The notes beneath the pieces are model-generated. The model saw only the letters and a list, made by a program, of their open reading frames with translations, was not told the origin of the DNA and did not search any database. DNA of 64,000 bases, from NCBI GenBank assembly GCA_026004015.1, contig BPIH01000008.1:1-64000 (forward strand), given 5' to 3'. The position numbers were made by a program, and so were the translations under genes. The stretch is from Chloroflexota bacterium. GTDB lineage: Bacteria; Chloroflexota; Limnocylindria; Limnocylindrales; CSP1-4. Below are positions 1 through 64,000 of this stretch, piece after piece; positions within the stretch are counted from its first letter, which is position 1, and each line of letters opens with the position of its first letter.

Positions 1-227
1 GATCGTATCCGGAGGGCGGCGGGGACGGGGCGCCGGGTTACGCGCGCACCGTCGAGAGCGGGCGTCTCTGCGGGAGGCTCCCTTCGTACCAGCCCTCGCC
101 CGCCAATCGGGGGATGACGACCGTCCCAACCCCGGTACGAGAGCCCGCGGTGCGACTCGGCACCACTTTTGCCGTAGGTGGTGTGGTGGGAGGCGGTGCG
201 GATCGTTCCGGAGGGGCGCCCGACCCC

Positions 228-256
228 TTGCAATAGCCCTTACGGGGTAGTACTTT
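228..256 (+). promoter_or_regulatory. sigma70-type promoter upstream of surface protein
   Basis: TTGCAA at 228-233 and TACTTT at 251-256 are separated by 17 bases. It is the only promoter-like pair seen in the first 364 bases, which otherwise show no credible gene. Transcription would start near 263, leaving a leader of about 100 bases before the start at 365. Confidence 0.45.
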
Positions 257-364
257 CCGTGCACTGCTGCCGGCTGAACCGGATGGCCGGCCAGGGGGTT
301 TCGGACTCATCAGGGAGCTGTTATCGCCCGATCGGTATCCGGGGGAATGCGGGAGGACCCAGGC

Positions 365-3300
365 ATGGTGTCTCGGGGATTGCTGCCGTTCGCGATCGCT
401 GCGCGCTCGCCGGAGCTTCGTGCTCCTGTGGAGCGCGCTCTTCGTTTTCTCGCTCCTCCTTGCAGTACGCGACCTTCGCCGCCCCGCAGCGGGCGCTCGC
501 CGTCCACGACGAAGGGGCTCTTCGAGCTCGACGGGAACGCGGTCGCCAGCTCCGATCGCGGGCGGATGACTGGAGCCAGGTCTACGGCGGGAGCTCGTCG
601 GCCCTCGTGACTCAGTTCATCACTGACCCGACCGACAGCAATACGGACGACACCTTCACCGGCGGAAGCACGAAGGACGACCTCCCGCTCTCAGGCTGGC
701 TCTGGAAGACGGCGAAGGCAACCCCGATCAAGAACGACATCGCCCACGCCTTTGCCGCTCTCTACACGAACGACGGTGGCGACAAGATTGCCTACTTTGG
801 GCTCGACAAGATCGAGGCCGACGGCAACAACTTCGCTGGCTTCTGGTTCTTCCAGGGGCCCGTCGGTCGGACTGGAGCCGGCACCGGGAGCGGCAGCCCA
901 TTCACGGGCAGCCATGTCGTCGGCGACATCCTCGTCCTCGCCAACTACACGAACGGCGGCGCGCGTTGCCGACTTCGACATCTACAAGTGGGTCGGCACC
1001 GGCGGTGATGTGAACGGAACGCTCCAGACGGTCGCAACGGGAGTCGAGTGCGGCACTGCGTCCGGCGACGATGCCTGCGGCATCACGAACGGCGCCGATG
1101 CGGTGGCTCCTTGGCCGTTCGAGGGTCGCGATCGTCCGGCCGGCACGTTCGGACCCGGCACGTTCTTCGAAGCCGGCCTCGAACCTCGACCGCGCTCGGC
1201 CTCTGGGGAGAGCTGCTTTACGACCTTCCTGGCCGAGACGCGCGCCTCCCAGTCCGTCGACGCCGTCGCTGTCCGATTTCGCCCTCGGGAGCTTCGACAC
1301 CTGCGGCTCCGGTGACCATCGTCAAGAACGCCGTCCCAAACGACCCCCAGGACTTCAGCTTCACCCAAAACGTCGATGGCAGCGGGGGCTTCAGCCTCGA
1401 TGACGATGCCGACCCGGCGCTCTCGAACAGCAAGGTCTTCGACCGGGTCAACCCGGGGACGTACACTGTCAGCGAGGACGCCCTCCCCGCTGGCTGGAAG
1501 CTGACCAATATCACGTGTGACGACGCCGACTCGACGGTCGATCTCGCAGAGTCGGACCGCGACGATCCGGGTCGCTGCGACCGAAGACGTCACCTGCACC
1601 TTCACGAACACGAAGCTCGCCAAGCTCATCGTCGAGAAGCAGACGAGCCCCGACGGGGCGCCCGGCTCCTTCTCGTTCTCGCGGTGCCGTCTCCGGCTCC
1701 ATCGGCGACGGCGGCACGATCGCCTCCGGGCTTCCTCGATCCCGGGTGCGTACACCGTCACCGAGGCCGACCCGGCGCCGCCCTTCGACCTCGGCGCCAT
1801 CACCTGCGACGACACGAACAGCAGTGGCGACGTCGACGACCCGCACGGCCACCTTCCGGCTCGAGGCCGGCGAGGTCGTGACCTGCACCTTCACGAACGT
1901 CCAGCGCGGGCACGGTCACGATCATCAAGGACGCCGTCCCCGACGACCCGCAGGACTTCAGCTTCAGCGGCGGGCTCGGCAGCTTCACCCTCGACGACGA
2001 CGGCAGCGAGGCCGGCACGCCGAGCATGATGACCTTCACCAACGTCCGTGCCCGGCTCCTACACCGTGACCGAGGCGCGCCGTGCGCCGGCTGGGACCTC
2101 ACCGGCGTCGACCTGCACCGGCACCCGGCGGCTCCAGCGGCAGCCGGGACGGGGCGTCCGCCGCGATCACCCTCACCCCGGGCGGCTCGGTCACCTGCAC
2201 CTTCACGAACACGAAGCGGGGCACGATCGTCGTCGACAAGGTCAGCCGATCCCTCGAGGTGACCCGGCGACCTTCGCCTTCAGACTCTCCGGTGGGCCCG
2301 TCTCGGTCAGCCAGAGCTTCGGCCTGACGGCGATGCAGGCGACCCCCCTCAACAGTCGGGACCCTCAAGCCGGCACGTACAGCGTCGACCGAGACCGTCC
2401 CCGCCGGCTGGGACCTGACCGGTGCCTCGCTGCGACGACGCGACAGCAACCTCTGGCGGCGACGGCGACCTTCCCGTCGCCCCCGGCGAGACCGTCACCT
2501 GCACCTTCACGAACACGAAGCGGGGCACGATCATCGTCGACAAGGTCACCGATCCCTCCGGTGACCCCAGAGCTTCGCCTTCAGCCTCTCGGGCGGCCCC
2601 GACGCGGTCGAGCCAGGACTTCAGCCTGACCGATGCGGCGACCCCCCACGACAGCGGGGCGCTCAAGCCCGGCACGTACAGCGTCAGCGAGACGGTCCCG
2701 GCGGGCTGGGATCTGACGAGCGCCTCCTGCTCCGACGAGAGCGATCCGCCGAGATCGACCTCGCCCCCGGCGAGACCGTGACCTGCACCTTCACGAACAC
2801 GAAGCGGGGCACGATCATCGTCGACAAGGTCACCGATCCCTCCGGTGACCCCAGAGCTTCGCCTTCAACCTCTCGGGTGGCCCCGACGCGGTCGAGCCAG
2901 GACTTCAGCCTGACCGATGCGGCGACCCCCCACGACAGCTGGCGCGCTCAAGCCCGGCACGTACAGCGTCAGCGAGACGGTCCCGGCGGCTGGGATCTGA
3001 CCGGCGCCTCCTGCTCCGACGAGGGCGACCCGTCGGCCGGCGACGGGACCTTGCATCCCCCAACGGCCGCCGAGAGCGACCCGGCCAGCATCGACCTCGC
3101 CCCCGGCGAGACCGTGACCTGCACCTTCACGAACACGAAGCGGGGCACGATCATCGTCGACAAGGTCACCGATCCCTCCGGTGACCCGCAGAGCTTCGCC
3201 TTCAACCTCTCGGGTGGCCCCGACGCGGTCGAGCCAGGACTTCAGCCTGACCGATGCGGCGACCCCCCACGACAGCGGCGCCCTCAAGCCCGGCACGTAC

Positions 3301-5619
3301 AGCGTCAGCGAGACGGTCCCGGCGGGCTGGGATCTGACCGGCGCCTCCTGCTCCGACGAGAGCGACCCGGCGCAGATCGACCTCGCCCCCGGCGAGACCG
3401 TCACCTGCACCTTCACGAACACGAAGCGGGGCACGATCATCGTCGAGAAGCAGACGAACCCCGACGGCGCGACCGACGAGTTCACCTTCACCGGTGACGC
3501 CGCCGGGACCATCGCCGACGGCGAGCAGATCGTGGTCTCCGAACCTCGTCCCCGGCACCTACACCTCGACCGAGGCCGATCCGGGAGCCGACTGGGATCT
3601 CGGCGCCATCGTCTGCGACGACACGAACAGCAGCGGGACGTCGCCGACCCGGACGGCGACCTTCCAGCTCGATCCCGGGCGAGACCGTGACCTGCACCTT
3701 CACGAACGTCCAGCGCGGGCACGATCACGATCATCAAGAACGCCGTCCCCGACGATCCCCAGGACTTCAGCTTCACCCAGACCATCGACGAGTCGGGCGG
3801 CTTCCTGCTCGACGACGACGCCGATGGCACCCTCTCGAACACGAAGAGCTTCGAGAACGTCGTCGCCGGTGACTACAGCGTCACCGAGGCGGGCGTCGGC
3901 GGCTGGGATCTGACCGGCGTCGACTGCACGACGACCGGCGGCTCGAGCGCCGTCCGCGACGGCCACTCCGTCGACATCCACCTCACCGAGGGTGGCTCGG
4001 TCACCTGCGTCTTCACGAACACGAAGCGCGGCTCGATCACGATCGTCAAGGACGCCGTCCCGAATGACCCGCAGGACTTCGGCTTCAGCGGCGACCTCGG
4101 GACCTTCAGCCTCGACGACGATGACGATCCGACCCTCTCGAACAGCTTCACCTCCTCGAACCTCGTCCCCGGCACCTACGGCGTCGAGGAGACGCCGGTG
4201 GCCGGCTGGGATCTGACGAGCGCCGTCTGCTCCGACGAGAGCGACCCGGCCGAGATCGACCTCGATCCCGGGGAGAGCGTGACCTGCACCTTCACGAACG
4301 AGCGGCCGTCGATCTCGGTCACGAAGACCGCCGGTGACGCGGCCGACGGGGCGACCTTCACGACCCTCGCCGGGCCCGTCACCTACACGTACGTCGTGAC
4401 GAACAGCGGGCCGGTCGCCCTCGAGAACGTGACCGTTACCGACGACAACGGCACGCCGTCCGACACGAGCGACGACTTCGCGGCCACTGCCCGAAGACGA
4501 CCCTCGACGCCGGCGAGTCGATGACCTGCTCGAAGACGGTCACCGTAAGCGCCGACCGGACGAACACGGCCACCGCCCGCGGCTTCTCGGCCCAGGGCAC
4601 GGAGGTCGTCGACACCGACACGGCCGTCGTCGTCATCCGCCATCCCGATACCGGCATCGACAAGAGCCACGACGACGCCGACGGCGTCGTCGGCCCGGGT
4701 CAGGTCGTGACGTACACGATCGTCGTCCAGGTCGTCGAGGGCCCGGTCACGAACGCCGTCGTCACCGACGAGCTGCCGGACGGCCAGACGTACGTCAGCG
4801 ACTCGCAGCAGTCGAGCCCGCTGCCTCGAGCTTCTCGGTCTCGGCCGACGGCCGGACTCTCACCTGGACCTTCGCCAGCCTGCCGACGGGCAACCCGGCG
4901 GCGACGATCAGCTACCAGGTGACGATCGACAGCGGACGCCGCCTCGGGCGAGCAGACGAACGTCGCCGAGATCTGCGTCTCGGAGCTCGAGGCCTGCAAG
5001 ACCGACGAGACGACGGTCCGCGTGCCGGCCCTCGTCATCGCCAAGGCGTTCACCGGGAACAGCGCAGGGACCGACACGGTCCTGAACGTGCCGCGGGCCG
5101 CCGAGGGTGACACCCTCACGTACACCCTCACCTACACGCTGACCAACGGCCCGGTCACCGGCGCCGTCATCACCGACACCCTGCCGGCCGGCCTGACCTA
5201 CGTCGACGGCTCGGCGGCCGGGAACGACGAGTTCAGCTTCACGAGCTTCGATTCGACGACGCCGGACCCTCCGCTGGGATGCCGCCACGGCGACGAAGAG
5301 CGGCTCGGTGACCTACCAGGTCGTCGTGTCCGCCGGTGCCGCCGCCCTCGCTCAGCCCCTCGTGAACACGGCGGTCATCGACAGCAACGAGACGAACCCG
5401 GACGACGACACGGCGTCGGTGGCGGTCGCTCCGCCGCCCGCGGCCGAGACGGCGACGCCGCGGATCACGCCGCCGCCGACGGACGCGGCCGAACTGCCGG
5501 CCACGAACCCGGGCTCGATGCTCATGATCGCCCTCCTCGTCATCGCCGCCATCGCCCTCCTCGTCGGGCTCCTCACCCCGGCGCCGGCGAGGACGACCCG
5601 CCGGAACCGGCGCCCATGA
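365..5619 (+). pseudogene. secreted prealbumin-like/DUF11 repeat surface protein, multiply frameshifted
   Basis: The reading frame changes many times, but the pieces join into one long surface protein. GGGAGG at 351-356 sits 8 bases before ATG 365. A signal-peptide hydrophobic run (SFVLLWSALFVFSLLLAV) follows in another frame, then an N-terminal domain containing DDWSQVYGG. About ten prealbumin-like (SpaA/Cna-B type) modules of roughly 95 residues come next, each with GTY-V-E, AGWDLT and TCTFTN motifs (about 1587 to 4300). Two or three DUF11-like modules follow (about 4310-5400). The C-terminus is AELPATNPG, a hydrophobic helix and RTTRRNRRP, i.e. a cell-surface anchor resembling an LPXTG signal. 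No in-frame stop interrupts the restored frame, so the disruption may be assembly error rather than decay. Likely role is adhesion or cell-surface structure; no ligand can be inferred. Confidence 0.7.
2487..3470 (+). repeat. near-identical tandem copies of the prealbumin-like module
   Basis: A block beginning CGAGACCGT(C/G)ACCTGCACC recurs near 2487, 2771, 3107 and 3391 (spacing about 284, 336 and 284 bases). The copies are almost identical at the DNA level, unlike the more diverged modules on either side. Two copies read GACCCCAGAG where the third reads GACCCGCAGAG, a one-base length difference that changes frame at the same place in both. Confidence 0.75.
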
Positions 5620-5963
5620 GGCGTCGGTGAACCGACCGGGGAGCTGACCTCGGGTCCCCGAGACCCGGACGGGGCGTGCCGCACAGCCGGCGCGCCCCGT
5701 CCGCCGTTTCGGTGGGCTCGTTCCGCCGATCCTCGTTCCGCCGATCCTGGAGGCCTGGTACCAGGGACCCAGGACCGTCGGTGCCTGGAAGCACCGGAAT
5801 CGGTCGTGAAAGGCCGGTCTGGTGGGGTTGGGATGCGACGGAAGTACTGGAACCTGCAAGGTTCGTCGGCGATGATGGTCGTGCTGCCGGGACGAACCGA
5901 GCAGCGGCACTCATGGCGGGCCTCTCGCCCGCAGGGAACTCGGGGACCACCCAGGAGGTTGTC
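5620..5963 (+). other. intergenic region between the two surface-protein genes
   Basis: This 344-base gap holds a hairpin terminator (5666-5703), a 15-base tandem duplication (5717-5731 and 5732-5746), a 12-base palindrome CCTGGTACCAGG (about 5754-5765), and a Shine-Dalgarno sequence AGGAGG at 5953-5958 for the next gene. The roughly 190-base leader in front of that gene looks structured, but I could not match it to a known riboswitch consensus. Confidence 0.5.
5666..5703 (+). terminator. hairpin terminator after repeat surface protein
   Basis: An 11-base perfect stem (5666-5676 with 5693-5703, CGGACGGGGCG / CGCCCCGTCCG) encloses a 16-base loop and is followed by a short T-containing run. 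It lies 47 bases after the stop at 5619. Confidence 0.6.
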
Positions 5964-7008
5964 ATGTCAACGATTCGCGCTACGCGCCGGCCCTCGGCCG
6001 CCATCCGGCTTGTCGGCTGGCTGTCCGTCGTGACCCTGGTCGCCCTGGCGGCCATCGGGCCCTCCGTCGGCCTCACCCGAGCCGCCTCGGTCGATGGCCG
6101 CTTCATCGACATTCCGCAAGGCACGGGGCAACCCGAGTGCACCGACGAGCTCCTCGGAAGCTACGACTTCGGGTTTCGGGTCGACGGTAAGGACCTCACG
6201 AATGACGGCACCTGGAAGCTCTTTAGCCACGACTTCGGGTCGTTCACGGCCAGCCTCGAGATCGCCGGCCACGCCGGCTCGGACGACGACTCGGTTCCGA
6301 ACTCCATCGACTTCCGAAACGCGAGCCCCGGCGTCTGGGCGATCTTCGTGAAGGCCGGCCAAGACGGTTATCTCTATGAGTACGGTGGCCCTACGGTGGC
6401 CGACACGAATCTCGCTGGCCCGGACGGGAAGAACATCAGCCATCTCGAGATCTGCTACCGAGAAGCGGTCGAGCCGTCCGTCGAGCCCTCGGTCGAGCCC
6501 AGCGTCGAGCCGTCCGTCGAGCCCAGCGTCGAGCCGTCCGTCGAGCCCTCGGTCGAGCCCAGCGTCGAGCCGTCCGACGAGCCCTCGGTCGAGCCCAGCG
6601 TCGAGCCGTCCGTCGAGCCCAGCGTCGAGCCGTCCGTCGAGCCCTCGGTCGAGCCCAGCCGTCGAGCCGTCCGTCGAGCCCTCGGTCGAGCCCAGCGTCG
6701 AGCCGTCCGTCGAGCCCTCGGTCGAGCCCAGCGTCGAGCCGTCCGTCGAGCCCTCGGTCGAGCCCAGCGTCGAGCCGTCCGTCGAGCCCAGCGTCGAGCC
6801 CTCGGTCGAGCCGTCGCCGACTCTGGAACCCACCGGCGAGGTCCTCCCGGCGACCGGGACGCCGCGGGTCACCCCGCCCGCGACGGACACCGCCACCATC
6901 GCTTCGAGGCCGAACCCCGTCGCCTGGCGGATCGCCCTCCTCGCCATCGCCGCGGCCATCGCCTTCCTCCTCGTCCTCACCCCGGCGACTGACCGGCGGC
7001 GGCGCTAG
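5964..7008 (+). CDS. secreted protein with VEPS-repeat stalk and LPATG-type C-terminal anchor, one frameshift
   Basis: ATG 5964 follows AGGAGG (5953-5958) by 5 bases. The N-terminus is a long signal peptide ([19 protein letters not shown]) followed by a globular domain of about 120 residues with no family I recognise. Next comes a low-complexity stalk of Val/Asp-Glu-Pro-Ser units (6468-6815), then [22 protein letters not shown], about 15 residues, a hydrophobic helix ([18 protein letters not shown]) and an RRRR tail. An extra C near 6659-6660 inside the repeats shifts the frame; removing it joins the stalk to the anchor. The C-terminal segment resembles that of the upstream surface protein, so both are probably displayed by the same route. 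The stalk should be extended and acidic. Confidence 0.75.
6468..6815 (+). repeat. 12-bp repeat array encoding VEPS units
   Basis: Twelve-base units GTCGAGCCSNSS (GTCGAGCCGTCC, GTCGAGCCCTCG, GTCGAGCCCAGC) repeat about 28 times with one GACGAGCCC variant. The order of the three variants is itself semi-periodic, suggesting 24- and 36-base higher-order duplications. One unit contains an extra C (6659-6660). Confidence 0.9.
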
Positions 7009-7025
7009 CCCTCGCTGTCCCCGAG

Positions 7026-7062
7026 GATGAGGCCGAGCCGCCGAGCGCGGCTCGGCCTCATC
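7026..7062. terminator. bidirectional hairpin terminator
   Basis: A perfect 16-base stem (7026-7041 with 7047-7062) closes a 5-base loop between two convergent genes that end at 7008 (plus) and 7106 (minus). The position and symmetry fit a terminator serving both genes. Confidence 0.8.
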
Positions 7063-7105
7063 ACGTTCCGGACGACGAACCCGCTGCGTCGAATCGCAGC
7101 GACCC

Positions 7106-7852
7106 TCAGAGCGACAGCCGTTCGCCGCGGGTGACGAAGCGAACCGGGCCGCCGTACGCCGCCCTGACCCGCTCCAGCACGGGGGCCGGATCGAAGCCCA
7201 TCTGGATGTGCGTCAGTAGGATCCGGCCCGGTCGAGCGTCCCGGGCGAGCTCGACGATGTCGTCGGCGTTCAGGTGCCAGGCCCCCTCCGGCACCGGACT
7301 CGTCCCGAAGGAGACCTCGACGAGGAGCGTGTCGCCCTCGCGGACGAGGCGGAGCAGGTCGGTCACTCGCCCGCAGTCGCCCGAGTAGACGAGCCCGGTT
7401 GAGCCATCGGGTGCCGTCACCCGAAAGGCGTAGCTGTCGGCTGTGTGGGCCACCCGCGCCGCCTCCACCCCGAACGGGCCCACGCCGAAGAGCCCGGGCT
7501 CGAGGGCCGCCACGTCGAGGGACGCAGCGGCGAAGCCCGGCTCGCCGTGGAGGGCATCGAGCCGCTCGGCGAGGCCGCCCGGGCCGAAGACCTGCACCCG
7601 ACCCGGCGGCCTGAGCTCGTAGCGGAGGTAGTGGCGGAGCGGAACGAGGTCGATGAAGTGGTCCGGGTGAAGGTGGCTGATGAGGATCCCGGACACCCGG
7701 CTCGGCTCGACGGCGAGGGCGAGCTCGGTGAAGGTGCCCTGCCCGAGATCGAGGACGATGGCGCCGCCGGCGGCCTCGACGAGATAGGCCGACCCGAGGG
7801 CGCCCGGGCGGTTCGAGTAGGCCGGACCGGCACCGAGGACGGTCAGCTCCAC
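7106..7852 (-). CDS. MBL-fold metal-dependent hydrolase, RNase Z/phosphodiesterase-like
   Basis: The 248-residue protein carries the metallo-beta-lactamase motif H60-L-H62-P-D64-H65, with further candidate metal ligands H136, D159 (YSGDCGR) and H215 (LLTHIQMG). This arrangement is typical of the RNase Z / cyclic-nucleotide phosphodiesterase branch rather than beta-lactamases or glyoxalase II. It starts with GTG at 7852 and has no signal peptide, so it is cytoplasmic. The next minus-strand gene upstream starts beyond a 143-base gap. The substrate cannot be told from sequence: it lacks the extended exosite of true tRNase Z, so a generic phosphodiester or small-molecule hydrolase is the safer call. 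Confidence 0.8.
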   Translation of the reverse strand: MELTVLGAGPAYSNRPGALGSAYLVEAAGGAIVLDLGQGTFTELALAVEPSRVSGILISHLHPDHFIDLVPLRHYLRYELRPPGRVQVFGPGGLAERLDALHGEPGFAAASLDVAALEPGLFGVGPFGVEAARVAHTADSYAFRVTAPDGSTGLVYSGDCGRVTDLLRLVREGDTLLVEVSFGTSPVPEGAWHLNADDIVELARDARPGRILLTHIQMGFDPAPVLERVRAAYGGPVRFVTRGERLSL

Positions 7853-7995
7853 GACGGGCGGCTCAGCGGGTGGGCGGGGAGCTCGGCGAGTGGACGCGCA
7901 TCGCTCGCCAGCCTACCCGAAGGCAGCCCACCCCGGGAGGATCGCACCGGGGGACCGGGCGACGGGGATCGGTCGCGAGGTGGCGTAGCCGCCGA

Positions 7996-8811
7996 CTACG
8001 GCGAGGGCGAACCCTGGCCGGGCGGGGTTCGACCGGGCTTCGGGCTCGGTGGGCCACCCGGCCCTGCCGTCGGAGGCGGCGCGCTTGGAGCCCCCGACGG
8101 CGGGCTCTCGCTCGCTCCCGGTCCTGGGAGCGGCGACGGCTTGCCGCGGCCCTTGATCTTCTCGATCGTCGCCTCGTTCCGTTCCATGGTCTGGGTGACG
8201 GCCTCGGCGGCCGGTGCCGGGAGTCGGTCGGCGAGGGTATCGAGGACGACCTGGTGGCGCTCGAGGACGATCTCGAGGCGGTCGACCCGATCGAGATCGC
8301 TCCCCGCCGCCTGGAGGGCCGAAGCGACGGTCTCCCGGTACGCCTCGAGGGCGGCTCGAACGGCCGCGCCGTTGCCGTGCTCGGCGGCCGCCTGCGCCTC
8401 CGAGAGCCGGGCCTCGAGTCGCTCGAGCTCCGCCTGCGTCCGCCCCTGCGGGTCGGCCGGCAGGACCAGCGTTTCCGCCCAGAGCCGGAGCCCGTAGAGG
8501 GGGCCACCGGGGCTGCTGGCGGCGGTCACGCCGGTCAGGGCGACAAGGGCGAGGCTCGCTGCGAGGAGGGCCATGGCCGGCCGGCGGAGCCAGCGGCGCC
8601 CACCCGTCCGGGCGGTTCGGCGGGCAGCCCGGCCCTCGAGCGGCACGAGGCCGAGGGCCCGGCGCTGTGCTTCGCGGACGAAGCGGCGCCGAAGGCGGTC
8701 CCGAGCCTCGGGGGCGAGGGCGAGCCGCTCGTCGGCATACCGCCGGAGGAGGTCCTCGAGGGCGGTCCGCTCGTCGTCGGGGGTCATGTGCGGGGTCGTG
8801 CGTTCGGTCAT
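7996..8811 (-). CDS. DUF5667-type membrane protein, putative anti-sigma partner
   Basis: The protein has 271 residues. A cytoplasmic N-terminal helical region of about 75 residues (RYADERLALAPEARDRLR) precedes one membrane segment (PAMALLAASLALVALTGVTAAS). An outside region follows, rich in Glu/Ala/Arg helices (ETLVLPADPQGRTQAELERLEARL) typical of DUF5667, with a Pro/Ser/Gly-rich tail. Its start overlaps the stop of the ECF sigma gene by 4 bases. That coupling suggests it sequesters or tunes the sigma factor at the membrane, as many DUF5667 neighbours are thought to do. No zinc-type anti-sigma HxxxCxxC motif is visible. Confidence 0.7.
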   Translation of the reverse strand: MTERTTPHMTPDDERTALEDLLRRYADERLALAPEARDRLRRRFVREAQRRALGLVPLEGRAARRTARTGGRRWLRRPAMALLAASLALVALTGVTAASSPGGPLYGLRLWAETLVLPADPQGRTQAELERLEARLSEAQAAAEHGNGAAVRAALEAYRETVASALQAAGSDLDRVDRLEIVLERHQVVLDTLADRLPAPAAEAVTQTMERNEATIEKIKGRGKPSPLPGPGASESPPSGAPSAPPPTAGPGGPPSPKPGRTPPGQGSPSP

Positions 8812-9497
8812 TGGTCGGTGGTTCGTGGTCGCGGAGCGTCCGCCCGCTTCACCCGGCGGGCGCGAGGCGTCGCCTCGGTCGCCCCGACGCCATCGGCCGC
8901 GGACGTGGCCTCGACCTCGCCGGCTTCGGCGCCAGGGTCGGGTTCACCGGTGGCCGTGCTCAGGCCGAGCCGGCGCCGAAGGGCGGCGATGGCCCGGAAC
9001 TGGAGGCCCCGGATCGTTCCCTCCTGGCGCCCCATGGCGACGGCAGCCTCGCGGGCCGACAGCCCGGCGAAGAAGCGGAGGGCGATGACCTCCCGCTGAT
9101 CGTCGGTCAGTTCGGCCAGGGCGGCGCTCACTCTGTCGATGTCCTCTCGGAGCCCGGCCACGTCGTCGGGACCCATCGCGTCAGCGGGCCGGTCGCTCAC
9201 CTCGCTCAGGTCGACGGCGACGCGGCTCGTTCGTATGTGGTCGATGATGGCGTTCCGGGCGAGCCGGAACAGCCAGCCCCCGAAGGGGATGCCCCGTTCC
9301 TCGTAGCGAGGCAGGGCCTCCAGGACCTTGACGAAGATCGTCTGCGTCAGGTCCTCCGCGTCGGCCGGGTTCCGAACGCGGCTGGCGACGTAGCGGTAGA
9401 CCCGCTCGTGGAAGTGGTCGAAGAGGGCGGCGCAGGCGTCGGCGTCACCCGCTCGAGCGGCGGCCACGAGCTGGTCGATCGTTTCGTCGTGATCCAT
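8808..9497 (-). CDS. ECF-family RNA polymerase sigma factor
   Basis: The 229-residue protein has a sigma-70 region 2 (NPADAEDLTQTIFVKVLEALPRY, then GWLFRLARNAIIDHIRTSR) and a region 4 helix-turn-helix (LTDDQREVIALRFFAGLSAREAAVAMG). A 55-residue acidic then basic low-complexity tail is longer than usual. ATG 9497 opens the pair sigma factor - DUF5667 protein, coupled by ATGA. It would direct RNA polymerase to a small regulon, probably envelope related given its membrane partner. Confidence 0.9.
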   Translation of the reverse strand: MDHDETIDQLVAAARAGDADACAALFDHFHERVYRYVASRVRNPADAEDLTQTIFVKVLEALPRYEERGIPFGGWLFRLARNAIIDHIRTSRVAVDLSEVSDRPADAMGPDDVAGLREDIDRVSAALAELTDDQREVIALRFFAGLSAREAAVAMGRQEGTIRGLQFRAIAALRRRLGLSTATGEPDPGAEAGEVEATSAADGVGATEATPRARRVKRADAPRPRTTDQ

Positions 9498-9518
9498 AAC
9501 GATCCGCTCGGTCCCCCG

Positions 9519-10549
9519 TTAGGCGAGCGACCCGGCTCGTCGGCGCCCACCCGCGCCGGTCGCCAGGTCCGTGGCGGTCGAGGCCAGCGAGCCGGCGGGC
9601 GCGCCGGAGCCCGCCACGGCCTCGAGGATCGCCGGCGGGATGGTCACCGCCACCGGCGAAGGGCCGCGCCGGAAGTGGACGCTCCGCCAGCCGCCCGAGG
9701 CGACGAGGGCGTACGCGGACCGGAGCCCGGCGGCGAAGTGGTGGGCCCGGTGGGCATCCGAGCCGACGGTGATTCGCTCGCCACCGAGGGCCCGGTAACG
9801 GGCGATGATGGTCGGGTGCGGGTACGGTTCCCCGGCCGCCTGGCGGAGCCCGCTCGCGTTGATCTCGAGCCCCGTGCCGCTCTCGACGAGGGCGCGCAGG
9901 ATCGGCTCGACGAGCTCCGGCGCGGCGGCGAGGGCGGACGGAGGGACGTGGGGGACGAGGTACCGCTTCACGAAGTCGAGATGGCCGAGGGTGTCGAAGA
10001 GCCCGCTCCGGGCAGCGGCGAGGACCTCGTCGTAGTAGGGAGCGACGATCTCCCGGAGGCTCCGCCCGGCGACGAAGGTCGCCACCCGCTCGGGCCGGTA
10101 CGGCGAGTCGGCCCCGACGTGGACGGAACCGATGACGAAGTCGTAGCGATGGCGCCGGAGATGGTCGTGGATCTCGGCCTCGAACCGCCGCTCGTACGTG
10201 ATCTCGGCGCCGTACCGCACGGCCACCCGGTCCGCCCAGCGCTCGGCGAGCTCCCGGACGAGCCGCTCGCGCTCCGTCGGCGGGACGCCCGAGGTCGGGA
10301 CCCGGGGATCGAAGTCGAGGTGGTCGGTGATCGCGATCTCGGCGATCCCGCGCGCGACGGCGAGGGCCGGGTAGACGTCGAGGGGGACGTCGCTGTCGTG
10401 GGAGAGGCGGGTGTGGAGGTGGCTGTCGAGGGGGAGGTCGCGGTCGGCCGGCTCGGTCGCCGGCTCCGTGGTCGCCCCGGACGGGCGGGCGGCCGACCGG
10501 CCAGCGTCGGCGGTGCCCTCGGCCCCCGTCGATCCCCCGCTCCGCCCGC

Positions 10550-10553
<4 letters not shown>
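9519..10553 (-). CDS. PHP-domain phosphoesterase, histidinol-phosphatase-like
   Basis: The protein has 344 residues. After a roughly 40-residue Gly/Ala/Thr-rich leader, the PHP signature DSHLHTRLSHDSD begins, followed by AITDHLDF, GAEITYE, IGSVH, LGHLDFVKRY, LEINASG and GSDAHRAHHF. These supply the usual trinuclear metal ligands. The architecture matches HisK-type histidinol phosphatases, but no his gene is nearby. GTG 10553 overlaps the stop of kbl, so it belongs to the threonine-degradation operon. A promiscuous phosphatase role is possible. Confidence 0.8.
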
Positions 10554-11802
<1,249 letters not shown>

Positions 11803-11806
<4 letters not shown>

Positions 11807-12864
11807 CGGTCGGTCCAATCCATGATCACCTTGCCCGATTCGCCGGAACGGGCGACGGCGAAGGCGGCGGCGTAGTCGCGGGCGTGGAAGCGGTGGGTGA
11901 TCGCCGGTCGGATGTCGAGCCCGGACTGGAGCATGACGGTCATCTTGTACCACGTCTCGTACATCTCGCGGCCGTAGATCCCCTTCAGGGTGAGCATCTT
12001 GAAGATGACCTCCGAGAGGTCGATGGAGAGCTCCTGGGTCGGGATCCCAAGGATCGCCATGCCGGCCCCGTGGGCCATGTTCGCCAGGGCGGTCCGGAAG
12101 GCGTCGGGGTTGCCGGACATCTCGAGGACGACGTCGAAGCCTTCGACCATGCCGAGCTCTCGCTGGACGTCGCGGAGGTCCCGTTCGCGAGGGTCGACGA
12201 CGACGTCGGCCCCCATCCGGGCTGCGATGGCCCGCCGGTACGGGTTCGGTTCCGAGACGACGACGAAGCGGGCGCCGGCGTGGCGGACGACGGCCGTCGC
12301 CATGAGGCCGATCGGCCCGGCGCCGGTGACGAGGACGTCCTCGCCGAGGACGGGGAAGGCGAGGGCGGTGTGGACGGCGTTGCCGAAGGGGTCGAAGATG
12401 GCCGCCACGTCCTCGTCGATCCCGGGCCAGTGGTGCCAGACGTTCGTCATCGGCAGGGCGACGTACTCGGCGAAGGCGCCGTCCCGCCCGACCCCGAGGC
12501 CGATGGTGTGGGCGCAGAGGTGGCGACGGCCGGCCAGGCAGTGGCGGCAGCGGCCGCAGACGACGTGACCCTCCCCGGAGACGAGATCGCCGGGCCGGAA
12601 GTCGGTGACGTTGCTGCCGACCTCGACGATCTCGCCGACGAACTCGTGGCCGGCGATGAGGGGCGGCCGGACGGTCCGGGCGGCCCAGGGGTCCCAGGCT
12701 TCGATGTGGAGGTCGGTGCCGCAGATACCGGTCTTGCGGACGCGGATGAGGACGTCGTTGATGCCGATCTCGGGAACCGGGACCTCGCGGAGCTCGAGAC
12801 CGGGGCCGGGGGCGGCCTTGACGAGGGCGAGCATCGTCCCCCGCCGGCCGCCGGTCGCGCTCAT
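11803..12864 (-). CDS. tdh: L-threonine 3-dehydrogenase
   Basis: This zinc-dependent medium-chain dehydrogenase oxidises threonine to 2-amino-3-oxobutanoate with NAD+. The 353-residue sequence has the catalytic zinc ligands C48 (TGICGTD) and H73-E74 (AGHEF), structural zinc cysteines at about C103, C106, C109 and C117, and the nucleotide loop [11 protein letters not shown]. The segments [12 protein letters not shown] and [12 protein letters not shown] are characteristic of Tdh. It overlaps both the FAH-family gene upstream and kbl downstream by 4 bases, so the operon carries out threonine to glycine plus acetyl-CoA. Confidence 0.94.
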
Positions 12865-13784
12865 CCGCCGACCCGGTCGCCCTCGTGGCTACCGGCCGGC
12901 CGCCCGTCCTCCGCGTCGAGGATCGGGTTCTCGACCGAGCCGATTCCCTCGACGGCGACTCGAACCCGGTCGCCGGGCTCGAGGAAGATCGGCGGGTCCC
13001 GGAAGACGCCGACGCCGGCCGGGGTGCCGGTGACGATGAGGTCGCCGGGCTCGAGGGTGATGACGGCGCTGATGAAGGCGATGAGCTCGGGGATCGAGAA
13101 GATCATGTCGCGGGTCGAGCCGTCCTGTATCGGGACCTCGCGACCGGCGTCGGGGCCGCTTCCCGGGACCCGCCAGGAGCGGACGGCGAGGTCGTGGGGG
13201 TCGGTGATGTCTTCGGCGTCGACGAAGACGGGTCCGACGGGCAGGAAGGTGTCCGACCCCTTCGCCCGGAGCCACTGACCGTCGCCCCGCTCGCCGGGCC
13301 GGAGGGCGGCCCGGTTGCCCTGCCAGTCGCGGGCGGTGATGTCGTTGCAGACGACGTAGCCGCCGACGTACGCCATGGCCTCGGCCTTGGTGACCGCCTT
13401 CGCCCGCCGGCGGATGACGACCCCGAGCTCGGCTTCCAGGTCGAGGGCGTGGGTTCCCGGTGGGCGGACGACGGGTTCGCCGTCGGCGACGATGGCGTTG
13501 GCGAACTTGGCGAAGAGGATCGGTCGGTCGGGCAGGGGCTGGCTCTGCTCGGCGACGTGATCGCGGTAGTTGAAGCCGATGCAGATGATCTTACCGGGGG
13601 CCGAGACGGCGGGCGCCGGTCGGAGGTCGCTCGTGGCGAGGCGGCGGCCGTCGGCGAGCTCGACCCGGTCGTCGTCGAGGAGCCGCCCGGCGTCGATGCC
13701 GGGGGCGACGGGCAGCCAGTCAGGAACGAAGCCGGCCGAGGGTCCGGTCGGGGCGACGGTCGTCCGGAAGAAGTAGCGTCGCAC
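12861..13784 (-). CDS. fumarylacetoacetate hydrolase family protein
   Basis: The protein has 307 residues and starts with GTG at 13784. The FAH fold core begins with [13 protein letters not shown]. It is followed by the metal-binding region [67 protein letters not shown] and [18 protein letters not shown]. These match the FahA / 2-keto-3-deoxy-sugar hydratase / acylpyruvate hydrolase group, whose substrate cannot be assigned by motif alone. It is coupled to tdh by a 4-base overlap, so it may process a keto-acid by-product of the same pathway. Confidence 0.85.
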
Positions 13785-13794
13785 CGGGCTCGGC

Positions 13795-14607
13795 TCAGCT
13801 CGGGCCGGGGGTCGGCGTGGGCGATGGGCTCGGTTCGGCGGACGGGCTCGGACTCGCCGCCGGGCTCAGGCTTGTGGACGGGCTCGGCGTCGGGCTCGGG
13901 CTCGGCGGGGCGCAGAGCGGCTCCGGGTTCCCCCGCTCGGCTTCGGTGCGGAAGAACTCGAGGATCTCGTCGACGTCGAGCGCATCCTGGTAGAGGACCC
14001 GGCCCCAGACGAGGGCGGCGTACGGGTGAGGGAGCTCGTCGAAGCGGGCGATGACCGGGCTCCCGACGACGTTCCCGGCGAGCCCGCAGACGGGGCTCGG
14101 CGGGAAGTTCGCCGCCAGCTCCCGAAGCGCGCCGTGGGCCGCCGTGTCGCTCGCCGTGTCGGGCCGATAGAGGATGACGAGAGCCCCGTGTTCGAGGTTG
14201 TGGACCCAGGCCTGGGGCAGAACGTTCGCCTCGGGCGCGTAGTAGCGGGGCTGGATCGGGCCGGCGCCGGCGGCGTTGTAGTGGGGACCGGAGGCGGGTG
14301 GACAGAGGGTGTAGCGTGCCGCTTCGCCCCGGGCGAGATGGGTTCGACCCTGGTCGGGCTGGACCTCGCCGAGGCGGCCCGACTGGGGGCTCGGGCTCGG
14401 GTCGAAGATGTTCGAGCAGGCGTAGGCCTTCTGCGATGCCTGGCCGACGATGAAGACGCCGGCCAGCCCGAGGCCGACGACGGCGACGGCGCCGATGATC
14501 ACGTTTCGATAGCGCTCGAGGGGGGAGCGGGGTTGGGAGGCCCGGAACCGGCGGGCGGTTCGGTCCGTGCCGGATGGGCGGCTGGGTCGTCGAGGGCGAT
14601 CGGTCAC
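13795..14607 (-). CDS. membrane-anchored DUF3105 protein
   Basis: The 270-residue protein begins at GTG 14607. An Arg-rich cytoplasmic N-terminus precedes one membrane helix (NVIIGAVAVVGLGLAGVFIV). The external DUF3105 domain shows CPPASGPHYN, YYAPEANVLPQAWVHNLEHGALVILY and a conserved AALVWGRVL segment. The tail is a Pro/Ser/Thr spacer. Cysteines at ACSN, LCPP and VCGL could form a disulfide. It lies 10 bases before the FAH-family gene and is probably cotranscribed with it. The DUF3105 function is unknown. Confidence 0.75.
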   Translation of the reverse strand: MTDRPRRPSRPSGTDRTARRFRASQPRSPLERYRNVIIGAVAVVGLGLAGVFIVGQASQKAYACSNIFDPSPSPQSGRLGEVQPDQGRTHLARGEAARYTLCPPASGPHYNAAGAGPIQPRYYAPEANVLPQAWVHNLEHGALVILYRPDTASDTAAHGALRELAANFPPSPVCGLAGNVVGSPVIARFDELPHPYAALVWGRVLYQDALDVDEILEFFRTEAERGNPEPLCAPPSPSPTPSPSTSLSPAASPSPSAEPSPSPTPTPGPS

Positions 14608-14736
14608 CTGGTCACCTGGTCAGCTGTGGCGGATCCGGCCGGTCGAGCGGTCGAGCGAGACGTGGCAGAAGCCGGGCGAACAGGGTAGCGCGCCGCCGCA
14701 GAGCGTGCCGGGTCCCGATGGTCCCGATCCCACTCC

Positions 14737-15129
14737 TCAGGGCTCGTTCAGGTAGGCCCGGACGGCCGGGCGGCTGAGGCCGTAGAAGAGGGCCACGGCG
14801 AGGACGGCCACGACGAGGGCGGGCGCCACGAAGCCACCGACGGCCAGGATCGGCACGGCGGGTACCGTCAGGCTCGAGAGGCCGAGGGCGAGGCCGCGAG
14901 CCGCCTCCTTGCGCTGGAAGACGAGGGTGATCGTGAAGACCGTGTAGGCGAGGAGGCTCATGACGACGAGGCCCTCGAGGCTCAAGGGGGCGTTCACGGC
15001 CAGGTCGACGACCGAGCGGAGGGAGAGGCCGACGAGGACGAGGATGCCGAAGGCGTAGGCGAGGAAGAGGCGGAGGCCCGGCGGCATGGCCGAGAGGTGG
15101 CGAAGCATGGCGACGTCGAATTGTGCCAT
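14737..15129 (-). CDS. small four-helix integral membrane protein
   Basis: The 130-residue protein has ATG at 15129. Four hydrophobic segments are visible (LFLAYAFGILVLVGLSL, LVVMSLLAYTVFTITLVF, LSSLTVPAVPILAVGGFV, LVVAVLAVALFYGL) with a short charged loop between the second and third. No family is recognised. Longer upstream frames on this strand are shadows of the methyltransferase on the plus strand. It is divergent from that gene, with only 57 bases between starts. Confidence 0.65.
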   Translation of the reverse strand: MAQFDVAMLRHLSAMPPGLRLFLAYAFGILVLVGLSLRSVVDLAVNAPLSLEGLVVMSLLAYTVFTITLVFQRKEAARGLALGLSSLTVPAVPILAVGGFVAPALVVAVLAVALFYGLSRPAVRAYLNEP

Positions 15130-15148
15130 GGGCCGCCGGTGGCGACCG

Positions 15149-15177
15149 TTCGGCCAACGGCTCTGCCCCCGTATACT
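15149..15177 (+). promoter_or_regulatory. promoter of methyltransferase, near-leaderless
   Basis: TTCGGC (15149-15154), 17 bases, TATACT (15172-15177). The GTG start at 15187 lies 9 bases beyond the -10 box, so the transcript would have almost no leader. Confidence 0.55.
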
Positions 15178-15186
15178 CGGAGCCCC

Positions 15187-15927
15187 GTGGCTGATCTCCC
15201 GTTCGATCTGGCACCCGTTGCCTTTGCCCGCTTCCTTCGCCACTTCGACCCCGAGGCGAAGCTGCCGAGGGCCCTTCAGGCCTTGGGACCCGTCGCCCGG
15301 CGAGACGTCGTCGTCGTCGATGCTGGCCATGGCGTCGTCGCCGGCCAGCTCGCGGTCCTCGGGGCGCGGGTGACGGCCCTCGAACGGCCGGGCGCCCTCG
15401 CCGATCTCGAGCGGGCTGTCCGCGCGAGCCCGCTCCTCGCTGGCGTCCGGGTGGCCGAAGGGACGCCGGAGCGGCTCGGGCTGCCCGACGAGAGCGTCGA
15501 CGTCGTCGTCGGCTGCTGGTCCGCCTATCGGGGCCCGAAGCCGGCGGAGCTGGCCGAGGCGGAACGGGTCCTGCGGCCCGGTGGTCGCCTCCTCGTCGTC
15601 CACGACTACGGGCGGGACGAGGCGTCGCAACTCCGCGATCCGGGCCTTCCGGAGTACACGAGCTGGGGTCGCCGGGATGGCCCGTTCCTGCGGGCGGGAT
15701 TCCGGATCCGGGTCATCCACTGCTGGTGGCGCTTCGACGACCTGGAGACGGCCCGAAGCGTCCTGGCCGAGGTCTTCGGGCCCCCGGGGGTGGTCCTCGG
15801 GGAGCGGCTTCGGCGGCCGCGGGTGGCCCACAACATCGCCGTCTTCCACCGCTCGAAGGACGAGGAGATGGACGAGGAGCCAGGCGAAGAGGGCGCGGCG
15901 GAGGGCGTAGAGGCGGCCCGGCCGTGA
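15187..15927 (+). CDS. class I SAM-dependent methyltransferase
   Basis: The 246-residue protein is read from GTG 15187. Motif I is degenerate (VVVDAGHGVVAGQLAVLGARVTALE), followed by GTPERLGLPDESVDVVVGCWSAY (motif II/III) and ERVLRPGGRLLVVHDYGRDE, the usual layout of a Rossmann methyltransferase. The C-terminus is an acidic tail (KDEEMDEEPGEE). In motif I the usual GxGxG is DAGHG, so cofactor binding may be weakened. The substrate is unknown. The next plus-strand gene is a small membrane protein starting 88 bases later. Confidence 0.7.
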   Translation: MADLPFDLAPVAFARFLRHFDPEAKLPRALQALGPVARRDVVVVDAGHGVVAGQLAVLGARVTALERPGALADLERAVRASPLLAGVRVAEGTPERLGLPDESVDVVVGCWSAYRGPKPAELAEAERVLRPGGRLLVVHDYGRDEASQLRDPGLPEYTSWGRRDGPFLRAGFRIRVIHCWWRFDDLETARSVLAEVFGPPGVVLGERLRRPRVAHNIAVFHRSKDEEMDEEPGEEGAAEGVEAARP

Positions 15928-16015
15928 ACGCGGGGTCCGCGCCGGGTGTCGCTCGCCCGGCAGGCGTCGGGCGGGCGGTGGGTCTCGCCGTCGGGCGGGC
16001 CTCGAGGCGAGCCTG

Positions 16016-16429
16016 ATGCGACTCCGACAGCCGCGTCGCCGGGAGCGCATCGACCCGCGCTGGCAGGTCGTGCCGCGGGCGCCGGGCGGCGGCCGGGGGC
16101 GGGTCGGGCCGCACCTCGGTCCGATCCGACTCACCCCGACCCGGGTCTCCCTCGGGATCGCCCTGGGCGGCTCGCTCGGCCTTCTCGTCGTCGCCCTCCT
16201 CCGCCGCGACGAGCTCCAGGTTCCGCTCCTGACGACGGCCTTCTTCGTCCTCGGTCTCGTCCTGGCCGCCTTCGCCGTGGCCGGGGCCGTGGGAACGTAT
16301 CGAGCGGCCGCGGAGTTCCGGAGCGGTCAGGCGCTTCTCCTCGCCATCGTCGGGGGGCTCTTCGCCCTGGCGGCCTGCGGAGCCTTCGGGGCCGCCGTCG
16401 TCCTCGCCCTCCTCTGGCGGGCGAGCTGA
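16016..16429 (+). CDS. small membrane protein with basic N-terminus
   Basis: The 137-residue protein has an Arg-rich N-terminus of about 40 residues and three hydrophobic helices (SLGIALGGSLGLLVVALL, TTAFFVLGLVLAAFAVAGAVG, LLLAIVGGLFALAACGAFGAAVVLALL). ATG 16016 is the first start in this frame. No family is recognised. It may be cotranscribed with the preceding methyltransferase gene. Confidence 0.6.
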   Translation: MRLRQPRRRERIDPRWQVVPRAPGGGRGRVGPHLGPIRLTPTRVSLGIALGGSLGLLVVALLRRDELQVPLLTTAFFVLGLVLAAFAVAGAVGTYRAAAEFRSGQALLLAIVGGLFALAACGAFGAAVVLALLWRAS

Positions 16430-16548
16430 GGCCGATCCCCGAGGAGCGGGGAGCGCGGAGTGATGGCCGGCACGACGGGTCGACCGGCCGCGGGGCGCGA
16501 CGGGCGCACGGCAAGGGTCGCTCCTCGGCAGGTGCGGCGGCCGGCTGG

Positions 16549-16554
16549 TACACT
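16549..16554 (+). promoter_or_regulatory. -10 box of tRNA-Glu(TTC)
   Basis: TACACT at 16549-16554 lies 11 bases before the mature 5' end of the tRNA at 16566. No clear -35 hexamer is seen. Confidence 0.45.
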
Positions 16555-16565
16555 CCGCCCGCCGC

Positions 16566-16642
16566 GCCCCCATCGTCTAGAGGCCTAGGACGCCACCCTT
16601 TCAAGGTGGAGATCAGGGGTTCGAATCCCCTTGGGGGCACCA
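16566..16642 (+). tRNA. tRNA-Glu (anticodon TTC)
   Basis: The acceptor strands GCCCCCA (16566-16572) and TGGGGGC (16632-16638) pair fully and are followed by ACCA, so CCA is encoded. The anticodon stem CCACC/GGTGG flanks the loop CTTTCAA, giving anticodon TTC at 16600-16602. The T arm carries GGTTCGAATCC. A second tRNA-Glu with a different anticodon lies about 100 bases downstream. Confidence 0.96.
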
Positions 16643-16728
16643 CGAGCGCAGTGCGGTACCCCGGGCGCAGCGAGGCCGGGGTCGCGTGAGCCACGCCCTC
16701 GCCGGGCGCGGTCGCGCACCGCTCGGGT

Positions 16729-16734
16729 TACCAT
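16729..16734 (+). promoter_or_regulatory. -10 box of tRNA-Glu(CTC)
   Basis: TACCAT at 16729-16734 lies 9 bases before the mature 5' end at 16744, so the second tRNA appears to have its own promoter. Confidence 0.4.
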
Positions 16735-16743
16735 TGGCCGGGC

Positions 16744-16820
16744 GCCCCGTTCGTCTAGTGGCCGAGGACACCGCCCTCTCAAGGCGGAGATCGCGGGTTC
16801 GAATCCCGCACGGGGCACCA
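16744..16820 (+). tRNA. tRNA-Glu (anticodon CTC)
   Basis: Acceptor strands GCCCCGT (16744-16750) and ACGGGGC pair fully and end in encoded ACCA. Anticodon stem CCGCC/GGCGG flanks the loop CTCTCAA, with anticodon CTC at 16778-16780. The body is very similar to the TTC tRNA just upstream, so the two probably arose by duplication. Confidence 0.96.
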
Positions 16821-16898
16821 GCGCTCGACGGTCCGAGCGGCTGCTCGGTCGAGTCCGACTCGCCAACTCCCAACTCCAGCTGGCAGGTGTACGGGCGC

Positions 16899-17252
16899 AT
16901 GGAGATCATGGGCATCCGGATCCCGACGATCATCAGCGACAACGTCGCGACCCGGTGCGATGGCTGCGGGGGCGTCATCGAGGACACGCCCTGGCGGGTG
17001 AGTGTCCTCGACATCGTCTCCGCGGAGGCGCCGCCGTCGTGGATCGAGCGGCCGCGGATCAATCCCGGGCCCTTCCAGTTCCACTCGGATCCGAGCCACG
17101 TTCGGGCCTGGATGGCCCGCCGCGGCTACTGGTTCTGCCGGAAGGGCACGGTCCGCGAGATCATGCGACCCGTGCCGTTGCCGACCGACCCGCCGGGCTG
17201 GGGTCTCTGCGACGGCCTCCATCGCGACGACCACGAGTTCGTCCCGGCCTGA
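16899..17252 (+). CDS. small zinc-finger-like cytoplasmic protein
   Basis: The 117-residue protein is read from ATG 16899; the frame is open further upstream, but that would run through the tRNA. It has a CxxC pair at the N-terminus (TRCDGCGGVIED) and single cysteines in YWFCRKG and GLCDGL that could complete a zinc site. It is otherwise polar (SDPSHVRAWMARRGYWF). No known family is recognised. It stands alone between tRNA-Glu and a repeat-rich intergenic region. Confidence 0.6.
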   Translation: MEIMGIRIPTIISDNVATRCDGCGGVIEDTPWRVSVLDIVSAEAPPSWIERPRINPGPFQFHSDPSHVRAWMARRGYWFCRKGTVREIMRPVPLPTDPPGWGLCDGLHRDDHEFVPA

Positions 17253-17421
17253 GCGCGCGGGCGCGAAGCGGCGGTCGCGGCCGGGCTGCTCCGGGAGGCA
17301 TCTCTCGCGCCGTCCCTCGGCGGCCACCGGCCATGAAAGGACTCTCGCTGCTCGCTGACTGGCGTTCGGCGCCGACCGACCGCGGGGTCGGACGCCCCCG
17401 CCTCGTCCCCGACCGGCCCGC

Positions 17422-17580
17422 GTGTTCACGGAACACCAAAGGGGCCGTATCCCCCGACCGCGCCTCCCCGGTACCCGCCTTTCGGTGTTCGTGGCCCACC
17501 AGAGCCGCCGAATCGGTCGCCCCCGTCCCCCCTGCACCCCCGGTTTGGTGTTCTGGGTGCACGGCACCCAGGCGGGTGGG
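17422..17580 (+). repeat. three tandem 63-bp degenerate repeats with internal dyads
   Basis: GTGTTC recurs at 17422, 17485 and 17548, exactly 63 bases apart, each followed by similar sequence (the first two share the pattern GTGTTC-N9-CCA-RAG and a C-rich end). The first unit contains the palindrome GTGTTC-ACG-GAACAC (17422-17436), the second GTGG-C-CCAC (17491-17499), and the third GGGTGC-ACG-GCACCC (17555-17569), so a dyad is kept after each GTGTTC although its sequence changes. Confidence 0.65.
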
Positions 17581-17598
17581 CAGCTGGGCTCGGAGCCG

Positions 17599-17620
17599 CC
17601 CCGAGGGCCTTCCCTCGGGG
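17599..17620. terminator. possible intergenic terminator hairpin
   Basis: CCCCGAGGG (17599-17607) and CCCTCGGGG (17612-17620) form a perfect 9-base stem with a CCTT loop. There is no T-tract, and the nearest upstream gene ends 350 bases away, so a terminator role is tentative. Confidence 0.4.
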
Positions 17621-17778
17621 ACGGTCGCCCCTCCGAGCGGGAGAGCCGGTCAGGTCGGGCGGACGCGCCCTGCCGCACCGACACAGAGGCCGGGATGCAT
17701 CCCCTGCCGCGCGGGTCGTTGGACGCGGCGAGCGTGGCCGTCATCGACACCCTCGATGCGTCCCTCCCTCGGGGGCCG

Positions 17779-17808
17779 TTGACACCGCCTTCGCCGGCTC
17801 CGTATTCT
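17779..17808 (+). promoter_or_regulatory. strong sigma70-type promoter of the HTH regulator
   Basis: TTGACA (17779-17784), 18 bases, TATTCT (17803-17808). A GTG codon at 17815 is only 6 bases beyond the -10 box. Confidence 0.7.
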
Positions 17809-17814
17809 CCGGCC

Positions 17815-17898
17815 GTGGCCACCCCGCAAAGCCAGATTTACCCAGATTCACCCGCGGGCTCACCCGTGGGCCGGCGCCCGGGCCAGACGGATGCCTGA
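17815..17898 (+). CDS. possible leaderless 27-codon leader peptide
   Basis: GTG 17815 lies 6 bases after the TATTCT box, where transcription should start. It opens a 27-codon frame rich in Pro, Ser and Gly (VATPQSQIYPDSPAGSPVGR...) that ends with TGA at 17896-17898. It overlaps the ATG (17891) of the regulator gene by 8 bases in another frame. This could couple translation of the regulator to the leader. It has no recognisable family and may be untranslated. Confidence 0.35.
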   Translation: MATPQSQIYPDSPAGSPVGRRPGQTDA

Positions 17899-18754
17899 CC
17901 GGTCGGCCGCTCCGGTCCGGGCTCGACGCGACCGATCGGAGTGGCTGTCCCTCGGTGCGGCGTCGCGCCTCCTCGGCGTCGATCCCGACACCCTTCGGCG
18001 CTGGGCCGACGCCGGCCGCCTCGAGGTCTTCACGACGCCGGGCGGCCACCGGCGCTTCCGGCGGCGCTCCCTCGAGGCACTGACCACCGAGCGGCGGACG
18101 CGGCCGAGCCTCGTCGGTCTCGGGGCGACACCCGACCGCCTCGCCGCGGCCTATCGCCGCTCCTATCGGAGCGTCCGGGCCACCCGGGGCGTCCGGGGCA
18201 CTGCAGGCCAGCCGGTGCCGTCGGGGACGCCCGCATCGCCCGACCCGCATCCCGTGCCACCAGCGGGGCCTGCGGTGGGCGTCCCGGCGGTCGACGACCG
18301 AGCCGGCTTTCGCGCTGACGGCCGCCGTCTCCTCGAGGCCCTCGTTGCCTATCTCGAGGCCGCCGAGCAGGACCGGGCGAGCTGCGAGGCTGTTGCCGCC
18401 GAGTGCGCCGCCCGGATGGCCCGCCGCCTCGCCTCGGAGGGGCGGAGCCTGACCGAGTCGCTCGGCTGGTTCGTCCTTGCCCGCCGACCCTTCCTCGCCG
18501 AGCTCCGTCGCCTCGGCGAGCAGCGGCGGCTCGATGCCGCCTACCTCGGGCGCCTCTACGACGAGGCGGCCGCTCTCCTCGACCGGCTCCTCCTCGCCTT
18601 CGTCGCCGCGTTCCAGGTCGCCGCTCCCGAGGTCGCTGCTGCCGAGGTCGCCGACGCGGCGGGGAGGTCCAGGGGACGGACCGGCAAGCCGACACAGGGG
18701 GCGCCCATGGCCGCCGAACCTGGCGCCGACGTCTCCCAGGAGGATCCGTGCTGA
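17891..18754 (+). CDS. MerR/excisionase-type helix-turn-helix regulator with C-terminal sensor-like domain
   Basis: The protein has 287 residues. A DNA-binding domain at about 15-60 (WLSLGAASRLLGVDPDTLRRWADAGRL...TTPGGHRRFRR) is typical of MerR-like winged helices. A roughly 70-residue linker rich in Pro and Ala follows. A C-terminal all-helical domain at about 135-260 (RLLEALVAYLEAAEQDRASCEAVAAECA, then LGWFVLARRPFLAELRRLG) resembles alpha-helical ligand domains of related regulators. Its stop overlaps the start of the next gene, a polytopic membrane protein, which is the best candidate for a cotranscribed partner. The inducer is unknown. Confidence 0.75.
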   Translation: MPDRSAAPVRARRDRSEWLSLGAASRLLGVDPDTLRRWADAGRLEVFTTPGGHRRFRRRSLEALTTERRTRPSLVGLGATPDRLAAAYRRSYRSVRATRGVRGTAGQPVPSGTPASPDPHPVPPAGPAVGVPAVDDRAGFRADGRRLLEALVAYLEAAEQDRASCEAVAAECAARMARRLASEGRSLTESLGWFVLARRPFLAELRRLGEQRRLDAAYLGRLYDEAAALLDRLLLAFVAAFQVAAPEVAAAEVADAAGRSRGRTGKPTQGAPMAAEPGADVSQEDPC

Positions 18755-19851
18755 CCATGCCCAGCGTCCTCATCCCCGGCCTGACCTCGCTCCTCGCCCT
18801 CGCCTTCGCCCTCGCCCTCGTCGACCAGTGGCGGGAGCGGCGGCGGGCCTACCAGCTCGTCTGGGCGGTGGGGATGCTCTTCTACGGCCTCGCCTCGGGT
18901 TCCGAGGCCGTGGCGGCGGCCGTCGGCTGGAGCGAGCCGCTCTATCGGGTCTGGTACCTGACGGGAGCCGTCTGGACGGCGGGCTGGCTCGGCCTCGGGA
19001 CCGCCTTCCTTCTCGCCCGGACGCGCTTCGGTTACAGCTTCGCCCTCTGCCTCTTCCTGGCCGGGCTCTTCACCTTCCTCGTCCGGAACCGGCCGGAGTA
19101 CGCGGCTGCCGGTCCGGTCCCGATCCTCTACTTCATCGCCGCCGGGATCCTCGCCCTCGCCGTCGCCGTCGAGACCTACTTCCAGAACGAGCGCTGGCCG
19201 CTCCTGGCGGCGGTGGCCGTCGTCGGGGCGACCCTCGCTTCGATCGGGATCATGATCGTCACCCCGCTCCCGGCGCCCGGCTATGCCCTGGATCCGGCGA
19301 CGGGGCTGCCCGTGGCGACCCTCTTCCCGCCCGAGCTCCGGCTCCTGACGCCGTTCCTCAACGTGACCGGCGCCTTCGCCCTCATCCTGGGGGCGGTCTT
19401 CTCGACGTACGTCTTCATGCCGAAGCGGCGGGTCCTCGCCTACAGCCTCGATCCCGAGCAGCCGGGCGACCAGTTCCTCTTCAACCTCCTCATCTCGCCC
19501 GTCGCCATCAGCGTCAACTTCGTGGCCTCGATCCCCGGCGCCGTGCGAGCCCTCGTCACCGGTCGGATCCACTCCCGGGTCCCGGCCACGATCCTCATCG
19601 CCATCGGTGCCTTCGTGCCCACGGTCACCGACAGCTTCGCCAAACTCGGGCAGACGGACCTCTTCCAGCTCGGCAAGCTCGTTGGGGCAATCCTCCTCTT
19701 CGCCGGCTTCCTCGTCTCCATCGAGGTCTTCCGAGAGATCCGAATTCCCTTCACGACGGTCCGTCTGGCGACCGCCCGCCGCGAACACCCGCAGGCGATC
19801 GGCGGGGGTCGGCCCGAGGGGTCGGAGGCGAGGCCCGGCGGCGCGGCCTGA
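18748..19851 (+). CDS. polytopic membrane protein
   Basis: The protein has about 367 residues. GTG 18748 is preferred because AGGAGG (18738-18743) ends 4 bases before it; ATG 18757 in the same frame is the alternative. About nine hydrophobic helices are visible, including LTSLLALAFALALVDQW, WGVGM-like AYQLVWAVGMLFYGLASG, IPILYFIAAGILALAVAVE and LVGAILLFAGFLVSIEVF, with a conserved-looking RFGYSFALCLF loop. It has no transporter signature I can name. It is translationally coupled to the HTH regulator upstream (GTGCTGA overlap). Confidence 0.75.
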   Translation: MLTMPSVLIPGLTSLLALAFALALVDQWRERRRAYQLVWAVGMLFYGLASGSEAVAAAVGWSEPLYRVWYLTGAVWTAGWLGLGTAFLLARTRFGYSFALCLFLAGLFTFLVRNRPEYAAAGPVPILYFIAAGILALAVAVETYFQNERWPLLAAVAVVGATLASIGIMIVTPLPAPGYALDPATGLPVATLFPPELRLLTPFLNVTGAFALILGAVFSTYVFMPKRRVLAYSLDPEQPGDQFLFNLLISPVAISVNFVASIPGAVRALVTGRIHSRVPATILIAIGAFVPTVTDSFAKLGQTDLFQLGKLVGAILLFAGFLVSIEVFREIRIPFTTVRLATARREHPQAIGGGRPEGSEARPGGAA

Positions 19852-19953
19852 TCGCCCGGGGCGCGGCGATCTCGGGGCCGCGGTCGCTCGTCGGCCCCTG
19901 GCTTCGGTCGGCCCGGCGACCGCGCGAATCGGCCTGGCGATCGCGCGCATCGG

Positions 19954-19993
19954 CCCAGCGGGGTGCGCTCCGACCCAGCGGGGTGCGCTCCGG
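19954..19993 (+). repeat. two tandem 20-bp repeats upstream of galU
   Basis: CCCAGCGGGGTGCGCTCCG(A/G) occurs twice head to tail (19954-19973 and 19974-19993), 23 bases before the -10 box of galU. It could be a regulator site or a simple duplication. Confidence 0.7.
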
Positions 19994-20015
19994 CCAGGTC
20001 GATCGGGGTGGGGGG

Positions 20016-20021
20016 TATACT
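20016..20021 (+). promoter_or_regulatory. -10 box of galU
   Basis: TATACT at 20016-20021 is preceded by a run of G and followed by CGG, like the box before the 15.2 kb methyltransferase. The start codon of galU is 36 bases downstream. Confidence 0.5.
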
Positions 20022-20057
20022 CGGCCGGCAGCCCACTCTGAGCCACGACGAGGTTCC

Positions 20058-20930
20058 ATGCGCGTTCGAAAGGCCGTCTTCCCCGCCGCCGGCTGGGGCA
20101 CCCGCTTCCTCCCCGTCACGAAGGCACAGCCGAAGGAGATGCTGCCCCTCGTCGACAAGCCGGTCATCCAGTACGCCGTCGAGGAGGCGGTGGCGGCGGG
20201 CATCGAGCAGATCATCATCGTCACGTCGAGCCAGAAGCGGGCGATCGAGGACCACTTCGACCTCAACTTCGAGCTCGAGCACCTCCTCGAGGAGCGGGGC
20301 GACATCGAGATGCTCCGCCAGATCCGGCACATCAGCGACCTCGCCCAGGTCGCCTACGTCCGCCAGAAGGAGCAGCTCGGCCTCGGCCATGCGGTCCTGG
20401 TGACGAAGGAGCTCGTCGGCCACGAACCCTTCGCGGTCATCCTCTCGGACGACGTCGTCATCGGCGATCGTCCCTGCATCGGCCAGCTCATCGCCGCCTA
20501 CCAGGAGACGCGGAGCTCCGTCGTGGCGGTCATGCCGGTGCCTCGCGAGGAGACGAGCCGGTACGGGGTCATCGCCACCGCTCCCGGCGACGACGGCACG
20601 GACCGCCTTCATCGGGTCACGCGCCTCGTCGAGAAGCCACGACCCGAGGAGGCGCCCTCGAACCTGGCGATCATCGGCCGCTACGTCCTGACCCCGAAGA
20701 TCTTCGACAAGCTCGAGCACACGCCGAAGGGGGCGGGGGGCGAGATCCAGCTCACCGACGCCATCGAGCTCCTCATGGAGGAGCAGGCGGTCTACGCCTA
20801 CGAGTTCGAGGGTCGGCGCTTCGACGCAGGGACGCCGGCCGGCTGGCTGAAGGCGTCCGTGGAGCTCGCCCTCGAGCGGAGCGATCTGGGGCCGGAGCTG
20901 CGGGCGCACCTGCGGAGCCTCGAGCTCTGA
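20058..20930 (+). CDS. galU: UTP-glucose-1-phosphate uridylyltransferase
   Basis: It makes UDP-glucose from UTP and glucose-1-phosphate for cell-envelope polysaccharide and trehalose or glycan synthesis. The 290-residue protein has the nucleotide-binding start FPAAGWGTRFLPVTKAQPKEMLPLVDKP (a GalU signature), YVRQKEQLGLGHAV, FAVILSDDVV, RLVEKPRPEEAPSNLAIIGRYVL and GEIQLTDAIE. Length and motifs are complete. ATG 20058 is the first start after the -10 box. It stands as a single gene. Confidence 0.95.
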   Translation: MRVRKAVFPAAGWGTRFLPVTKAQPKEMLPLVDKPVIQYAVEEAVAAGIEQIIIVTSSQKRAIEDHFDLNFELEHLLEERGDIEMLRQIRHISDLAQVAYVRQKEQLGLGHAVLVTKELVGHEPFAVILSDDVVIGDRPCIGQLIAAYQETRSSVVAVMPVPREETSRYGVIATAPGDDGTDRLHRVTRLVEKPRPEEAPSNLAIIGRYVLTPKIFDKLEHTPKGAGGEIQLTDAIELLMEEQAVYAYEFEGRRFDAGTPAGWLKASVELALERSDLGPELRAHLRSLEL

Positions 20931-21076
20931 GGGCAGCTCGGGCGTCGTCGGGTCGTCGGTGTCGGAGGGCCAACGCCGGGTCTTGTTCGCCGTGGATGTC
21001 CCCGGCGAGTCGGGTGCGGCGCCCGGTCGGGACCCGTCGTGAAAAGCCCGGCGGGCGCACGCCGATCCTCGCTGCG

Positions 21077-21082
21077 TACCAT
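21077..21082 (+). promoter_or_regulatory. putative -10 box of PASTA kinase gene
   Basis: TACCAT at 21077-21082, about 67 bases before ATG 21150, matches the TAC-type -10 boxes seen before other genes of the window. No good -35 is visible. Confidence 0.35.
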
Positions 21083-21149
21083 AGGCGGGGCCAGCCGGCC
21101 GGCGACGACGTCGGCACAGCGGCTCGAACTCGAGTACGGGTGACGACAC

Positions 21150-23007
21150 ATGGCGGAGATCGGGAGCGTCCTCGGCGGTCGATATCGACTCATGGAGCTG
21201 CTCGGGCAGGGCGGCATGGCGACGATCTTCCGCGCCCGCGACAACCAGCTCGCCCGGGACGTCGCCGTCAAGGTCCTCCGGCCCGAGTACGGTCGCGACC
21301 CCGACTTTCTCGCCCGCTTTCGCCACGAGGCCCGCGCCGCGGCGTCGCTCAACCACCCGAACGTCGTCGCCGTCTACGACTTCGGCGAGGACGCCCAGGG
21401 ACCGTTCATCGTCATGGAGCTCGTCGACGGGGAGGACCTCGCCTCCCTCGTCCGGCGGACCGGTCCCTTGCCGCCCCGCCAGGTCGCCCGCCTCGGCGCC
21501 GAGATCGCCCGGGCCCTCGCCGCAGCTCATGCCCAGGGTCTCGTGCACCGGGACGTCAAGGCCTCGAACGTCCTCCTCACCCGCGACGGCCGGGTGAAGG
21601 TCACCGATTTCGGCATCGCCCGAGCCGTCGCCGAGGCCCAGCTCACCCTGCCCGGGGTGACCCTGGGTTCCGTCCACTACATCAGTCCCGAGCAGGCCCG
21701 CGGCGAACCCGCCACCGAGACCTCCGACATCTACTCCCTCGGCGTCGTCCTCTTCGAGCTCCTCACCGGCCGGCGGCCGTGGGAGGGGGACTCGGCGGCG
21801 GCGGTCGCCATGGCTCGCCTTTCGGGACCGATCCCGGCGCCATCGGATCATCGAGTCGGGATTCCGCCGGCCCTCGACGCCATCGTCTATCGGGCCCTGG
21901 CCCGCGATCCCCGCCGAGCGCTTTCCGAGTGCCCTGGCCATGGCCGAGGCCCTCGAGGCGTTCCTCGCCGAGCGCGCGCCGGCCGCTGCCGGTGGGACGG
22001 CAGCCGCAGCCGGTGGTGGCGCCATGGCGGGCGCCATCGGCGATGCGGCCCCGGCAGGACCCGCGCCGGCACCGGGAGCGACGGCCGGAGCGACGGCCGG
22101 AGGGACGATCGCTGGAGCCGGATCGGGTGCGGCCGACCTCGAGGCGACCGTCCCCGTCGCCGCGGCCACGGCTCGTCCCAACCCGCCGGGTCCGCCACCG
22201 TACCCGCGCGACGCCTATGCCGGCCCCGAGCCCGAGGTCTACCCGGCTCGCCGTCGAACGGCCGCCGAGCCAGAACTCGACGAGGAAGACGAGGCCGGCC
22301 GCGGACCGGGGATCTGGGCCTGGGTCGCCGGCCTCCTCGGTCTCGCCATTCTGGCCGTCGTCGCCTTTCTCGGCTTTCAGCTCCTGTCGGCCCGGAGCGG
22401 CCCGCCGGCGGTCGAACAGGTCGAGGTCCCGAACCTCATCGGGCTGACGGTCGAACAGGCGCGCCCCCTCGCCGAGGCCCTCGGCCTCCAGCTCTCGCAA
22501 GTGAAGTTCGTGACGAGCCAGGATCAGCCCGAGGGCACCATCGCCGAGCAGAGCCCACCGCCCGGGTCGAAGGTCGACCGGGGCACCGTCATCGAGCTCA
22601 CCATCGTGACCGGCAAACCCCTCGTCGTCGTACCCGACCTCCGCGGGCGACCAGAGTCGGAGGCGATCAACCTCATCGTCTCGAACGGCTTCGTCGTCGG
22701 CGAGCGAACGGAGGCCTTCGATCCGATCATCCCCGTCGGTGCCGTCGTTTCGCAGGATCCGCGGGCCGGCCTCGAGGTGGCGGCCGGGACGGCGATCTCG
22801 TACGTCGTCTCGAAGGGGCCCGAGCCGACGCCCACGCCGACCCCGACGCCCACGCCCACGCCGACCCCGACGCCGACGCCAACGCCGGAGCCGACGCCGA
22901 CACCGACACCACCGCCGACCCCGACACCCACGCCGGCGCCGACCCCGACCCCGGAACCGTCTCCGCCCGCCAGCCCCTCGGTTCCGGCTCCCTCGCCGAG
23001 CGTCTGA
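21150..23007 (+). CDS. PASTA-domain serine/threonine protein kinase, one frameshift
   Basis: This is a membrane kinase of the PknB/Stk1 type. The N-terminal kinase domain (residues 9-270) shows the P-loop LLGQGGMATIFRA, VAVKVL lysine, HRDVKASNVLL, TDFGIAR and SPEQARGEPATETSDIYSLGVVLFELLTG. After a long Ala/Gly-rich juxtamembrane region comes one helix (WAWVAGLLGLAILAVVAFLGFQLL). Two PASTA domains (VEVPNLIGLTVEQARPLAE and VVVPDLRGRPESEAINLI) and a Pro-Thr stalk follow. An extra C in the CCCC run at 21909-21912 breaks the frame; removing it gives RDPAERFPSALAMAEALEAFL, as expected. Only two PASTA units are present, fewer than in most PknB proteins. It probably senses cell-wall fragments. Confidence 0.88.
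22826..22980 (+). repeat. ACGCC/CCGAC-type array encoding a Pro-Thr stalk
   Basis: Alternating CCGACG and CCCACG hexamers encode about 40 residues of Thr-Pro repeats at the C-terminus of the kinase. This is a typical extracellular spacer. Confidence 0.85.
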
Positions 23008-23022
23008 GCCCGCCGGCGGCGC

Positions 23023-23049
23023 GGGGCGGCGCGAGATGCGCCGCGCCCC
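23023..23049 (+). terminator. hairpin terminator after kinase gene
   Basis: GGGGCGGCGC (23023-23032) pairs with GCGCCGC(GC)CCC (23038-23049), with a 5-base loop and a 2-base bulge, 16 bases after the kinase stop. Confidence 0.5.
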
Positions 23050-23165
23050 GGCCCAGGATGGCCGCCGGGTCTGAGGGCGAGGTCAGGAGACCGGGTGACG
23101 GTCCCCGTCGGCGGGTGCGTCTGCTCCGATCGCCCGAGCCGCGCCGGACTCCGTGCCGGGGGCCC

Positions 23166-23584
23166 TCAGCTGGAGCCGAGATTCTCGAAGAGGCGCCAGA
23201 AGCCGGCGTCGACGTCGTCCCAGGGATCCGGCGGAGATGGTGTCCGGAGACGTCCCTCGTCGGCGGTCGAAACGCGCTCGGTAGCCTCGCCCGCGGACCG
23301 GACCGGCACGAAGGTCCGCCTGAGGGGAACGCCCGTTCGAGTCGGGCTGGGTGCGCCCCCGCCGAGGCGAGGTGGGCGATCGGGGTGCGGGCCGTCCAGC
23401 AGGCCTCGAGCTCGTCTCCCCGACGGACGAGTCGCCGCCGATCGAGGAGGCAGAAGCCGAGCCCGGAGACGACGGCCCGGCTGAAGTACCGACACGTGCC
23501 GCAGCAGGTCGAGGAGCGCCGGCAGACCCAGCACCTGGCCGCCTCCGGTTGGGGCGTTCCGCAGTGGGGACAGCGCCAGGTCAT
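23166..23584 (-). CDS. small zinc-ribbon protein, one frameshift
   Basis: From ATG 23584 the protein reads MTWRCPHCGTPQPEAARCWVC, followed by SSTCCGTCRYFSR and GFCLLDRRRLVRRGDELEACW. That is at least eight cysteines in CxxC pairs, consistent with two zinc-ribbon sites. The frame breaks in the CCCCC run at 23356-23360. The continuation in the other frame ends PPDPWDDVDAGFWRLFENLGSS with a stop at 23166, a sensible C-terminus, so the gene is probably about 139 codons long. Family unknown; metal or nucleic-acid binding is likely. Confidence 0.6.
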
Positions 23585-23745
23585 GGGCCGATCGTAGCTG
23601 CACGGCGGGGTCCTGTCCACTCGGCTGTGGGCGGAGCCGGACGCCGGCGCAACCTGGGCGTCCGTGCAACCGGGGGCCGGGGCAGTCCGCGGCGCCGGTG
23701 GAGCCCGACGCAGCCGGGGCCGAGACGCAGGTCGGGGCGCTGCGG

Positions 23746-24951
23746 CTACTTCGTGATCGTGATCGCCGTTCGGTCGGTGGCGCTGCCGAAGGCGTCGGTC
23801 GTGACGAGGGCAGCGATCGGTCCCGTGCCCGTGGCGGCCGACTTCGGGATGACCGTCTGGAAGCGGGCGATGCCGTCGCCGCCGGTGACGGTCTCGGACG
23901 TGATCGGCGTGATCCCCGGGATGCTGACCGTGAAGAGGACCGAAGCGCCGGCCAGAGGGCGCCCATCGGGATCGGTCACGGCGAGCTCGATCTGAAGCTC
24001 GGCTGGAAGCTCGGCTTGACGGAACCGGTACTGGTTCGCCGAGAGGGCCACCGTCAGCTGGCCGGACCCGCGACGGACGCTCAGGACGGTCGAGGCGCTG
24101 TTGCCGGCCGGGTCGGTGGCGGTGACGGTGATCCCGTTCGTGCCGGGAGCGAGCGGCAGGCTGAGCGAGAAGGCGCCGTCGGTGCCGGCCATCGCCGAGG
24201 CGGTGGCCCCGTTCGCCTCGTTGCGAGCGACGATGGCGCTCCGAGCCTGGGTCTTGCCCTCGATGCTCACCCGATCGCGGTTGACGACCGACCCGTTCTT
24301 CGGCGAGCTGATCGTCACCTTCGGCGGCTCGGTGTCGAGGATGACGGTGACGACCGGCGACGGGTCGCTCTCGTTCCCGGTCGGGCCGACGAGGGTCGCC
24401 GTGAAGTCGTTCCGGCCCGGCGCGAGCTCGAGGCCGGTAACCCTGAAGGTGGCCGTCGCCCCGACGGCGATCTCTCGGACGAGCCGTGGTGACGCATCGG
24501 GCAGGGTGACGTAGATCCGGATGGCGAAGTCCGGACGGGCGACGAAGGCCGTCGGGATCGTCCCGCTGAGGTCGACGGTCTCGCGGTTCGTGTACGGCTC
24601 GCTGGGCGCATCGAGGAGCGGCGTGTCGAGGGCGACGGCCACCGTGCCCGTGGGGGTCGGGGTGGCCGTCAGGCGATCGACGACGGCCCCGATGGTCCCG
24701 CCGAGGCTCGCCACGGCCCGCGACAGGCCGCCGGTGGCGGCATAGAGGACGGCGCCGCCGAGGACGACGACGGCGAGGGCGAGGAGGAGGCGCGCCGGCA
24801 AGGGCAGGCGTCGAGCGCGCCCGGGGTGCCGCCTCGGGGTGACGCGGACGCTCGTCAGCCGGCGGGGCTTGATGGAGGTGGGCTTCGGCCGGCCGGTCGA
24901 CGGCGGCCGAGGTCGAACGTGCGGGGGGCGGGCGCCGCGTCGCATCGCCAT
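23746..24951 (-). CDS. membrane-anchored protein with bacterial Ig-like domains
   Basis: The protein has 401 residues from ATG 24951 (ATG 24945 also possible). A very basic N-terminus of about 45 residues precedes a signal-anchor helix (LLLALAVVVLGGAVLYAA). Three or four beta-sandwich repeats follow: TVDLSGTIPTAF, VTISSPKNGSVVNRDRVSIEGKT, FSLSLPLAPGTNGITVTATDPAGNSAS and a last Big_1-like module (AGASVLFTVSIPGITPITSETVTGGDGIARF). These are surface or secreted modules of glucodextranase/Big type. It is likely a cell-envelope structural or adhesive protein. A -10 box lies 8 bases before the start. Confidence 0.8.
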   Translation of the reverse strand: MAMRRGARPPHVRPRPPSTGRPKPTSIKPRRLTSVRVTPRRHPGRARRLPLPARLLLALAVVVLGGAVLYAATGGLSRAVASLGGTIGAVVDRLTATPTPTGTVAVALDTPLLDAPSEPYTNRETVDLSGTIPTAFVARPDFAIRIYVTLPDASPRLVREIAVGATATFRVTGLELAPGRNDFTATLVGPTGNESDPSPVVTVILDTEPPKVTISSPKNGSVVNRDRVSIEGKTQARSAIVARNEANGATASAMAGTDGAFSLSLPLAPGTNGITVTATDPAGNSASTVLSVRRGSGQLTVALSANQYRFRQAELPAELQIELAVTDPDGRPLAGASVLFTVSIPGITPITSETVTGGDGIARFQTVIPKSAATGTGPIAALVTTDAFGSATDRTAITITK

Positions 24952-24959
24952 CGCCGACG

Positions 24960-24965
24960 AGTATC
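24960..24965 (-). promoter_or_regulatory. -10 box giving a leaderless transcript of the Ig-like gene
   Basis: On the minus strand GATACT (24965 to 24960) is followed after 8 bases by ATG 24951, so the start codon falls at the expected transcription start. Confidence 0.45.
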
Positions 24966-25092
24966 GCACGGCGAGGCGGCCGGCCGAGGCGATGCGACGG
25001 CCGGTCGAGGCGACGTGACGGCGGAGCGGCGCGCGCGGGCCGTGGCGGGGCCGGAACGGTGCCTCCGGCAGCCCCGCGCCGTCGTCACCCGC

Positions 25093-25121
25093 TTGACACG
25101 GCGATCGCCGTTGCGTAGTAC
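25093..25121 (+). promoter_or_regulatory. sigma70-type promoter of the folate gene cluster
   Basis: TTGACA (25093-25098), 17 bases, TAGTAC (25116-25121). It lies 54 bases before GTG 25176, the first gene of the cluster that runs into folC, folP and folB. Confidence 0.7.
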
Positions 25122-25175
25122 CCTGACCCAGTCGGTGCTCGTCGGGGCCGACGAAAGTACCTCCGAGGGACGGGA

Positions 25176-25553
25176 GTGCAGGCACGAGATCCACGAACCG
25201 GTCGGCCGATCCCACCGACCCGGATGGGATCCGGGGGCGGGCCCATCGCCCGAGTCGTCCCGGTCGGCGCTGCCCGCAATGCAGGGCGGCTACCGACCGT
25301 CGACCGCCGCACCTTCGGCCTCCCGAACCTCCGCCGGAACGTCTGCCCGCACTTCTACGTGACGAACGCCCGGGGAGCGATCCCGATCCAGGCGCCTCAC
25401 CTCCTCAAGGCCCTCATCCGCAACGACGACAACATCTCGCGCTGCCAGCTCCGGGGTGGCGTCCACCTCGAGCAGGGCTACGTGAACGACGTCTGTCTGA
25501 CGGCCCGCTTCAATCAGTGCGTCTTCTACGAGGACGAGCTGAGCCGCGAGTGA
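25176..25553 (+). CDS. unknown Cys-containing protein leading the folate operon
   Basis: The 125-residue protein starts at GTG 25176, 7 bases after GAGG. A basic, Pro-rich N-terminus of about 45 residues is followed by a compact domain (LPNLRRNVCPHFYVTNARGAIPI, APHLLKALIRNDDNISRCQLRGG, GYVNDVCLTARFNQCVFYED). The four cysteines could bind metal or an Fe-S cluster. It overlaps folC by 4 bases (GTGA), so it is translated together with the folate genes. I do not recognise the family. Confidence 0.65.
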   Translation: MQARDPRTGRPIPPTRMGSGGGPIARVVPVGAARNAGRLPTVDRRTFGLPNLRRNVCPHFYVTNARGAIPIQAPHLLKALIRNDDNISRCQLRGGVHLEQGYVNDVCLTARFNQCVFYEDELSRE

Positions 25554-27250
25554 CCGCCACCCTCCATCCGGCGATTCGGACCGCCGAGCCGGAGCCCGCC
25601 GAGTACCGTGCAGCCGTCGAGGCCCTGGAGGAGCGAGGTCGGTTCGGGATGCGGCTCGGGCTGACCCGCATCCGGGCCCTGCTGCGGGCCCTCGGCCATC
25701 CGGAGCGCGGCTTGCGCGGCGCCCTCGTCGCCGGGACGAACGGCAAGGGGAGCGTCATCGCCCTCTGCTCGGCGGCCATCCGAGCGGCCGGCTACCGGGT
25801 CGGCGAGACGCCGAAGCCGCACCTCGTCAGCTACCGGGAGCGGCTCGTCGTCGATGGCCGGCCGATCGCCCCGGAGGCCTTCGCCCGACTCTTCGCCGAC
25901 GTGGCACCGGTGGCCGATCGGGTCGCCCGCCGCTACGGACCGCCGACGGAGTTCGAGTTCCTGACAGCGATGATCTTCCGCTGGCTCGCCGAAGCCGGGA
26001 TCGACGTGGCCTTGGTCGAGGTCGGGATCGGCGGCAGGCTCGACGCGACCCACGCCTGGGACGGCGGGGTGGCCGTCGTCACGAACGTCGACCTCGACCA
26101 CACCGACCGGCTCGGGACGACCGTCACGGCGATCGCTCGGGAGAAGGCGGCGATCATCATGCGGGGCGACCGGGCGGTCACCGGGGCGACCGGCGCCGCC
26201 CTCGGGGTCGTCCGACGGCGGGCTGACCGGCTCGGGGTGCCGCTTTCGATCGTCGAACCTGCGCCGATCCTCGGCTGGGACCGCGACGGGCTCGACGTCG
26301 CGCTGCCTCGGCTCGGCCCGACGCGGGTCGGTCTTCGGGGCCGTCACCAGGCGGCCAACGCGGCCGTCGCCGATGCCGTCCTCGATGCCCTCGAAGCGGC
26401 TGGGATCGCCCGGGTCGCCGCCGAGGCCCGTCGGGTCGGGTTCGCGGCGGCTCGCTGGCCGGGGCGGCTCGAGCTCCTCGAGGTCGTGGGTCGGCGCGGC
26501 CGGCTCGACGTCCTCCTGGACGGGGCCCACAACCCGGCCGGGGCGGCCGCTCTCGCCCTCGCTCTCGATGACCTGCGGCCCTTCCTCGCCGGCGGGCGGG
26601 TGGGGCGCCGCCGGGGCGGCGGGTTCGCCGACGGGGCGGGCGGGCTCGCCGCCGGGGCGCGTGGGGCCGTCGGGCGGGCGGGCGGGTTCGCCGGAGGCTC
26701 GGCCGCGACGCCCACCGGTCCCGACCATTCGACGCCGGTCGTCCTCCTCACCGCGACCATGGTCGACAAGGACGTCGACGGCCTCGTCGCTGCTCTCGCT
26801 CGGGCCACGAGCCTGCGCGGTGCCCGGGTCGTGACGACCACCACGGGCAGCGAGCGTGCGCTCCCGCCCGCGGAGCTCGCCGATCGCTGGTCGCGCTGGC
26901 TCCCCGACGGGATCGTGCGATCCGTGGCGGACCCGTTGCGGGCCCTCGACGTCGCCCTCGACCTGGCCGAGGAGCTCGACGGTCCCCTCGTCGTCGCCGG
27001 CTCGCTCTATCTCGTCGGCCTCGTCCGTGGGGCGCTCGTCGGTGTCCCGGGCGAGGAGGCGGGGTCCGAGCCGGAGCTCGGCCGAGCCGACGGCCGGGGC
27101 GGCAGCCTGGACCAGAGGGACGTGCCGCCCGCAGGGCCTGTGGACGGGTCGATGGGGGCGCCGGTCGAAGGGCCGGTGGGTACCGGCGCCGTCGGAGTCC
27201 GCGCCATCGACGCCGGGATACGCTCGAGCCGAACGGGAGGTTCGGCGTGA
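25550..27250 (+). CDS. folC: bifunctional folylpolyglutamate/dihydrofolate synthase
   Basis: It ligates glutamate to dihydropteroate and to folates using ATP. GTG 25550 overlaps the previous stop. Mur-ligase family motifs are clear: P-loop VAGTNGKGSV, GETPKPHLVSYRERLVVDG, TEFEFLTAMIFRWLA, VALVEVGIGGRLDATHAWDGGVAVVTN, DHTDRLGTT and DGAHNPAGAAALA. At about 566 residues it is longer than the usual 420-440. The extra length is a Gly/Ala-rich insertion at about residues 350-385 (RVGRRRGGGFADGAGG...) and a tail of about 70 residues after LYLVGLVRGALVG. Both are low complexity. Confidence 0.92.
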   Translation: MTATLHPAIRTAEPEPAEYRAAVEALEERGRFGMRLGLTRIRALLRALGHPERGLRGALVAGTNGKGSVIALCSAAIRAAGYRVGETPKPHLVSYRERLVVDGRPIAPEAFARLFADVAPVADRVARRYGPPTEFEFLTAMIFRWLAEAGIDVALVEVGIGGRLDATHAWDGGVAVVTNVDLDHTDRLGTTVTAIAREKAAIIMRGDRAVTGATGAALGVVRRRADRLGVPLSIVEPAPILGWDRDGLDVALPRLGPTRVGLRGRHQAANAAVADAVLDALEAAGIARVAAEARRVGFAAARWPGRLELLEVVGRRGRLDVLLDGAHNPAGAAALALALDDLRPFLAGGRVGRRRGGGFADGAGGLAAGARGAVGRAGGFAGGSAATPTGPDHSTPVVLLTATMVDKDVDGLVAALARATSLRGARVVTTTTGSERALPPAELADRWSRWLPDGIVRSVADPLRALDVALDLAEELDGPLVVAGSLYLVGLVRGALVGVPGEEAGSEPELGRADGRGGSLDQRDVPPAGPVDGSMGAPVEGPVGTGAVGVRAIDAGIRSSRTGGSA

Positions 27251-28401
27251 GGTCGCCTGAACGCGATACGGCCAGGATCACAGGCGGGGCCGGGCGTTCG
27301 GTCAAGGGCGCACCGGTCGACCCTGCCGTGCCCGCCTCGGAGCTGCCTCCGGCCGGCGTGGTCCCGGCACGCCCCGAGCTCGGCGGTGGCCTGGCGACGC
27401 CCTCCTTCGACCTGCCGCCCGGGGCTTCGGTCGGCCTGCCTGGTCGTCCGGCTCCCCTTCGGATCGGGCCGAAGACCTTCGTGTGGGGCCTCCGGACGTA
27501 CGTCATGGGGATCCTGAACGTGACGCCGGACTCCTTCTCCGGGGACGGCCTCCTGGCCCGGGCCGGCCATCGGTCGCCCCTCGAGCTGGCGGTCGACGAG
27601 GGTCGGCGGCTCGTGGCCGAGGGGGCCGACATCCTCGACGTCGGTGGCGAGTCGACCCGCCCGGGCCATGCACCGGTGTCGGCCGAGGAGGAGATCCAAC
27701 GGGTTGTGCCGGTCGTGGCCGCCCTGCGGACCGAGCTACCGGACGTACCCCTGAGCATCGACACGACGAAGGCCAGCGTCGCCGAAGCGGCCCTCGATGC
27801 CGGTGCCGATATGGTCAACGACGTCTGGGGTTGCCGGGCCGAGGGGGCGCTGCTGCGCCTCGTGGCGGAGCGGCGGGTGCCGATCGTTCTCATGCACAAT
27901 CGGGCCGAGGCGCGCTACTCGAACCTCATGGCCGAGGTGATCGGCGAGCTTCAGGCGGGAATCGAGCGGGCGGTCGAGGCCGGGATCGAACCGGACGCCA
28001 TCATCGTCGATCCCGGGTTCGGCTTCGGCAAGGCGCCGGCCCACAACCTCGCCCTCCTTCGACAGCTCGACCTGCTCCGGGTGCTCGGCCGGCCGATCCT
28101 CGTCGGCACGTCTCGGAAGAGCACCCTCGGGCGGGTCCTCGACCTGCCGCCCGAGGAGCGCCTCGAAGCGACCCTGGCCACGACGGCGCTGGCCATCGCG
28201 GCGGGGGCCGACGTCGTCCGGGTCCACGATGTCGCCGCCAACGTGCGGGCAGCCCGAATGACCGACGCCGTGGTCCGGGGCCCGATCTCGGCGCCGCGGC
28301 GCCATGCGGGGGGGCGGGCGACGGCCTCGGGCTCGACGGCCCCCGGTTCGGGCCCCGGCTCGGCGCCGGGGGTCGCGCCCTCGCGGGAGGGCCGTCGATG
28401 A
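27247..28401 (+). CDS. folP: dihydropteroate synthase
   Basis: It condenses p-aminobenzoate with hydroxymethyl-dihydropterin diphosphate. GTG 27247 overlaps folC. After a roughly 80-residue non-conserved N-terminal region, the core starts YVMGILNVTPDSFSGDG, followed by GADILDVGGESTRPG, LSIDTTKASVAEAAL, VNDVWG, IVLMHNR, IVDPGFGFGKAPAHNLALL, LVGTSRKSTLG and VVRVHDVAAN. All usual ligand motifs are present. A 35-residue Ser/Gly/Pro-rich tail precedes the folB start. The N-terminal and C-terminal extensions are unusual for FolP. Confidence 0.93.
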   Translation: MRSPERDTARITGGAGRSVKGAPVDPAVPASELPPAGVVPARPELGGGLATPSFDLPPGASVGLPGRPAPLRIGPKTFVWGLRTYVMGILNVTPDSFSGDGLLARAGHRSPLELAVDEGRRLVAEGADILDVGGESTRPGHAPVSAEEEIQRVVPVVAALRTELPDVPLSIDTTKASVAEAALDAGADMVNDVWGCRAEGALLRLVAERRVPIVLMHNRAEARYSNLMAEVIGELQAGIERAVEAGIEPDAIIVDPGFGFGKAPAHNLALLRQLDLLRVLGRPILVGTSRKSTLGRVLDLPPEERLEATLATTALAIAAGADVVRVHDVAANVRAARMTDAVVRGPISAPRRHAGGRATASGSTAPGSGPGSAPGVAPSREGRR

Positions 28402-28779
28402 CCGACCGAATCATTCTTGCGAGGGATGGTCTTCGAGGGCCGGCACGGGCTGCTCGAGGAGGAACAGCAGCGCCCGCAGCCCTTCCGGGTCGACGTCGAG
28501 CTCGTCCTCAACCTCCAGCCAGCCGGGGTCGAGGACGACATCGCCGAAACCGTCGACTACCGGGACGTCTACGCGACCTGCCGCCAGATCGTCGAGTCGA
28601 CGAGCTTCCGTCTCGTCGAAGCGCTGGCCGAGGCGATCGCCCACGAACTCCTGGCCGAGTTCCCGGCCGCCGAGGTCGGGGTTCGCATCGGCAAGCCGGC
28701 CGTCGATCTCGGCGGCCCGGTCGAGTTCGTCGGGGTCGAGATCTGGCGAACCCGGCCGGTCGAGCGGCGGCGGAGGTAG
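28398..28779 (+). CDS. folB: dihydroneopterin aldolase, frameshift at codon 7
   Basis: ATG 28398 overlaps the folP stop (ATGA) and reads MTDRII. After one surplus base near 28414-28416 the family sequence continues as LRGMVFEGRHGLLEEEQQRPQPFRVDVEL. Other FolB landmarks follow: DDIAETVDYRDVY, VESTSFRLVEALAEAIAHELL and VGVRIGKPAV. Without the surplus base the protein is about 126 residues and complete. If the base is real, translation would need ATG 28426 or TTG 28417. It closes the folC-folP-folB operon; folK is not present here. Confidence 0.85.
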
Positions 28780-28839
28780 CGCCCCGCTCGCCGAGGCCGG
28801 CCGCCGCGACGGCATCGAGAGGTTGCGGCCGGAGCGGCC

Positions 28840-30189
28840 CTAGAGGCCCTCCGGTCGCGTCGCCAGCGTCACCGACACCGTCAGCCGCTCCGCGCCCCGG
28901 AGGATCTCGAGGTGGACCGTCTGACCCGGCGAGAACTGCGTCAGCACGGCATCGAGCGGGTGTTCCGAGTCGAGCTTCACCCCCTCGACCGAGACGATGA
29001 TGTCGCCGGCCTGCAGTCCGGCCCGGGCCGCCGGACTCCCCGGCTCGACGGCCGGGAGCGTCCGCCCTGTGGAATCCGTTGCGTCGACGAGCAGGGCGCC
29101 CTCCTGGACCTGGAGGTTCTCCCGCTGGGCGACCTGGTAGTCGATGGTCTCGAAGCGGACCCCGATGTACGGCCGGGCGAGCGGCTCGCCCCGAAGCGCC
29201 TGCTCCATGATCGGCCGAGCGATGTTGATCGGGATGGCGAAGCCGATCCCCTCGGCGGCGGTAGCGATGGCCGTGTTGATGCCGATGACGTTGCCGGCGA
29301 GGTCGATGAGCGGACCGCCGCTGTTGCCGGGGTTGATGGCGGCATCGGTCTGGAGGAGGTTCGACAGTCGGCCTCCCGCGACCTGGATCGTTCGCCCCTT
29401 CGCCGAGAGGATGCCGGCCGTCACCGAGTTCGAGTACGTGCCGAGGGGGCTGCCGATGGCGATGAGCCGCTGGCCCACCTTCAGCTCGTCGGAGTTGCCG
29501 ATGGGGGCGGTCGGGAGCCCGGAGGCGTCGATCTTCACGATCGCCAGGTCGGTCAGGGTATCGATCCCGTAGATCCGGCCCTGGAACTGCCGACCATCCT
29601 TGAGCTCCACGACGAGCTCGTTCGCGCCGGCCACGACGTGGCGGTTCGTCAGGATCCAGCCGTTGGCGTCGTAGATGACGCCCGAGCCGACCCCCGTCTC
29701 GGGGATCGAGAACGGGTCGAAGGAGGTCGCCGTCGAGGTGATCCGGACGACCGCCGGGCCGACCTTCGCCGCGGCCTCGATGATGGCCGAGGATTCGTCG
29801 ATGACGATCGGCTGCCGAACGTTGACCTCGGAGGCGCCGGGGGACGCGGCCGGTACGGTCGCCGGCTGGCCGAGGGCACCGACCGCCGTCAGGGCCGCGA
29901 TGGTGCCGCCCGAGGCGAGGATGGCCGAGAAGAGGGAGGCGGCCAGGACGACGCCGATCGAGCTGCCACCGCGTGGCCGACCGTTGCCCCGCGCGTCCGC
30001 CGCCGGGAGGGCCTCGGCAGGCGGCATCCAGCTCGGCGGCGGCCCGGCCGGTTCGTGGGTCCAGGCCGAGCGCGGCCAGTCGCTCCGGCGGGCCGGCTCG
30101 GGGGAGTAGTGGCCCAGCGGCGCCCCGCCCGGATTCGGCGACGATCCGGTCTCGGTCGACGGCGTTCCAGAAGTCGGTTGCTCAGTCAT
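28840..30189 (-). CDS. membrane-anchored HtrA-type serine protease with PDZ domain
   Basis: The protein has 449 residues from ATG 30189. A Pro-rich cytoplasmic region of about 75 residues precedes one membrane helix (SIGVVLAASLFSAILASGGTIAALTAV). The trypsin-like domain follows with catalytic H184 (LTNRHVVAG), D214 (TLTDLAIVKI) and S290 (NPGNSGGPL). One PDZ domain ends the protein (VEPGSPAARAGLQAGDIIVSVEGV). It is a DegP/PepD-like envelope quality-control protease. It lies directly downstream of a response regulator and histidine kinase on the same strand, as in the actinobacterial MprAB-PepD arrangement. Confidence 0.9.
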   Translation of the reverse strand: MTEQPTSGTPSTETGSSPNPGGAPLGHYSPEPARRSDWPRSAWTHEPAGPPPSWMPPAEALPAADARGNGRPRGGSSIGVVLAASLFSAILASGGTIAALTAVGALGQPATVPAASPGASEVNVRQPIVIDESSAIIEAAAKVGPAVVRITSTATSFDPFSIPETGVGSGVIYDANGWILTNRHVVAGANELVVELKDGRQFQGRIYGIDTLTDLAIVKIDASGLPTAPIGNSDELKVGQRLIAIGSPLGTYSNSVTAGILSAKGRTIQVAGGRLSNLLQTDAAINPGNSGGPLIDLAGNVIGINTAIATAAEGIGFAIPINIARPIMEQALRGEPLARPYIGVRFETIDYQVAQRENLQVQEGALLVDATDSTGRTLPAVEPGSPAARAGLQAGDIIVSVEGVKLDSEHPLDAVLTQFSPGQTVHLEILRGAERLTVSVTLATRPEGL

Positions 30190-30277
30190 CGTTGTGGTGG
30201 ACCTCGACGATGGGCGACCCGCCCGCCGGCACGAGCACCGGGGCGCGGTCGCCGAGATGGTGTTCAGCAACGATCAT
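30182..30277 (-). CDS. possible 31-residue leader ORF before the HtrA gene
   Basis: ATG 30277 opens a 31-codon frame (MIVAEHHLGDRAPVLVPAGG...) with GC-rich third positions. It ends at 30182, overlapping the protease ATG 30189 in another frame. It fills most of the 101-base gap between the kinase and protease genes. It could couple protease translation, or be chance; no homologue is known to me. Confidence 0.3.
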   Translation of the reverse strand: MIVAEHHLGDRAPVLVPAGGSPIVEVHHNDD

Positions 30278-30290
30278 GCTTGATCTCGAT

Positions 30291-32162
30291 TCATCGATGA
30301 CGCTGAGAGGATGAAGTTTTCGCGACCCGTTCTTCGATCTCGTCGCCGGTGACGTTCGCCGGGCTCGCCGGCGCGCTCGCTGGCTCACGATCGGTCGCCT
30401 CGGGGGCGGGCCGGGTCGCCGGCGACGGTGGCGGCTCGGTTCGATCATCCGGGCGAGATCGATCCGCCCGGGCTGCCGCGGCGTCGGCAGGATGCTCTGC
30501 CCCCTTTGCCCCCTCAGTCCCTTCCGCCTCCTCCGACCCCGAAGCGGGCGACCCCGGCGCCAGTTCCCGGAGCGCACCCTCCAGCGCTCCCCGCGGAGGA
30601 CCGGAGAGCGCCCCATCGGCCCCGGGGACGACAGCCGTCCGCGGATCCCGTGGCAGCCAGACTCGGAAGGTCGAGCCGACGCCGAGTCGGCTCTCGACGC
30701 TGATCCGGCCGCCGTGCATGTCGACGATCGACTTGACGATGGCGAGGCCGAGGCCGCTGCCGCTGCTCCTCGCCTCGCTCGCCCGCGTGCCCCGATAGAA
30801 GCGGTCGAAGATCCGCGGCAGCTCCGAGGCGTCGATGCCGACGCCCGTGTCACGGACCTCGAGGAGGGCGCCGTCGCGGTGGGGGGCCAGGCGAACCTCC
30901 ACCGAGCCGCCCCGGGGCGTGAACTTCAGGGCGTTCCCGACGAGGTTCGCCACGACCTGGCCGATCCGCTGCGGATCGTGCCGCACCCGGAGCGGGTCCT
31001 CCGGGAGGTGGAGGCCGAGGTGGATCCCCCGGCGCCGAGCCGCCGCGTCGGCCTGCTCCACGGCCGACTCGACACAGGCCCGCAGGTCCTCCGGCCGGAG
31101 ATCGAGCTCGAGGAGCCCCGACTCGAGCTTCGACAGCTCGAGGAGGTTCTGGGCCAGCCAGTCGAGCCGCTCGAGCTGCCCCCGAGACGATTCGAGGAAC
31201 TCGGCCCGCGCGTCGGGATCCGCGCCGGCCGGACCCTGGAGGAGCTCGATGAAGGTGCGCAGGGCGGCGATGGGCGTCCGGAGTTCGTGGGAGACGTCGG
31301 CCAGGAAGTCGCGGCTCCGGTCGCGATCGCGGCGGATGATCTCGACGCTCTCCTCGAGCCGCGCGGCCATGGCGTTGAACTGGCGGGCGAGCTCGGCGAT
31401 CTCGGCGCTGCCGGCCCCCGCGTACGGTGGCGGGACCCGGCTCGAGAGGTCTCCCTCGGCCAGGCGCCGGGCGGCTTCGGTAAGGCGGCGGAGGGGCGTC
31501 GCGAAGCGATCGGCGAGGATCGCCGCCACGACGACCGAGAGGCCGAGGGCGACGAAGGCGATGGCGACGAGGAGGCCGGTGACGGTGGCGATCGTCGTCT
31601 GGCGGAGGGTGTACGGGTTGGCGAGGGTGATCTCGAGACCGTAGGCCCAGGGACCCTGCTGGACGATGTCGGCCACGGTCACCGTCGTCGATTCGCGTCG
31701 GAGGCCCGGCGCCGGCTCCGCCGACAGGCTCGCCCGGAAGGTGCCCGTCGGCGCCGGGATGACGGTGACGCCGCTCGGCTCGAGGACGGCGACCCCGAGT
31801 CGAACCTCGACGTCGGCCTGGGCGATCCGGTCGGCGATGATCTGGAGGCCGAGGGTGGCCATCGCCGCTTCGACGGCCGGGTTCAGCTCCCCGCGCTCGT
31901 CGACGACGGGAGCCACCCCGGCCGCCCGGTTCACCGTGCCGACGACGACGTCCCGCACCGTCCGGGCTCGGGCTGCCAGATCGACCTGGGCCTGGTCGCG
32001 GAAGTACTCGTCGAGGCGGTTGACGACGACGCCCGACACGAGGAGGAGGGTCAGGGCGGTGACGCTGATGAAGCCGAGGGCGAGCCGCGCCTGGAAGGAG
32101 CGAGGGACGATCCGGCGGAGCCGTCCGAGCCGACCGAGTCGGAACGACCGACGCTCGGCCAT
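30291..32162 (-). CDS. sensor histidine kinase
   Basis: The protein has 623 residues. It has an N-terminal membrane helix (ARLALGFISVTALTLLLVSGVVV), an extracytoplasmic domain of about 140 residues, and a second helix (TIATVTGLLVAIAFVALGLSVVVAAIL). HAMP follows (RLTEAARRLAEGDLSSRV), then the HisKA phosphoacceptor H292 (FLADVSHELRTPIAAL). The HATPase boxes are NLVGNALKF, DTGVGI and SGSGLGLAIVKSIVDMHGG. A roughly 100-residue low-complexity Glu/Ala/Pro tail after the catalytic domain is unusual. It starts 7 bases after the regulator stop; together they form a two-component system, likely for envelope stress. Confidence 0.92.
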   Translation of the reverse strand: MAERRSFRLGRLGRLRRIVPRSFQARLALGFISVTALTLLLVSGVVVNRLDEYFRDQAQVDLAARARTVRDVVVGTVNRAAGVAPVVDERGELNPAVEAAMATLGLQIIADRIAQADVEVRLGVAVLEPSGVTVIPAPTGTFRASLSAEPAPGLRRESTTVTVADIVQQGPWAYGLEITLANPYTLRQTTIATVTGLLVAIAFVALGLSVVVAAILADRFATPLRRLTEAARRLAEGDLSSRVPPPYAGAGSAEIAELARQFNAMAARLEESVEIIRRDRDRSRDFLADVSHELRTPIAALRTFIELLQGPAGADPDARAEFLESSRGQLERLDWLAQNLLELSKLESGLLELDLRPEDLRACVESAVEQADAAARRRGIHLGLHLPEDPLRVRHDPQRIGQVVANLVGNALKFTPRGGSVEVRLAPHRDGALLEVRDTGVGIDASELPRIFDRFYRGTRASEARSSGSGLGLAIVKSIVDMHGGRISVESRLGVGSTFRVWLPRDPRTAVVPGADGALSGPPRGALEGALRELAPGSPASGSEEAEGTEGAKGAEHPADAAAARADRSRPDDRTEPPPSPATRPAPEATDREPASAPASPANVTGDEIEERVAKTSSSQRHR

Positions 32163-32169
32163 CGTCGCC

Positions 32170-32868
32170 TCAGCGCTCGGCGAAGGCGTAGCCGACGCCG
32201 CGCACGGTCAGCACGAACTGGGGAGCCGACGGATCGTCCTCGATCTTGTCCCGGAGGTGGCTGACGTGGACGTTGATCGTCTTCTCGTCCTGGTCGAGGG
32301 CCTCGTAGTCGCGGAGGAGCTCGAGGAGCTCGCGGCGGGTGAAGACCCGGCCCGGTCGGCTGGCGAGGTGACGGAGGATCTCGAACTCCGTCGCCGTGAG
32401 GCTGATCCGCCGGTTGCCGCGCTGGACCCGGCGCCGCTCGAGGTCGATGACGAGGTCGCGGTGCCGAATGACCCGCCCGCCGGCGGCATCGGCGAGATCG
32501 CCGTACGCGCGGCGGATGAGGGCCTTGATCCGGCTCATGAGCTCGCGGAGGCTGAAGGGCTTCGTCACGTAGTCGTCGGCCCCGAGCTCGAGGCCGACGA
32601 CCTTGTCGAATTCGTCGTCCCGGGCGGTGAGGACGAGCACGGGGGCCTTCGAGCCGGCCGCCCGCAGCCGACGGAGGACGTCGAAGCCGTCCATGCCCGG
32701 CAGGCGCAGGTCGAGGACGATGACGTCGGGCGCCTGGCTCGTGGCGAACTCGAGGCCTTCCTCTCCCGAGCGGGCGACGGCCACCGTATAGCCCTCCTGC
32801 TGGAGGGCGTACTGGATGCCTCGGGCGACGGCGTGCTCGTCTTCGACGATCAGGACGGTCGCGCTCAT
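32170..32868 (-). CDS. OmpR/PhoB-family response regulator
   Basis: The 232-residue protein has a receiver domain with acidic pocket E9-D10-E11, phosphoacceptor D53 (VIVLDLRLPGMDG), T81 and K103 (VTKPFSLREL). A C-terminal winged helix follows (ISLTATEFEILRHLASRPGRVFTRRELLELL, then TINVHVSHLRDKIEDDP and LTVRGVGYAF). Partner of the kinase immediately downstream; HtrA is the likely target. It is divergent from rplY with 86 bases between starts. Confidence 0.94.
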   Translation of the reverse strand: MSATVLIVEDEHAVARGIQYALQQEGYTVAVARSGEEGLEFATSQAPDVIVLDLRLPGMDGFDVLRRLRAAGSKAPVLVLTARDDEFDKVVGLELGADDYVTKPFSLRELMSRIKALIRRAYGDLADAAGGRVIRHRDLVIDLERRRVQRGNRRISLTATEFEILRHLASRPGRVFTRRELLELLRDYEALDQDEKTINVHVSHLRDKIEDDPSAPQFVLTVRGVGYAFAER

Positions 32869-32876
32869 CGCCGAAG

Positions 32877-32882
32877 ATCGTA
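32877..32882 (-). promoter_or_regulatory. -10 box giving a leaderless transcript of the response regulator
   Basis: TACGAT on the minus strand (32882 to 32877) is followed after 8 bases by ATG 32868. Confidence 0.45.
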
Positions 32883-32941
32883 CACCCGGGGATCGGGAGC
32901 GCTCGGCGCCCAGCCAGGCCCGGTCGCCCGCCACCCTGTGG

Positions 32942-32947
32942 TACGGT
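32942..32947 (+). promoter_or_regulatory. -10 box giving a leaderless rplY transcript
   Basis: TACGGT (32942-32947) is followed after 7 bases by GTG 32955. No Shine-Dalgarno sequence separates them. Confidence 0.45.
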
Positions 32948-32954
32948 AGTTGCC

Positions 32955-33623
32955 GTGAGCAGCGATCGACCCGTCCTCACCGCGACCCGTCGCGAGGTGA
33001 CCGGCAAGGCGGTCGCCCGCCTCCGCCGCGCCGGCCAGCTCCCGGCGGTCGCCTACGGCCACCACGAGCCGTCGACGAACCTCGTCGTCGACGCCCATGC
33101 CTTCGAGCAGCTTCGGCGCCACGTCGGGCCGAACACGCTCATCGACCTCGCCATCGACGGCAAGAAGCCGAAGCCGGCCCTCGTCCACGGCGTCCAGATC
33201 CACCCGATCACCCGGCGACCGCTGCACGTCGACTTCCTCCTCGTCACCATGACCGAGGAGCTCACCGTCGACGTGCCCCTCGTCCCGGTCGGTGAGTCTC
33301 CGGCCGTCGAGCTCCACGGCGGAACCCTCCTCCAGCTCGTGGACTCCATCAAGGTTCGGGCACGGCCCGACCACCTGCCCCAGGAGATCGCCCTGCCGGC
33401 CGAGCGCCTGGTCGACTTCGAGACCGTGCTCCACGTCCGCGATCTTGCCGTTCCGGCAGGAGTGACGGTCCTCACCGATCCCGACGAGGTCGTGGCCAAG
33501 GTCGCGCCGCCGCGGGTCGAGGCCGTGCCCGAGGCGGCTCCCGAGGCGGCCCCAGCCGAAGCCGCGGCCCCCGCCGGCGAACCGCGCGAAGGGGCCGAAG
33601 GGACGGCCAGCGAAGCCGACTAG
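32955..33623 (+). CDS. rplY: 50S ribosomal protein L25 / general stress protein Ctc
   Basis: It binds 5S rRNA in the large ribosomal subunit. The 222-residue protein has the L25 N-terminal domain (TATRREVTGKAVARLRRAGQLPAVAYGHH) and RPLHVDFLLV. The C-terminal TL5/Ctc domain follows (VDVPLVPVGESPAVELHGGTLLQLVDSIKVRA, then LPQEIALPAERLVDFETVLHVRDLAVP). A Pro/Ala/Glu-rich tail ends the protein. GTG 32955 gives the normal N-terminus. It converges with the methyltransferase gene that ends at 33689. Confidence 0.94.
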   Translation: MSSDRPVLTATRREVTGKAVARLRRAGQLPAVAYGHHEPSTNLVVDAHAFEQLRRHVGPNTLIDLAIDGKKPKPALVHGVQIHPITRRPLHVDFLLVTMTEELTVDVPLVPVGESPAVELHGGTLLQLVDSIKVRARPDHLPQEIALPAERLVDFETVLHVRDLAVPAGVTVLTDPDEVVAKVAPPRVEAVPEAAPEAAPAEAAAPAGEPREGAEGTASEAD

Positions 33624-33688
33624 CGCCCCCGCTGGCGGCCCAGCTGACGCCCGAGCTGAGGCGCCGCCTGAGGCGAGGCGAAGCCGCC

Positions 33689-34516
33689 CTATCCCCGTCG
33701 CCCGAAGGCGTACACGATGGGCGCTCGCCAGGCGAAGGCCTCGGCCGGCAGCCGGCGAAGCTTCGCCGCCACGGTCTCCCGGAGACGGGTTCGCTCGGCC
33801 GGCCGCAGGCTTTCGAAGAGGTCCCACTCGTCGTAGGCCTCGAGGAACTCGAGGTACGAGGTAGCGTCCCAGCGGTATTCGAGCCAGTCGGCGCGTGCCC
33901 GGACCGACCGGAAGCCGGCCCGCCGGAGCTGCGCGGCGGCAGCGGCCGGGGATGCGACGTCGCCGCTCCGAGGGAGCATCTCGGCCGCCTCCCCTTCGTC
34001 GAGCCCGAGCTCCTCGATGGCCTCGTCGAAGGCGGCCTGGGGCGCGAAGGTGTCGGCCGCCTCGAGCCAGGTGACGTAACCGCACCAGCCGCCGGGCCGG
34101 AGGACCCGGTGCGCTTCGCGAAGGACGCGCAAGCGGTTCGGGACGAGCTGGAGGACGAAGGAGGACACGACGAGGTCGAAGGTCTGGTCGGGGAAGGGCA
34201 GCTGCTCGGCGAGGCCGGTGACGAGGCGGATGCGGGCCCGCGTCGGCAGGTCGAAGCGGGCCGTCGCCGCTCGCTCGGCGATCGCGAGCATCCCCGCCGA
34301 ACCGTCGAGCCCGACGACCTCCGCCGCCGGCCAGCAGGAGAGCGCTTCGAGGGCGAGGGCCCCGGTTCCGGTACCGACGTCGAGGATTCGGCTCGCCCCG
34401 GGGGCGAGAGCGGTGAGGTCGTCGAGGAGGCGGCGCCCGCTCGCGGCGAGGACGGGCGCCCACCAGCGCTCGTAGCGGGTGGCCGCCCGATCGTATCGTT
34501 CGGCCATGGTCGTCAT
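33689..34516 (-). CDS. class I SAM-dependent methyltransferase
   Basis: The protein has 275 residues. ATG 34516 is preferred because GGAGGGG lies just upstream; a second ATG is at 34507. Motif I RILDVGTGTGALALEAL, motif II AEVVGLDGSAGMLAIAE, LVTGLAEQLPFPDQTFDLVVSSFVLQLV and EAHRVLRPGGWCGYVTWL are canonical for UbiE/Methyltransf_11 enzymes. The C-terminal half (EYRWDATSYLEFLEAYDEWDLF) is a less conserved lid. Substrate unknown. It is divergent from the malic enzyme gene across about 290 bases in which no clear promoter was found. Confidence 0.85.
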   Translation of the reverse strand: MTTMAERYDRAATRYERWWAPVLAASGRRLLDDLTALAPGASRILDVGTGTGALALEALSCWPAAEVVGLDGSAGMLAIAERAATARFDLPTRARIRLVTGLAEQLPFPDQTFDLVVSSFVLQLVPNRLRVLREAHRVLRPGGWCGYVTWLEAADTFAPQAAFDEAIEELGLDEGEAAEMLPRSGDVASPAAAAAQLRRAGFRSVRARADWLEYRWDATSYLEFLEAYDEWDLFESLRPAERTRLRETVAAKLRRLPAEAFAWRAPIVYAFGRRG

Positions 34517-34807
34517 GAGCCCCTCCGCGCCGCGGCCCACCCCGTTTCCTGCGGCCGGCATGGCCCGGGCCGCTCGACCGAATGGTGCCACAGTGGCTGG
34601 CTCCGCGGGGCACGACGGCGCCGGCCCAACCGCCCCGGGTCCGACCGCTCGCTTCGCTGCCGTACTCCAACTTCGGGCCATTCGGCCCGGTGGTCGACGG
34701 CGTCGAGCGCCTGGATCGCCGACCGTGAACCTGGCATCCTTCGCGACACGAGCAGCGGATCCGAATCACGCGGACCCGATCGGCCCGAGCACCGATCAGG
34801 AGGCGCC

Positions 34808-36559
34808 ATGCGCGGCCACGCACCGAGCCATCCGGAGCGCACCCTCCGCCTACCCCTCCCTGCCCTCGAAGCCCTCGTCGCGGGTCGTGGACCCGTCCCG
34901 GTCCGGCAGCGCGGCGAGGCGCTCCTCGCCGAACCCCTCCTGAACAAGGACTCGGCCTTCAGTGAGACCGAGCGCGAACAGCTCGGGCTCCGTGGGCTCC
35001 TGCCCCCGGGCGTCCTCACGATCGACGACCAGGTCGCCCTCGAGCTCGAGCACGTCCGGCGCAAGCCCGATCCCCTCGAGAAGTACATCGGTCTCGCCGC
35101 CCTCCAGGATCGGAACGAGACCCTCTTCTATCGGGTCCTGAGCGAGCACCTCGAGGAGTTCATGCCGATCGTCTATACGCCGACCGTGGGGCGGGCCTGC
35201 CAGGAATTCAGCCACATCCTTCGGCGCCCGCGCGGGCTCTGGATCACCCCCGACGATGTCGACCGCATCCCGACCCTCCTGCGGAACGCCGGCCGGGCCG
35301 ACATCCGCCTCGTCGTCGTCACCGACAACGAGCGGATCCTCGGGCTCGGCGATCAGGGGGCGGGTGGAATGGGGATCCCGATCGGCAAGCTCGCCCTCTA
35401 CACGGCGGCGGCCGGCATCCACCCGGCCCTCACCTTGCCCGTCTCCCTCGACGTCGGGACGGATCGCCGGGAGCTCCTCGACGACCCCTACTACGTCGGC
35501 TGGCGAGGGCAGCGGCTGCGGGGGGACGCCTACGACGCCGTCGTCGAGGCCTTCGTGACGGGTCTCGCCGAGGTCTACCCGCGGGCCCTCGTCCAGTGGG
35601 AGGACTTCAAGCAGCACAACGCCCTCCGTCTCCTCGACCGCTATCGCTGGCGCCGGCCCTCTTTCAACGACGACATCCAGGGAACCGGGGCCGTCGCCCT
35701 GGCCGGCATCCTGGCCGCTCTTCGGCGCCGGGGCGGTCGGCTCGCCGACGAGCGGATCCTCCTCGTCGGGGCCGGGGCGGCGGGGGTCGGGATCGCCCGG
35801 CTCCTCACCGCCCGCCTCGCCGCCGACGGTCTCGATCCCTCGGCTGCCCGGAGGGTCATCGTCCTCGTCGACTCCCGTGGCCTCGTCTTCGAGGGGCGCG
35901 AGGGCGTCGGCCCGGACAAGGCGCCGTTCGCCCAGCCGACCGACAGGCTCGAGGCGTGGGGGCTCGCCGAAGACGACCTGCGCGACCTGACCGCCATCGT
36001 TCGGGCCGTCCGACCGACGACCCTCATCGGGACGAGCGGGCGCCCCGGGGCGTTCTCCGAGTCGGTGATCCGGGAGATGGCCGCGGCGACTCCGGAGCCG
36101 CTCGTCATGCCGCTCTCGAACCCGACGGCGAACGCCGAGGCGACCCCGGCCGACATCCTCGCCTGGTCCGGCGGGCGAGCCCTCGTCGCCACGGGCAGCC
36201 CCTTCGATCCGGTCGTTCTCGACGGTCAGGTCCGTCCCATCGGACAGGCGAACAACGTCTTCGTCTTTCCGGGGATCGGCCTCGGGGTCATCGTCGCCGA
36301 GGCGCAGGTCGTGCCGGACGCCGCCTTCCTCGTCGCCGCCGAGACCCTCGCCGGGCTCGTCTCACCGGAGCGACTGGCGGCAGGCGCGCTCTTCCCGGCC
36401 ATCGGCGAGCTGCGGTCCGTGGCCCGGTCCATCGCCGTCGCCGTCGTGCGGCGGCTCCGGGACGACGGCTTCGGTCGGCCGATCCCGGACGACGAGGTCG
36501 AGTCGGCCGTCGACGCGGCGATGTGGACGCCGGCCTACCTCCCGTACGTGCCGGCCTGA
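34808..36559 (+). CDS. NAD-dependent malic enzyme (oxaloacetate-decarboxylating)
   Basis: It oxidatively decarboxylates malate to pyruvate. AGGAGG (34798-34803) stands 4 bases before ATG 34808. At 583 residues it belongs to the large malic enzyme class. Motifs: LGLRGLLPPGV, FMPIVYTPTVGRACQEFS (catalytic Tyr), RILGLGDQGAGGMGIPIGKLALYTA, FNDDIQGTGAVALAGI (metal and active site), LLVGAGAAGVGIARLL (NAD site), GRPGAFSESVIREMA, LSNPTANAEATP and NVFVFPGIGLG. It is complete and probably anaplerotic or gluconeogenic. Confidence 0.94.
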   Translation: MRGHAPSHPERTLRLPLPALEALVAGRGPVPVRQRGEALLAEPLLNKDSAFSETEREQLGLRGLLPPGVLTIDDQVALELEHVRRKPDPLEKYIGLAALQDRNETLFYRVLSEHLEEFMPIVYTPTVGRACQEFSHILRRPRGLWITPDDVDRIPTLLRNAGRADIRLVVVTDNERILGLGDQGAGGMGIPIGKLALYTAAAGIHPALTLPVSLDVGTDRRELLDDPYYVGWRGQRLRGDAYDAVVEAFVTGLAEVYPRALVQWEDFKQHNALRLLDRYRWRRPSFNDDIQGTGAVALAGILAALRRRGGRLADERILLVGAGAAGVGIARLLTARLAADGLDPSAARRVIVLVDSRGLVFEGREGVGPDKAPFAQPTDRLEAWGLAEDDLRDLTAIVRAVRPTTLIGTSGRPGAFSESVIREMAAATPEPLVMPLSNPTANAEATPADILAWSGGRALVATGSPFDPVVLDGQVRPIGQANNVFVFPGIGLGVIVAEAQVVPDAAFLVAAETLAGLVSPERLAAGALFPAIGELRSVARSIAVAVVRRLRDDGFGRPIPDDEVESAVDAAMWTPAYLPYVPA

Positions 36560-36656
36560 GGCCTCCCTGCCGGGGGTCCTCCCGCCTGTGGCGCGGCCGG
36601 GCTTGACTCCCACGCGCCGGCGTCGCTGCGCAGCGGCCCGACGGACCAGGACGCGC

Positions 36657-36662
36657 TACCCT
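36657..36662 (+). promoter_or_regulatory. -10 box giving a leaderless ligase transcript
   Basis: TACCCT (36657-36662) is followed after 6 bases by ATG 36669, with no ribosome-binding site between. Confidence 0.45.
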
Positions 36663-36668
36663 GCCGCC

Positions 36669-37757
36669 ATGGATCTCCCCGTCCTGCCACCCGTCGAGCC
36701 GATGCTCGCCAAAGCCGTCGACGAGCTCCCGGCGGGCGGCGACTGGCTCTTCGAGCCGAAGTGGGACGGCTTCCGGGCCATCGTCTTTCGGGACGGTCCG
36801 GAGGTGCTCATCCAGTCCCGGGATCTGCGGCCCTTCGAGCGGTACTTTCCTGAGCTCCTCGATCCCCTCCGCGCCGCCCTTCCCGAGCGGGCCGTCGTCG
36901 ACGGCGAGATCGTCATCGCCCGCGACGCTCGCCTCGACTTCGAGGCCCTCCTCCTCCGCATCCACCCGGCCGCCTCGCGCGTCGCCCTCCTCGCCCGGGA
37001 GACCCCGGCCTCGTACGTCGCCTTCGACCTCCTCGCCCTCGGCGCCGAGGATCTTCGCCCCCGGCCGATGGCCGAGCGCCGGGCCCGGCTCGAGGCCGTC
37101 CTCGGCGACGCTCGGCCGCCGATCCACCTGACGCCGGCCACGACCGATCGGGGCACGGCGGCCGACTGGTTCGCCCGCTTCGAAGGCGCCGGCCTCGATG
37201 GGGTCGTCGCCAAGGGTCTCGCCGCGCCGTACCAGCCCGGGAAGCGGGCCATGCTGAAGATCAAGCACGCCCGGACGGCCGATTGCGTCGTGGCCGGCTT
37301 CCGATGGCACAAGAACGGGCCGGGGACCCACGTCGGGTCACTCCTCCTCGGGCTGTACGACGCCGAGGGTCGGCTCCATCACGTCGGGATCACCGCCTCC
37401 TTCACCTGGGAGCGACGGGCGGCCCTCGCCCGGGAGCTCGAGCCGCTGCGCGAGGGGGCGCTCGACAACCACCCCTGGAAGGAGTGGGCCGAGTGGGCCG
37501 GCTTCGGGGACGCCGAGGCATCGGGCCAGCGCCTGCCGGGGGCGATCTCGCGCTGGAGTCGGGGCAAGGACCTGTCCTGGGAGGCGCTCCGTCCCGAACG
37601 GGTCTGCGAGGTCGGCTACGACCACCTCCAGGGGATGCGGTTTCGGCACGCAACGACGTTCCGCCGCTGGCGGCCGGACAAGCCACCCGAGGCGTGCCGC
37701 TACGACCAGCTCGAGGTGACGCCGCCCTTCGAGATCGAGCGGATCTTCGGCCGCTGA
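36669..37757 (+). CDS. ATP-dependent DNA ligase (LigC/LigD ligase-domain type)
   Basis: The 362-residue protein has adenylation lysine K31 in EPKWDGFRA (motif I), RDLRPFERYFPEL (Ia), VVDGEIVI (III), YVAFDLLALG (IIIa), DGVVAKGLAAPYQPGKRAMLKIKHARTADCVV (IV-V) and an OB-fold with HVGSLLLGLYD and RFRHATTFRRWRPDK (VI). There is no polymerase or nuclease domain, so it corresponds to the separate ligase of bacterial end-joining or repair. A LigD-type polymerase is encoded convergently 274 bases downstream. No Ku gene is in the window. Confidence 0.9.
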   Translation: MDLPVLPPVEPMLAKAVDELPAGGDWLFEPKWDGFRAIVFRDGPEVLIQSRDLRPFERYFPELLDPLRAALPERAVVDGEIVIARDARLDFEALLLRIHPAASRVALLARETPASYVAFDLLALGAEDLRPRPMAERRARLEAVLGDARPPIHLTPATTDRGTAADWFARFEGAGLDGVVAKGLAAPYQPGKRAMLKIKHARTADCVVAGFRWHKNGPGTHVGSLLLGLYDAEGRLHHVGITASFTWERRAALARELEPLREGALDNHPWKEWAEWAGFGDAEASGQRLPGAISRWSRGKDLSWEALRPERVCEVGYDHLQGMRFRHATTFRRWRPDKPPEACRYDQLEVTPPFEIERIFGR

Positions 37758-37784
37758 CCCGCTGCGAGCCGGCGCCTCCGAGCC

Positions 37785-38034
37785 CTACCGGCCGCGCCGC
37801 CGGAACCGGGCGAGGAGGCCGCCCTTCGGTCGTTCGGTCGGCGCCTCTTCGGTCGGCGACTCCTCGGTCCCCGCCTCGTCGCTCGGCCCGGACGCGAGCG
37901 GGCAGTCGGCGGCGTGGGGCACGCCCTCCTCGACGGCGGCCCCGCAGTGCTGGCACCAGAGCGGCTCACCCCGTCGGTCTCGCTCGCCGTAGGTGGGGTA
38001 GATGAGTTCGTACGGCCTCGAGGTCGTCGCTCAT
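37785..38034 (-). CDS. small zinc-ribbon protein downstream of LigD polymerase, one frameshift
   Basis: ATG 38034 overlaps the polymerase stop (ATGA) and reads MSDDLEA. After a one-base surplus near 38012-38017 the protein continues YELIYPTYGERDRRGEPLWCQHCGAAVEEG, then HAADCPLASG, an acidic Glu/Thr stretch and a basic end LLARFRRRGR. The CxxC and a later Cys suggest a zinc ribbon. About 82 residues. Coupling to the polymerase suggests an accessory role in DNA repair, by context only. Confidence 0.55.
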
Positions 38035-39444
38035 CTCGTCTCCTCGTCAGGCTCGGCGGCTGCTGCGGTCCGACGTCGCGACGCCGGGCCCGCCGACCAC
38101 GGATCGTAATCGGGGTCGAGGGGCTCCTGGGCGGGCGGAGGTCGGGCGGCACGTGGCGGAGGTTCACCCGGACCCGGTACCAGACCGTGAAGCGGCCCCG
38201 CATCGAGTCGACGAGGACGTCGGCCGGCTCGAGGTAGGACTCCACCCCGGGGTGACGAGCCTTCCAGCGCTCGAGCCGGCGAGGGCCTCCTCCCGCCGAG
38301 CGGCCCGAGCGATCTCGACGACCGGGATGCTCGTTCGACGGCGGCCGGTCGGGGTCGGCCGACGCCGGCCCTCGCCTTCCGCTCGTGGAGGGTGCTCTTG
38401 AGCGGCGGTTTCCCGGGCGCCCGTGCCCGCCCGTTCGGCCGCTCGCCGTCGCCGTGACGGCTGGACCCGGGGCGGCTCGCCGGGCTGCTTGCGGTAGTGC
38501 GGCGGCCACGGCGCGTCCCCGAGCCCCTCGGCCTCGTGGCGGGCGGCCAGCTCGAGGAGTGCGTCGAGGGAGCCCGGCGCCTCGTCGATGCCGGCCGCGG
38601 CATCACCCCGCTCGGCGACGATGCCCGGGACGGTGGCGAGGGTGAAGGCCTCGGGCTCGACGTCGACCACCTCCTCCCAACGGAGCGGCATCGAGACCCG
38701 AGCATCGGGCGTCGGACGGACGGAGTAGGCCGAGGCGACGGTCCGGTCCTTGGCGTTCTGGTTGTAGTCGACGAAGACCCCGTGGCGCTCCTCCTTCCAC
38801 CACTTCGAGGTCGCCAGGGCCGGCGCCCGGCGCTCGATGTCCCGGGCCAGGGCGAGGGCCGCCCGCCGGACCTCGGCGTACGACCAGCGCCGCTCGATCC
38901 GAACGTTGACGTGGAGCCCCCGAGAGCCGGACGTCTTCGGCCAGCCGACGAGGCCGACGGCCTGGAGGGCTTCCCGAGCGACGAGGGCGACCTCCCGAAC
39001 GACCGACCACGGCACGCCGGGCACGGGATCGAGGTCGACCCGGAGCTCGTCGGGGTGCTCGAGGTCGTCGGCTCGGATCGGGTGGGGATGGAGGTCGATG
39101 CAGCCGAGGTTGACGACCCAGACGAGGCCCGCCGCGTCGTCGACGACGACCTCGTCGGCCGTTCGACCCGAGGGGAAGCTGAGGGTGACCGTTCGGACGA
39201 AGGGCGGGCGGTTCGTCGGGGCTCGCTTCTGGTAGAAGAAGTCCCCCTCGGCGCCGTCGGGGTAGCGCTTCAGCGCCATCGGCCGGTTCCGGATCCCGCG
39301 GAGGGCGCCCTCGGCGACGGCGAGGTAGTAGCGGACGAGGTCGAGCTTCGTGTGGCCGGCGGCCGGGAAGTAGACCTTGTCGGGGTTCGTCACCCGGACC
39401 GTCTGGCCGCCGACCTCGAGCTCGACCGCAGGGACGCGGGCCAT
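38031..39444 (-). CDS. ligD: LigD-type DNA primase/polymerase, two C-terminal frameshifts
   Basis: The conserved polymerase domain is intact from ATG 39444: VRVTNPDKVYFP, KRYPDGAEGDFFYQKRAP, VVVDDAAGLVWVVNLGCIDLHPHPIR, ELRVDLDPVPGVPW (catalytic DxD), KTSGSRGLHVNVRIE, FVDYNQNAKDRTVASAYSVRPTPDARVSMPLRWEEV. A charged C-terminal extension reads LERWKARHPGVESYLEPADVLVDSMRGRFTVWYRVRV, then DPDYDPWSAG, in two other frames. One base is missing near 38275-38280 and another near 38129-38134. Restoring them ends the gene at 38031, overlapping the zinc-ribbon gene. It corresponds to the stand-alone LigD polymerase module of non-homologous end joining. Confidence 0.88.
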
Positions 39445-39596
39445 GACGCGAACGATAACCGCCGGCGGCCCGAGCCGCCCGGTGGGCGGCCCGGCGGTCT
39501 CCCCGGTCGACCCACGCTTCCGCGCTGGACGGCGGCCGCCCGAAGGCGTATCGTGCCCCCAGCGGGGCGTCGTCCCCGGCCGAACGAGGGATCGCC

Positions 39597-40792
39597 ATGC
39601 TCGCCCGGCCCGAACCCGCCTGCCTCGTCATCGCCGACATCTCCGGCTACACGAGCTACCTCGCCGGCGTCGAGCTCGATCACGCCCAGGACATCCTCGC
39701 CGACCTCATGACCACCGTCGTCGGCGCCCTCCGGCCGAGCTTCCGACTGGCGAAGCTCGAGGGCGACGCGGCCTTCACCTGGGCGCCGGTCGCCACCATC
39801 GATGCCTCGCTCCTCCTCGACACCATCGAGGGGACGTACTTCGCCTTCCGGCGGCGGCTGCGGGACGTCCAGCAGGCGTCCGACCTGCGAGTGCAACGCC
39901 TGCATCCGGATGCCGAGCCTCGACCTCAAGCTCATCGCCCACCACGGCGTTCTGGCTCGGCAGCGGGTCCTCGGGCGGGACGAGCTCGCCGGGCCCGGAC
40001 GTCATCCTCGCCCACCGACTCCTCAAGAACGACGTCGAGGCCCGCCTCGGGCTCCGCGCCTACGCCCTCTACACCGCGGCCTGCATCCGGGCGATGGCCC
40101 TCGCCGACCCGACCGCGGCCGGCCTCCTCCCCCACGAGGAGACGATCGAACACATCGGCCCCGTTCGGGCCTGGGTTCGCGACCTCGCCGCCGCCTGGCG
40201 AGACGAGCAAGAGCGGACCCGCGTCCTCGTCGGCCCCGACGACGCCTACGGCTCCATCGAGGTCGTCCTCCCGGGCCCGCCGAGCCTCGTCTGGGAGTTC
40301 TTCACGGCGCCGTCGCGGCGGGTCCAGTGGCAGGAAGGGGTGACCGCGGTCCAGGAAGAGGCACCCACCGGACGCCGCGGCAGGGGAACGAAGACCCACT
40401 GCGTCCACGGTCGCGATGCCATCCTCGAGGAGATCCTCGACTGGCGTCCCTACGAGTACTGGACCGTCCGGGCCCTCATGCCCATGCCCGGGGCGCCGAA
40501 GATCACGATGTCCGACGTCTTCGAGCCCGTCGGCCCGAACGCGACGCGGTTGACGACCCGCGTCGCGCGGCCGCGAACGGCTCGGGAGCGGGCCTTCCTG
40601 GACGACTTCGGACCGATCCTCGAGGCATGGGCGCAGGCCGGCATCGACCGGCTCCGGCCCCTCCTCGAAGCCGAGCTCGCCGGCCGAGCGGCCGGCCCGG
40701 GAGCCGACGCCGAACCCGACCTCCCGGCCTCGACGGCCCGCCATCTCCGGGAGCCGATCCGAGCCGGCGATCCGGGACTCGGTCCCGCCTAG
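39597..40792 (+). CDS. DUF2652 cyclase-like protein with SRPBCC domain, two frameshifts
   Basis: The N-terminus (LVIADISGYTSYLAGVELDHAQDILADLM, FRLAKLEGDAAF) is the DUF2652 domain, related to nucleotidyl cyclases. After one surplus base near 39886-39890 it continues DCECNACIRMPSLDLKLIAHHG. After another in the GGG at 39989-39991 it runs GPDVILAHRLLKNDV to the stop. The C-terminal part (EVVLPGPPSLVWEFFTAPSRRVQWQEGV, DWRPYEYWTVRALMP) is an SRPBCC/START-like lipid-binding fold. Restored length is about 397 residues. Role unknown; the DxxGYT motif suggests nucleotide binding. Confidence 0.75.
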
Positions 40793-40824
40793 GCCGACCC
40801 GACCAGCCGACGGGGCCGGGCGCG

Positions 40825-41203
40825 TCAGGCCGGTTGGGACAGCTCGAAGATGTTCCCTTCGCTGTCGGTGAACCAGGCGGCCTTGGCGCCCCCGAGCTCG
40901 AGAACACCGTCGACGGTCTTGAGGTCGCCGAGGTCGTAGTCCTCGAAGACGACCCCCCGCGACCGGAGCTCGGCCATGACCGCGGCCAGGTCGTCCACCG
41001 TCCAGCCGGCGACGGTGTTGCGGGCGGTTCCAGCGGCCGGCGTTTCGTAGAGGAAGAGCCAGGTGTCGCCGGCGAAGCGATACCAGAGCCCGCCCATCTC
41101 CTCGGCCTCGGGTGTCAGGCCGAGCTCTCTCCGCGTACCAGGCTCGGGCGCGGCCGAGATCCTTCGCCGCGACCCGGACGCTGATCGGGTAGCGCGTCAG
41201 CAT
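40825..41203 (-). CDS. VOC/glyoxalase-family protein, one frameshift
   Basis: ATG 41203 begins MLTRYPISVRVAAKDLGRARAWYAE, the usual first half of a VOC module. A surplus base near 41125-41130 shifts the frame, and the rest reads LGLTPEAEEMGGLWYRFAGDTWLFLYET, then GVVFEDYDLGDLKTVDG and GAKAAWFTDSEGNIFELSQP. Restored length is about 125 residues. Typical of small dioxygenase/glyoxalase-fold enzymes or resistance proteins; the metal ligands are not fully obvious and the substrate is unknown. Confidence 0.75.
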
Positions 41204-41445
41204 GGCCCACCTCCCAGGAGCGGCGAGGACGTCCCCTCGCTCCTCGAGGAGCACCGACCGCGCCAGGTCGCCACGATCCCACAGGATCCCATCACCGTCA
41301 AGGCCGTGGGCTCGACCACAGTCGACCGCGGCCGCCATCGGCGATCATGGCCGAAACCGACCCATTGTCGGCCCCGTCGACCGATCCGCTCGACCGGAGC
41401 GACACCCTCCTCGACGCCGGGGCCGAGCACCCGAGGGAGTGCCCC

Positions 41446-42837
41446 ATGGACGATTTCGTCATCATCGGTGCCGGCGCCGCCGGCGAGGCAGCCGCCCACG
41501 AGGCCCGCCGCCACGGCGCCTCGGTGACCGTCGTCGAGCGCGAGCTCCTCGGCGGGAGCTGCCCCTTCTGGGCCTGCATGCCGTCGAAGACCCTCCTCCA
41601 TGCGGCGGGCATCCACGCCGTCGGCGGTGACTACCCCTGGCCGAAGGCGTCGGCCCGACGGGACTACATGATCAACCGCGAAGGACGGGACTGGCCCGAC
41701 GACGGCGGCCACCTTCGCGCCCTGGAGGCCGCCGGCGCCACGGTCGTCCGCGGCGAGGCGAGGCTCGCCGGTCCCGGCCGGGTCGCCGTCCGGACGGCCG
41801 ACGGCGGGGAGATCCTCCTCGAGGCGAGGAACGTCGTCATCGCCGTCGGCAGCCACTCGACGGTACCCGACCTCCCGGGCCTCGACGAGATCCGGCCCTG
41901 GACGAACCGCGAGGCGACCTCGACCCGGACGCTCCCCCGGAGCCTCGTCATCCTCGGCGGTGGCCCGACGGGCGTCGAGCTCGGTCAGGTCTTCGCCCGC
42001 TACGGCGTCCCGGTGGCCATCGTCCACTCGAACGAGCGCCTGAACCACCGCGACCACCCCCGGAACTCGGCCGCCATCGCCCGCGCCCTCGCCGCCGACG
42101 GGGTGGATCTCCACCTCGGGACGCGGGCCGTTCGGATCGAACCCGCTGCCGCTCCCGACCGACCCCACCGGATCATCCTCGCCGACGGATCGGCGGTCGA
42201 GGGCCACGAGGTCCTCCTGGCCATCGGTCGCACCGCCCCGCTCGCCGGGCTCGGTCTCGAGACCATCGGCGTGAAGCTCGTCGACGGCCGCCTGCAGCCG
42301 GACGAGTACCTTCGGATCGCCGAGGGCGTCTACGTCGCCGGCGATCCCGCCGGTCCCGAGCTCCACACCCACCTCGCCCACTACCAGGGCGAGATCGTCG
42401 TCCGGATCGCCCTCGGCGAGGACGTCCGGCCGGACTTCCGGGCCATCCCCCGGGCGACGTACACCGATCCCGAGACGGCCGGCGTCGGCTTGACCGTCGA
42501 CGAGGCGCGGGTCGCCGGACTCGACGCCGACGAATGGACGGCCGACTTCGCCACCTCGGCCAAGGGCTACATCGCCGAGGCGGAGGGGCACGCGACGATC
42601 GTCGTCGACCGGGGCTCAGGTCGGCTCGTGGGTGCCTTCCTCGCCGGTCCGGCCGCCTCGGAGGCGATCCACGAGGCGGTCCTCGCCGTCAAGACGGGGA
42701 CGCCGATCGCCGTCCTCGCCGACACGATCCACGCCTTCCCGACCTTCGCCCGCGTCATGGGCAGCCTCTTCGTCGAGGCCTGGCGCGAGCTGAGGGGTCT
42801 CGGCGGCGCCAGCGAAAGCGCAGGCGCGGAGCGGTGA
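41446..42837 (+). CDS. FAD-dependent pyridine nucleotide-disulfide oxidoreductase
   Basis: The protein has 463 residues. ATG 41446 is preferred, placing the FAD motif VIIGAGAAGEAAAHEA at the N-terminus; an upstream ATG at 41347 adds 33 unconserved residues. The redox pair is in GGSCPFWACMPSKTLL, replacing the usual GGTCLNVGCIPSK. The NAD site is VILGGGPTGVELGQVFARYG, then YVAGDPAG and ATYTDPETAGVGLT. The interface ends HAFPTFARVMGSLF, where lipoamide dehydrogenases have HxHPTLSE. It is therefore a group-I reductase of the Lpd/mercuric reductase family with unknown substrate. Its neighbourhood contains copper genes. Confidence 0.85.
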   Translation: MDDFVIIGAGAAGEAAAHEARRHGASVTVVERELLGGSCPFWACMPSKTLLHAAGIHAVGGDYPWPKASARRDYMINREGRDWPDDGGHLRALEAAGATVVRGEARLAGPGRVAVRTADGGEILLEARNVVIAVGSHSTVPDLPGLDEIRPWTNREATSTRTLPRSLVILGGGPTGVELGQVFARYGVPVAIVHSNERLNHRDHPRNSAAIARALAADGVDLHLGTRAVRIEPAAAPDRPHRIILADGSAVEGHEVLLAIGRTAPLAGLGLETIGVKLVDGRLQPDEYLRIAEGVYVAGDPAGPELHTHLAHYQGEIVVRIALGEDVRPDFRAIPRATYTDPETAGVGLTVDEARVAGLDADEWTADFATSAKGYIAEAEGHATIVVDRGSGRLVGAFLAGPAASEAIHEAVLAVKTGTPIAVLADTIHAFPTFARVMGSLFVEAWRELRGLGGASESAGAER

Positions 42838-42919
42838 CGCGAGGGAGCGAGCGGTGGCGCGGGCGTCGCGTCTCAGCGTGCGAGGGCCCTGAGCGGCCCG
42901 CGCACCCCGCCGCCCGCCG

Positions 42920-43396
42920 CTACGGCACGATCTCGACCGTCGCCTTCATCCCGGCCGCGTAGTGGCCAGCGACGTGGCAACCGGCGAGGATCGTTCCCGC
43001 CGCCGGGAAGGTGACCGTCAGCTCCTTCGTGACGCCAGGGGCGACACCGATCCCCATCGGCTCGTCGTGGGTCATGCCGCCCATGCTCTGCATCTCTCGC
43101 TCGTGCTCCGCCTGGGCCGCCTCGTCACCGAGGAAGAACTCGTGGTCGACCCGACCGACGTTCGTCACCACGAAGGTCACCGGGACACCGGCCGGTACCC
43201 GGATCGTCGCCGGTTCGATGGTCAGGGCGTCCGTGAGACGAACCTCGATGCGGGTGGCGGCGGAGGGCGATGGGCTCGCCGCCGGAGCCGACGCTCCCGG
43301 CGCGGACGCCGGCGGGGCCGTCGGGCTCCCGCCCGCCGAGCAGGCGGCGAGCCAGAGGCTCAGGGCGAGGCCGAGCAGAGCGACGGGTCGGTGCAT
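42920..43396 (-). CDS. cupredoxin-like copper-binding lipoprotein
   Basis: The 158-residue protein has a lipoprotein signal peptide with lipobox LAAC (Cys19), then a Ser/Pro/Ala linker. A cupredoxin domain follows: TIRVPAGVPVTFVVTNVGRVDHEFFLGDE, a Met/His-rich loop (HEREMQSMGGMTHDEPM) and GTILAGCHVAGHYAAGMKATVEI. The candidate type-1 copper ligands are His in DHEF, then Cys, His and Met in the last motif. It sits 59 bases downstream of CopA on the same strand, so it is probably part of periplasmic or surface copper handling. Confidence 0.85.
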   Translation of the reverse strand: MHRPVALLGLALSLWLAACSAGGSPTAPPASAPGASAPAASPSPSAATRIEVRLTDALTIEPATIRVPAGVPVTFVVTNVGRVDHEFFLGDEAAQAEHEREMQSMGGMTHDEPMGIGVAPGVTKELTVTFPAAGTILAGCHVAGHYAAGMKATVEIVP

Positions 43397-45780
43397 GCGA
43401 TCCTCCTGGGTGTCAGCTTCGGTGGGGGACGAGGTCCTGGGGTAGCAGGTGGAGTCTAGGCGGGTCGCGGTGCGAGTTCCCGGTCGACCGGACCCGGTGC
43501 CGGCCCGACCATCGGTGGCCGGAAGCGCCGAAGTCGGAGGGCGTTCGAGACGACGGTGACGCTCGAGGCCGCCATCGCCGCCGCGGCGATGATCGGATCG
43601 AGCAGGATCCCGGCGACGGGATAGAGCGCGCCGGCCGCGACGGGGATGAGGGCGACGTTGTAGGCGAAGGCCCAGAAGAGGTTCTGGCGGATGTTCCGCA
43701 TCGTCGCCCGCGAGAGGGCGATGGCCGTCACGAGCCCCGGAGGTCGCCGCTCATGAGCGTCACCGAGCCGACTCGATGGCGACGTCGGTCCCGGTGCCCG
43801 ATGGCGATCCCGACGTCGGCCGCGGCGAGGGCGGGGCGTCGTTGATCCCGTCGCCGACCATCGCCACGAGCGGTCCCGCCGCCTGGAGGCGTCGGACCTG
43901 GGCCGCCTTCTCGTCGGGCCGGACGTCGGCGAGGACCCGGTCGATCCCGACGGCGGCCCCGATGGCCCGGGCCGTCACCTCGTTGTCGCCGGTGAGCATG
44001 ACCGTCGTCAGGCCCATCCGCCGAAGGGCGCCACGGCCTCCCGGGAGCCGCGCTTCAGGGTATCGGCGATGGCGAGGACGGCGACCGCCCGTCCGTCGAC
44101 GGCCGCGACGACGGGGGTCTTCGCCCGCCGAGCGAGCTCGGTGCATGGTCCCCTCGAGGGAGCCGACGTCGATCCCGGCCGCGGCGAGGAAGTCGGCTCG
44201 ACCGACGAGGACCGCCGGCCCTCGACGCTCGCCTCGATCCCCTGGCCGCTCGTCGCCCGGAAATCGGCGGGTTCGGCGAGCTCGAGGCCCCGCTCCTCGC
44301 GGGCGAAGCGGACGATCGCCTCGCCGAGGGGGTGCTCGGAGCCGCGCTCGGCCGAGGCGACGAGGCGCAGGACGCTCGGCTCCGAGAGGGCCCCGTCGCC
44401 TCCCGTCCGACGCCCGTGGCCCCGTCGCCGACGAGGACGACGTCGGTCACCCGCGGCCGTCCCTCGGTGAGGGTGCCGGTCTTGTCGAGACGACGACCCG
44501 GACGCTCCCGAGCCGCTCGAGGGCCTCGGCGTTCCGGAACAGGATGCCCGTGCTCGGCCCCCTTGCCGGTCCCGACCATGATCGAGGTCGGCGTGGCGAG
44601 GCCGAGGGCGCAGGGGCAGGCGATGATGAGGACGGCGACGCGTATTGAGGAGGGCGAGGTTCAGCGCCGGCGGCGGCCCGAAGATGAGCCAGACGACGAA
44701 GGTCAGGCCGGCGACGGCCAGGACCGCCGGGACGAAGTAGCCGGTCACCGACGTCGGCGAGGCGCTGGATCGGCGCCTTCGAGCCTGGGCCTCCTGGACG
44801 AGCCGGACGATCTGGGCGAGCACGGTCTCCCGCCGACTCGGCGTCGCCTCGAAGCGGAAGCTGCCCGAGCGTGTTCAGCGTCCCGCCGATGACCTCGTCG
44901 CCGGGGCGCTTCGTGACCGGGATCGGCTCGCCGGTGACCATGCTCTCGTCGACCGCCGACGGCCCGTCGCGGACGACGCCGTCGACCGGGATCTTCTCGC
45001 CGGGGCGCACGATGACGAGATCGCCTCGCACGACCGCCTCGATCGGGACGTCGAGCTCCTGGCCGTCGCGGACGACCCGGGCCGTCCGGGGCTGGAGGCC
45101 GATGAGCTTCCGGATGGCGTCCGAGGTGTGGCTCCGGGCCCGGGCTTCGAGGAACCGGCCGAGGAGGATGAGGGTGATGATGACGGCCGCCGTGTCGAAG
45201 TAGAGCGGGATCTGGCCGTTCGTCGCCAGGCCGGCGGCCCGGAAGAAGTCGGGGACGAGGATCGCCGCCAGGCTGTAGCCGTAGGCGGCCGAGGTGCCGA
45301 TGGCGATGAGGGTGTTCATGTCCGTCGCCCGGTGGCGAAGGACCTTCCAGGCGCCGCGGTAGAAGGGCCAGCCCGCCCAGAACTGGATCGGGGTCGCCAG
45401 AGCGAGCTGGAGCCAGGGTTCGGTGAGGAGATCGGGGAGGACGGGGGCGACGGTCATCTTCGCCAGCCCGCCGAGGATGGGCAGGGTGAGGACGGCCGCC
45501 ACGACCAGGCGGCGGCGCAGGTCGGCCAGGTGGCGCTGCTGGAAGCTCGTCTCGGGCGCGGCGGTCTCGCGGAGGGCGGCGTGGGGCTCGGCCACGGCGA
45601 CCGCGGCCGTGGTCGCAGCGTGCCCGCCGGCCGGCACGGCTGCCGCTCCAGGAGCTTCGGCGACGTCGACGACGAGGCGGGCCTCGTAGCCGGCCGCCTC
45701 GACGGCGGCGACGAGCGCGTCGACGGTGACGCCCGGGCTCGGCGACGACGGTCGCCCGCTCCGTCGCCAGGTTGACGTTC

Positions 45781-45856
45781 GCCTCGCGGACGCCCTCGAC
45801 CTTCCGGAGGTAGCGCTCGATCCGGTTCACGCACGAGGCGCAGGTCATCCCCTCGA
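45781..45856 (-). repeat. HMA domain 2 segment, near-identical to HMA 1
   Basis: These 76 bases match 46086-46161 with only a few substitutions. Both encode the metal-binding GMTCASC loop and following helix of the two CopA HMA domains, so the domain was duplicated recently or is kept similar by gene conversion. Confidence 0.8.
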
Positions 45857-46085
45857 TGTCGAGGGCGAAGGTCCGCGCCGCCGGGCGAGGGCACCGGCCT
45901 TCGGGGCGAAGGCGATCTCGATTGTCCCGGCACCGGCGGCGCCCGGCCGTCGCCGCCGATCGGCTCGGCCCGGTCGATCCGGGCCTCGTAGCCGGCCGCC
46001 TCGACGGCCGAGCGGAGGTCGTCGAGGTCGACCCGCGTCGGGGTCGAAGCGGACGGTCGCCGTTTCGGTCGCCAGGTTGACCGTC

Positions 46086-46161
46086 GCCTCTTCGACGCCC
46101 TCGACCTTCCGGAGGTAGCGCTCGATCCGGTTCACACACGAGGCACACGTCATCCCCTCGA
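46086..46161 (-). repeat. HMA domain 1 segment, near-identical to HMA 2
   Basis: This is the partner of the direct repeat at 45781-45856, 305 bases away, in the first heavy-metal-associated domain of CopA. Confidence 0.8.
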
Positions 46162-46230
46162 CGGGGAAGCGGACGGCGGTCGGTGTTCGGATGTCGGCGC
46201 TGGTCATGAGGTGCTCCCGATCTTGGATGG

Positions 46231-46247
46231 ATACCCTGGGGGAGTAT
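46231..46247. promoter_or_regulatory. CsoR-like operator at the copA promoter
   Basis: ATACCCTGGGGGAGTAT is a near-palindrome of the ATACCCC-N-GGGGTAT type bound by copper-sensing CsoR repressors. It overlaps the minus-strand -10 box of copA. Confidence 0.65.
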
Positions 46248-46271
46248 ACACCCGATCTCGCCGGCTGGGAA
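46243..46271 (-). promoter_or_regulatory. copA promoter
   Basis: On the minus strand TTCCCA (46271-46266), 17 bases, TATACT (46248-46243). ATG 46207 follows after a 35-base leader containing GGGAG. The -10 is covered by the operator at 46231-46247. Confidence 0.6.
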
Positions 46272-46274
46272 GGC

Positions 46275-46304
46275 TTGACCGGGCGGCCGATTCTGGTGGA
46301 TACT
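46275..46304 (+). promoter_or_regulatory. promoter of the YHS-domain gene
   Basis: TTGACC (46275-46280), 18 bases, GATACT (46299-46304). The -10 overlaps a second operator, the mirror arrangement of the copA promoter. Confidence 0.6.
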
Positions 46305-46316
46305 CCCGCCGGGTAT
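46300..46316. promoter_or_regulatory. second CsoR-like operator
   Basis: ATACTCCCGCCGGGTAT is a 17-base near-palindrome with the same half-sites and spacing as the one at 46231-46247. It overlaps the -10 box of the plus-strand promoter. Confidence 0.65.
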
Positions 46317-46480
46317 GAAGGATGGGGTTGCGCGAGCCGGACCAGCCCCACACCGGCGGCGCAGGGATCCCGGCCGTCCACGCGCAGTCCTCCGGAGGCT
46401 AGGCCTCCGCCGCGGCGCCCCGTGGCCGGCGACGGTACCGGCATCTGCTTGAGACTCGCATCGCCCGAGGAGGAACCAGC

Positions 46481-46879
46481 ATGAGCGCTTCTCATCCCCA
46501 GCGGGTCGTCGACCCGGTCTGCGGCATGGCCGTCGACGTCGCCAAGGCCGAAGCGGCGGGCCTCACCGTCGAGTACCGGGGTCGGACGTACGCCTTCTGC
46601 CGGGCCGGGTGCCGGCGGGCCTTCGAGGAGGATCCCGACGCCTACGCAGCTCGGGCCGAGGTGGCGGTGCCCATGGCAGGGCCTGGCGGTGCCGAGCCTA
46701 GCCCGCCGGCCATCGACGAGGGGATGCGGCGCTGGTACGAGGCCTGTCCGTGCTGCCTGTCCGACGCCTACCCGGAGATCAAGGCCGCCCTCGACGCCGA
46801 GCGGGCGGCGGCGGCGCAGCCGGCGGCGGGGCCGGGCATCTGCGAGGTCGCCGAGGCGGCCGAGGGGGTCGCGCCGTAG
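46481..46879 (+). CDS. YHS-domain metal-binding protein
   Basis: The 132-residue protein starts at ATG 46481 with AGGAGG 7 bases upstream. The YHS domain ([44 protein letters not shown]) carries the Cys residues typical of copper-handling YHS proteins. A second part contains [19 protein letters not shown] and a final GPGICEVAE, adding four more cysteines. It is divergent from copA and shares the CsoR-like control, so it is likely a copper chaperone or sensor-buffer protein. Confidence 0.85.
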
Positions 46880-46928
46880 GCGGTGCTGGTCCGGGCTCGT
46901 TCAGCCCGTCCGCAGCGGGACAAACGAA

Positions 46929-47003
46929 TGGAGCCGACACTCGGATTCGAACCGAGGACCTGCTGTTTACGAAACAGCTGCTCTACCGCTGAGCTATGTC
47001 GGC
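46929..47003 (-). tRNA. tRNA-Thr (anticodon CGT)
   Basis: Read on the minus strand from 47003: acceptor GCCGACA pairs with TGTCGGC, D arm GCTCAGCGGTAGAGC, anticodon stem GCTGT/ACAGC with loop TTCGTAA (anticodon CGT), and T arm GGTTCGAATCC. A T discriminator and encoded CCA follow (46931-46929). Confidence 0.94.
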
Positions 47004-47323
47004 TCGCCGGCCGATAGGATAGCCGATCCCCTCCGGCCCGGCCACCGATCCAGACCCACCCGCCGGATCGGGAGCCGCGGGATCGGACCCGCTGGGCACC
47101 GATCGGAAGCCGCCCGGCCCTGAACCCTTCGGGCAGCCGACATCGTGGGGTGCCCCGATGACCGGGTGATGACTCCTCGATGACGAAACGGTGACGCGCC
47201 GACCCAGGACGATTTCCTGTCCGCGGGCCTGACACCTTTCTGGCGTTTCGTGCCTCGGAATCGGGTAGGGTGCCCGAACCGGTCGGCCCCTCGGCCGGCG
47301 GACATGACAGAAAGGAGGTGTGC
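47004..47323. other. intergenic region with tRNA promoter and leader of exported protein
   Basis: The region holds the -10 box TATCCT of tRNA-Thr on the minus strand (47021 to 47016). On the plus strand there is a possible -10 TAGGGT near 47266 and a very strong Shine-Dalgarno AAGGAGGT (about 47312-47319) for the next gene. No gene is seen. Confidence 0.5.
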
Positions 47324-48277
47324 ATGGTCGCGACGACCCTCAAGCGCTTCGCCGCCGTGCTCCTCGTCCTCTTCCTCCTCCCCGCCTCGGCGAGCGCCCA
47401 CACGAACGAGCAGATCGCCGAGACGAACGGCTTCACGGCCACCCTCCCGCTCTTCGGGACCAGCCTCACCGTCGCCGTTAGCCTCGACGACGTCGGCAAC
47501 CTCTCCTCGGTGAGCGTCACCCCGACCGGTACGTACACGGCGACCCGGAGCGGGCCCCACGACGTCCGTCTCACCTCCGCCGACGGTCAGAGCGCCGTCG
47601 TCCTGCGGGCGAAGGGTGACAAGCTCGGCGTCCGGGCGAAGGTGCCGACCCTGGCGGACCTCCTCGGGAGCGGGACCTGGACCGGCGACGTCTTCGGGAC
47701 CGGGGAGACGACGAGCGTCCCCTACACCATCGGCGACGACGGTTCCGGAAATCCCACGATCACCATCGGCAGCGTGGTCGTCCCGAGCGGGGTCGAGACG
47801 GAGGTCAAACCCACGCAGACGAAGACGTCCGACGAGGGCGTGAAGATCTCGGCGCGCGTCGTCTTCCGCTTCGACGGCGTCACGAAGTGGCTGACCATCA
47901 CCGTCGCGGTCAAGACCGGTGACGAGCCCTCGGCCCAGCTAAAGATCGAGCTGAAGGCGAAGGATCGCCAGCGGCTCGAGTCGAACCTCGCCGACCTCGT
48001 CGGCAGCCGAACCTGGTCGGGCCATCTCTGCGACGGGACACCCGTCTCCGTCGCCTACGAGGTCACGAGCGACGGCCGCGTCGTCTTCACGAGTGCGACC
48101 GGCGCGCCGGCCACGACGAAGACGACCGGCCACGGCTTCGTCGTCCGCTTCACGGACACGAAGGTGAAGGTCGCGGTCAAGCTCCAGGAGCGGGACGGCG
48201 TCTGGCGCCTCTCGGTTAAGGGCTCGACCGGCAAGTGCGGCAAGCACGAGGGGCCGACCCCGACGGTGAACTCCTGA
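47324..48277 (+). CDS. exported protein of unknown function
   Basis: The 317-residue protein starts at ATG 47324, 5 bases after a perfect AGGAGG. A cleavable signal peptide (FAAVLLVLFLLPASASAH) is followed by a Thr/Val/Gly-rich, beta-structured polypeptide. Two segments resemble each other (LADLLGSGTWTGDVFGTGETTSVPYTI and LADLVGSRTWSGHLCDGTPVSVAYEV), pointing to an internal duplication. It has two Cys near the end (HLCDG, GKCGKH) that may form a disulfide. No family is recognised. Confidence 0.7.
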   Translation: MVATTLKRFAAVLLVLFLLPASASAHTNEQIAETNGFTATLPLFGTSLTVAVSLDDVGNLSSVSVTPTGTYTATRSGPHDVRLTSADGQSAVVLRAKGDKLGVRAKVPTLADLLGSGTWTGDVFGTGETTSVPYTIGDDGSGNPTITIGSVVVPSGVETEVKPTQTKTSDEGVKISARVVFRFDGVTKWLTITVAVKTGDEPSAQLKIELKAKDRQRLESNLADLVGSRTWSGHLCDGTPVSVAYEVTSDGRVVFTSATGAPATTKTTGHGFVVRFTDTKVKVAVKLQERDGVWRLSVKGSTGKCGKHEGPTPTVNS

Positions 48278-48981
48278 TCGTTCGAATCTCGACCCGCCGG
48301 GCTCGCTCGCGGGCCTGCTCGTTCGCCCTCGCCGTCGGCGTGACGGCGGTCGCGCTCGCCGGATGCGGCGGTGGGGGCGGCGGCGGCCCGTCGGTGTCGA
48401 GCACGGCACTCCCATCCCCGCCGACGGCCGGCGCGGGCAGCTTCGGGTCCAGCCCGAGGCCGTCCCCGCCGGCCTCGGCGTCCCTCGCGCCCGAGGCGAT
48501 CCTCGGGTCGGTCCTCGACCGGCTCGCGACGACCGGCTACGCGGTCGAGGCGACGGTCGTCGTCGGCGACGTCGTGGCGACCCGGGCGACGGGACGGGGG
48601 GTCGGCACGGCGGTCGAGCTGACCATCGAGGCGGGCGACACAGCGGTCACGTACCGCCAGATCGGGGCCCGGACCTGGGTCCGCGACGCGGGCGGGTGGC
48701 GGGAGCTCGAGCAGCCGGCCGGCTCGATCGATCCCCTCGCCCAGCTTCGCCGACCCGTCGCCGTCGAGGTCGGCGCCGTCGGCGGCGAGACGGTCCTCGC
48801 CGCCCGGTATCCGGGAACGGAGCTCGGCCTCGACGTCGAGGTCGTTCCGGTCGAGATCCGGATCGCCGCCGACGGGACCGTCCTCGTCCGGTACGCGACG
48901 ACCGTCGGAGGACGAGCCGCGAGCTCGGAGACGCGGTTCACTCCGGCCCCGAACCAGGCGCCGATCGTTCCGCCGGGCTAA
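48235..48981 (+). CDS. probable lipoprotein of unknown function
   Basis: The mature region is clear: lipoprotein signal RACSFALAVGVTAVALAGC followed by a Gly run, a Ser/Pro linker and a domain like LppX/LprG substrate-binding lipoproteins (ILGSVLDRLATTGYAVEATVVVGD, WREL-EQPAG, DVEVVPVEIRIAADGTVLVRYAT). GTG 48235 is the only usual start in frame and overlaps the previous gene by 43 bases, giving a 27-residue n-region. A non-standard CTG at 48274 right at the previous stop is the alternative. Confidence 0.6.
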   Translation: MRQARGADPDGELLIVRISTRRARSRACSFALAVGVTAVALAGCGGGGGGGPSVSSTALPSPPTAGAGSFGSSPRPSPPASASLAPEAILGSVLDRLATTGYAVEATVVVGDVVATRATGRGVGTAVELTIEAGDTAVTYRQIGARTWVRDAGGWRELEQPAGSIDPLAQLRRPVAVEVGAVGGETVLAARYPGTELGLDVEVVPVEIRIAADGTVLVRYATTVGGRAASSETRFTPAPNQAPIVPPG

Positions 48982-48992
48982 CGGTCGCGCAG

Positions 48993-49016
48993 CTGTCATG
49001 TCATTTGACAGGACAG
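48993..49016. promoter_or_regulatory. NiaR operator
   Basis: CTGTCATGTCA (48993-49003) and TGACAGGACAG (49006-49016) form 11-base inverted arms with one mismatch and a TT spacer. It overlaps the -35 TTGACA of the promoter for niaR, which encodes the NAD-synthesis repressor, so autoregulation of the niaR-nadBCA operon by niacin is likely. Confidence 0.75.
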
Positions 49017-49033
49017 CCTCGCCCCGGTAGCGT
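49005..49033 (+). promoter_or_regulatory. promoter of niaR-nadBCA
   Basis: TTGACA (49005-49010), 17 bases, TAGCGT (49028-49033). GTG 49041 is 7 bases further on, with GAGGAG between. Confidence 0.65.
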
Positions 49034-49040
49034 GAGGAGC

Positions 49041-49646
49041 GTGGCTCCGCCCGATCTCGCCGCCCGACCAACCTTCGGTCCACGAGCACCGAGCGTCGCG
49101 GTTCCTCCCACCCAGGCCTCGGGCGAAGCCCTCGGCGCTCGGCGAGCCGCCATTCTCGAGCGGCTCGGGGCGACCGACCGTCCGATCCCCGGCGATCTCC
49201 TCGCCCGCGAGCTCGGGGTCAGCCGCCAGGCGATCGTCCACGACGTCGCCGTGCTGCGGGCGGCCGGACAGCCGATCGTCGCGACGGTCCGAGGCTACCT
49301 CCTCCTTCGACCCTCGGCGACGGACGTCGTCCGGGCCGTCGTCGCGGTCCGCCACGGGCCGGCGGAGGCCGAGGCCGAGCTGACCGCCCTCGTCGACCTC
49401 GGGGTCCGGGTCGTCGACGTCGTCGTCGAGCATCCCGTCTACGGCGAGCTGCGGGCCGAGCTCCACATCGAATCGCGGGCCGACGTCGCGGCCTGGGCCG
49501 AGGCGACCCGGCGGTCCGGGGCCCACCTCCTCTCCGAGCTCACCGACGGCGTCCACCTCCACACCATCGAGGCCGCGTCGGAGGACCGCCTCGACGCGGC
49601 CCGGGCCGCCCTCCGGGGCCGGGGTCTCCTCGCCGAGGGTTCGTGA
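49041..49646 (+). CDS. niaR: transcriptional repressor NiaR (HTH-3H)
   Basis: The protein has 201 residues. An N-terminal helix-turn-helix (RRAAILERLGATDRPIPGDLLARELGVSRQAIVHDVAVLRAAG) is followed by the niacin-binding 3H domain. Its conserved His residues are visible in VAVRHGP, VVEHPVYGEL and DGVHLHTIE. NiaR represses NAD biosynthesis genes when nicotinate is available. It starts GTG 49041 and overlaps nadB by 4 bases, so the repressor heads the operon it controls. Confidence 0.92.
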   Translation: MAPPDLAARPTFGPRAPSVAVPPTQASGEALGARRAAILERLGATDRPIPGDLLARELGVSRQAIVHDVAVLRAAGQPIVATVRGYLLLRPSATDVVRAVVAVRHGPAEAEAELTALVDLGVRVVDVVVEHPVYGELRAELHIESRADVAAWAEATRRSGAHLLSELTDGVHLHTIEAASEDRLDAARAALRGRGLLAEGS

Positions 49647-51064
49647 TGCCGGAACCCCGATTGGCTGAGCCACGTCCCGATCTCGTCGTCGTTGGGGCCG
49701 GCGTTGCCGGGCTCACGGCCGCCCTCGCCGCGGCCGAGGCCGGGGCCCGGGTCCTCGTCGTTGCCGCCGAGCGGCCGACGGCCTCGGCGAGCGCCCTCGC
49801 CCAGGGCGGGGTCGCCGCGGCGACCGGTCCAGACGACGCCCCGGAGCTCCACGCGGCCGACACCGAGGCGGCCGGGCGGGGCCTCTGCCGGCCGAGCGCC
49901 GTCGCGGTCCTCGTCGAGGAGGTGCCGGCTCGGCTTGCCGAGCTCCGGGCTCGGGGCGTCCCCTTCGACCCGGAGCCCGGCCTCGAGGGCGGTCACCGGC
50001 GGCGGCGGATCCACCACGTCCGCGGCGCCGACACCGGGGCCGCCATCGTCGCCGTCCTGGCGGCGGCCGTCGAGCGGCACCCGGCGATCGAGGTCGCCGT
50101 CGGCGAGCGAGTCGTCGACCTCCGGCCGGGGGAGGGTGTCGTGACCGAGCATCGCGAGGTCGAGGCACCGGCCGTCGTCCTCGCCACCGGCGGCTATGCT
50201 GCCCTCTGGGCCCGCTCGACCCACCCCGCGGGCTCGGTCGGGGACGGGCTCCTTCTCGCCCAGCGGGCCGGTGCCGCCCTCGCCGACCTCGAGTTCGTCC
50301 AGTTCCACCCGACGGTCCTCGTCGAATCCTCGATCCTGCTCTCCGAGGCGCTCCGGGGGGCCGGGGCCCGGCTCGTCGACCCGAGCGGCGAGCGCTTCGT
50401 CGACGAGCTCGCCCCACGCGACGTCGTGGCCCGGGCGGTGGCGGCCCGGGGGACGGTGCTTCTCGATCTCCGGCCGGTGCCGCGGGAGCGGTTCCCGGGC
50501 CTCATGGCGCGCCTCGAAGCCGCCGGGCACGACCCGGCCCACGAGCCGATCCCGATCGCCCCGGCGGCCCACTTCTCGATCGGCGGGATCGTCACCGACC
50601 TCGAGGGCCGGACGGGCGTGCCCGGTCTTTATGCGGCCGGGGAGTGCGCCGCAACGGGGCTCCACGGGGCGAACCGGCTCGCCTCGAACTCCCTCGCCGA
50701 GTGCCTCGTCTTCGGGCGGCGGGCGGCCCTCGCGGCCCTCGAGGACGCCGGACGGCCGTCGCCATCGACCGCCGTCCCTCGGTTGGCCGGCGAGGCGCTC
50801 CCGCCACTGCCGCCGCCCCCCGACGCCGACCTGCGGGCCGCCGTCTGGGCAGGGGCCGGGATCGTTCGCGACGCCGACGGCCTTCGCGCGCTCCTCGACG
50901 CGGATCACCCGCTCGTCCGGCTCGTCGCGGCCGCGGCGCTCGCCCGTCGCGAATCGCGGGGTTGCCACGTCCGGGCCGACGCCCCGGAGCCGGACCCGGC
51001 CTTCGACCGGCGGCATGTCGTCGTCGCCCCGGACGGCGCGCTTCGGGTGGAGGAGTGGCGGTGA
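49643..51064 (+). CDS. nadB: L-aspartate oxidase
   Basis: This FAD enzyme oxidises aspartate to iminoaspartate for quinolinate synthesis. GTG 49643 overlaps niaR (ATG 49646 also possible). FAD motif LVVVGAGVAGLTAALAAAEAG; LAQGGVAAA; HHVRGADTGAAI; VVLATGGYAALWA; EFVQFHPTVLV; ALRGAGARLVDPSGERF; HFSIGGIVTDLEGRTGVPGLYAAGECAATGLHGANRLASNSLAECLVFG. About 473 residues, a little shorter than E. coli NadB because the C-terminal helical domain is reduced. Confidence 0.94.
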   Translation: MMPEPRLAEPRPDLVVVGAGVAGLTAALAAAEAGARVLVVAAERPTASASALAQGGVAAATGPDDAPELHAADTEAAGRGLCRPSAVAVLVEEVPARLAELRARGVPFDPEPGLEGGHRRRRIHHVRGADTGAAIVAVLAAAVERHPAIEVAVGERVVDLRPGEGVVTEHREVEAPAVVLATGGYAALWARSTHPAGSVGDGLLLAQRAGAALADLEFVQFHPTVLVESSILLSEALRGAGARLVDPSGERFVDELAPRDVVARAVAARGTVLLDLRPVPRERFPGLMARLEAAGHDPAHEPIPIAPAAHFSIGGIVTDLEGRTGVPGLYAAGECAATGLHGANRLASNSLAECLVFGRRAALAALEDAGRPSPSTAVPRLAGEALPPLPPPPDADLRAAVWAGAGIVRDADGLRALLDADHPLVRLVAAAALARRESRGCHVRADAPEPDPAFDRRHVVVAPDGALRVEEWR

Positions 51065-51934
51065 GCGCGGCGGCCGTGGCGCTCCGCTCCGGACGACCTC
51101 GAGGCGCTCGACGCCGGCGATCGCGGCCTGGCTCGCCGAGGATGTCGGGTCCGGGGACGTCACGAGCGAGGCGGTCGTCCCGGCCGAGGCGCGCTGTCGG
51201 GCCGAGATCCGGCTCGAAGAACGGGGCGTCGTCTGCGGTCTCGCCGTCGCCCGGCGGGTCTTCACCGCCCTCGATCCGGCCCTGGAGTGGACCGAGCTCG
51301 TCGGCGACGGCACGCTCGCCGAGCCCGGTTCGATCGCCGTCCTCGCCGGGCGGGCCCGGGCGATCCTCGCCGGCGAGCGGCTCGCCCTCAACCTCCTCGG
51401 GCGCCTCTCGGGGATCGCGACCCGGACCCGGGCCTTCGTCGACGCCGTGGCGGGCGCCGGGACGCTCATCCTCGACACCCGCAAGACGACCCCGGGGCTG
51501 CGGGCCCTCGAGAAGTGGGCGGTCCGCTGCGGCGGGGGAACGAACCACCGCTTCGGGCTCTTCGACGCGATCCTCATCAAGGACACGCATCGCCGCCTCG
51601 CCGGCGGGGTCGGAGCGGCCGTCCGAGCCGCCCTCGCCACGGGCCTGCCGGTCGAGGTCGAATGCGAGACCCTCGCCGAGGTCGGTGAGGCGCTCGCCGC
51701 CGGGGCGCCGCGGATCCTCCTCGACAACATGCCGCTCGCGGAGTCCGCCAAGCGGTCGAGCTCGTCGGCGGCCGGGCCTGGCTGGAGGCCTCGGGCGGGG
51801 TGACCCTCGAGTCGGTCCGGGCGATCGCCGAGACCGGGGTCGACGCGATCTCGGTCGGGTCGTTGACGCACGGCGCCCGCTCGCTCGGGGTCTCGCTCGA
51901 GGTCGTCGATGTCGGATCGGGGGGCGGCCGATGA
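51061..51934 (+). CDS. nadC: nicotinate-nucleotide diphosphorylase (carboxylating), frameshifted
   Basis: It converts quinolinate and PRPP to nicotinate mononucleotide. GTG 51061 overlaps nadB; the first 15 codons need two one-base corrections (near 51091 and 51110) to reach AIAAWLAEDVGSGDVTSEAV. The core is intact: GERLALNLLGRLSGIATRTRAFV, LILDTRKTTPGLRALEKWAVRCGGGTNHRFGLFDAILIKDTH, VEVECETLAEVGEAL, RILLDNMPL. One missing base near 51741 leads to ELVGGRAWLEASGGVTLESVRAIAETGVDAISVGSLTH. Restored, it ends at 51934, overlapping nadA. Confidence 0.9.
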
Positions 51935-52944
51935 CGAACCAGGCCGGGCGCCCGGGGGCGACGCCGGGTGCTGCCGGGTCGGCGGTCGACGCGCCGCACG
52001 CCGAGGACGTCACCGAGGACGTCACCGAGCTCGCCGCCGAGGTTCGGGACCTCGCCCGGGAGCGCAACGCCGTCATCCTCGCCCACCACTACCAGCGCCC
52101 CGAGGTGCAGGACGTCGCCGACTACGTCGGTGATTCCCTCGGGCTCGCGCGCCGGGCGGCGGCCTCCGGGGCGCCGGTCATCGTCTTCTGCGGGGTCCAC
52201 TTCATGGCCGAGACAGCGGCGATCCTTTGTCCTGAGGCGACGGTCATCCTGCCCGACCTGGAGGCCGGCTGCTCCCTCGCCGCCTCGGTCGACGGGGCGG
52301 CGGTCCGGGCCTGGAAGGCCGAGCATCCGGACGCGGTCGTCGTGAGCTACGTGAACACGAGCGCCGAGGTGAAGGCCGAGTCGGACTACTGCTGCACCTC
52401 GAGCAACGCCCGGGCCGTCATCGAGGCGATCCCGCCGGACCGGGAGATCCTCTTCCTCCCCGATCTGTTCCTGGGTCTCTGGCTCGAGCGGGTGACCGGC
52501 CGGCGCCTCCATCTGTGGCCGGGGGAGTGCCACGTTCACGCCGGGATCCGGCCCGAGGATGTCGACCGGGTGACGCGAAGCGAGCCGGACGCTGCCCTCC
52601 TCGTCCATCCCGAGTGCGGCTGCACGAGCCAGGCGCTCGCCTTCGCCAACGAGCGGACCCACGTCCTCTCGACGCAGGGGATGATCGAGTTCGCCCGCCG
52701 CACCGGCGCTCGACGGCTTCACGTCGCGACGGAGGTGGGGATCCTCTACGGGCTCCGGCGGGCGGCCCCCGGGACGGAGTTCGTCCCGATCCGGGACGAT
52801 GCGGTCTGCGGCTACATGAAGCGGATCACGCTACCGAAGGTCCGCGACGCCCTCCGAGCCGGCGGCCCGGTCGTGCGGGTCGCGCCCGATGTCGCCGCCC
52901 GGGCCCGGCGGGCGATCGAGAGGATGGTCGCCATCGGCGGTTGA
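51931..52944 (+). CDS. nadA: quinolinate synthase
   Basis: It condenses iminoaspartate with dihydroxyacetone phosphate on a [4Fe-4S] cluster. The 337-residue protein shows VILAHHYQRPEVQDVADYVGDSLGLAR, FCGVHFMAETA, LPDLEAGCSLA (C114), YVNTSAEVKAESDYCCTSSNA, WPGECHVHAG (C200), HPECGCTSQ, LSTQGMIEF, ATEVGILYGL and AVCGYMKRITLPKV (C293). C114, C200 and C293 are the likely cluster ligands. ATG 51931 overlaps nadC. It ends the niaR-nadB-nadC-nadA operon. Confidence 0.95.
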   Translation: MTNQAGRPGATPGAAGSAVDAPHAEDVTEDVTELAAEVRDLARERNAVILAHHYQRPEVQDVADYVGDSLGLARRAAASGAPVIVFCGVHFMAETAAILCPEATVILPDLEAGCSLAASVDGAAVRAWKAEHPDAVVVSYVNTSAEVKAESDYCCTSSNARAVIEAIPPDREILFLPDLFLGLWLERVTGRRLHLWPGECHVHAGIRPEDVDRVTRSEPDAALLVHPECGCTSQALAFANERTHVLSTQGMIEFARRTGARRLHVATEVGILYGLRRAAPGTEFVPIRDDAVCGYMKRITLPKVRDALRAGGPVVRVAPDVAARARRAIERMVAIGG

Positions 52945-53327
52945 GAGGGCGCCGGGGCGGCGCGGCTGCGCTCCTCGCCCGTGACGCCCCAGCCGGACAC
53001 TTGCCGTCCCGGGCGGTTCCCGGTCCACGCCGTGACGCCTCAACTGGACACTTGCCGTCCCGGGCGGTTGCGCCTGCCGCCCATGACGCCCCAGCTTGAC
53101 AACAGGTCGTCCGGCCGGCGCGACACCGCCAAGTGTCCAGCCACGCCGTCACGAACGGTGGCTGACAGCGCCGTCCTCGCCAAGTGTCCAGCCACGCCGT
53201 CACGGGCCGCGCGGAGGGGCAGAAGGTACGAGGCTCAAGAGCCCCGCGAGGTCTAGCCAGGCGGCCGGTCGCGTGGCAGACTAGCGCTCCCGATCCGAAG
53301 GAACGGCAAGCGAGGCCGAACCACGAC
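52945..53327 (+). other. intergenic region after nadA dominated by a 51-bp repeat array
   Basis: No gene is supported in this 383-base gap. Open frames on both strands here only translate the repeats. The bulk is the array at 52981-53203; the rest precedes the GH15 gene. Confidence 0.6.
52981..53203. repeat. 51-bp-period repeat array with copies in both orientations
   Basis: The motif GTGACGCC-N6-GGACACTTGCCG starts at 52981 and 53032, and a decayed copy (ATGACGCC...TTGACAACAGG) starts at 53083, each exactly 51 bases apart. The first two copies also share the following CCGGGCGGTT-type sequence. Two inverted copies (CGCCAAGTGTCCAGCCACGCC...GTCAC) cover about 53127-53152 and 53178-53203, again 51 bases apart. 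The whole is an inverted array around about 53118 (CCGGCCGG). Confidence 0.85.
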
Positions 53328-55472
53328 ATGGTCGCTCCGACGTCCAACGAACGCCCCACCGCCTCGCCCCCGTCGGCCGAGCCTGCCACCCGCGGCGATG
53401 CCGCCGTGGAGGCGCCCCGTCGGGCGCCCGACGCTGCCCCGCCGGCCCCCCAGCCGGCCACCCCCTTCCGAGCCGCCTCCCGACCCGGGCGCCGACCCCT
53501 CGCCGCGCCCCGACGCGTCGTCGACCGCGGTCGGTCGCCGTTCCCGCCGATCGGCGACTACGGCTTCCTCTCCGACTGCGAGGTCTCCGCCCTCGTCGCG
53601 CCGAGCGGGAACGTCGAGTGGCTCTGCCTCCCCCGGTTCGACTCCCCGAGCGTCTTCGGGGCGATCCTCGACCGCGGCGCGGGCGGCTTCCGCCTCGGCC
53701 CGGCCGATGCTCGGGTCCCGGCTGCCCGCCGTTACATCCCCGGGACCATGGTCCTCGAGACCAGCTGGGGGACCCCGACCGGCTGGATCATCGTCCGGGA
53801 CCTCCTCCTCATCGGCCCCTGGCGGGACGACGGGCGGCACCCGTACCACCGCCGCGCCCCGACCGACTACGACGCCGAACACATCCTCCTCCGGATGGTC
53901 CGCTGCGTGACCGGCCAGGTCCAGCTCGTCTTCGACTGCGAGCCGGTCTTCGACTACGGTCGCCGACCCGGCCGCTGGGAGTTCAGCGGACCCGGGTATC
54001 GGGAGGGCGTCTGCACGGCCGAGGGGAGCGACCTCCGGCTGACCCTGACGAGCGACATCAACTTCGGCTTCGAGGGGCCGAAGGCGATCGGTCGAACGCT
54101 CATGAAGGAGGGTGACGTCCGCTTCGTCGCCCTCGGCTGGGGCGACGTGGAACCGCCCCGAACCGCCGAGGAGGCGCACCGACGCCTCGTCTGGACGGCC
54201 CACCACTGGCAGCACTGGCTCGCCCGGGGCCACTTCCCCGACCACCCCTGGCGGACGTATCTCGAGCGCTCGGCCCTGACCCTCAAGGGCCTGACGTACG
54301 CCCCGACCGGGGCGATCGTTGCCGCGCCCACGACCTCCCTCCCCGAGACCCCCGGCGGCGAGCGGAACTGGGACTATCGGTACAGCTGGATCCGCGATTC
54401 CACCCTCGCCCTCTGGGGCCTCTATCGACTCGGCTTCGACTGGGAGGCGAACGACTACTTCTCCTTCGTCGCCGACGTCGCCGGCGGCGACGCCGACCTC
54501 CAGGTCATGTACGGCGTCGGCGGGGAGCGGGAGCTCGAGGAGGCGACCCTCGACCACCTCCATGGCTACGAGGGCGCTCGACCGGTCCGGATCGGCAACG
54601 CAGCCTACCGCCAGCGCCAGCACGACATCTGGGGCGCGATCCTCGAGTCGTTCTACCTTCACACGACGTCCCGCGACAGCCTCGACGAACGGATCTGGCC
54701 GATCCTCGTCCGGCAGGTCGAAGCCGCCGCCCGCCACTGGCGCGAACCCGACCGCGGGATCTGGGAGGTCCGGGGCGAGCCCCGGCACTTCACCTCGTCG
54801 AAGATCATGTGCTGGGTCGCCCTCGACCGCGGGGCCCGCCTCGCCCGGCTCCGCGACGAACACGACCTCGCCGCCCGCTGGCAGGCGATCGCCGACGAGA
54901 TCCACGCCGACGTCTGTGCGAACGCCGTCGACGAGCGCGGCGTCTTCACCCAGCACTACGACACGACCGCCCTCGACGCCTCGGTCCTCCTTGCCGTCCT
55001 GTTTGATTTCCTGCCGCCGGAGGATCCACGGATCCGGGCGACGGTCTTCGCCATCTGCGAGGAGCTGACCGAGAACGACCTCGTCCTCCGATATCGACCC
55101 GAAACCACCGACGACGGGCTGACCGGGCGGGAGGGGACCTTCACGATCTGCTCGTTCTGGCTCGTCTCCGCCCTCGTCGCCATCGGGGAGCTCGAGCGGG
55201 CGCGCCGCCTCTGCGAGAAGCTCCTCGCCCACGCCAGCCCCCTCGACCTCTACGGCGAGGAGCTCGACCCCCACTCCGGGCGCCATCTCGGGAACTTCCC
55301 GCAGGCCTTCACCCACCTCGCCCTCATCCGGGCGGTCATGGACGTCATCGAGGCGGAGGAGGCGGCGGCCGAGGACGACGGCCCGAGGACGTCGCCCGGA
55401 GGCTCGGGTGCTCCCGGCGCGGGCGGCCGGCCCGAACACGACCCGAACGGGACGGCCGACGCCGGCGGGTGA
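53328..55472 (+). CDS. glycoside hydrolase family 15 protein (glucoamylase/trehalase-like)
   Basis: The protein has 714 residues from ATG 53328, with a disordered Pro/Ala N-terminus of about 70 residues. It then carries the bacterial GH15 N-terminal domain (IGDYGFLSDCEVSALVAPSGNVEWLCLPRFDSPSVF) and the (alpha/alpha)6 barrel (GGERNWDYRYSWIRDSTLALWGLYRLGF; QNDIWG-like QHDIWGAILESFYLH; GIWEVRGEPRHFTSSKIMCWVALDRG with the likely catalytic Glu; GNFPQAFTHLALIRA). This matches the trehalase/glucoamylase-like group common in actinobacteria. No signal peptide, so it acts on cytoplasmic alpha-glucan or trehalose. Confidence 0.9.
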   Translation: MVAPTSNERPTASPPSAEPATRGDAAVEAPRRAPDAAPPAPQPATPFRAASRPGRRPLAAPRRVVDRGRSPFPPIGDYGFLSDCEVSALVAPSGNVEWLCLPRFDSPSVFGAILDRGAGGFRLGPADARVPAARRYIPGTMVLETSWGTPTGWIIVRDLLLIGPWRDDGRHPYHRRAPTDYDAEHILLRMVRCVTGQVQLVFDCEPVFDYGRRPGRWEFSGPGYREGVCTAEGSDLRLTLTSDINFGFEGPKAIGRTLMKEGDVRFVALGWGDVEPPRTAEEAHRRLVWTAHHWQHWLARGHFPDHPWRTYLERSALTLKGLTYAPTGAIVAAPTTSLPETPGGERNWDYRYSWIRDSTLALWGLYRLGFDWEANDYFSFVADVAGGDADLQVMYGVGGERELEEATLDHLHGYEGARPVRIGNAAYRQRQHDIWGAILESFYLHTTSRDSLDERIWPILVRQVEAAARHWREPDRGIWEVRGEPRHFTSSKIMCWVALDRGARLARLRDEHDLAARWQAIADEIHADVCANAVDERGVFTQHYDTTALDASVLLAVLFDFLPPEDPRIRATVFAICEELTENDLVLRYRPETTDDGLTGREGTFTICSFWLVSALVAIGELERARRLCEKLLAHASPLDLYGEELDPHSGRHLGNFPQAFTHLALIRAVMDVIEAEEAAAEDDGPRTSPGGSGAPGAGGRPEHDPNGTADAGG

Positions 55473-55502
55473 GCGGAGCCGACGAGGGAGGTGGCCGCGG
55501 CC

Positions 55503-56195
55503 ATGGCGCCCGCGTCGATCCAGGTCGCCCTCGAGATCGCCGCCCGGCGGAGCTTCGCCACGGCCGTCGAGTGGCCCGGTTGGTCCCGGAGCGGGAAGAC
55601 GCCCGAGGCGGCCCTCGAGGCGCTCCTTGCCGCGGCGCCGCGGTACGCCGCCGCCCTCGCCGGCACGGGTTTGAACCCGCCGCTGCCCGACGGGGTGGCG
55701 GCGTTCTCGATCGTCGAGCGGTCGGCGGGGAACGCCGGGACGGAGTTCGGGGTCCCGTCCGTACCGCTCGCCGGCGACCGTCGACCGTTCGATCCGAGCG
55801 AGCTCGAGCGGCAGCTCGCCATCCTCAGCGCCGCCTGGGCGGCCTTCGACCGGGCAGCGGCCCTCGCCGAGGGACGGTCGCTCCGGACCGGGCCGCGGGG
55901 CGGCGGCCGGAGCCGGGCAACGATGATTGAGCACGTCCTCGAAGCCGATGCGGCGTACCTGACGAATCTCGGCGCCCGGCCCCCGCACCGAGCCCCCTCG
56001 GACGACCCGGCGGTCGCCGCCCGTCGCCTCCGGGCGGCCGCCCTCGACGCCCTGCGCGCGATCGCCGACGGCCGCGAGCCGCCGAACCCCAGCCGGGTCC
56101 GACGCCGCTGGGCACCGCGGACGTACATCCGTCGAGCGGCCTGGCACGCCCTCGACCACGCCTGGGAGCTCGAGGACCGGATCCTCGAGCCCTGA
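55503..56195 (+). CDS. DinB-like protein with HicB/DUF1902-like N-terminus
   Basis: The 230-residue protein is read from ATG 55503 (GTG 55491 is an alternative). The first 50 residues (VALEIAARRSFATAVEWPGWSRSGKTPEAALEALLAAAPRYA) look like a HicB-type fold. A second part (RSRATMIEHVLEADAAYLTNLGA, then WAPRTYIRRAAWHALDHAWELEDRI) is DinB-like with candidate metal His residues in IEHV and HALDHAWE. It is 31 bases downstream of the GH15 gene. Function unknown; DinB folds often serve in thiol-dependent chemistry. Confidence 0.7.
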   Translation: MAPASIQVALEIAARRSFATAVEWPGWSRSGKTPEAALEALLAAAPRYAAALAGTGLNPPLPDGVAAFSIVERSAGNAGTEFGVPSVPLAGDRRPFDPSELERQLAILSAAWAAFDRAAALAEGRSLRTGPRGGGRSRATMIEHVLEADAAYLTNLGARPPHRAPSDDPAVAARRLRAAALDALRAIADGREPPNPSRVRRRWAPRTYIRRAAWHALDHAWELEDRILEP

Positions 56196-56217
56196 CCCCC
56201 GACCGGCGAGATCGCCC

Positions 56218-56589
56218 CTACGACACCTCCGGCCGGGCCGCCCGCTCGGCGATGACCTCCGCGAGGACGCGGGCCTGGTTGTGCTCCTCGTCCCGGGCCG
56301 AGTAGACGAGGGTGAGCGTACCGGTCCGGGCGATCGTCGCGAGCTCCTCCAGGTCCGCTTCCCGCTCCGGGGCGGCGAGCTCGAGCCGGTACCGCCGCCG
56401 GAACTCCTCCCAGCGGGCCGGATCGTGACCGAACCAGCGCCGCAGATCGTCGCTCGGGGCCAGATCGCGGGCCCAGCGCTCGACGGCGAGGGTCTCCTTC
56501 GAGAGGCCCCGCGGCCAGACCCGATCAACGAGGACCCGCCGGCCGTCGGCGGGGTCGGGCGGATCGTAGGCCCGCTTGATCCGGATCAT
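56218..56589 (-). CDS. DUF488 family protein
   Basis: The 123-residue protein is complete: IRIKRAYDPPDPADGRRVLVDRVWPRGLSKE, RWFGHDPARWEEFRRRY and TLTLVYSARDEEHNQARVL are the three DUF488 motifs. ATG 56589 overlaps the stop of the acetoacetyl-CoA synthetase gene by 4 bases. The long open frame running upstream on this frame is antisense-type shadow. DUF488 function is unknown; nucleic-acid binding has been proposed for relatives. Confidence 0.88.
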   Translation of the reverse strand: MIRIKRAYDPPDPADGRRVLVDRVWPRGLSKETLAVERWARDLAPSDDLRRWFGHDPARWEEFRRRYRLELAAPEREADLEELATIARTGTLTLVYSARDEEHNQARVLAEVIAERAARPEVS

Positions 56590-58604
56590 CGGACGGACGG
56601 CGTCGCGGCCGCGCGCTCCCGCCGCCCATCGGCGTAGGCGACGAAGGCGTCGAGGGCGGCCGGGACGGCGAGGGCGTCGCGGGAGGCGACGGTCTCCGGA
56701 TCCGCGCCCTGGAGGATCCGCTTGACCGGCACCTCGAGCTTTTTTCCCGAGAGCGTCCGCGGGATTGCCGGCACGGCGACGATCTCGTCGGGGACGTGGC
56801 GCGGCGAGAGGTTCCGCCGGAGCTCGCCGGCGATCCGCCGCCGGAGCCGGTCGTCGAGCTGGAGACCGGGTCGCAACGCGACGAAGAGGAGGAGCTCGCC
56901 TGGGCCGCCGGCCTCGTCCTCGAGGTGGACGACGAGGCTGTCGGCGATCTCGGGCAGCCCCTCGACGACGGCGTAGAACTCGGCCGTCCCGAGCCGGACC
57001 CCGGCCCGCTTCAGCGTCGCGTCGCTGCGGCCGGTGATGATGCAGGAGCCCCGCTCGGTGATCGTGATCCAGTCGCCGTGCCGCCAGACCCCGGGATAGG
57101 TCGAGAAGTACGCGGCTCGATAGCGGCTCCCGTCCGGGTCGTTCCAGAAGCCGACCGGCATCGACGGCAAGGGTTCGGTGAGGACGAGCTCGCCCTGGCG
57201 GCCGACGATCGACCGCCCGGCCTCGTCGAAGGCCTCCACCTTTGCCCCGAGCATCCGACAGCTGATCTCGCCCGGCCAGACGGGCACGATCGGGGCCGGC
57301 CCGACGAACCCGGTGCAGACGTCGGTCCCGCCCGACAAGGACCCGAGCTGGATGCTCCGTCCCACGGCCTCGGCGACCCACTCGAAGCCGGCCGCCGGGA
57401 GCGGTGCCCCGGTCGAGCCGACGCCCCGGAGCGCCGCGAGGTCGAGCTCGGCGCCCGGCCGCAGGCCCGCCTTCCGGCAGGCCATGAGGTACGGGGCGCT
57501 CGTCCCGAAGTACGTCAGCCGCTCCTCGGCCGCCATCCGCCAGAGGGCGAGGAGGTCGGGCCAGGCCGGGTCGCCGTCGAAGCAGACGATCGTCGAACCG
57601 ACGGCGAGGCCCGAGACGAGGTAGTTCCACATCATCCAGCCCGTCGTCGTGAACCAGAAGAAGCGATCGGCGGGGCCGAGGTCGGTGTGGAGGCCGAGGG
57701 CCTTGAGGTGCTCGAGGAGGATCCCGCCGTGGCCGTGGACGATCGCCTTCGGCAGCCCGGTCGTCCCCGAGGAGTAGAGGATGTACAGCGGGTGGTCGAA
57801 GGGAACCGGCTCGAAGCCCGGCTCGGGAGGCGTCGCGACGAGGTCGGCCCAACCCATCGCCCCTGCCGGGAGCGGTCGGTCCGGGTCGAGGTAGGGGAGG
57901 ACCACGGTCGCCCGGAGGGAGGGGAGGGCGGCCCGGATCGCTTCGACCTCGGCCGCCCGGTCGATCGCCTTCGCCCCGTAGCGGTAGCCGTCGACGGCGA
58001 GGAGGACCGTCGGCTCGATCTGGGCGAAGCGATCGACGACGGCGGCGACCCCGAACTCGGGCGCGCACGACGACCAGACGGCCCCGAGGCTCCCGGTGGC
58101 GAGGGCGGCGACGACGGTCTCGGCGACGTTCGGCAGGTAGGCGGCGACCCGGTCACCGCGCCCGACCCCGAGGCGGCGGAGGCCGGCCCGGGTTCGGGAG
58201 ACGACCTGCCGGAGCTCGGCCGCGGTAAGGCGGACGGTCGGCCGGCTCTGGCTGATCGAGACGAGGACGACGTCGTCGGGGGCACGACCGGGCAGGCGGA
58301 GGGCGTGCTCGGCGTAGTTCAGGGTCGCCCCGGGGAACCAGCGGGCACCCGGCATCCGTCGCTCGGCGAGGGGGCGCTCGTACGGGATCGCCGATCGAAC
58401 GTCGAAGAAGGCCCAGACCGACGACCAGAAGCCCTCGAGATCGGTCACCGACCAGCGCCAGGCGGCGTCGTACGTCTCGAACCGAAGGCCCCGTTCGCGC
58501 TCGAGCCAGGCGAGCCAGCGCCCCATCGTCGAGCGCTCCCGGGCGTCGGCCGGGGGCGTCCAGATCGGCGCCGGCTCGGCGGCCGAGGCGGCCATGGTCG
58601 TCAT
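56586..58604 (-). CDS. aacS: acetoacetyl-CoA synthetase
   Basis: It activates acetoacetate to its CoA thioester using ATP. The 672-residue ANL-family enzyme shows WSVTDLEGFWSSVWAFFDV, GATLNYAEHAL, P-loop ILYSSGTTGLPKAIVHGHGG, TTGWMMWNYLVSGLAVGSTIVCFDGDP, LSGGTDVCTGFVG, GYWN-like GFWNDPDGSRY, HGDWITITERG, GRSDATLKRAGVRLGTAE and the catalytic lysine region RTLSGKKLEVPVKRILQG. Its length and the AacS-type motifs separate it from acetyl-CoA synthetase. ATG 58604 is used; ATG 58595 is possible. Confidence 0.93.
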   Translation of the reverse strand: MTTMAASAAEPAPIWTPPADARERSTMGRWLAWLERERGLRFETYDAAWRWSVTDLEGFWSSVWAFFDVRSAIPYERPLAERRMPGARWFPGATLNYAEHALRLPGRAPDDVVLVSISQSRPTVRLTAAELRQVVSRTRAGLRRLGVGRGDRVAAYLPNVAETVVAALATGSLGAVWSSCAPEFGVAAVVDRFAQIEPTVLLAVDGYRYGAKAIDRAAEVEAIRAALPSLRATVVLPYLDPDRPLPAGAMGWADLVATPPEPGFEPVPFDHPLYILYSSGTTGLPKAIVHGHGGILLEHLKALGLHTDLGPADRFFWFTTTGWMMWNYLVSGLAVGSTIVCFDGDPAWPDLLALWRMAAEERLTYFGTSAPYLMACRKAGLRPGAELDLAALRGVGSTGAPLPAAGFEWVAEAVGRSIQLGSLSGGTDVCTGFVGPAPIVPVWPGEISCRMLGAKVEAFDEAGRSIVGRQGELVLTEPLPSMPVGFWNDPDGSRYRAAYFSTYPGVWRHGDWITITERGSCIITGRSDATLKRAGVRLGTAEFYAVVEGLPEIADSLVVHLEDEAGGPGELLLFVALRPGLQLDDRLRRRIAGELRRNLSPRHVPDEIVAVPAIPRTLSGKKLEVPVKRILQGADPETVASRDALAVPAALDAFVAYADGRRERAAATPSVR

Positions 58605-58742
58605 CGTTCGTCGTTCCTCGCTGCCCGAGTCGCGGCCTCCCTGTCATGATATGGAGCGGCGAGACGAACGGTCGGGACGGGTGTGGTCGCGTCGGCTCCC
58701 CGCCGCGAAGCCGCGGCGACCGGCTGAAGTGGAGGACGGCAG

Positions 58743-59444
58743 ATGGCTCGGGTCTGTGTCTTCGACGTCAACGAGACGCTCCTCGATCTCCGCGCCCTCG
58801 ATCCCGTCTTCGAACGGCACTTCGGCCGTGCCGATCTCCGGCGGGCCTGGTTCGGCCAGCTCCTCCAGTCGGCCCTCGTCTCGACGGTGACGGGTCCCTA
58901 CGTCGACTTCGGTCGGATCGGCCGGGCCGCCTTCGAGATGGTCGCCGCCCGGGAGGGCATCGAGCTTCGGGCCGAGGCCGTCGAGGCGGTCATGGCCGGG
59001 ATGCGGGAGCTGCCACCCCACCCGGATGTCGCCCCGGCCCTGTCGCGCCTGCGCGCCGCCGGGTTCCGGCTCGCCAGCCTGACGAACTCGGTCCGGGCCG
59101 TCGCCGAGGCGCAGCTGACGAACGCGGGCCTGGCCGGCGCCTTCGAGGCGATCCTCTCGGCCGACGAGGCGGGCCGCCTCAAGCCGGCGCCCGAGCCGTA
59201 TCGATACGCGGCCGAGCGCCTCGGTGTCCCGATCGGCGAGATCCGGCTCGTCGCCGCCCACGCCTGGGACGTGGCCGGCGCCCTCCGGGCCGGTGCCGCG
59301 GCGGCCTTCGTCGCCCGGCCGGGCATGGTCCTCGACCCCCTCGCACCGGTTCCCGACGTCGTCGGCCGTGACCTCCTCGAGGTTGCCGAGGGGATCGTCG
59401 CCGTCGAGGGTTCGTCGAGGGGCGAGCCGTCACCCGGAGGGTAG
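58743..59444 (+). CDS. haloacid dehalogenase type II (HAD superfamily)
   Basis: The protein has 233 residues; GGAGG lies 7 bases before ATG 58743. Motifs: VFDVNETLLDLRAL (nucleophile Asp), LVSTVTGPYVDFGRIGRAAFEMV, LASLTNSVRAVAEAQLTNAGL (motif II), GRLKPAPEPYRYAAERLGV (Lys of motif III) and AAHAWDVAGALRAGAAAAFVAR (motif IV Asp). These match L-2-haloacid dehalogenases, which replace a halogen by hydroxyl on 2-haloacids. A single gene divergent from aacS. Confidence 0.87.
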   Translation: MARVCVFDVNETLLDLRALDPVFERHFGRADLRRAWFGQLLQSALVSTVTGPYVDFGRIGRAAFEMVAAREGIELRAEAVEAVMAGMRELPPHPDVAPALSRLRAAGFRLASLTNSVRAVAEAQLTNAGLAGAFEAILSADEAGRLKPAPEPYRYAAERLGVPIGEIRLVAAHAWDVAGALRAGAAAAFVARPGMVLDPLAPVPDVVGRDLLEVAEGIVAVEGSSRGEPSPGG

Positions 59445-59494
59445 CCGGGCGCCCCCTCGCCAGGACGCTCGCCGAGGCGCCGTCCCTCCGGCGG

Positions 59495-60754
59495 CTACCC
59501 GAAGCGAAGGAACGCCCGACCGAGGAAGAGATCGGTGAGCTCCGGATCGAGGGCCCGGCCACGCATGGCCCGGAGCTCGGCCTCGATCCGATCCAGCGGC
59601 CAGGCCGGCTTGTACGGCCGCTCGCTCCGGAGCGCGTCGAAGACGTCGACGACCCGGACGATCCGTGCCGCCAGCGGGATCGCCTCGCCGGCGAGTCGAT
59701 CGGGGTAGCCCGAGCCGTCCCAGTTCTCGTGATGCCAGCGGGCGATCTCGCGGGCCAGGGCGAAGCCCTCGAAGCCACGAAGGAGCTCCTCACCCCAGAG
59801 CGGGTGCTGGCGGATGATCGCCCACTCCTCCTCCGTGAGCCGGTCGGGCTTGAGGAGGACCCGGTCGGGAACCCGGAGCTTGCCGATGTCGTGGAGCATC
59901 GAGGCCCAGGCGATCTCGTCGACCTGCCGACGATCAAGCCCCGCCCCGGCGGCCAGGTCGGCGGCGAGGTCCCGGACGGCGTAGACGTGGGCGCCGGTCG
60001 TGCCGTCCCGGGCCTCGGCGGCACAGGCGAGCATGAAGATCGCCGCCTGGCGGGCCTCGCGCTCGGCGGCGTGGGCTCGCTCCGTCTCCTCCAGGAGGGC
60101 CGCCGTCCGGCTGAGCTCGACCCCGAGGGCAGCTCCCCGCGCTCGTGCCACGGCGAGGATCTGACCGGGCACGGCGCCGAGGGCGACGAGGATGATGATG
60201 GCAAAGGGCGTCTGGGGGTCGCGCAGGTCGAAGGGGATCCCGGTTTCGATCCAGTGGAGGGCCGGCGCGGCGAGGAGGCCCGCCAGGGCCCCTTCGGCAC
60301 CGCCTCGGACGACCCCGATGGCAGGGACGACGAAGGCGTACAACCAGACGACCGTCGGGGTGAGGCCGTAGGTCACGGTGCTGAAGGCCGTCAGGGCGGC
60401 GATGGTGGCGATGGTCACCAGGGGGGAGAGGCGGCTGCGAGGGGCCAGGAGGCCGAGGGCGATGGCGACGGAGGCGGCGGCCGCGCCGAGGAGCATGGGG
60501 GCGGGATCTGGCGCCACGAGAACGGCGGCCGCGCCGACGAGCGCGGAGAGGGTGGCGCCGAGAAGGGCGAGGATCGGCCCGCCGGTGGCGTGCTCGAGGG
60601 CCGTCGCCACCCAGAGGCCGACACTGCCGGCCGATCCCCTGCCGGCCGACCCCCGTATCCACCCCGGCGCCGGCGGGGTGTCCGGTCCGACTCGCCGGCC
60701 GAAGAGGCCGCCGGAGAGGCGGGGCCTCGAGAGGCGGGACGCCGTTCGCGCCAT
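59495..60754 (-). CDS. membrane HD-GYP domain phosphohydrolase
   Basis: The protein has 419 residues. The first 200 residues contain about six hydrophobic helices (ILALLGATLSALVGAAAVLV through PFAIIILVALGAVPGQILA). A coiled-coil-like helix follows (SRTAALLEETERAHAAEREARQAAIFML). The HD-GYP domain then shows DGTTGAHVYAVRDLAADLA, SMLHDIGKLRVPDRVLLKPDRL, IARWHHENWDGSGYPDRLAGEAIPLAARIVRVVDVFDAL. The HD pair and the GYP motif are intact, so cyclic di-GMP hydrolysis is expected. It ends the minus-strand operon below the Crp-like gene, with a 3-base gap. Confidence 0.88.
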   Translation of the reverse strand: MARTASRLSRPRLSGGLFGRRVGPDTPPAPGWIRGSAGRGSAGSVGLWVATALEHATGGPILALLGATLSALVGAAAVLVAPDPAPMLLGAAAASVAIALGLLAPRSRLSPLVTIATIAALTAFSTVTYGLTPTVVWLYAFVVPAIGVVRGGAEGALAGLLAAPALHWIETGIPFDLRDPQTPFAIIILVALGAVPGQILAVARARGAALGVELSRTAALLEETERAHAAEREARQAAIFMLACAAEARDGTTGAHVYAVRDLAADLAAGAGLDRRQVDEIAWASMLHDIGKLRVPDRVLLKPDRLTEEEWAIIRQHPLWGEELLRGFEGFALAREIARWHHENWDGSGYPDRLAGEAIPLAARIVRVVDVFDALRSERPYKPAWPLDRIEAELRAMRGRALDPELTDLFLGRAFLRFG

Positions 60755-60757
60755 CGG

Positions 60758-61480
60758 TCAGTCGAGGTCCCCGTCGGCGATGCCGGCCAGGCGCTCGGCG
60801 TCGCGGATGATCACCTGCTGGCGGAGCGTTTCGAGGAGCCCTCGGCGCCGGAAGTCGGACAGGGTGTGGGCGAGGGTCTCCCGGGTCGTGCCGATCATCT
60901 CGGCCAGCTCCTGCTGGGTCAGTCGGGCGCCGATGAGGGTCCCGCGCCCGGTCGGGATCCCGAAGCGCTCGGCGAGGTCGATGAGCTTGCGGGCGAGCCG
61001 CTGGCCGACCCGCTGGTAGGCCATCGACTCGAGCTCCCGCTCGGCCTCCTGGAGCCGTCGCGAGAGGTGGCTGATGATGTTGACGGCGATGACCGGGTAG
61101 CGCTCGATGAGGCGGCGGAGCTCGTCGGGGGTGATGGTGCAGACGATCGCCTCGTCGAGGGCTTCGGCGTAGGCCTCGGCGATCCGGTCCTGGCCGATGA
61201 GCCGCATGTCGCCGAGGATCGTGCCGCGCTCGTAGATGTCGAGGGTGAGCTGCTTGCCGTCGGGAGTGACCCGGTAGACGCGGACCCGACCCCGCTTGAG
61301 GATGTGGATCCGGTCCGGTGGGTCGTCGGGCGAGAGGATGAGCTGGCCCGGCTGGCAATGGGTCATCGTCGTTGCGTGACCGATGGCCTCGATGTCGGCC
61401 TCGGACAGCCCGGCGAAGAGCTCGAGCTCCCGGAGCAGACCGACCTTCTCGGACCAGGAGCGGCGGACGGCGAGGCTCAC
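60758..61480 (-). CDS. Crp/Fnr-family transcriptional regulator
   Basis: The protein has 240 residues from GTG 61480, with GGAGG just upstream. Cyclic-nucleotide-binding domain: LFAGLSEADIEAIGHATTMTHCQPGQLILSPDDPPDRIHILKRGRVRVYRV, then TILGDMRLIGQD. Dimer helix VIAVNIISHLSRRLQEAERELESM. Winged helix GARLTQQELAEMIGTTRETLAHTLSDFRRRGLL. The phosphate-binding cassette (ERGTILGDMRLIG) departs from the cAMP type. There is no Fnr cysteine set. It overlaps the nnrE stop by 4 bases. Confidence 0.9.
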   Translation of the reverse strand: MSLAVRRSWSEKVGLLRELELFAGLSEADIEAIGHATTMTHCQPGQLILSPDDPPDRIHILKRGRVRVYRVTPDGKQLTLDIYERGTILGDMRLIGQDRIAEAYAEALDEAIVCTITPDELRRLIERYPVIAVNIISHLSRRLQEAERELESMAYQRVGQRLARKLIDLAERFGIPTGRGTLIGARLTQQELAEMIGTTRETLAHTLSDFRRRGLLETLRQQVIIRDAERLAGIADGDLD

Positions 61481-62345
61481 GGCACCTCCAGAACGACGAT
61501 CCGGCCAGCGGCGAAGACGGCGTCGACGTCGAGGCCGAGACGACCATAGAGTGCCCGAGGCAGGCCGATGTCGGCAAGGTAGAGTCGGCCGGCCTGCCGA
61601 CGGCCGACCTCGGTCAAGAGGCCTCGCTTCGGGAGGGCGACGGTCATCGTCGCCGTCGCTCGAATGGCGGGATTCCACGGATGGCCGCTGTCGGGGTCCA
61701 TCCCCGAGGGCAGGTCGAGGCTCAGGATCGGTCGTCCGGCGGCCTGGAGGCGGTCGAGGAAACCCGCCACGTCCCCGCGTGGGTCGCCGGTGACTCCGTA
61801 GCCGAGGACGGCATCGACGATGAGATCGGCCGAGCGGAGGAGCTCGTCGAGATCGACGGGGCTGAGGTCGTAGCCGACGACGCAGCAGGGGACCCCCATC
61901 TCGACGAGCGTTCCGACCTGGGCCCGGGTCGCAGGCGCGAGCCGGTTCACCGGCCGACTCAGGATGACCTGGACGCTCGCCCCTCGGTTCTGGCAGTGCC
62001 GGGCGGCGACGAGCCCTCCACCGCCGTTGTGGCCGGAGCCGGCGGCGACGACGAGGCGTCGACCGACGAGGCTGCCGCCGAGCTCGTGCCGGGCGACCTC
62101 GGCGAGGTTGGAGCCGGCGAGCTCCATCATCTGGTGAGGCCGATCCCGAAGGTCTCCACGGCGAGGCGATCGACGTCGCCCATCGTCGCCGCGTCGACGC
62201 TCGGCAGGTCGGCGACCGCTCGGGTCGGGAGGGCGGTCGGGCTGGGCTCGTCGGGGCGAGGCGTCGGTTCGTCAGGGCCGGGTGATGGGCCCGGCGGGCC
62301 GGACCTCGGGCGCCCGGTCGAGGCGAGGCGAGCTGCTCGTGTCAC
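61477..62345 (-). CDS. nnrE: NAD(P)H-hydrate epimerase, one frameshift
   Basis: It repairs damaged, hydrated NAD(P)H by epimerisation. ATG 62345 overlaps the TlpA-like stop and leads, after about 45 non-conserved residues, to LPSVDAATMGDVDRLAVETFGIGL. One base is missing near 62130; then MMELAGSNLAEVARHELGG, VVAAGSGHNGGGGLVAARH, VGYDLS, LIVDAVLGYGVTGDPRG, ILSLDLPSGMDPDSG and TVALPKRGL follow. These are the YjeF_N motifs. The ADP-dependent dehydratase domain usually fused to it is absent. Confidence 0.85.
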
Positions 62346-62917
62346 TGGTGGGCCTCACGGATGAGCGATTCCAGGGCCGAGGCCGAGTGGCGGCCGACGT
62401 CGGCGAAGACGATCTGCCCGGTCGGGTCGACGACGACGAGCGGTGTCGAGGGGGGCGAGAGGAAGATCGGGCCGAAGGCATCGGCCAGGGCCCGGGCGAC
62501 CTCGGGCCCCGCCACGGCGAAGCGCCAGTCGAACCCCTCCCGCTCGGCGTATGCGGCCAGGTCCTCCGGACCCTCGCCCGGGTCGACGCCGAGGCTGACG
62601 TAGACGACGGGAACCTCACCCCGAAGGCGCTCGAGGGCGACCTGCGCCTCACGCTGCTGGGCGAGGCAGTTGATGCACCAGGCGGCCATCGGCTCGACGA
62701 CGACGACGGAGCCTGCGAAGTCGGTGAGCCGGAAGGCCTCGCCGCTCCGGGCGTCGGTCAGGGGCGTCGTCGCCCAGGCTGCCTCGGCGATGGTCCCGAG
62801 CTGGCCCTCGGAAGGCGCTGGCCGGGGCCCGGCCGACGGCCCGCAGGCTGCCACCAGGACAGCAAGGGCGAGGCCGAGGGCCGGAAGCCCCGAGGAGTGC
62901 CGCCCAGGACGCCTCAT
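62342..62917 (-). CDS. TlpA-like thioredoxin-fold lipoprotein
   Basis: The 191-residue protein begins at ATG 62917. The lipoprotein signal (LPALGLALAVLVAAC) is followed by a thioredoxin-like domain: RLTDFAGSVVVVEPMAAWCINCLAQQREAQVALERL with active site CINC, VYVSLGVDPGEGPEDLAAYAEREGFDW, then the cis-Pro loop STPLVVVDPTGQIVFADVG. It is a membrane-tethered extracytoplasmic thiol oxidoreductase. CINC is unusual beside the CPxC of typical TlpA/ResA. Overlaps neighbours by 4 bases on both sides. Confidence 0.85.
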   Translation of the reverse strand: MRRPGRHSSGLPALGLALAVLVAACGPSAGPRPAPSEGQLGTIAEAAWATTPLTDARSGEAFRLTDFAGSVVVVEPMAAWCINCLAQQREAQVALERLRGEVPVVYVSLGVDPGEGPEDLAAYAEREGFDWRFAVAGPEVARALADAFGPIFLSPPSTPLVVVDPTGQIVFADVGRHSASALESLIREAHQ

Positions 62918-63396
62918 GCCGACCGGAGGGCCGTCGTCGCGGGTTCCGAGCGGGCCACTCGCCAGAGGATGCCGAGGGCGACGCCCCACATGACGTGGCC
63001 GAGAAGGAAGGCCGGGCCGTTCAGGTTCAGCATGAGGGGGTCGATCGCCGGCAAGACGACGAACCACATGACGACGTAGATCGCCGCCCCCCACACGGCA
63101 CCGGCGATGACGAGGCCGGCGCCGCCGAGGGAGGAGCGGCTGACGATGGCTCCGAAGATGGCGGCCAGGATGACCGAGTTCATCATGTGGCCTGCCAGCC
63201 CGAGGACGAGGGCGACGGGATCGAAGGGGATCGGGTTCGAGGCGCCCTGGAGATCCCGGACGATGGTCGCCCCGATGGCGATGGGCGGCCCGAAGAAGCC
63301 GGCTCCGTTGGGAATGACGGCTTCGACGACCATCTCCCACATGGCGATGACGAGGCTGGCAACGATGCCGCCGATGAGGACGCTTCGGGCGTTCAT
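62914..63396 (-). CDS. small polytopic membrane protein heading the tlpA-nnrE-crp operon
   Basis: The 160-residue protein has four hydrophobic segments (VLIGGIVASLVIAMWEMVVEAV, VALVLGLAGHMMNSVILAAIFGAIV, LVIAGAVWGAAIYVVMWFVVLPAI, AFLLGHVMWGVALGILW). Conserved-looking His and Met residues inside the helices (GHMMNS, LGHVMWG) recall small quinone- or heme-associated membrane proteins. No family is assigned with confidence. Its stop overlaps the TlpA start, so it leads the operon with TlpA, NnrE, the Crp-like regulator and probably the HD-GYP gene. Confidence 0.65.
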   Translation of the reverse strand: MNARSVLIGGIVASLVIAMWEMVVEAVIPNGAGFFGPPIAIGATIVRDLQGASNPIPFDPVALVLGLAGHMMNSVILAAIFGAIVSRSSLGGAGLVIAGAVWGAAIYVVMWFVVLPAIDPLMLNLNGPAFLLGHVMWGVALGILWRVARSEPATTALRSA

Positions 63397-63480
63397 GGGT
63401 ACAGATCCTCCCGTGGTTCCGAGGTGGTCGCCCTGAGTGTGGGCGATGCATGCCCGCCTGGCTGTGAGGTCAGTTACTCG

Positions 63481-64000
63481 TCAGTTGCTCGTCTCCGCGG
63501 CGAGCCAGATTCGGGTCGCCGGCTGGAAGGCGGCCCAGGCGAACCAGAAGTGGTCGCCGTGGACGACCGGCGCGAGGGTCCGCCCGGCGAGGGGCCCGGA
63601 CGTCGCCCGGCCGGTGATCGACCAGGTCGAACCGGTCTCGCGGTCGACGATCGGTGCTTCCGGTCCGCCCGAGCGCTCGAAGGTGAGCTCGCGGCCGTCG
63701 AGCTCGGGGTCGAAGACGCCCGTCGTCCCGACGTCCCGTCCATCGTCGATGGTGGCGGCGTCGAGGGCGGAGGCCGTCCCCGGGACCCAGAAGACGACGA
63801 TCGGTTCGCCGGCCAGGGTCTCCCGAGCGACGCCGGTTCGGGCCAGCTCGCTGTACGGGAAGGCGATGGCCTCGTCACCGGCGGCGAGGGTCACGACCCG
63901 CTCCATCGGGGCGAGCCGCCCGTCGACGACGCCCGTGAAGAGGAAGGGCCGCTGGTCGGCCCGGTCGTAGCCGACGTACGGGTTCCGCCCGTACTGTCGG
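63481..64000 (-). CDS. DUF3179 domain-containing protein, truncated at window end
   Basis: Only the C-terminal 173 residues are in the window. The frame runs without a stop to the last base: RQYGRNPYVGYDRADQ, FLFTGVVDGRLAPMERVVTL, AIAFPYSEL, FWVPGTASALD, DVGTTGVFDPELDGRELTFER, GSTWSITGRATSGPLAGRTLAPVVHGDHFWFAWAAFQP. The YGRNPYxGYD and HFWFAW motifs are typical of DUF3179 proteins, usually exported. The start and any signal peptide lie outside the window. Confidence 0.85.
   Translation of the reverse strand, partial: RQYGRNPYVGYDRADQRPFLFTGVVDGRLAPMERVVTLAAGDEAIAFPYSELARTGVARETLAGEPIVVFWVPGTASALDAATIDDGRDVGTTGVFDPELDGRELTFERSGGPEAPIVDRETGSTWSITGRATSGPLAGRTLAPVVHGDHFWFAWAAFQPATRIWLAAETSN

What the first reader, a model, noticed from the sequence alone, without database searches (positions are those of the whole stretch)
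52981..53203. 51-bp periodic repeat array arranged as an inverted repeat after nadA
Five copies of a 26-38-base element (GTGACG-N8-GGACACTTG core) occur in 223 bases. Three copies are direct (52981, 53032, 53083) and two inverted (about 53128 and 53179). The spacing is exactly 51 bases in both halves, although the sequence between copies differs. The strict spacing with diverged spacers suggests a constrained architecture (protein-binding array, mobile repeat or structured RNA) rather than simple slippage. It is not CRISPR-like: spacers are too similar in phase and copies are inverted.
Basis: seen in the sequence. Interest (0 to 1): 0.72.

Follow-up and report, generated by a model that had tools for sequence, protein, structure and literature searches.

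The report
Probable leftover transposon ends, back-to-back
A 225-base stretch after a NAD-synthesis gene holds five copies of one short DNA site, spaced exactly 51 bases apart and pointing inward from both sides; it most resembles the two ends of a jumping gene with its middle missing, but no intact parent could be found, so this is a plausible relic rather than a proven one.

Summary
The array is real. Four strong copies of a 27-bp site (CGTGACGsCnnnnCyGGACACTTGsCG) lie at 52980-53006 and 53031-53057 (+), and 53127-53153 and 53178-53204 (-). A fifth, half-decayed copy (+) lies at 53082-53108. All three like-strand intervals are exactly 51 bp. The 22-bp core is expected 0.01 times per window by chance; four are found. 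In the right half the sites are 27/27 identical but their spacers only 10/24 (Fisher p = 1.5e-6), so the site was selected, not merely copied. In the left half the spacers are also partly alike (16/24), so duplication contributed there.

The array was found nowhere else: not in the held 1.37 Mb of this genome (about 55% complete), 176 class relatives, a 400-genome phylum sample, 84,980 GTDB species (exact paired core), IMG/VR, plasmids or phages. The nadA-GH15 junction was not found in family relatives, so there is no empty site. No target-site duplication stands out.

Best reading: abutted left (3 sites) and right (2 sites) ends of a Mu/Tn7/IS21-type DDE transposon that lost its interior, a non-autonomous or dead relic. 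IS21 copies in this genome and relatives have similar inward multi-site ends, with a 22-34 bp period. Membership in a named family is not shown.

The parts
52980..53006 (+). site L1 (outermost left), CGTGACGCCCCAGCCGGACACTTGCCG
   Evidence: 36.2 bits
53031..53057 (+). site L2, CGTGACGCCTCAACTGGACACTTGCCG; 24/27 to L1
   Evidence: 39.8 bits
53082..53108 (+). site L3, decayed: first half kept, GGACACTTG half lost
   Evidence: 11.0 bits
53103..53126 (.). short stretch between the left and right site groups; inferred join where the interior would have been lost
   Evidence: position only, inference
53127..53153 (-). site R2 (inner right), reads CGTGACGGCGTGGCTGGACACTTGGCG on - strand
   Evidence: 39.5 bits
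53178..53204 (-). site R1 (outermost right), 27/27 identical to R2
   Evidence: 39.5 bits
52045..52944 (+). upstream neighbour nadA (quinolinate synthase); stop codon 35 bp before L1. Interval given is the part searched, the gene may start a little further upstream
   Evidence: Pfam NadA E = 1.3e-107
53328..55472 (+). downstream neighbour: glycoside hydrolase family 15 with TREH_N domain; probable start codon about 124 bp after R1
   Evidence: Pfam PF00723 E = 1.2e-66

Best explanation
The array is most likely the two multi-site ends of a DDE transposon of the Mu/Tn7/IS21 type (RNase-H-fold 'rve' transposases that bind several inward-facing sites per end), lying almost back to back because the interior with the transposase genes has been lost. 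Three sites (one decayed) form the left end and two form the right end. In life the transposase would bind the 22-27 bp bipartite site (TGACG half and GGACACTTG half, about two helical turns), pair the ends and cut at their tips; the inner sites support assembly. Today the element is either a non-autonomous miniature dependent on a transposase in trans or, more likely given the decayed L3 and single copy, a dead relic. Shown: the sites, their orientation, the exact 51-bp period, and conservation of sites beyond spacers between the halves and within the right half. Inferred: that the binding protein is a transposase, that an interior was lost, and where the element's tips are.
For: Inward-facing site groups on both sides with no recognisable gene between. 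Sites conserved beyond spacers. IS21 elements in the same genome (L034, istA broken, ends with 2+2 inward units containing CTGGACA) and in family relatives (L011, L016, L020, L025, L027, L032) have the same layout of inward repeats at their ends. Published: IS21 ends consist of direct repeats L1/L2 and R1/R2, two being required for integration (PMC10122671); Tn7 has three TnsB sites left and four right, with 22-bp inverted repeats, and spacings up to 75 bp were the criterion used to delimit Tn7-like elements (PMC8649781); VchCAST has three unevenly spaced sites per end on the left and three on the right (PMC13370975). The array sits at a gene junction not found in relatives. Intergenic transposase-less inverted-repeat elements are known in bacteria (PMC11578231, PMC3189936).
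Against: No parent element or second copy found anywhere searched. No convincing target-site duplication; the best, a 6-bp GCGCGG, is of a kind expected by chance in this 73% G+C DNA and sits asymmetrically. The 5 bp outside TGACG on each side are reverse complements, not direct repeats. The period (51) is about twice that of the local IS21 ends (22-34), with no intermediate half-period site. No TniA/TnsB-type (PF09299) gene in the held part of this genome.
Confidence: 0.5

Rival explanations
1. A host regulatory array: a transcription factor binds five asymmetric sites between nadA and the GH15 gene, perhaps by looping, controlling the GH15 gene (start about 124 bp downstream).
For: Intergenic, upstream of a gene on the same strand, site conserved beyond spacers.
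Against: The site array is absent from genomes of relatives that carry GH15 proteins 70-78% identical, and from every other place in the held genome, class and phylum samples. No sigma-70-like promoter found, a weak test in this lineage. Three copies one way and two the other with a degenerate L3 is unusual for operators (own knowledge).
Confidence: 0.2
2. A one-off local rearrangement: a 51-bp tandem duplication plus an inverted duplication in intergenic DNA, without function.
For: Single copy; L1-L2 similarity runs on into the spacer, 16/24.
Against: The right-half motif is 27/27 identical while its spacer is 10/24, and left-right similarity is confined to the motif; neutral duplication would decay evenly.
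Confidence: 0.22
3. A structured RNA or terminator hairpin after nadA.
For: Strong fold, -121.7 kcal/mol, z = -4.3.
Against: The fold is what the inverted copies would give; no Rfam match, no terminator-like site, no homologues with which to test covariation.
Confidence: 0.05
4. Repeat-containing protein gene: 51 bp equals 17 codons and both strands have open frames across the array.
For: ORFs 52981-53256 (+) and 52826-53461 (-) cross the array.
Against: No Pfam match for either; open frames are common at 73% G+C; inverted copies would encode different peptides; differences between L1 and L2 (unit positions 10, 13, 15) show no codon pattern.
Confidence: 0.03

Closest known systems
IS21-family ends (IS5376, IS21; local copies L034, L011, L020, L025)
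   Same: Two or more inward-facing direct repeats of about 20 bp at each end, left and right groups mirrored; the local IS21 L034 units also contain CTGGACA
   Different: No istAB here; period 51 instead of 22-34 bp; no TG tip outside the outermost unit as in L034/L025/L027; rest of the unit sequence differs
Tn7-like (TnsB) and related TniA-type transposon ends
   Same: About 22-bp sites, unequal numbers left and right (3 and 4 in Tn7), wider spacing, outermost site may lie some bases inside the tip
   Different: No tns/tni genes, no target-site duplication; evenly rather than unevenly spaced sites; no PF09299 protein in the held genome part
Bacterial MITEs (MITEPsy2 228 bp, MITEPye1)
   Same: About 225 bp, intergenic, inverted repeats, no transposase gene
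   Different: Single copy, no recognised parent IS, no duplication; the MITEs cited have one inverted repeat per end

Membership tests
IS21 family (ends-only derivative) | two or more inward-facing direct repeats at each end | tested here: met
IS21 family (ends-only derivative) | repeat period of about 23 bp (22-34 in local relatives) | tested here: not met
   51 bp, no half-period site; published 23 bp
IS21 family (ends-only derivative) | istA/istB between the ends | tested here: not met
   no coding room between the ends
IS21 family (ends-only derivative) | short target-site duplication (about 5 bp) next to TG...CA tips | tested here: not met
   no exact duplication of 4 bp or more at any TG/CA pair
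Tn7-like transposon (ends-only derivative) | arrays of roughly 20-22 bp sites, inward, left and right, spaced up to 75 bp | tested here: met
   against criteria
Tn7-like transposon (ends-only derivative) | tnsB/tniA-type transposase gene associated | tested here: not met
   none between the ends and none in the held 55% of the genome
Tn7-like transposon (ends-only derivative) | 5-bp target-site duplication | tested here: inconclusive
   tip position unknown; G+C-rich flanks give chance matches
MITE | ends shared with an autonomous parent that mobilises it | tested here: not met
   no parent in any collection searched
MITE | several copies or presence/absence between strains | tested here: inconclusive
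   single copy in an incomplete genome; no sister strain held
CRISPR array | near-identical direct repeats with unrelated spacers | tested here: not met
   copies inverted between halves; L1/L2 spacers partly alike

The most novel reading that the evidence does not exclude
A miniature element of a so far undescribed Mu/Tn7/IS21-type transposon group whose ends use evenly 51-bp-spaced sites, mobilised in trans, or a new host regulator that works through a mirrored five-site array.
Probability: 0.15. Interest if true: 0.5.

Novelty: new member of a known kind. Interest (0 to 1): 0.3.

Why it matters
If it is an ends-only relic, it documents transposon ends with an unusual, exactly repeated 51-bp site spacing, and gives a sequence tag for finding the autonomous parent in metagenomes of this lineage. 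If it proves to be a one-off rearrangement, it matters little.

Tried and rejected
CRISPR remnant (inverted copies, spacers partly alike). Rfam families (none). Rho-independent terminator or sigma-70 promoter (none). Half-period (25-26 bp) IS21-like sites between the copies (not above background, right half lag 26 about 2 sd). Protein-coding repeat (no Pfam). GTDB exact paired-core scan: three loci with unrelated flanking sequence (Anammoxibacter, two Oscillatoria). IMG/VR scans: 27 and 2 loci with unrelated surrounding sequence. G343/G385 single-site hits with 2 mismatches are one identical lone site in two genomes of one genus, with no array. Single hits in G004, G008 and G070 are also lone sites. 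TniA/TnsB loci of relatives: no comparable array seen in the short flanks held, a weak test.

Full report
Observation. Reading 52500-53800 and repeat searches confirm three direct and two inverted copies, with start-to-start distances of 51, 51 and 51 bp. In a common 51-bp register the site is CGTGACGsCnnnnCyGGACACTTGsCG. A weight matrix from the four good copies gives them 36-40 bits; the next best place in the window scores 13 and the third direct copy 11. The third copy is therefore half-decayed and does not carry the GGACACTTG core. The core with up to three mismatches is expected 0.01 times in such a window and is found four times.

Selection against simple copying. R1 and R2 are identical over 27 bases, while the 24 bases that follow each are 10/24 alike (p = 1.5e-6). 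Left against right, the site is 21/27 and the spacers are 8-10/24 (p = 0.0016 and 0.009). Within the left half, L1 and L2 are 24/27 in the site and 16/24 in the spacer (p = 0.056), so a 51-bp tandem duplication probably helped to build that half. The site is thus the conserved thing and the spacing is kept. This is the signature of a protein-binding array rather than slippage alone, at least while the element was under selection. These p-values treat positions as independent and the 27-base site was chosen after looking at the data, so they are indicative only.

Where else. The site is found nowhere else in the 1.37 Mb held of this genome, an assembly rated about 55% complete, at up to three mismatches. 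It is not found as an array in 100 relatives, 176 other genomes of the class, or a 400-genome sample of the phylum, either as a two-copy 51-bp pattern with three mismatches or as a single site with two (one lone two-mismatch site shared by two genomes of one genus). A scan of 84,980 GTDB species for two exact CTGGACACTTG cores 36-66 bp apart returned three loci with unrelated flanking sequence. IMG/VR scans gave loci with unrelated surrounding sequence. Plasmid and phage searches gave nothing useful. Exact patterns can miss diverged parents, and almost half of this genome is missing, so absence is not strong evidence.

Context. L1 begins 35 bp after the nadA stop codon and R1 ends about 124 bp before the probable start of a GH15-family gene. 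In the family relatives examined nadA is followed by other sequence, and no nadA was found in the upstream flanks of their GH15 genes, as far as those flanks reach. The junction is thus not shared and no empty site is available. Genomes of relatives with close GH15 homologues lack the site, which speaks against a conserved operator for that gene.

Mechanism. Among DNA-binding systems, inward-facing groups of about 20-bp sites on both sides are typical of DDE transposons of the Mu/Tn7/IS21 type. IS21 copies from this very genome and from relatives show it directly: L034 (own genome; istA broken) has two units per end, 25 bp apart, each containing CTG(G/A)ACA or a close variant; L011, L016, L018, L020, L025, L027 and L032 have repeated units at their ends with periods of 22-25 bp (34 in one end), and in some the units 46 bp apart are more alike than neighbours. 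Published work says that IS21 needs two direct repeats per end (PMC10122671), that Tn7 has three sites left and four right, with spacings up to 75 bp used as a search criterion for Tn7-like ends (PMC8649781), and that VchCAST has three on each side (PMC13370975). An element reduced to its two ends would look like this array. The decayed L3 lies next to the point where an interior would have been lost. This step is an inference from anatomy.

What does not fit. The period of 51 is about twice the IS21 period and there is no site at the half period. Tips are uncertain: no TG...CA pair is flanked by an exact duplication, and the 6-bp direct repeats seen (such as GCGCGG) are of the kind expected by chance among the many boundary pairs tested. 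No TniA/TnsB-type gene was seen in the held half of the genome. I therefore do not file it as a member of IS21, Tn7 or any MITE family, and hold the transposon-end reading at about one in two.

Alternatives. Regulation of the GH15 gene (about 0.2), a one-off rearrangement without function (about 0.22), a structured RNA (0.05; the fold z-score of -4.3 is what the inverted copies would give, with no Rfam match and no terminator), and coding sequence (0.03; no Pfam match).

Verdict. A real, non-random array; probably a transposon-end relic; not categorically new; modest interest.

Noticed in passing
L034 1123-3283 (G000:C2, about 194349-196509): A degraded IS21 element in the same genome: istA has no single open frame while istB reads open; each end has two inward units of the type GGTCGAAnnCTG(G/A)ACA.
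   Followed up: partly
window 2477-3032: Two 284-bp tandem copies, 96% alike.
   Followed up: no
window 6468-6815: Long 12/36-bp tandem repeat (about 29 copies of 12 bp), consensus GTCGAGCCCTCC, which would encode a V-E-P-S type repeat in one frame.
   Followed up: no
L122, just downstream of nadA: A relative has a different short tandem repeat (GGCGACGCGCCACGACCCGA) right after its nadA.
   Followed up: no
family relatives, e.g. L102-L110: TniA/TnsB-type (PF09299) transposases occur in 8 of 107 family genomes; their ends were only partly examined.
   Followed up: partly
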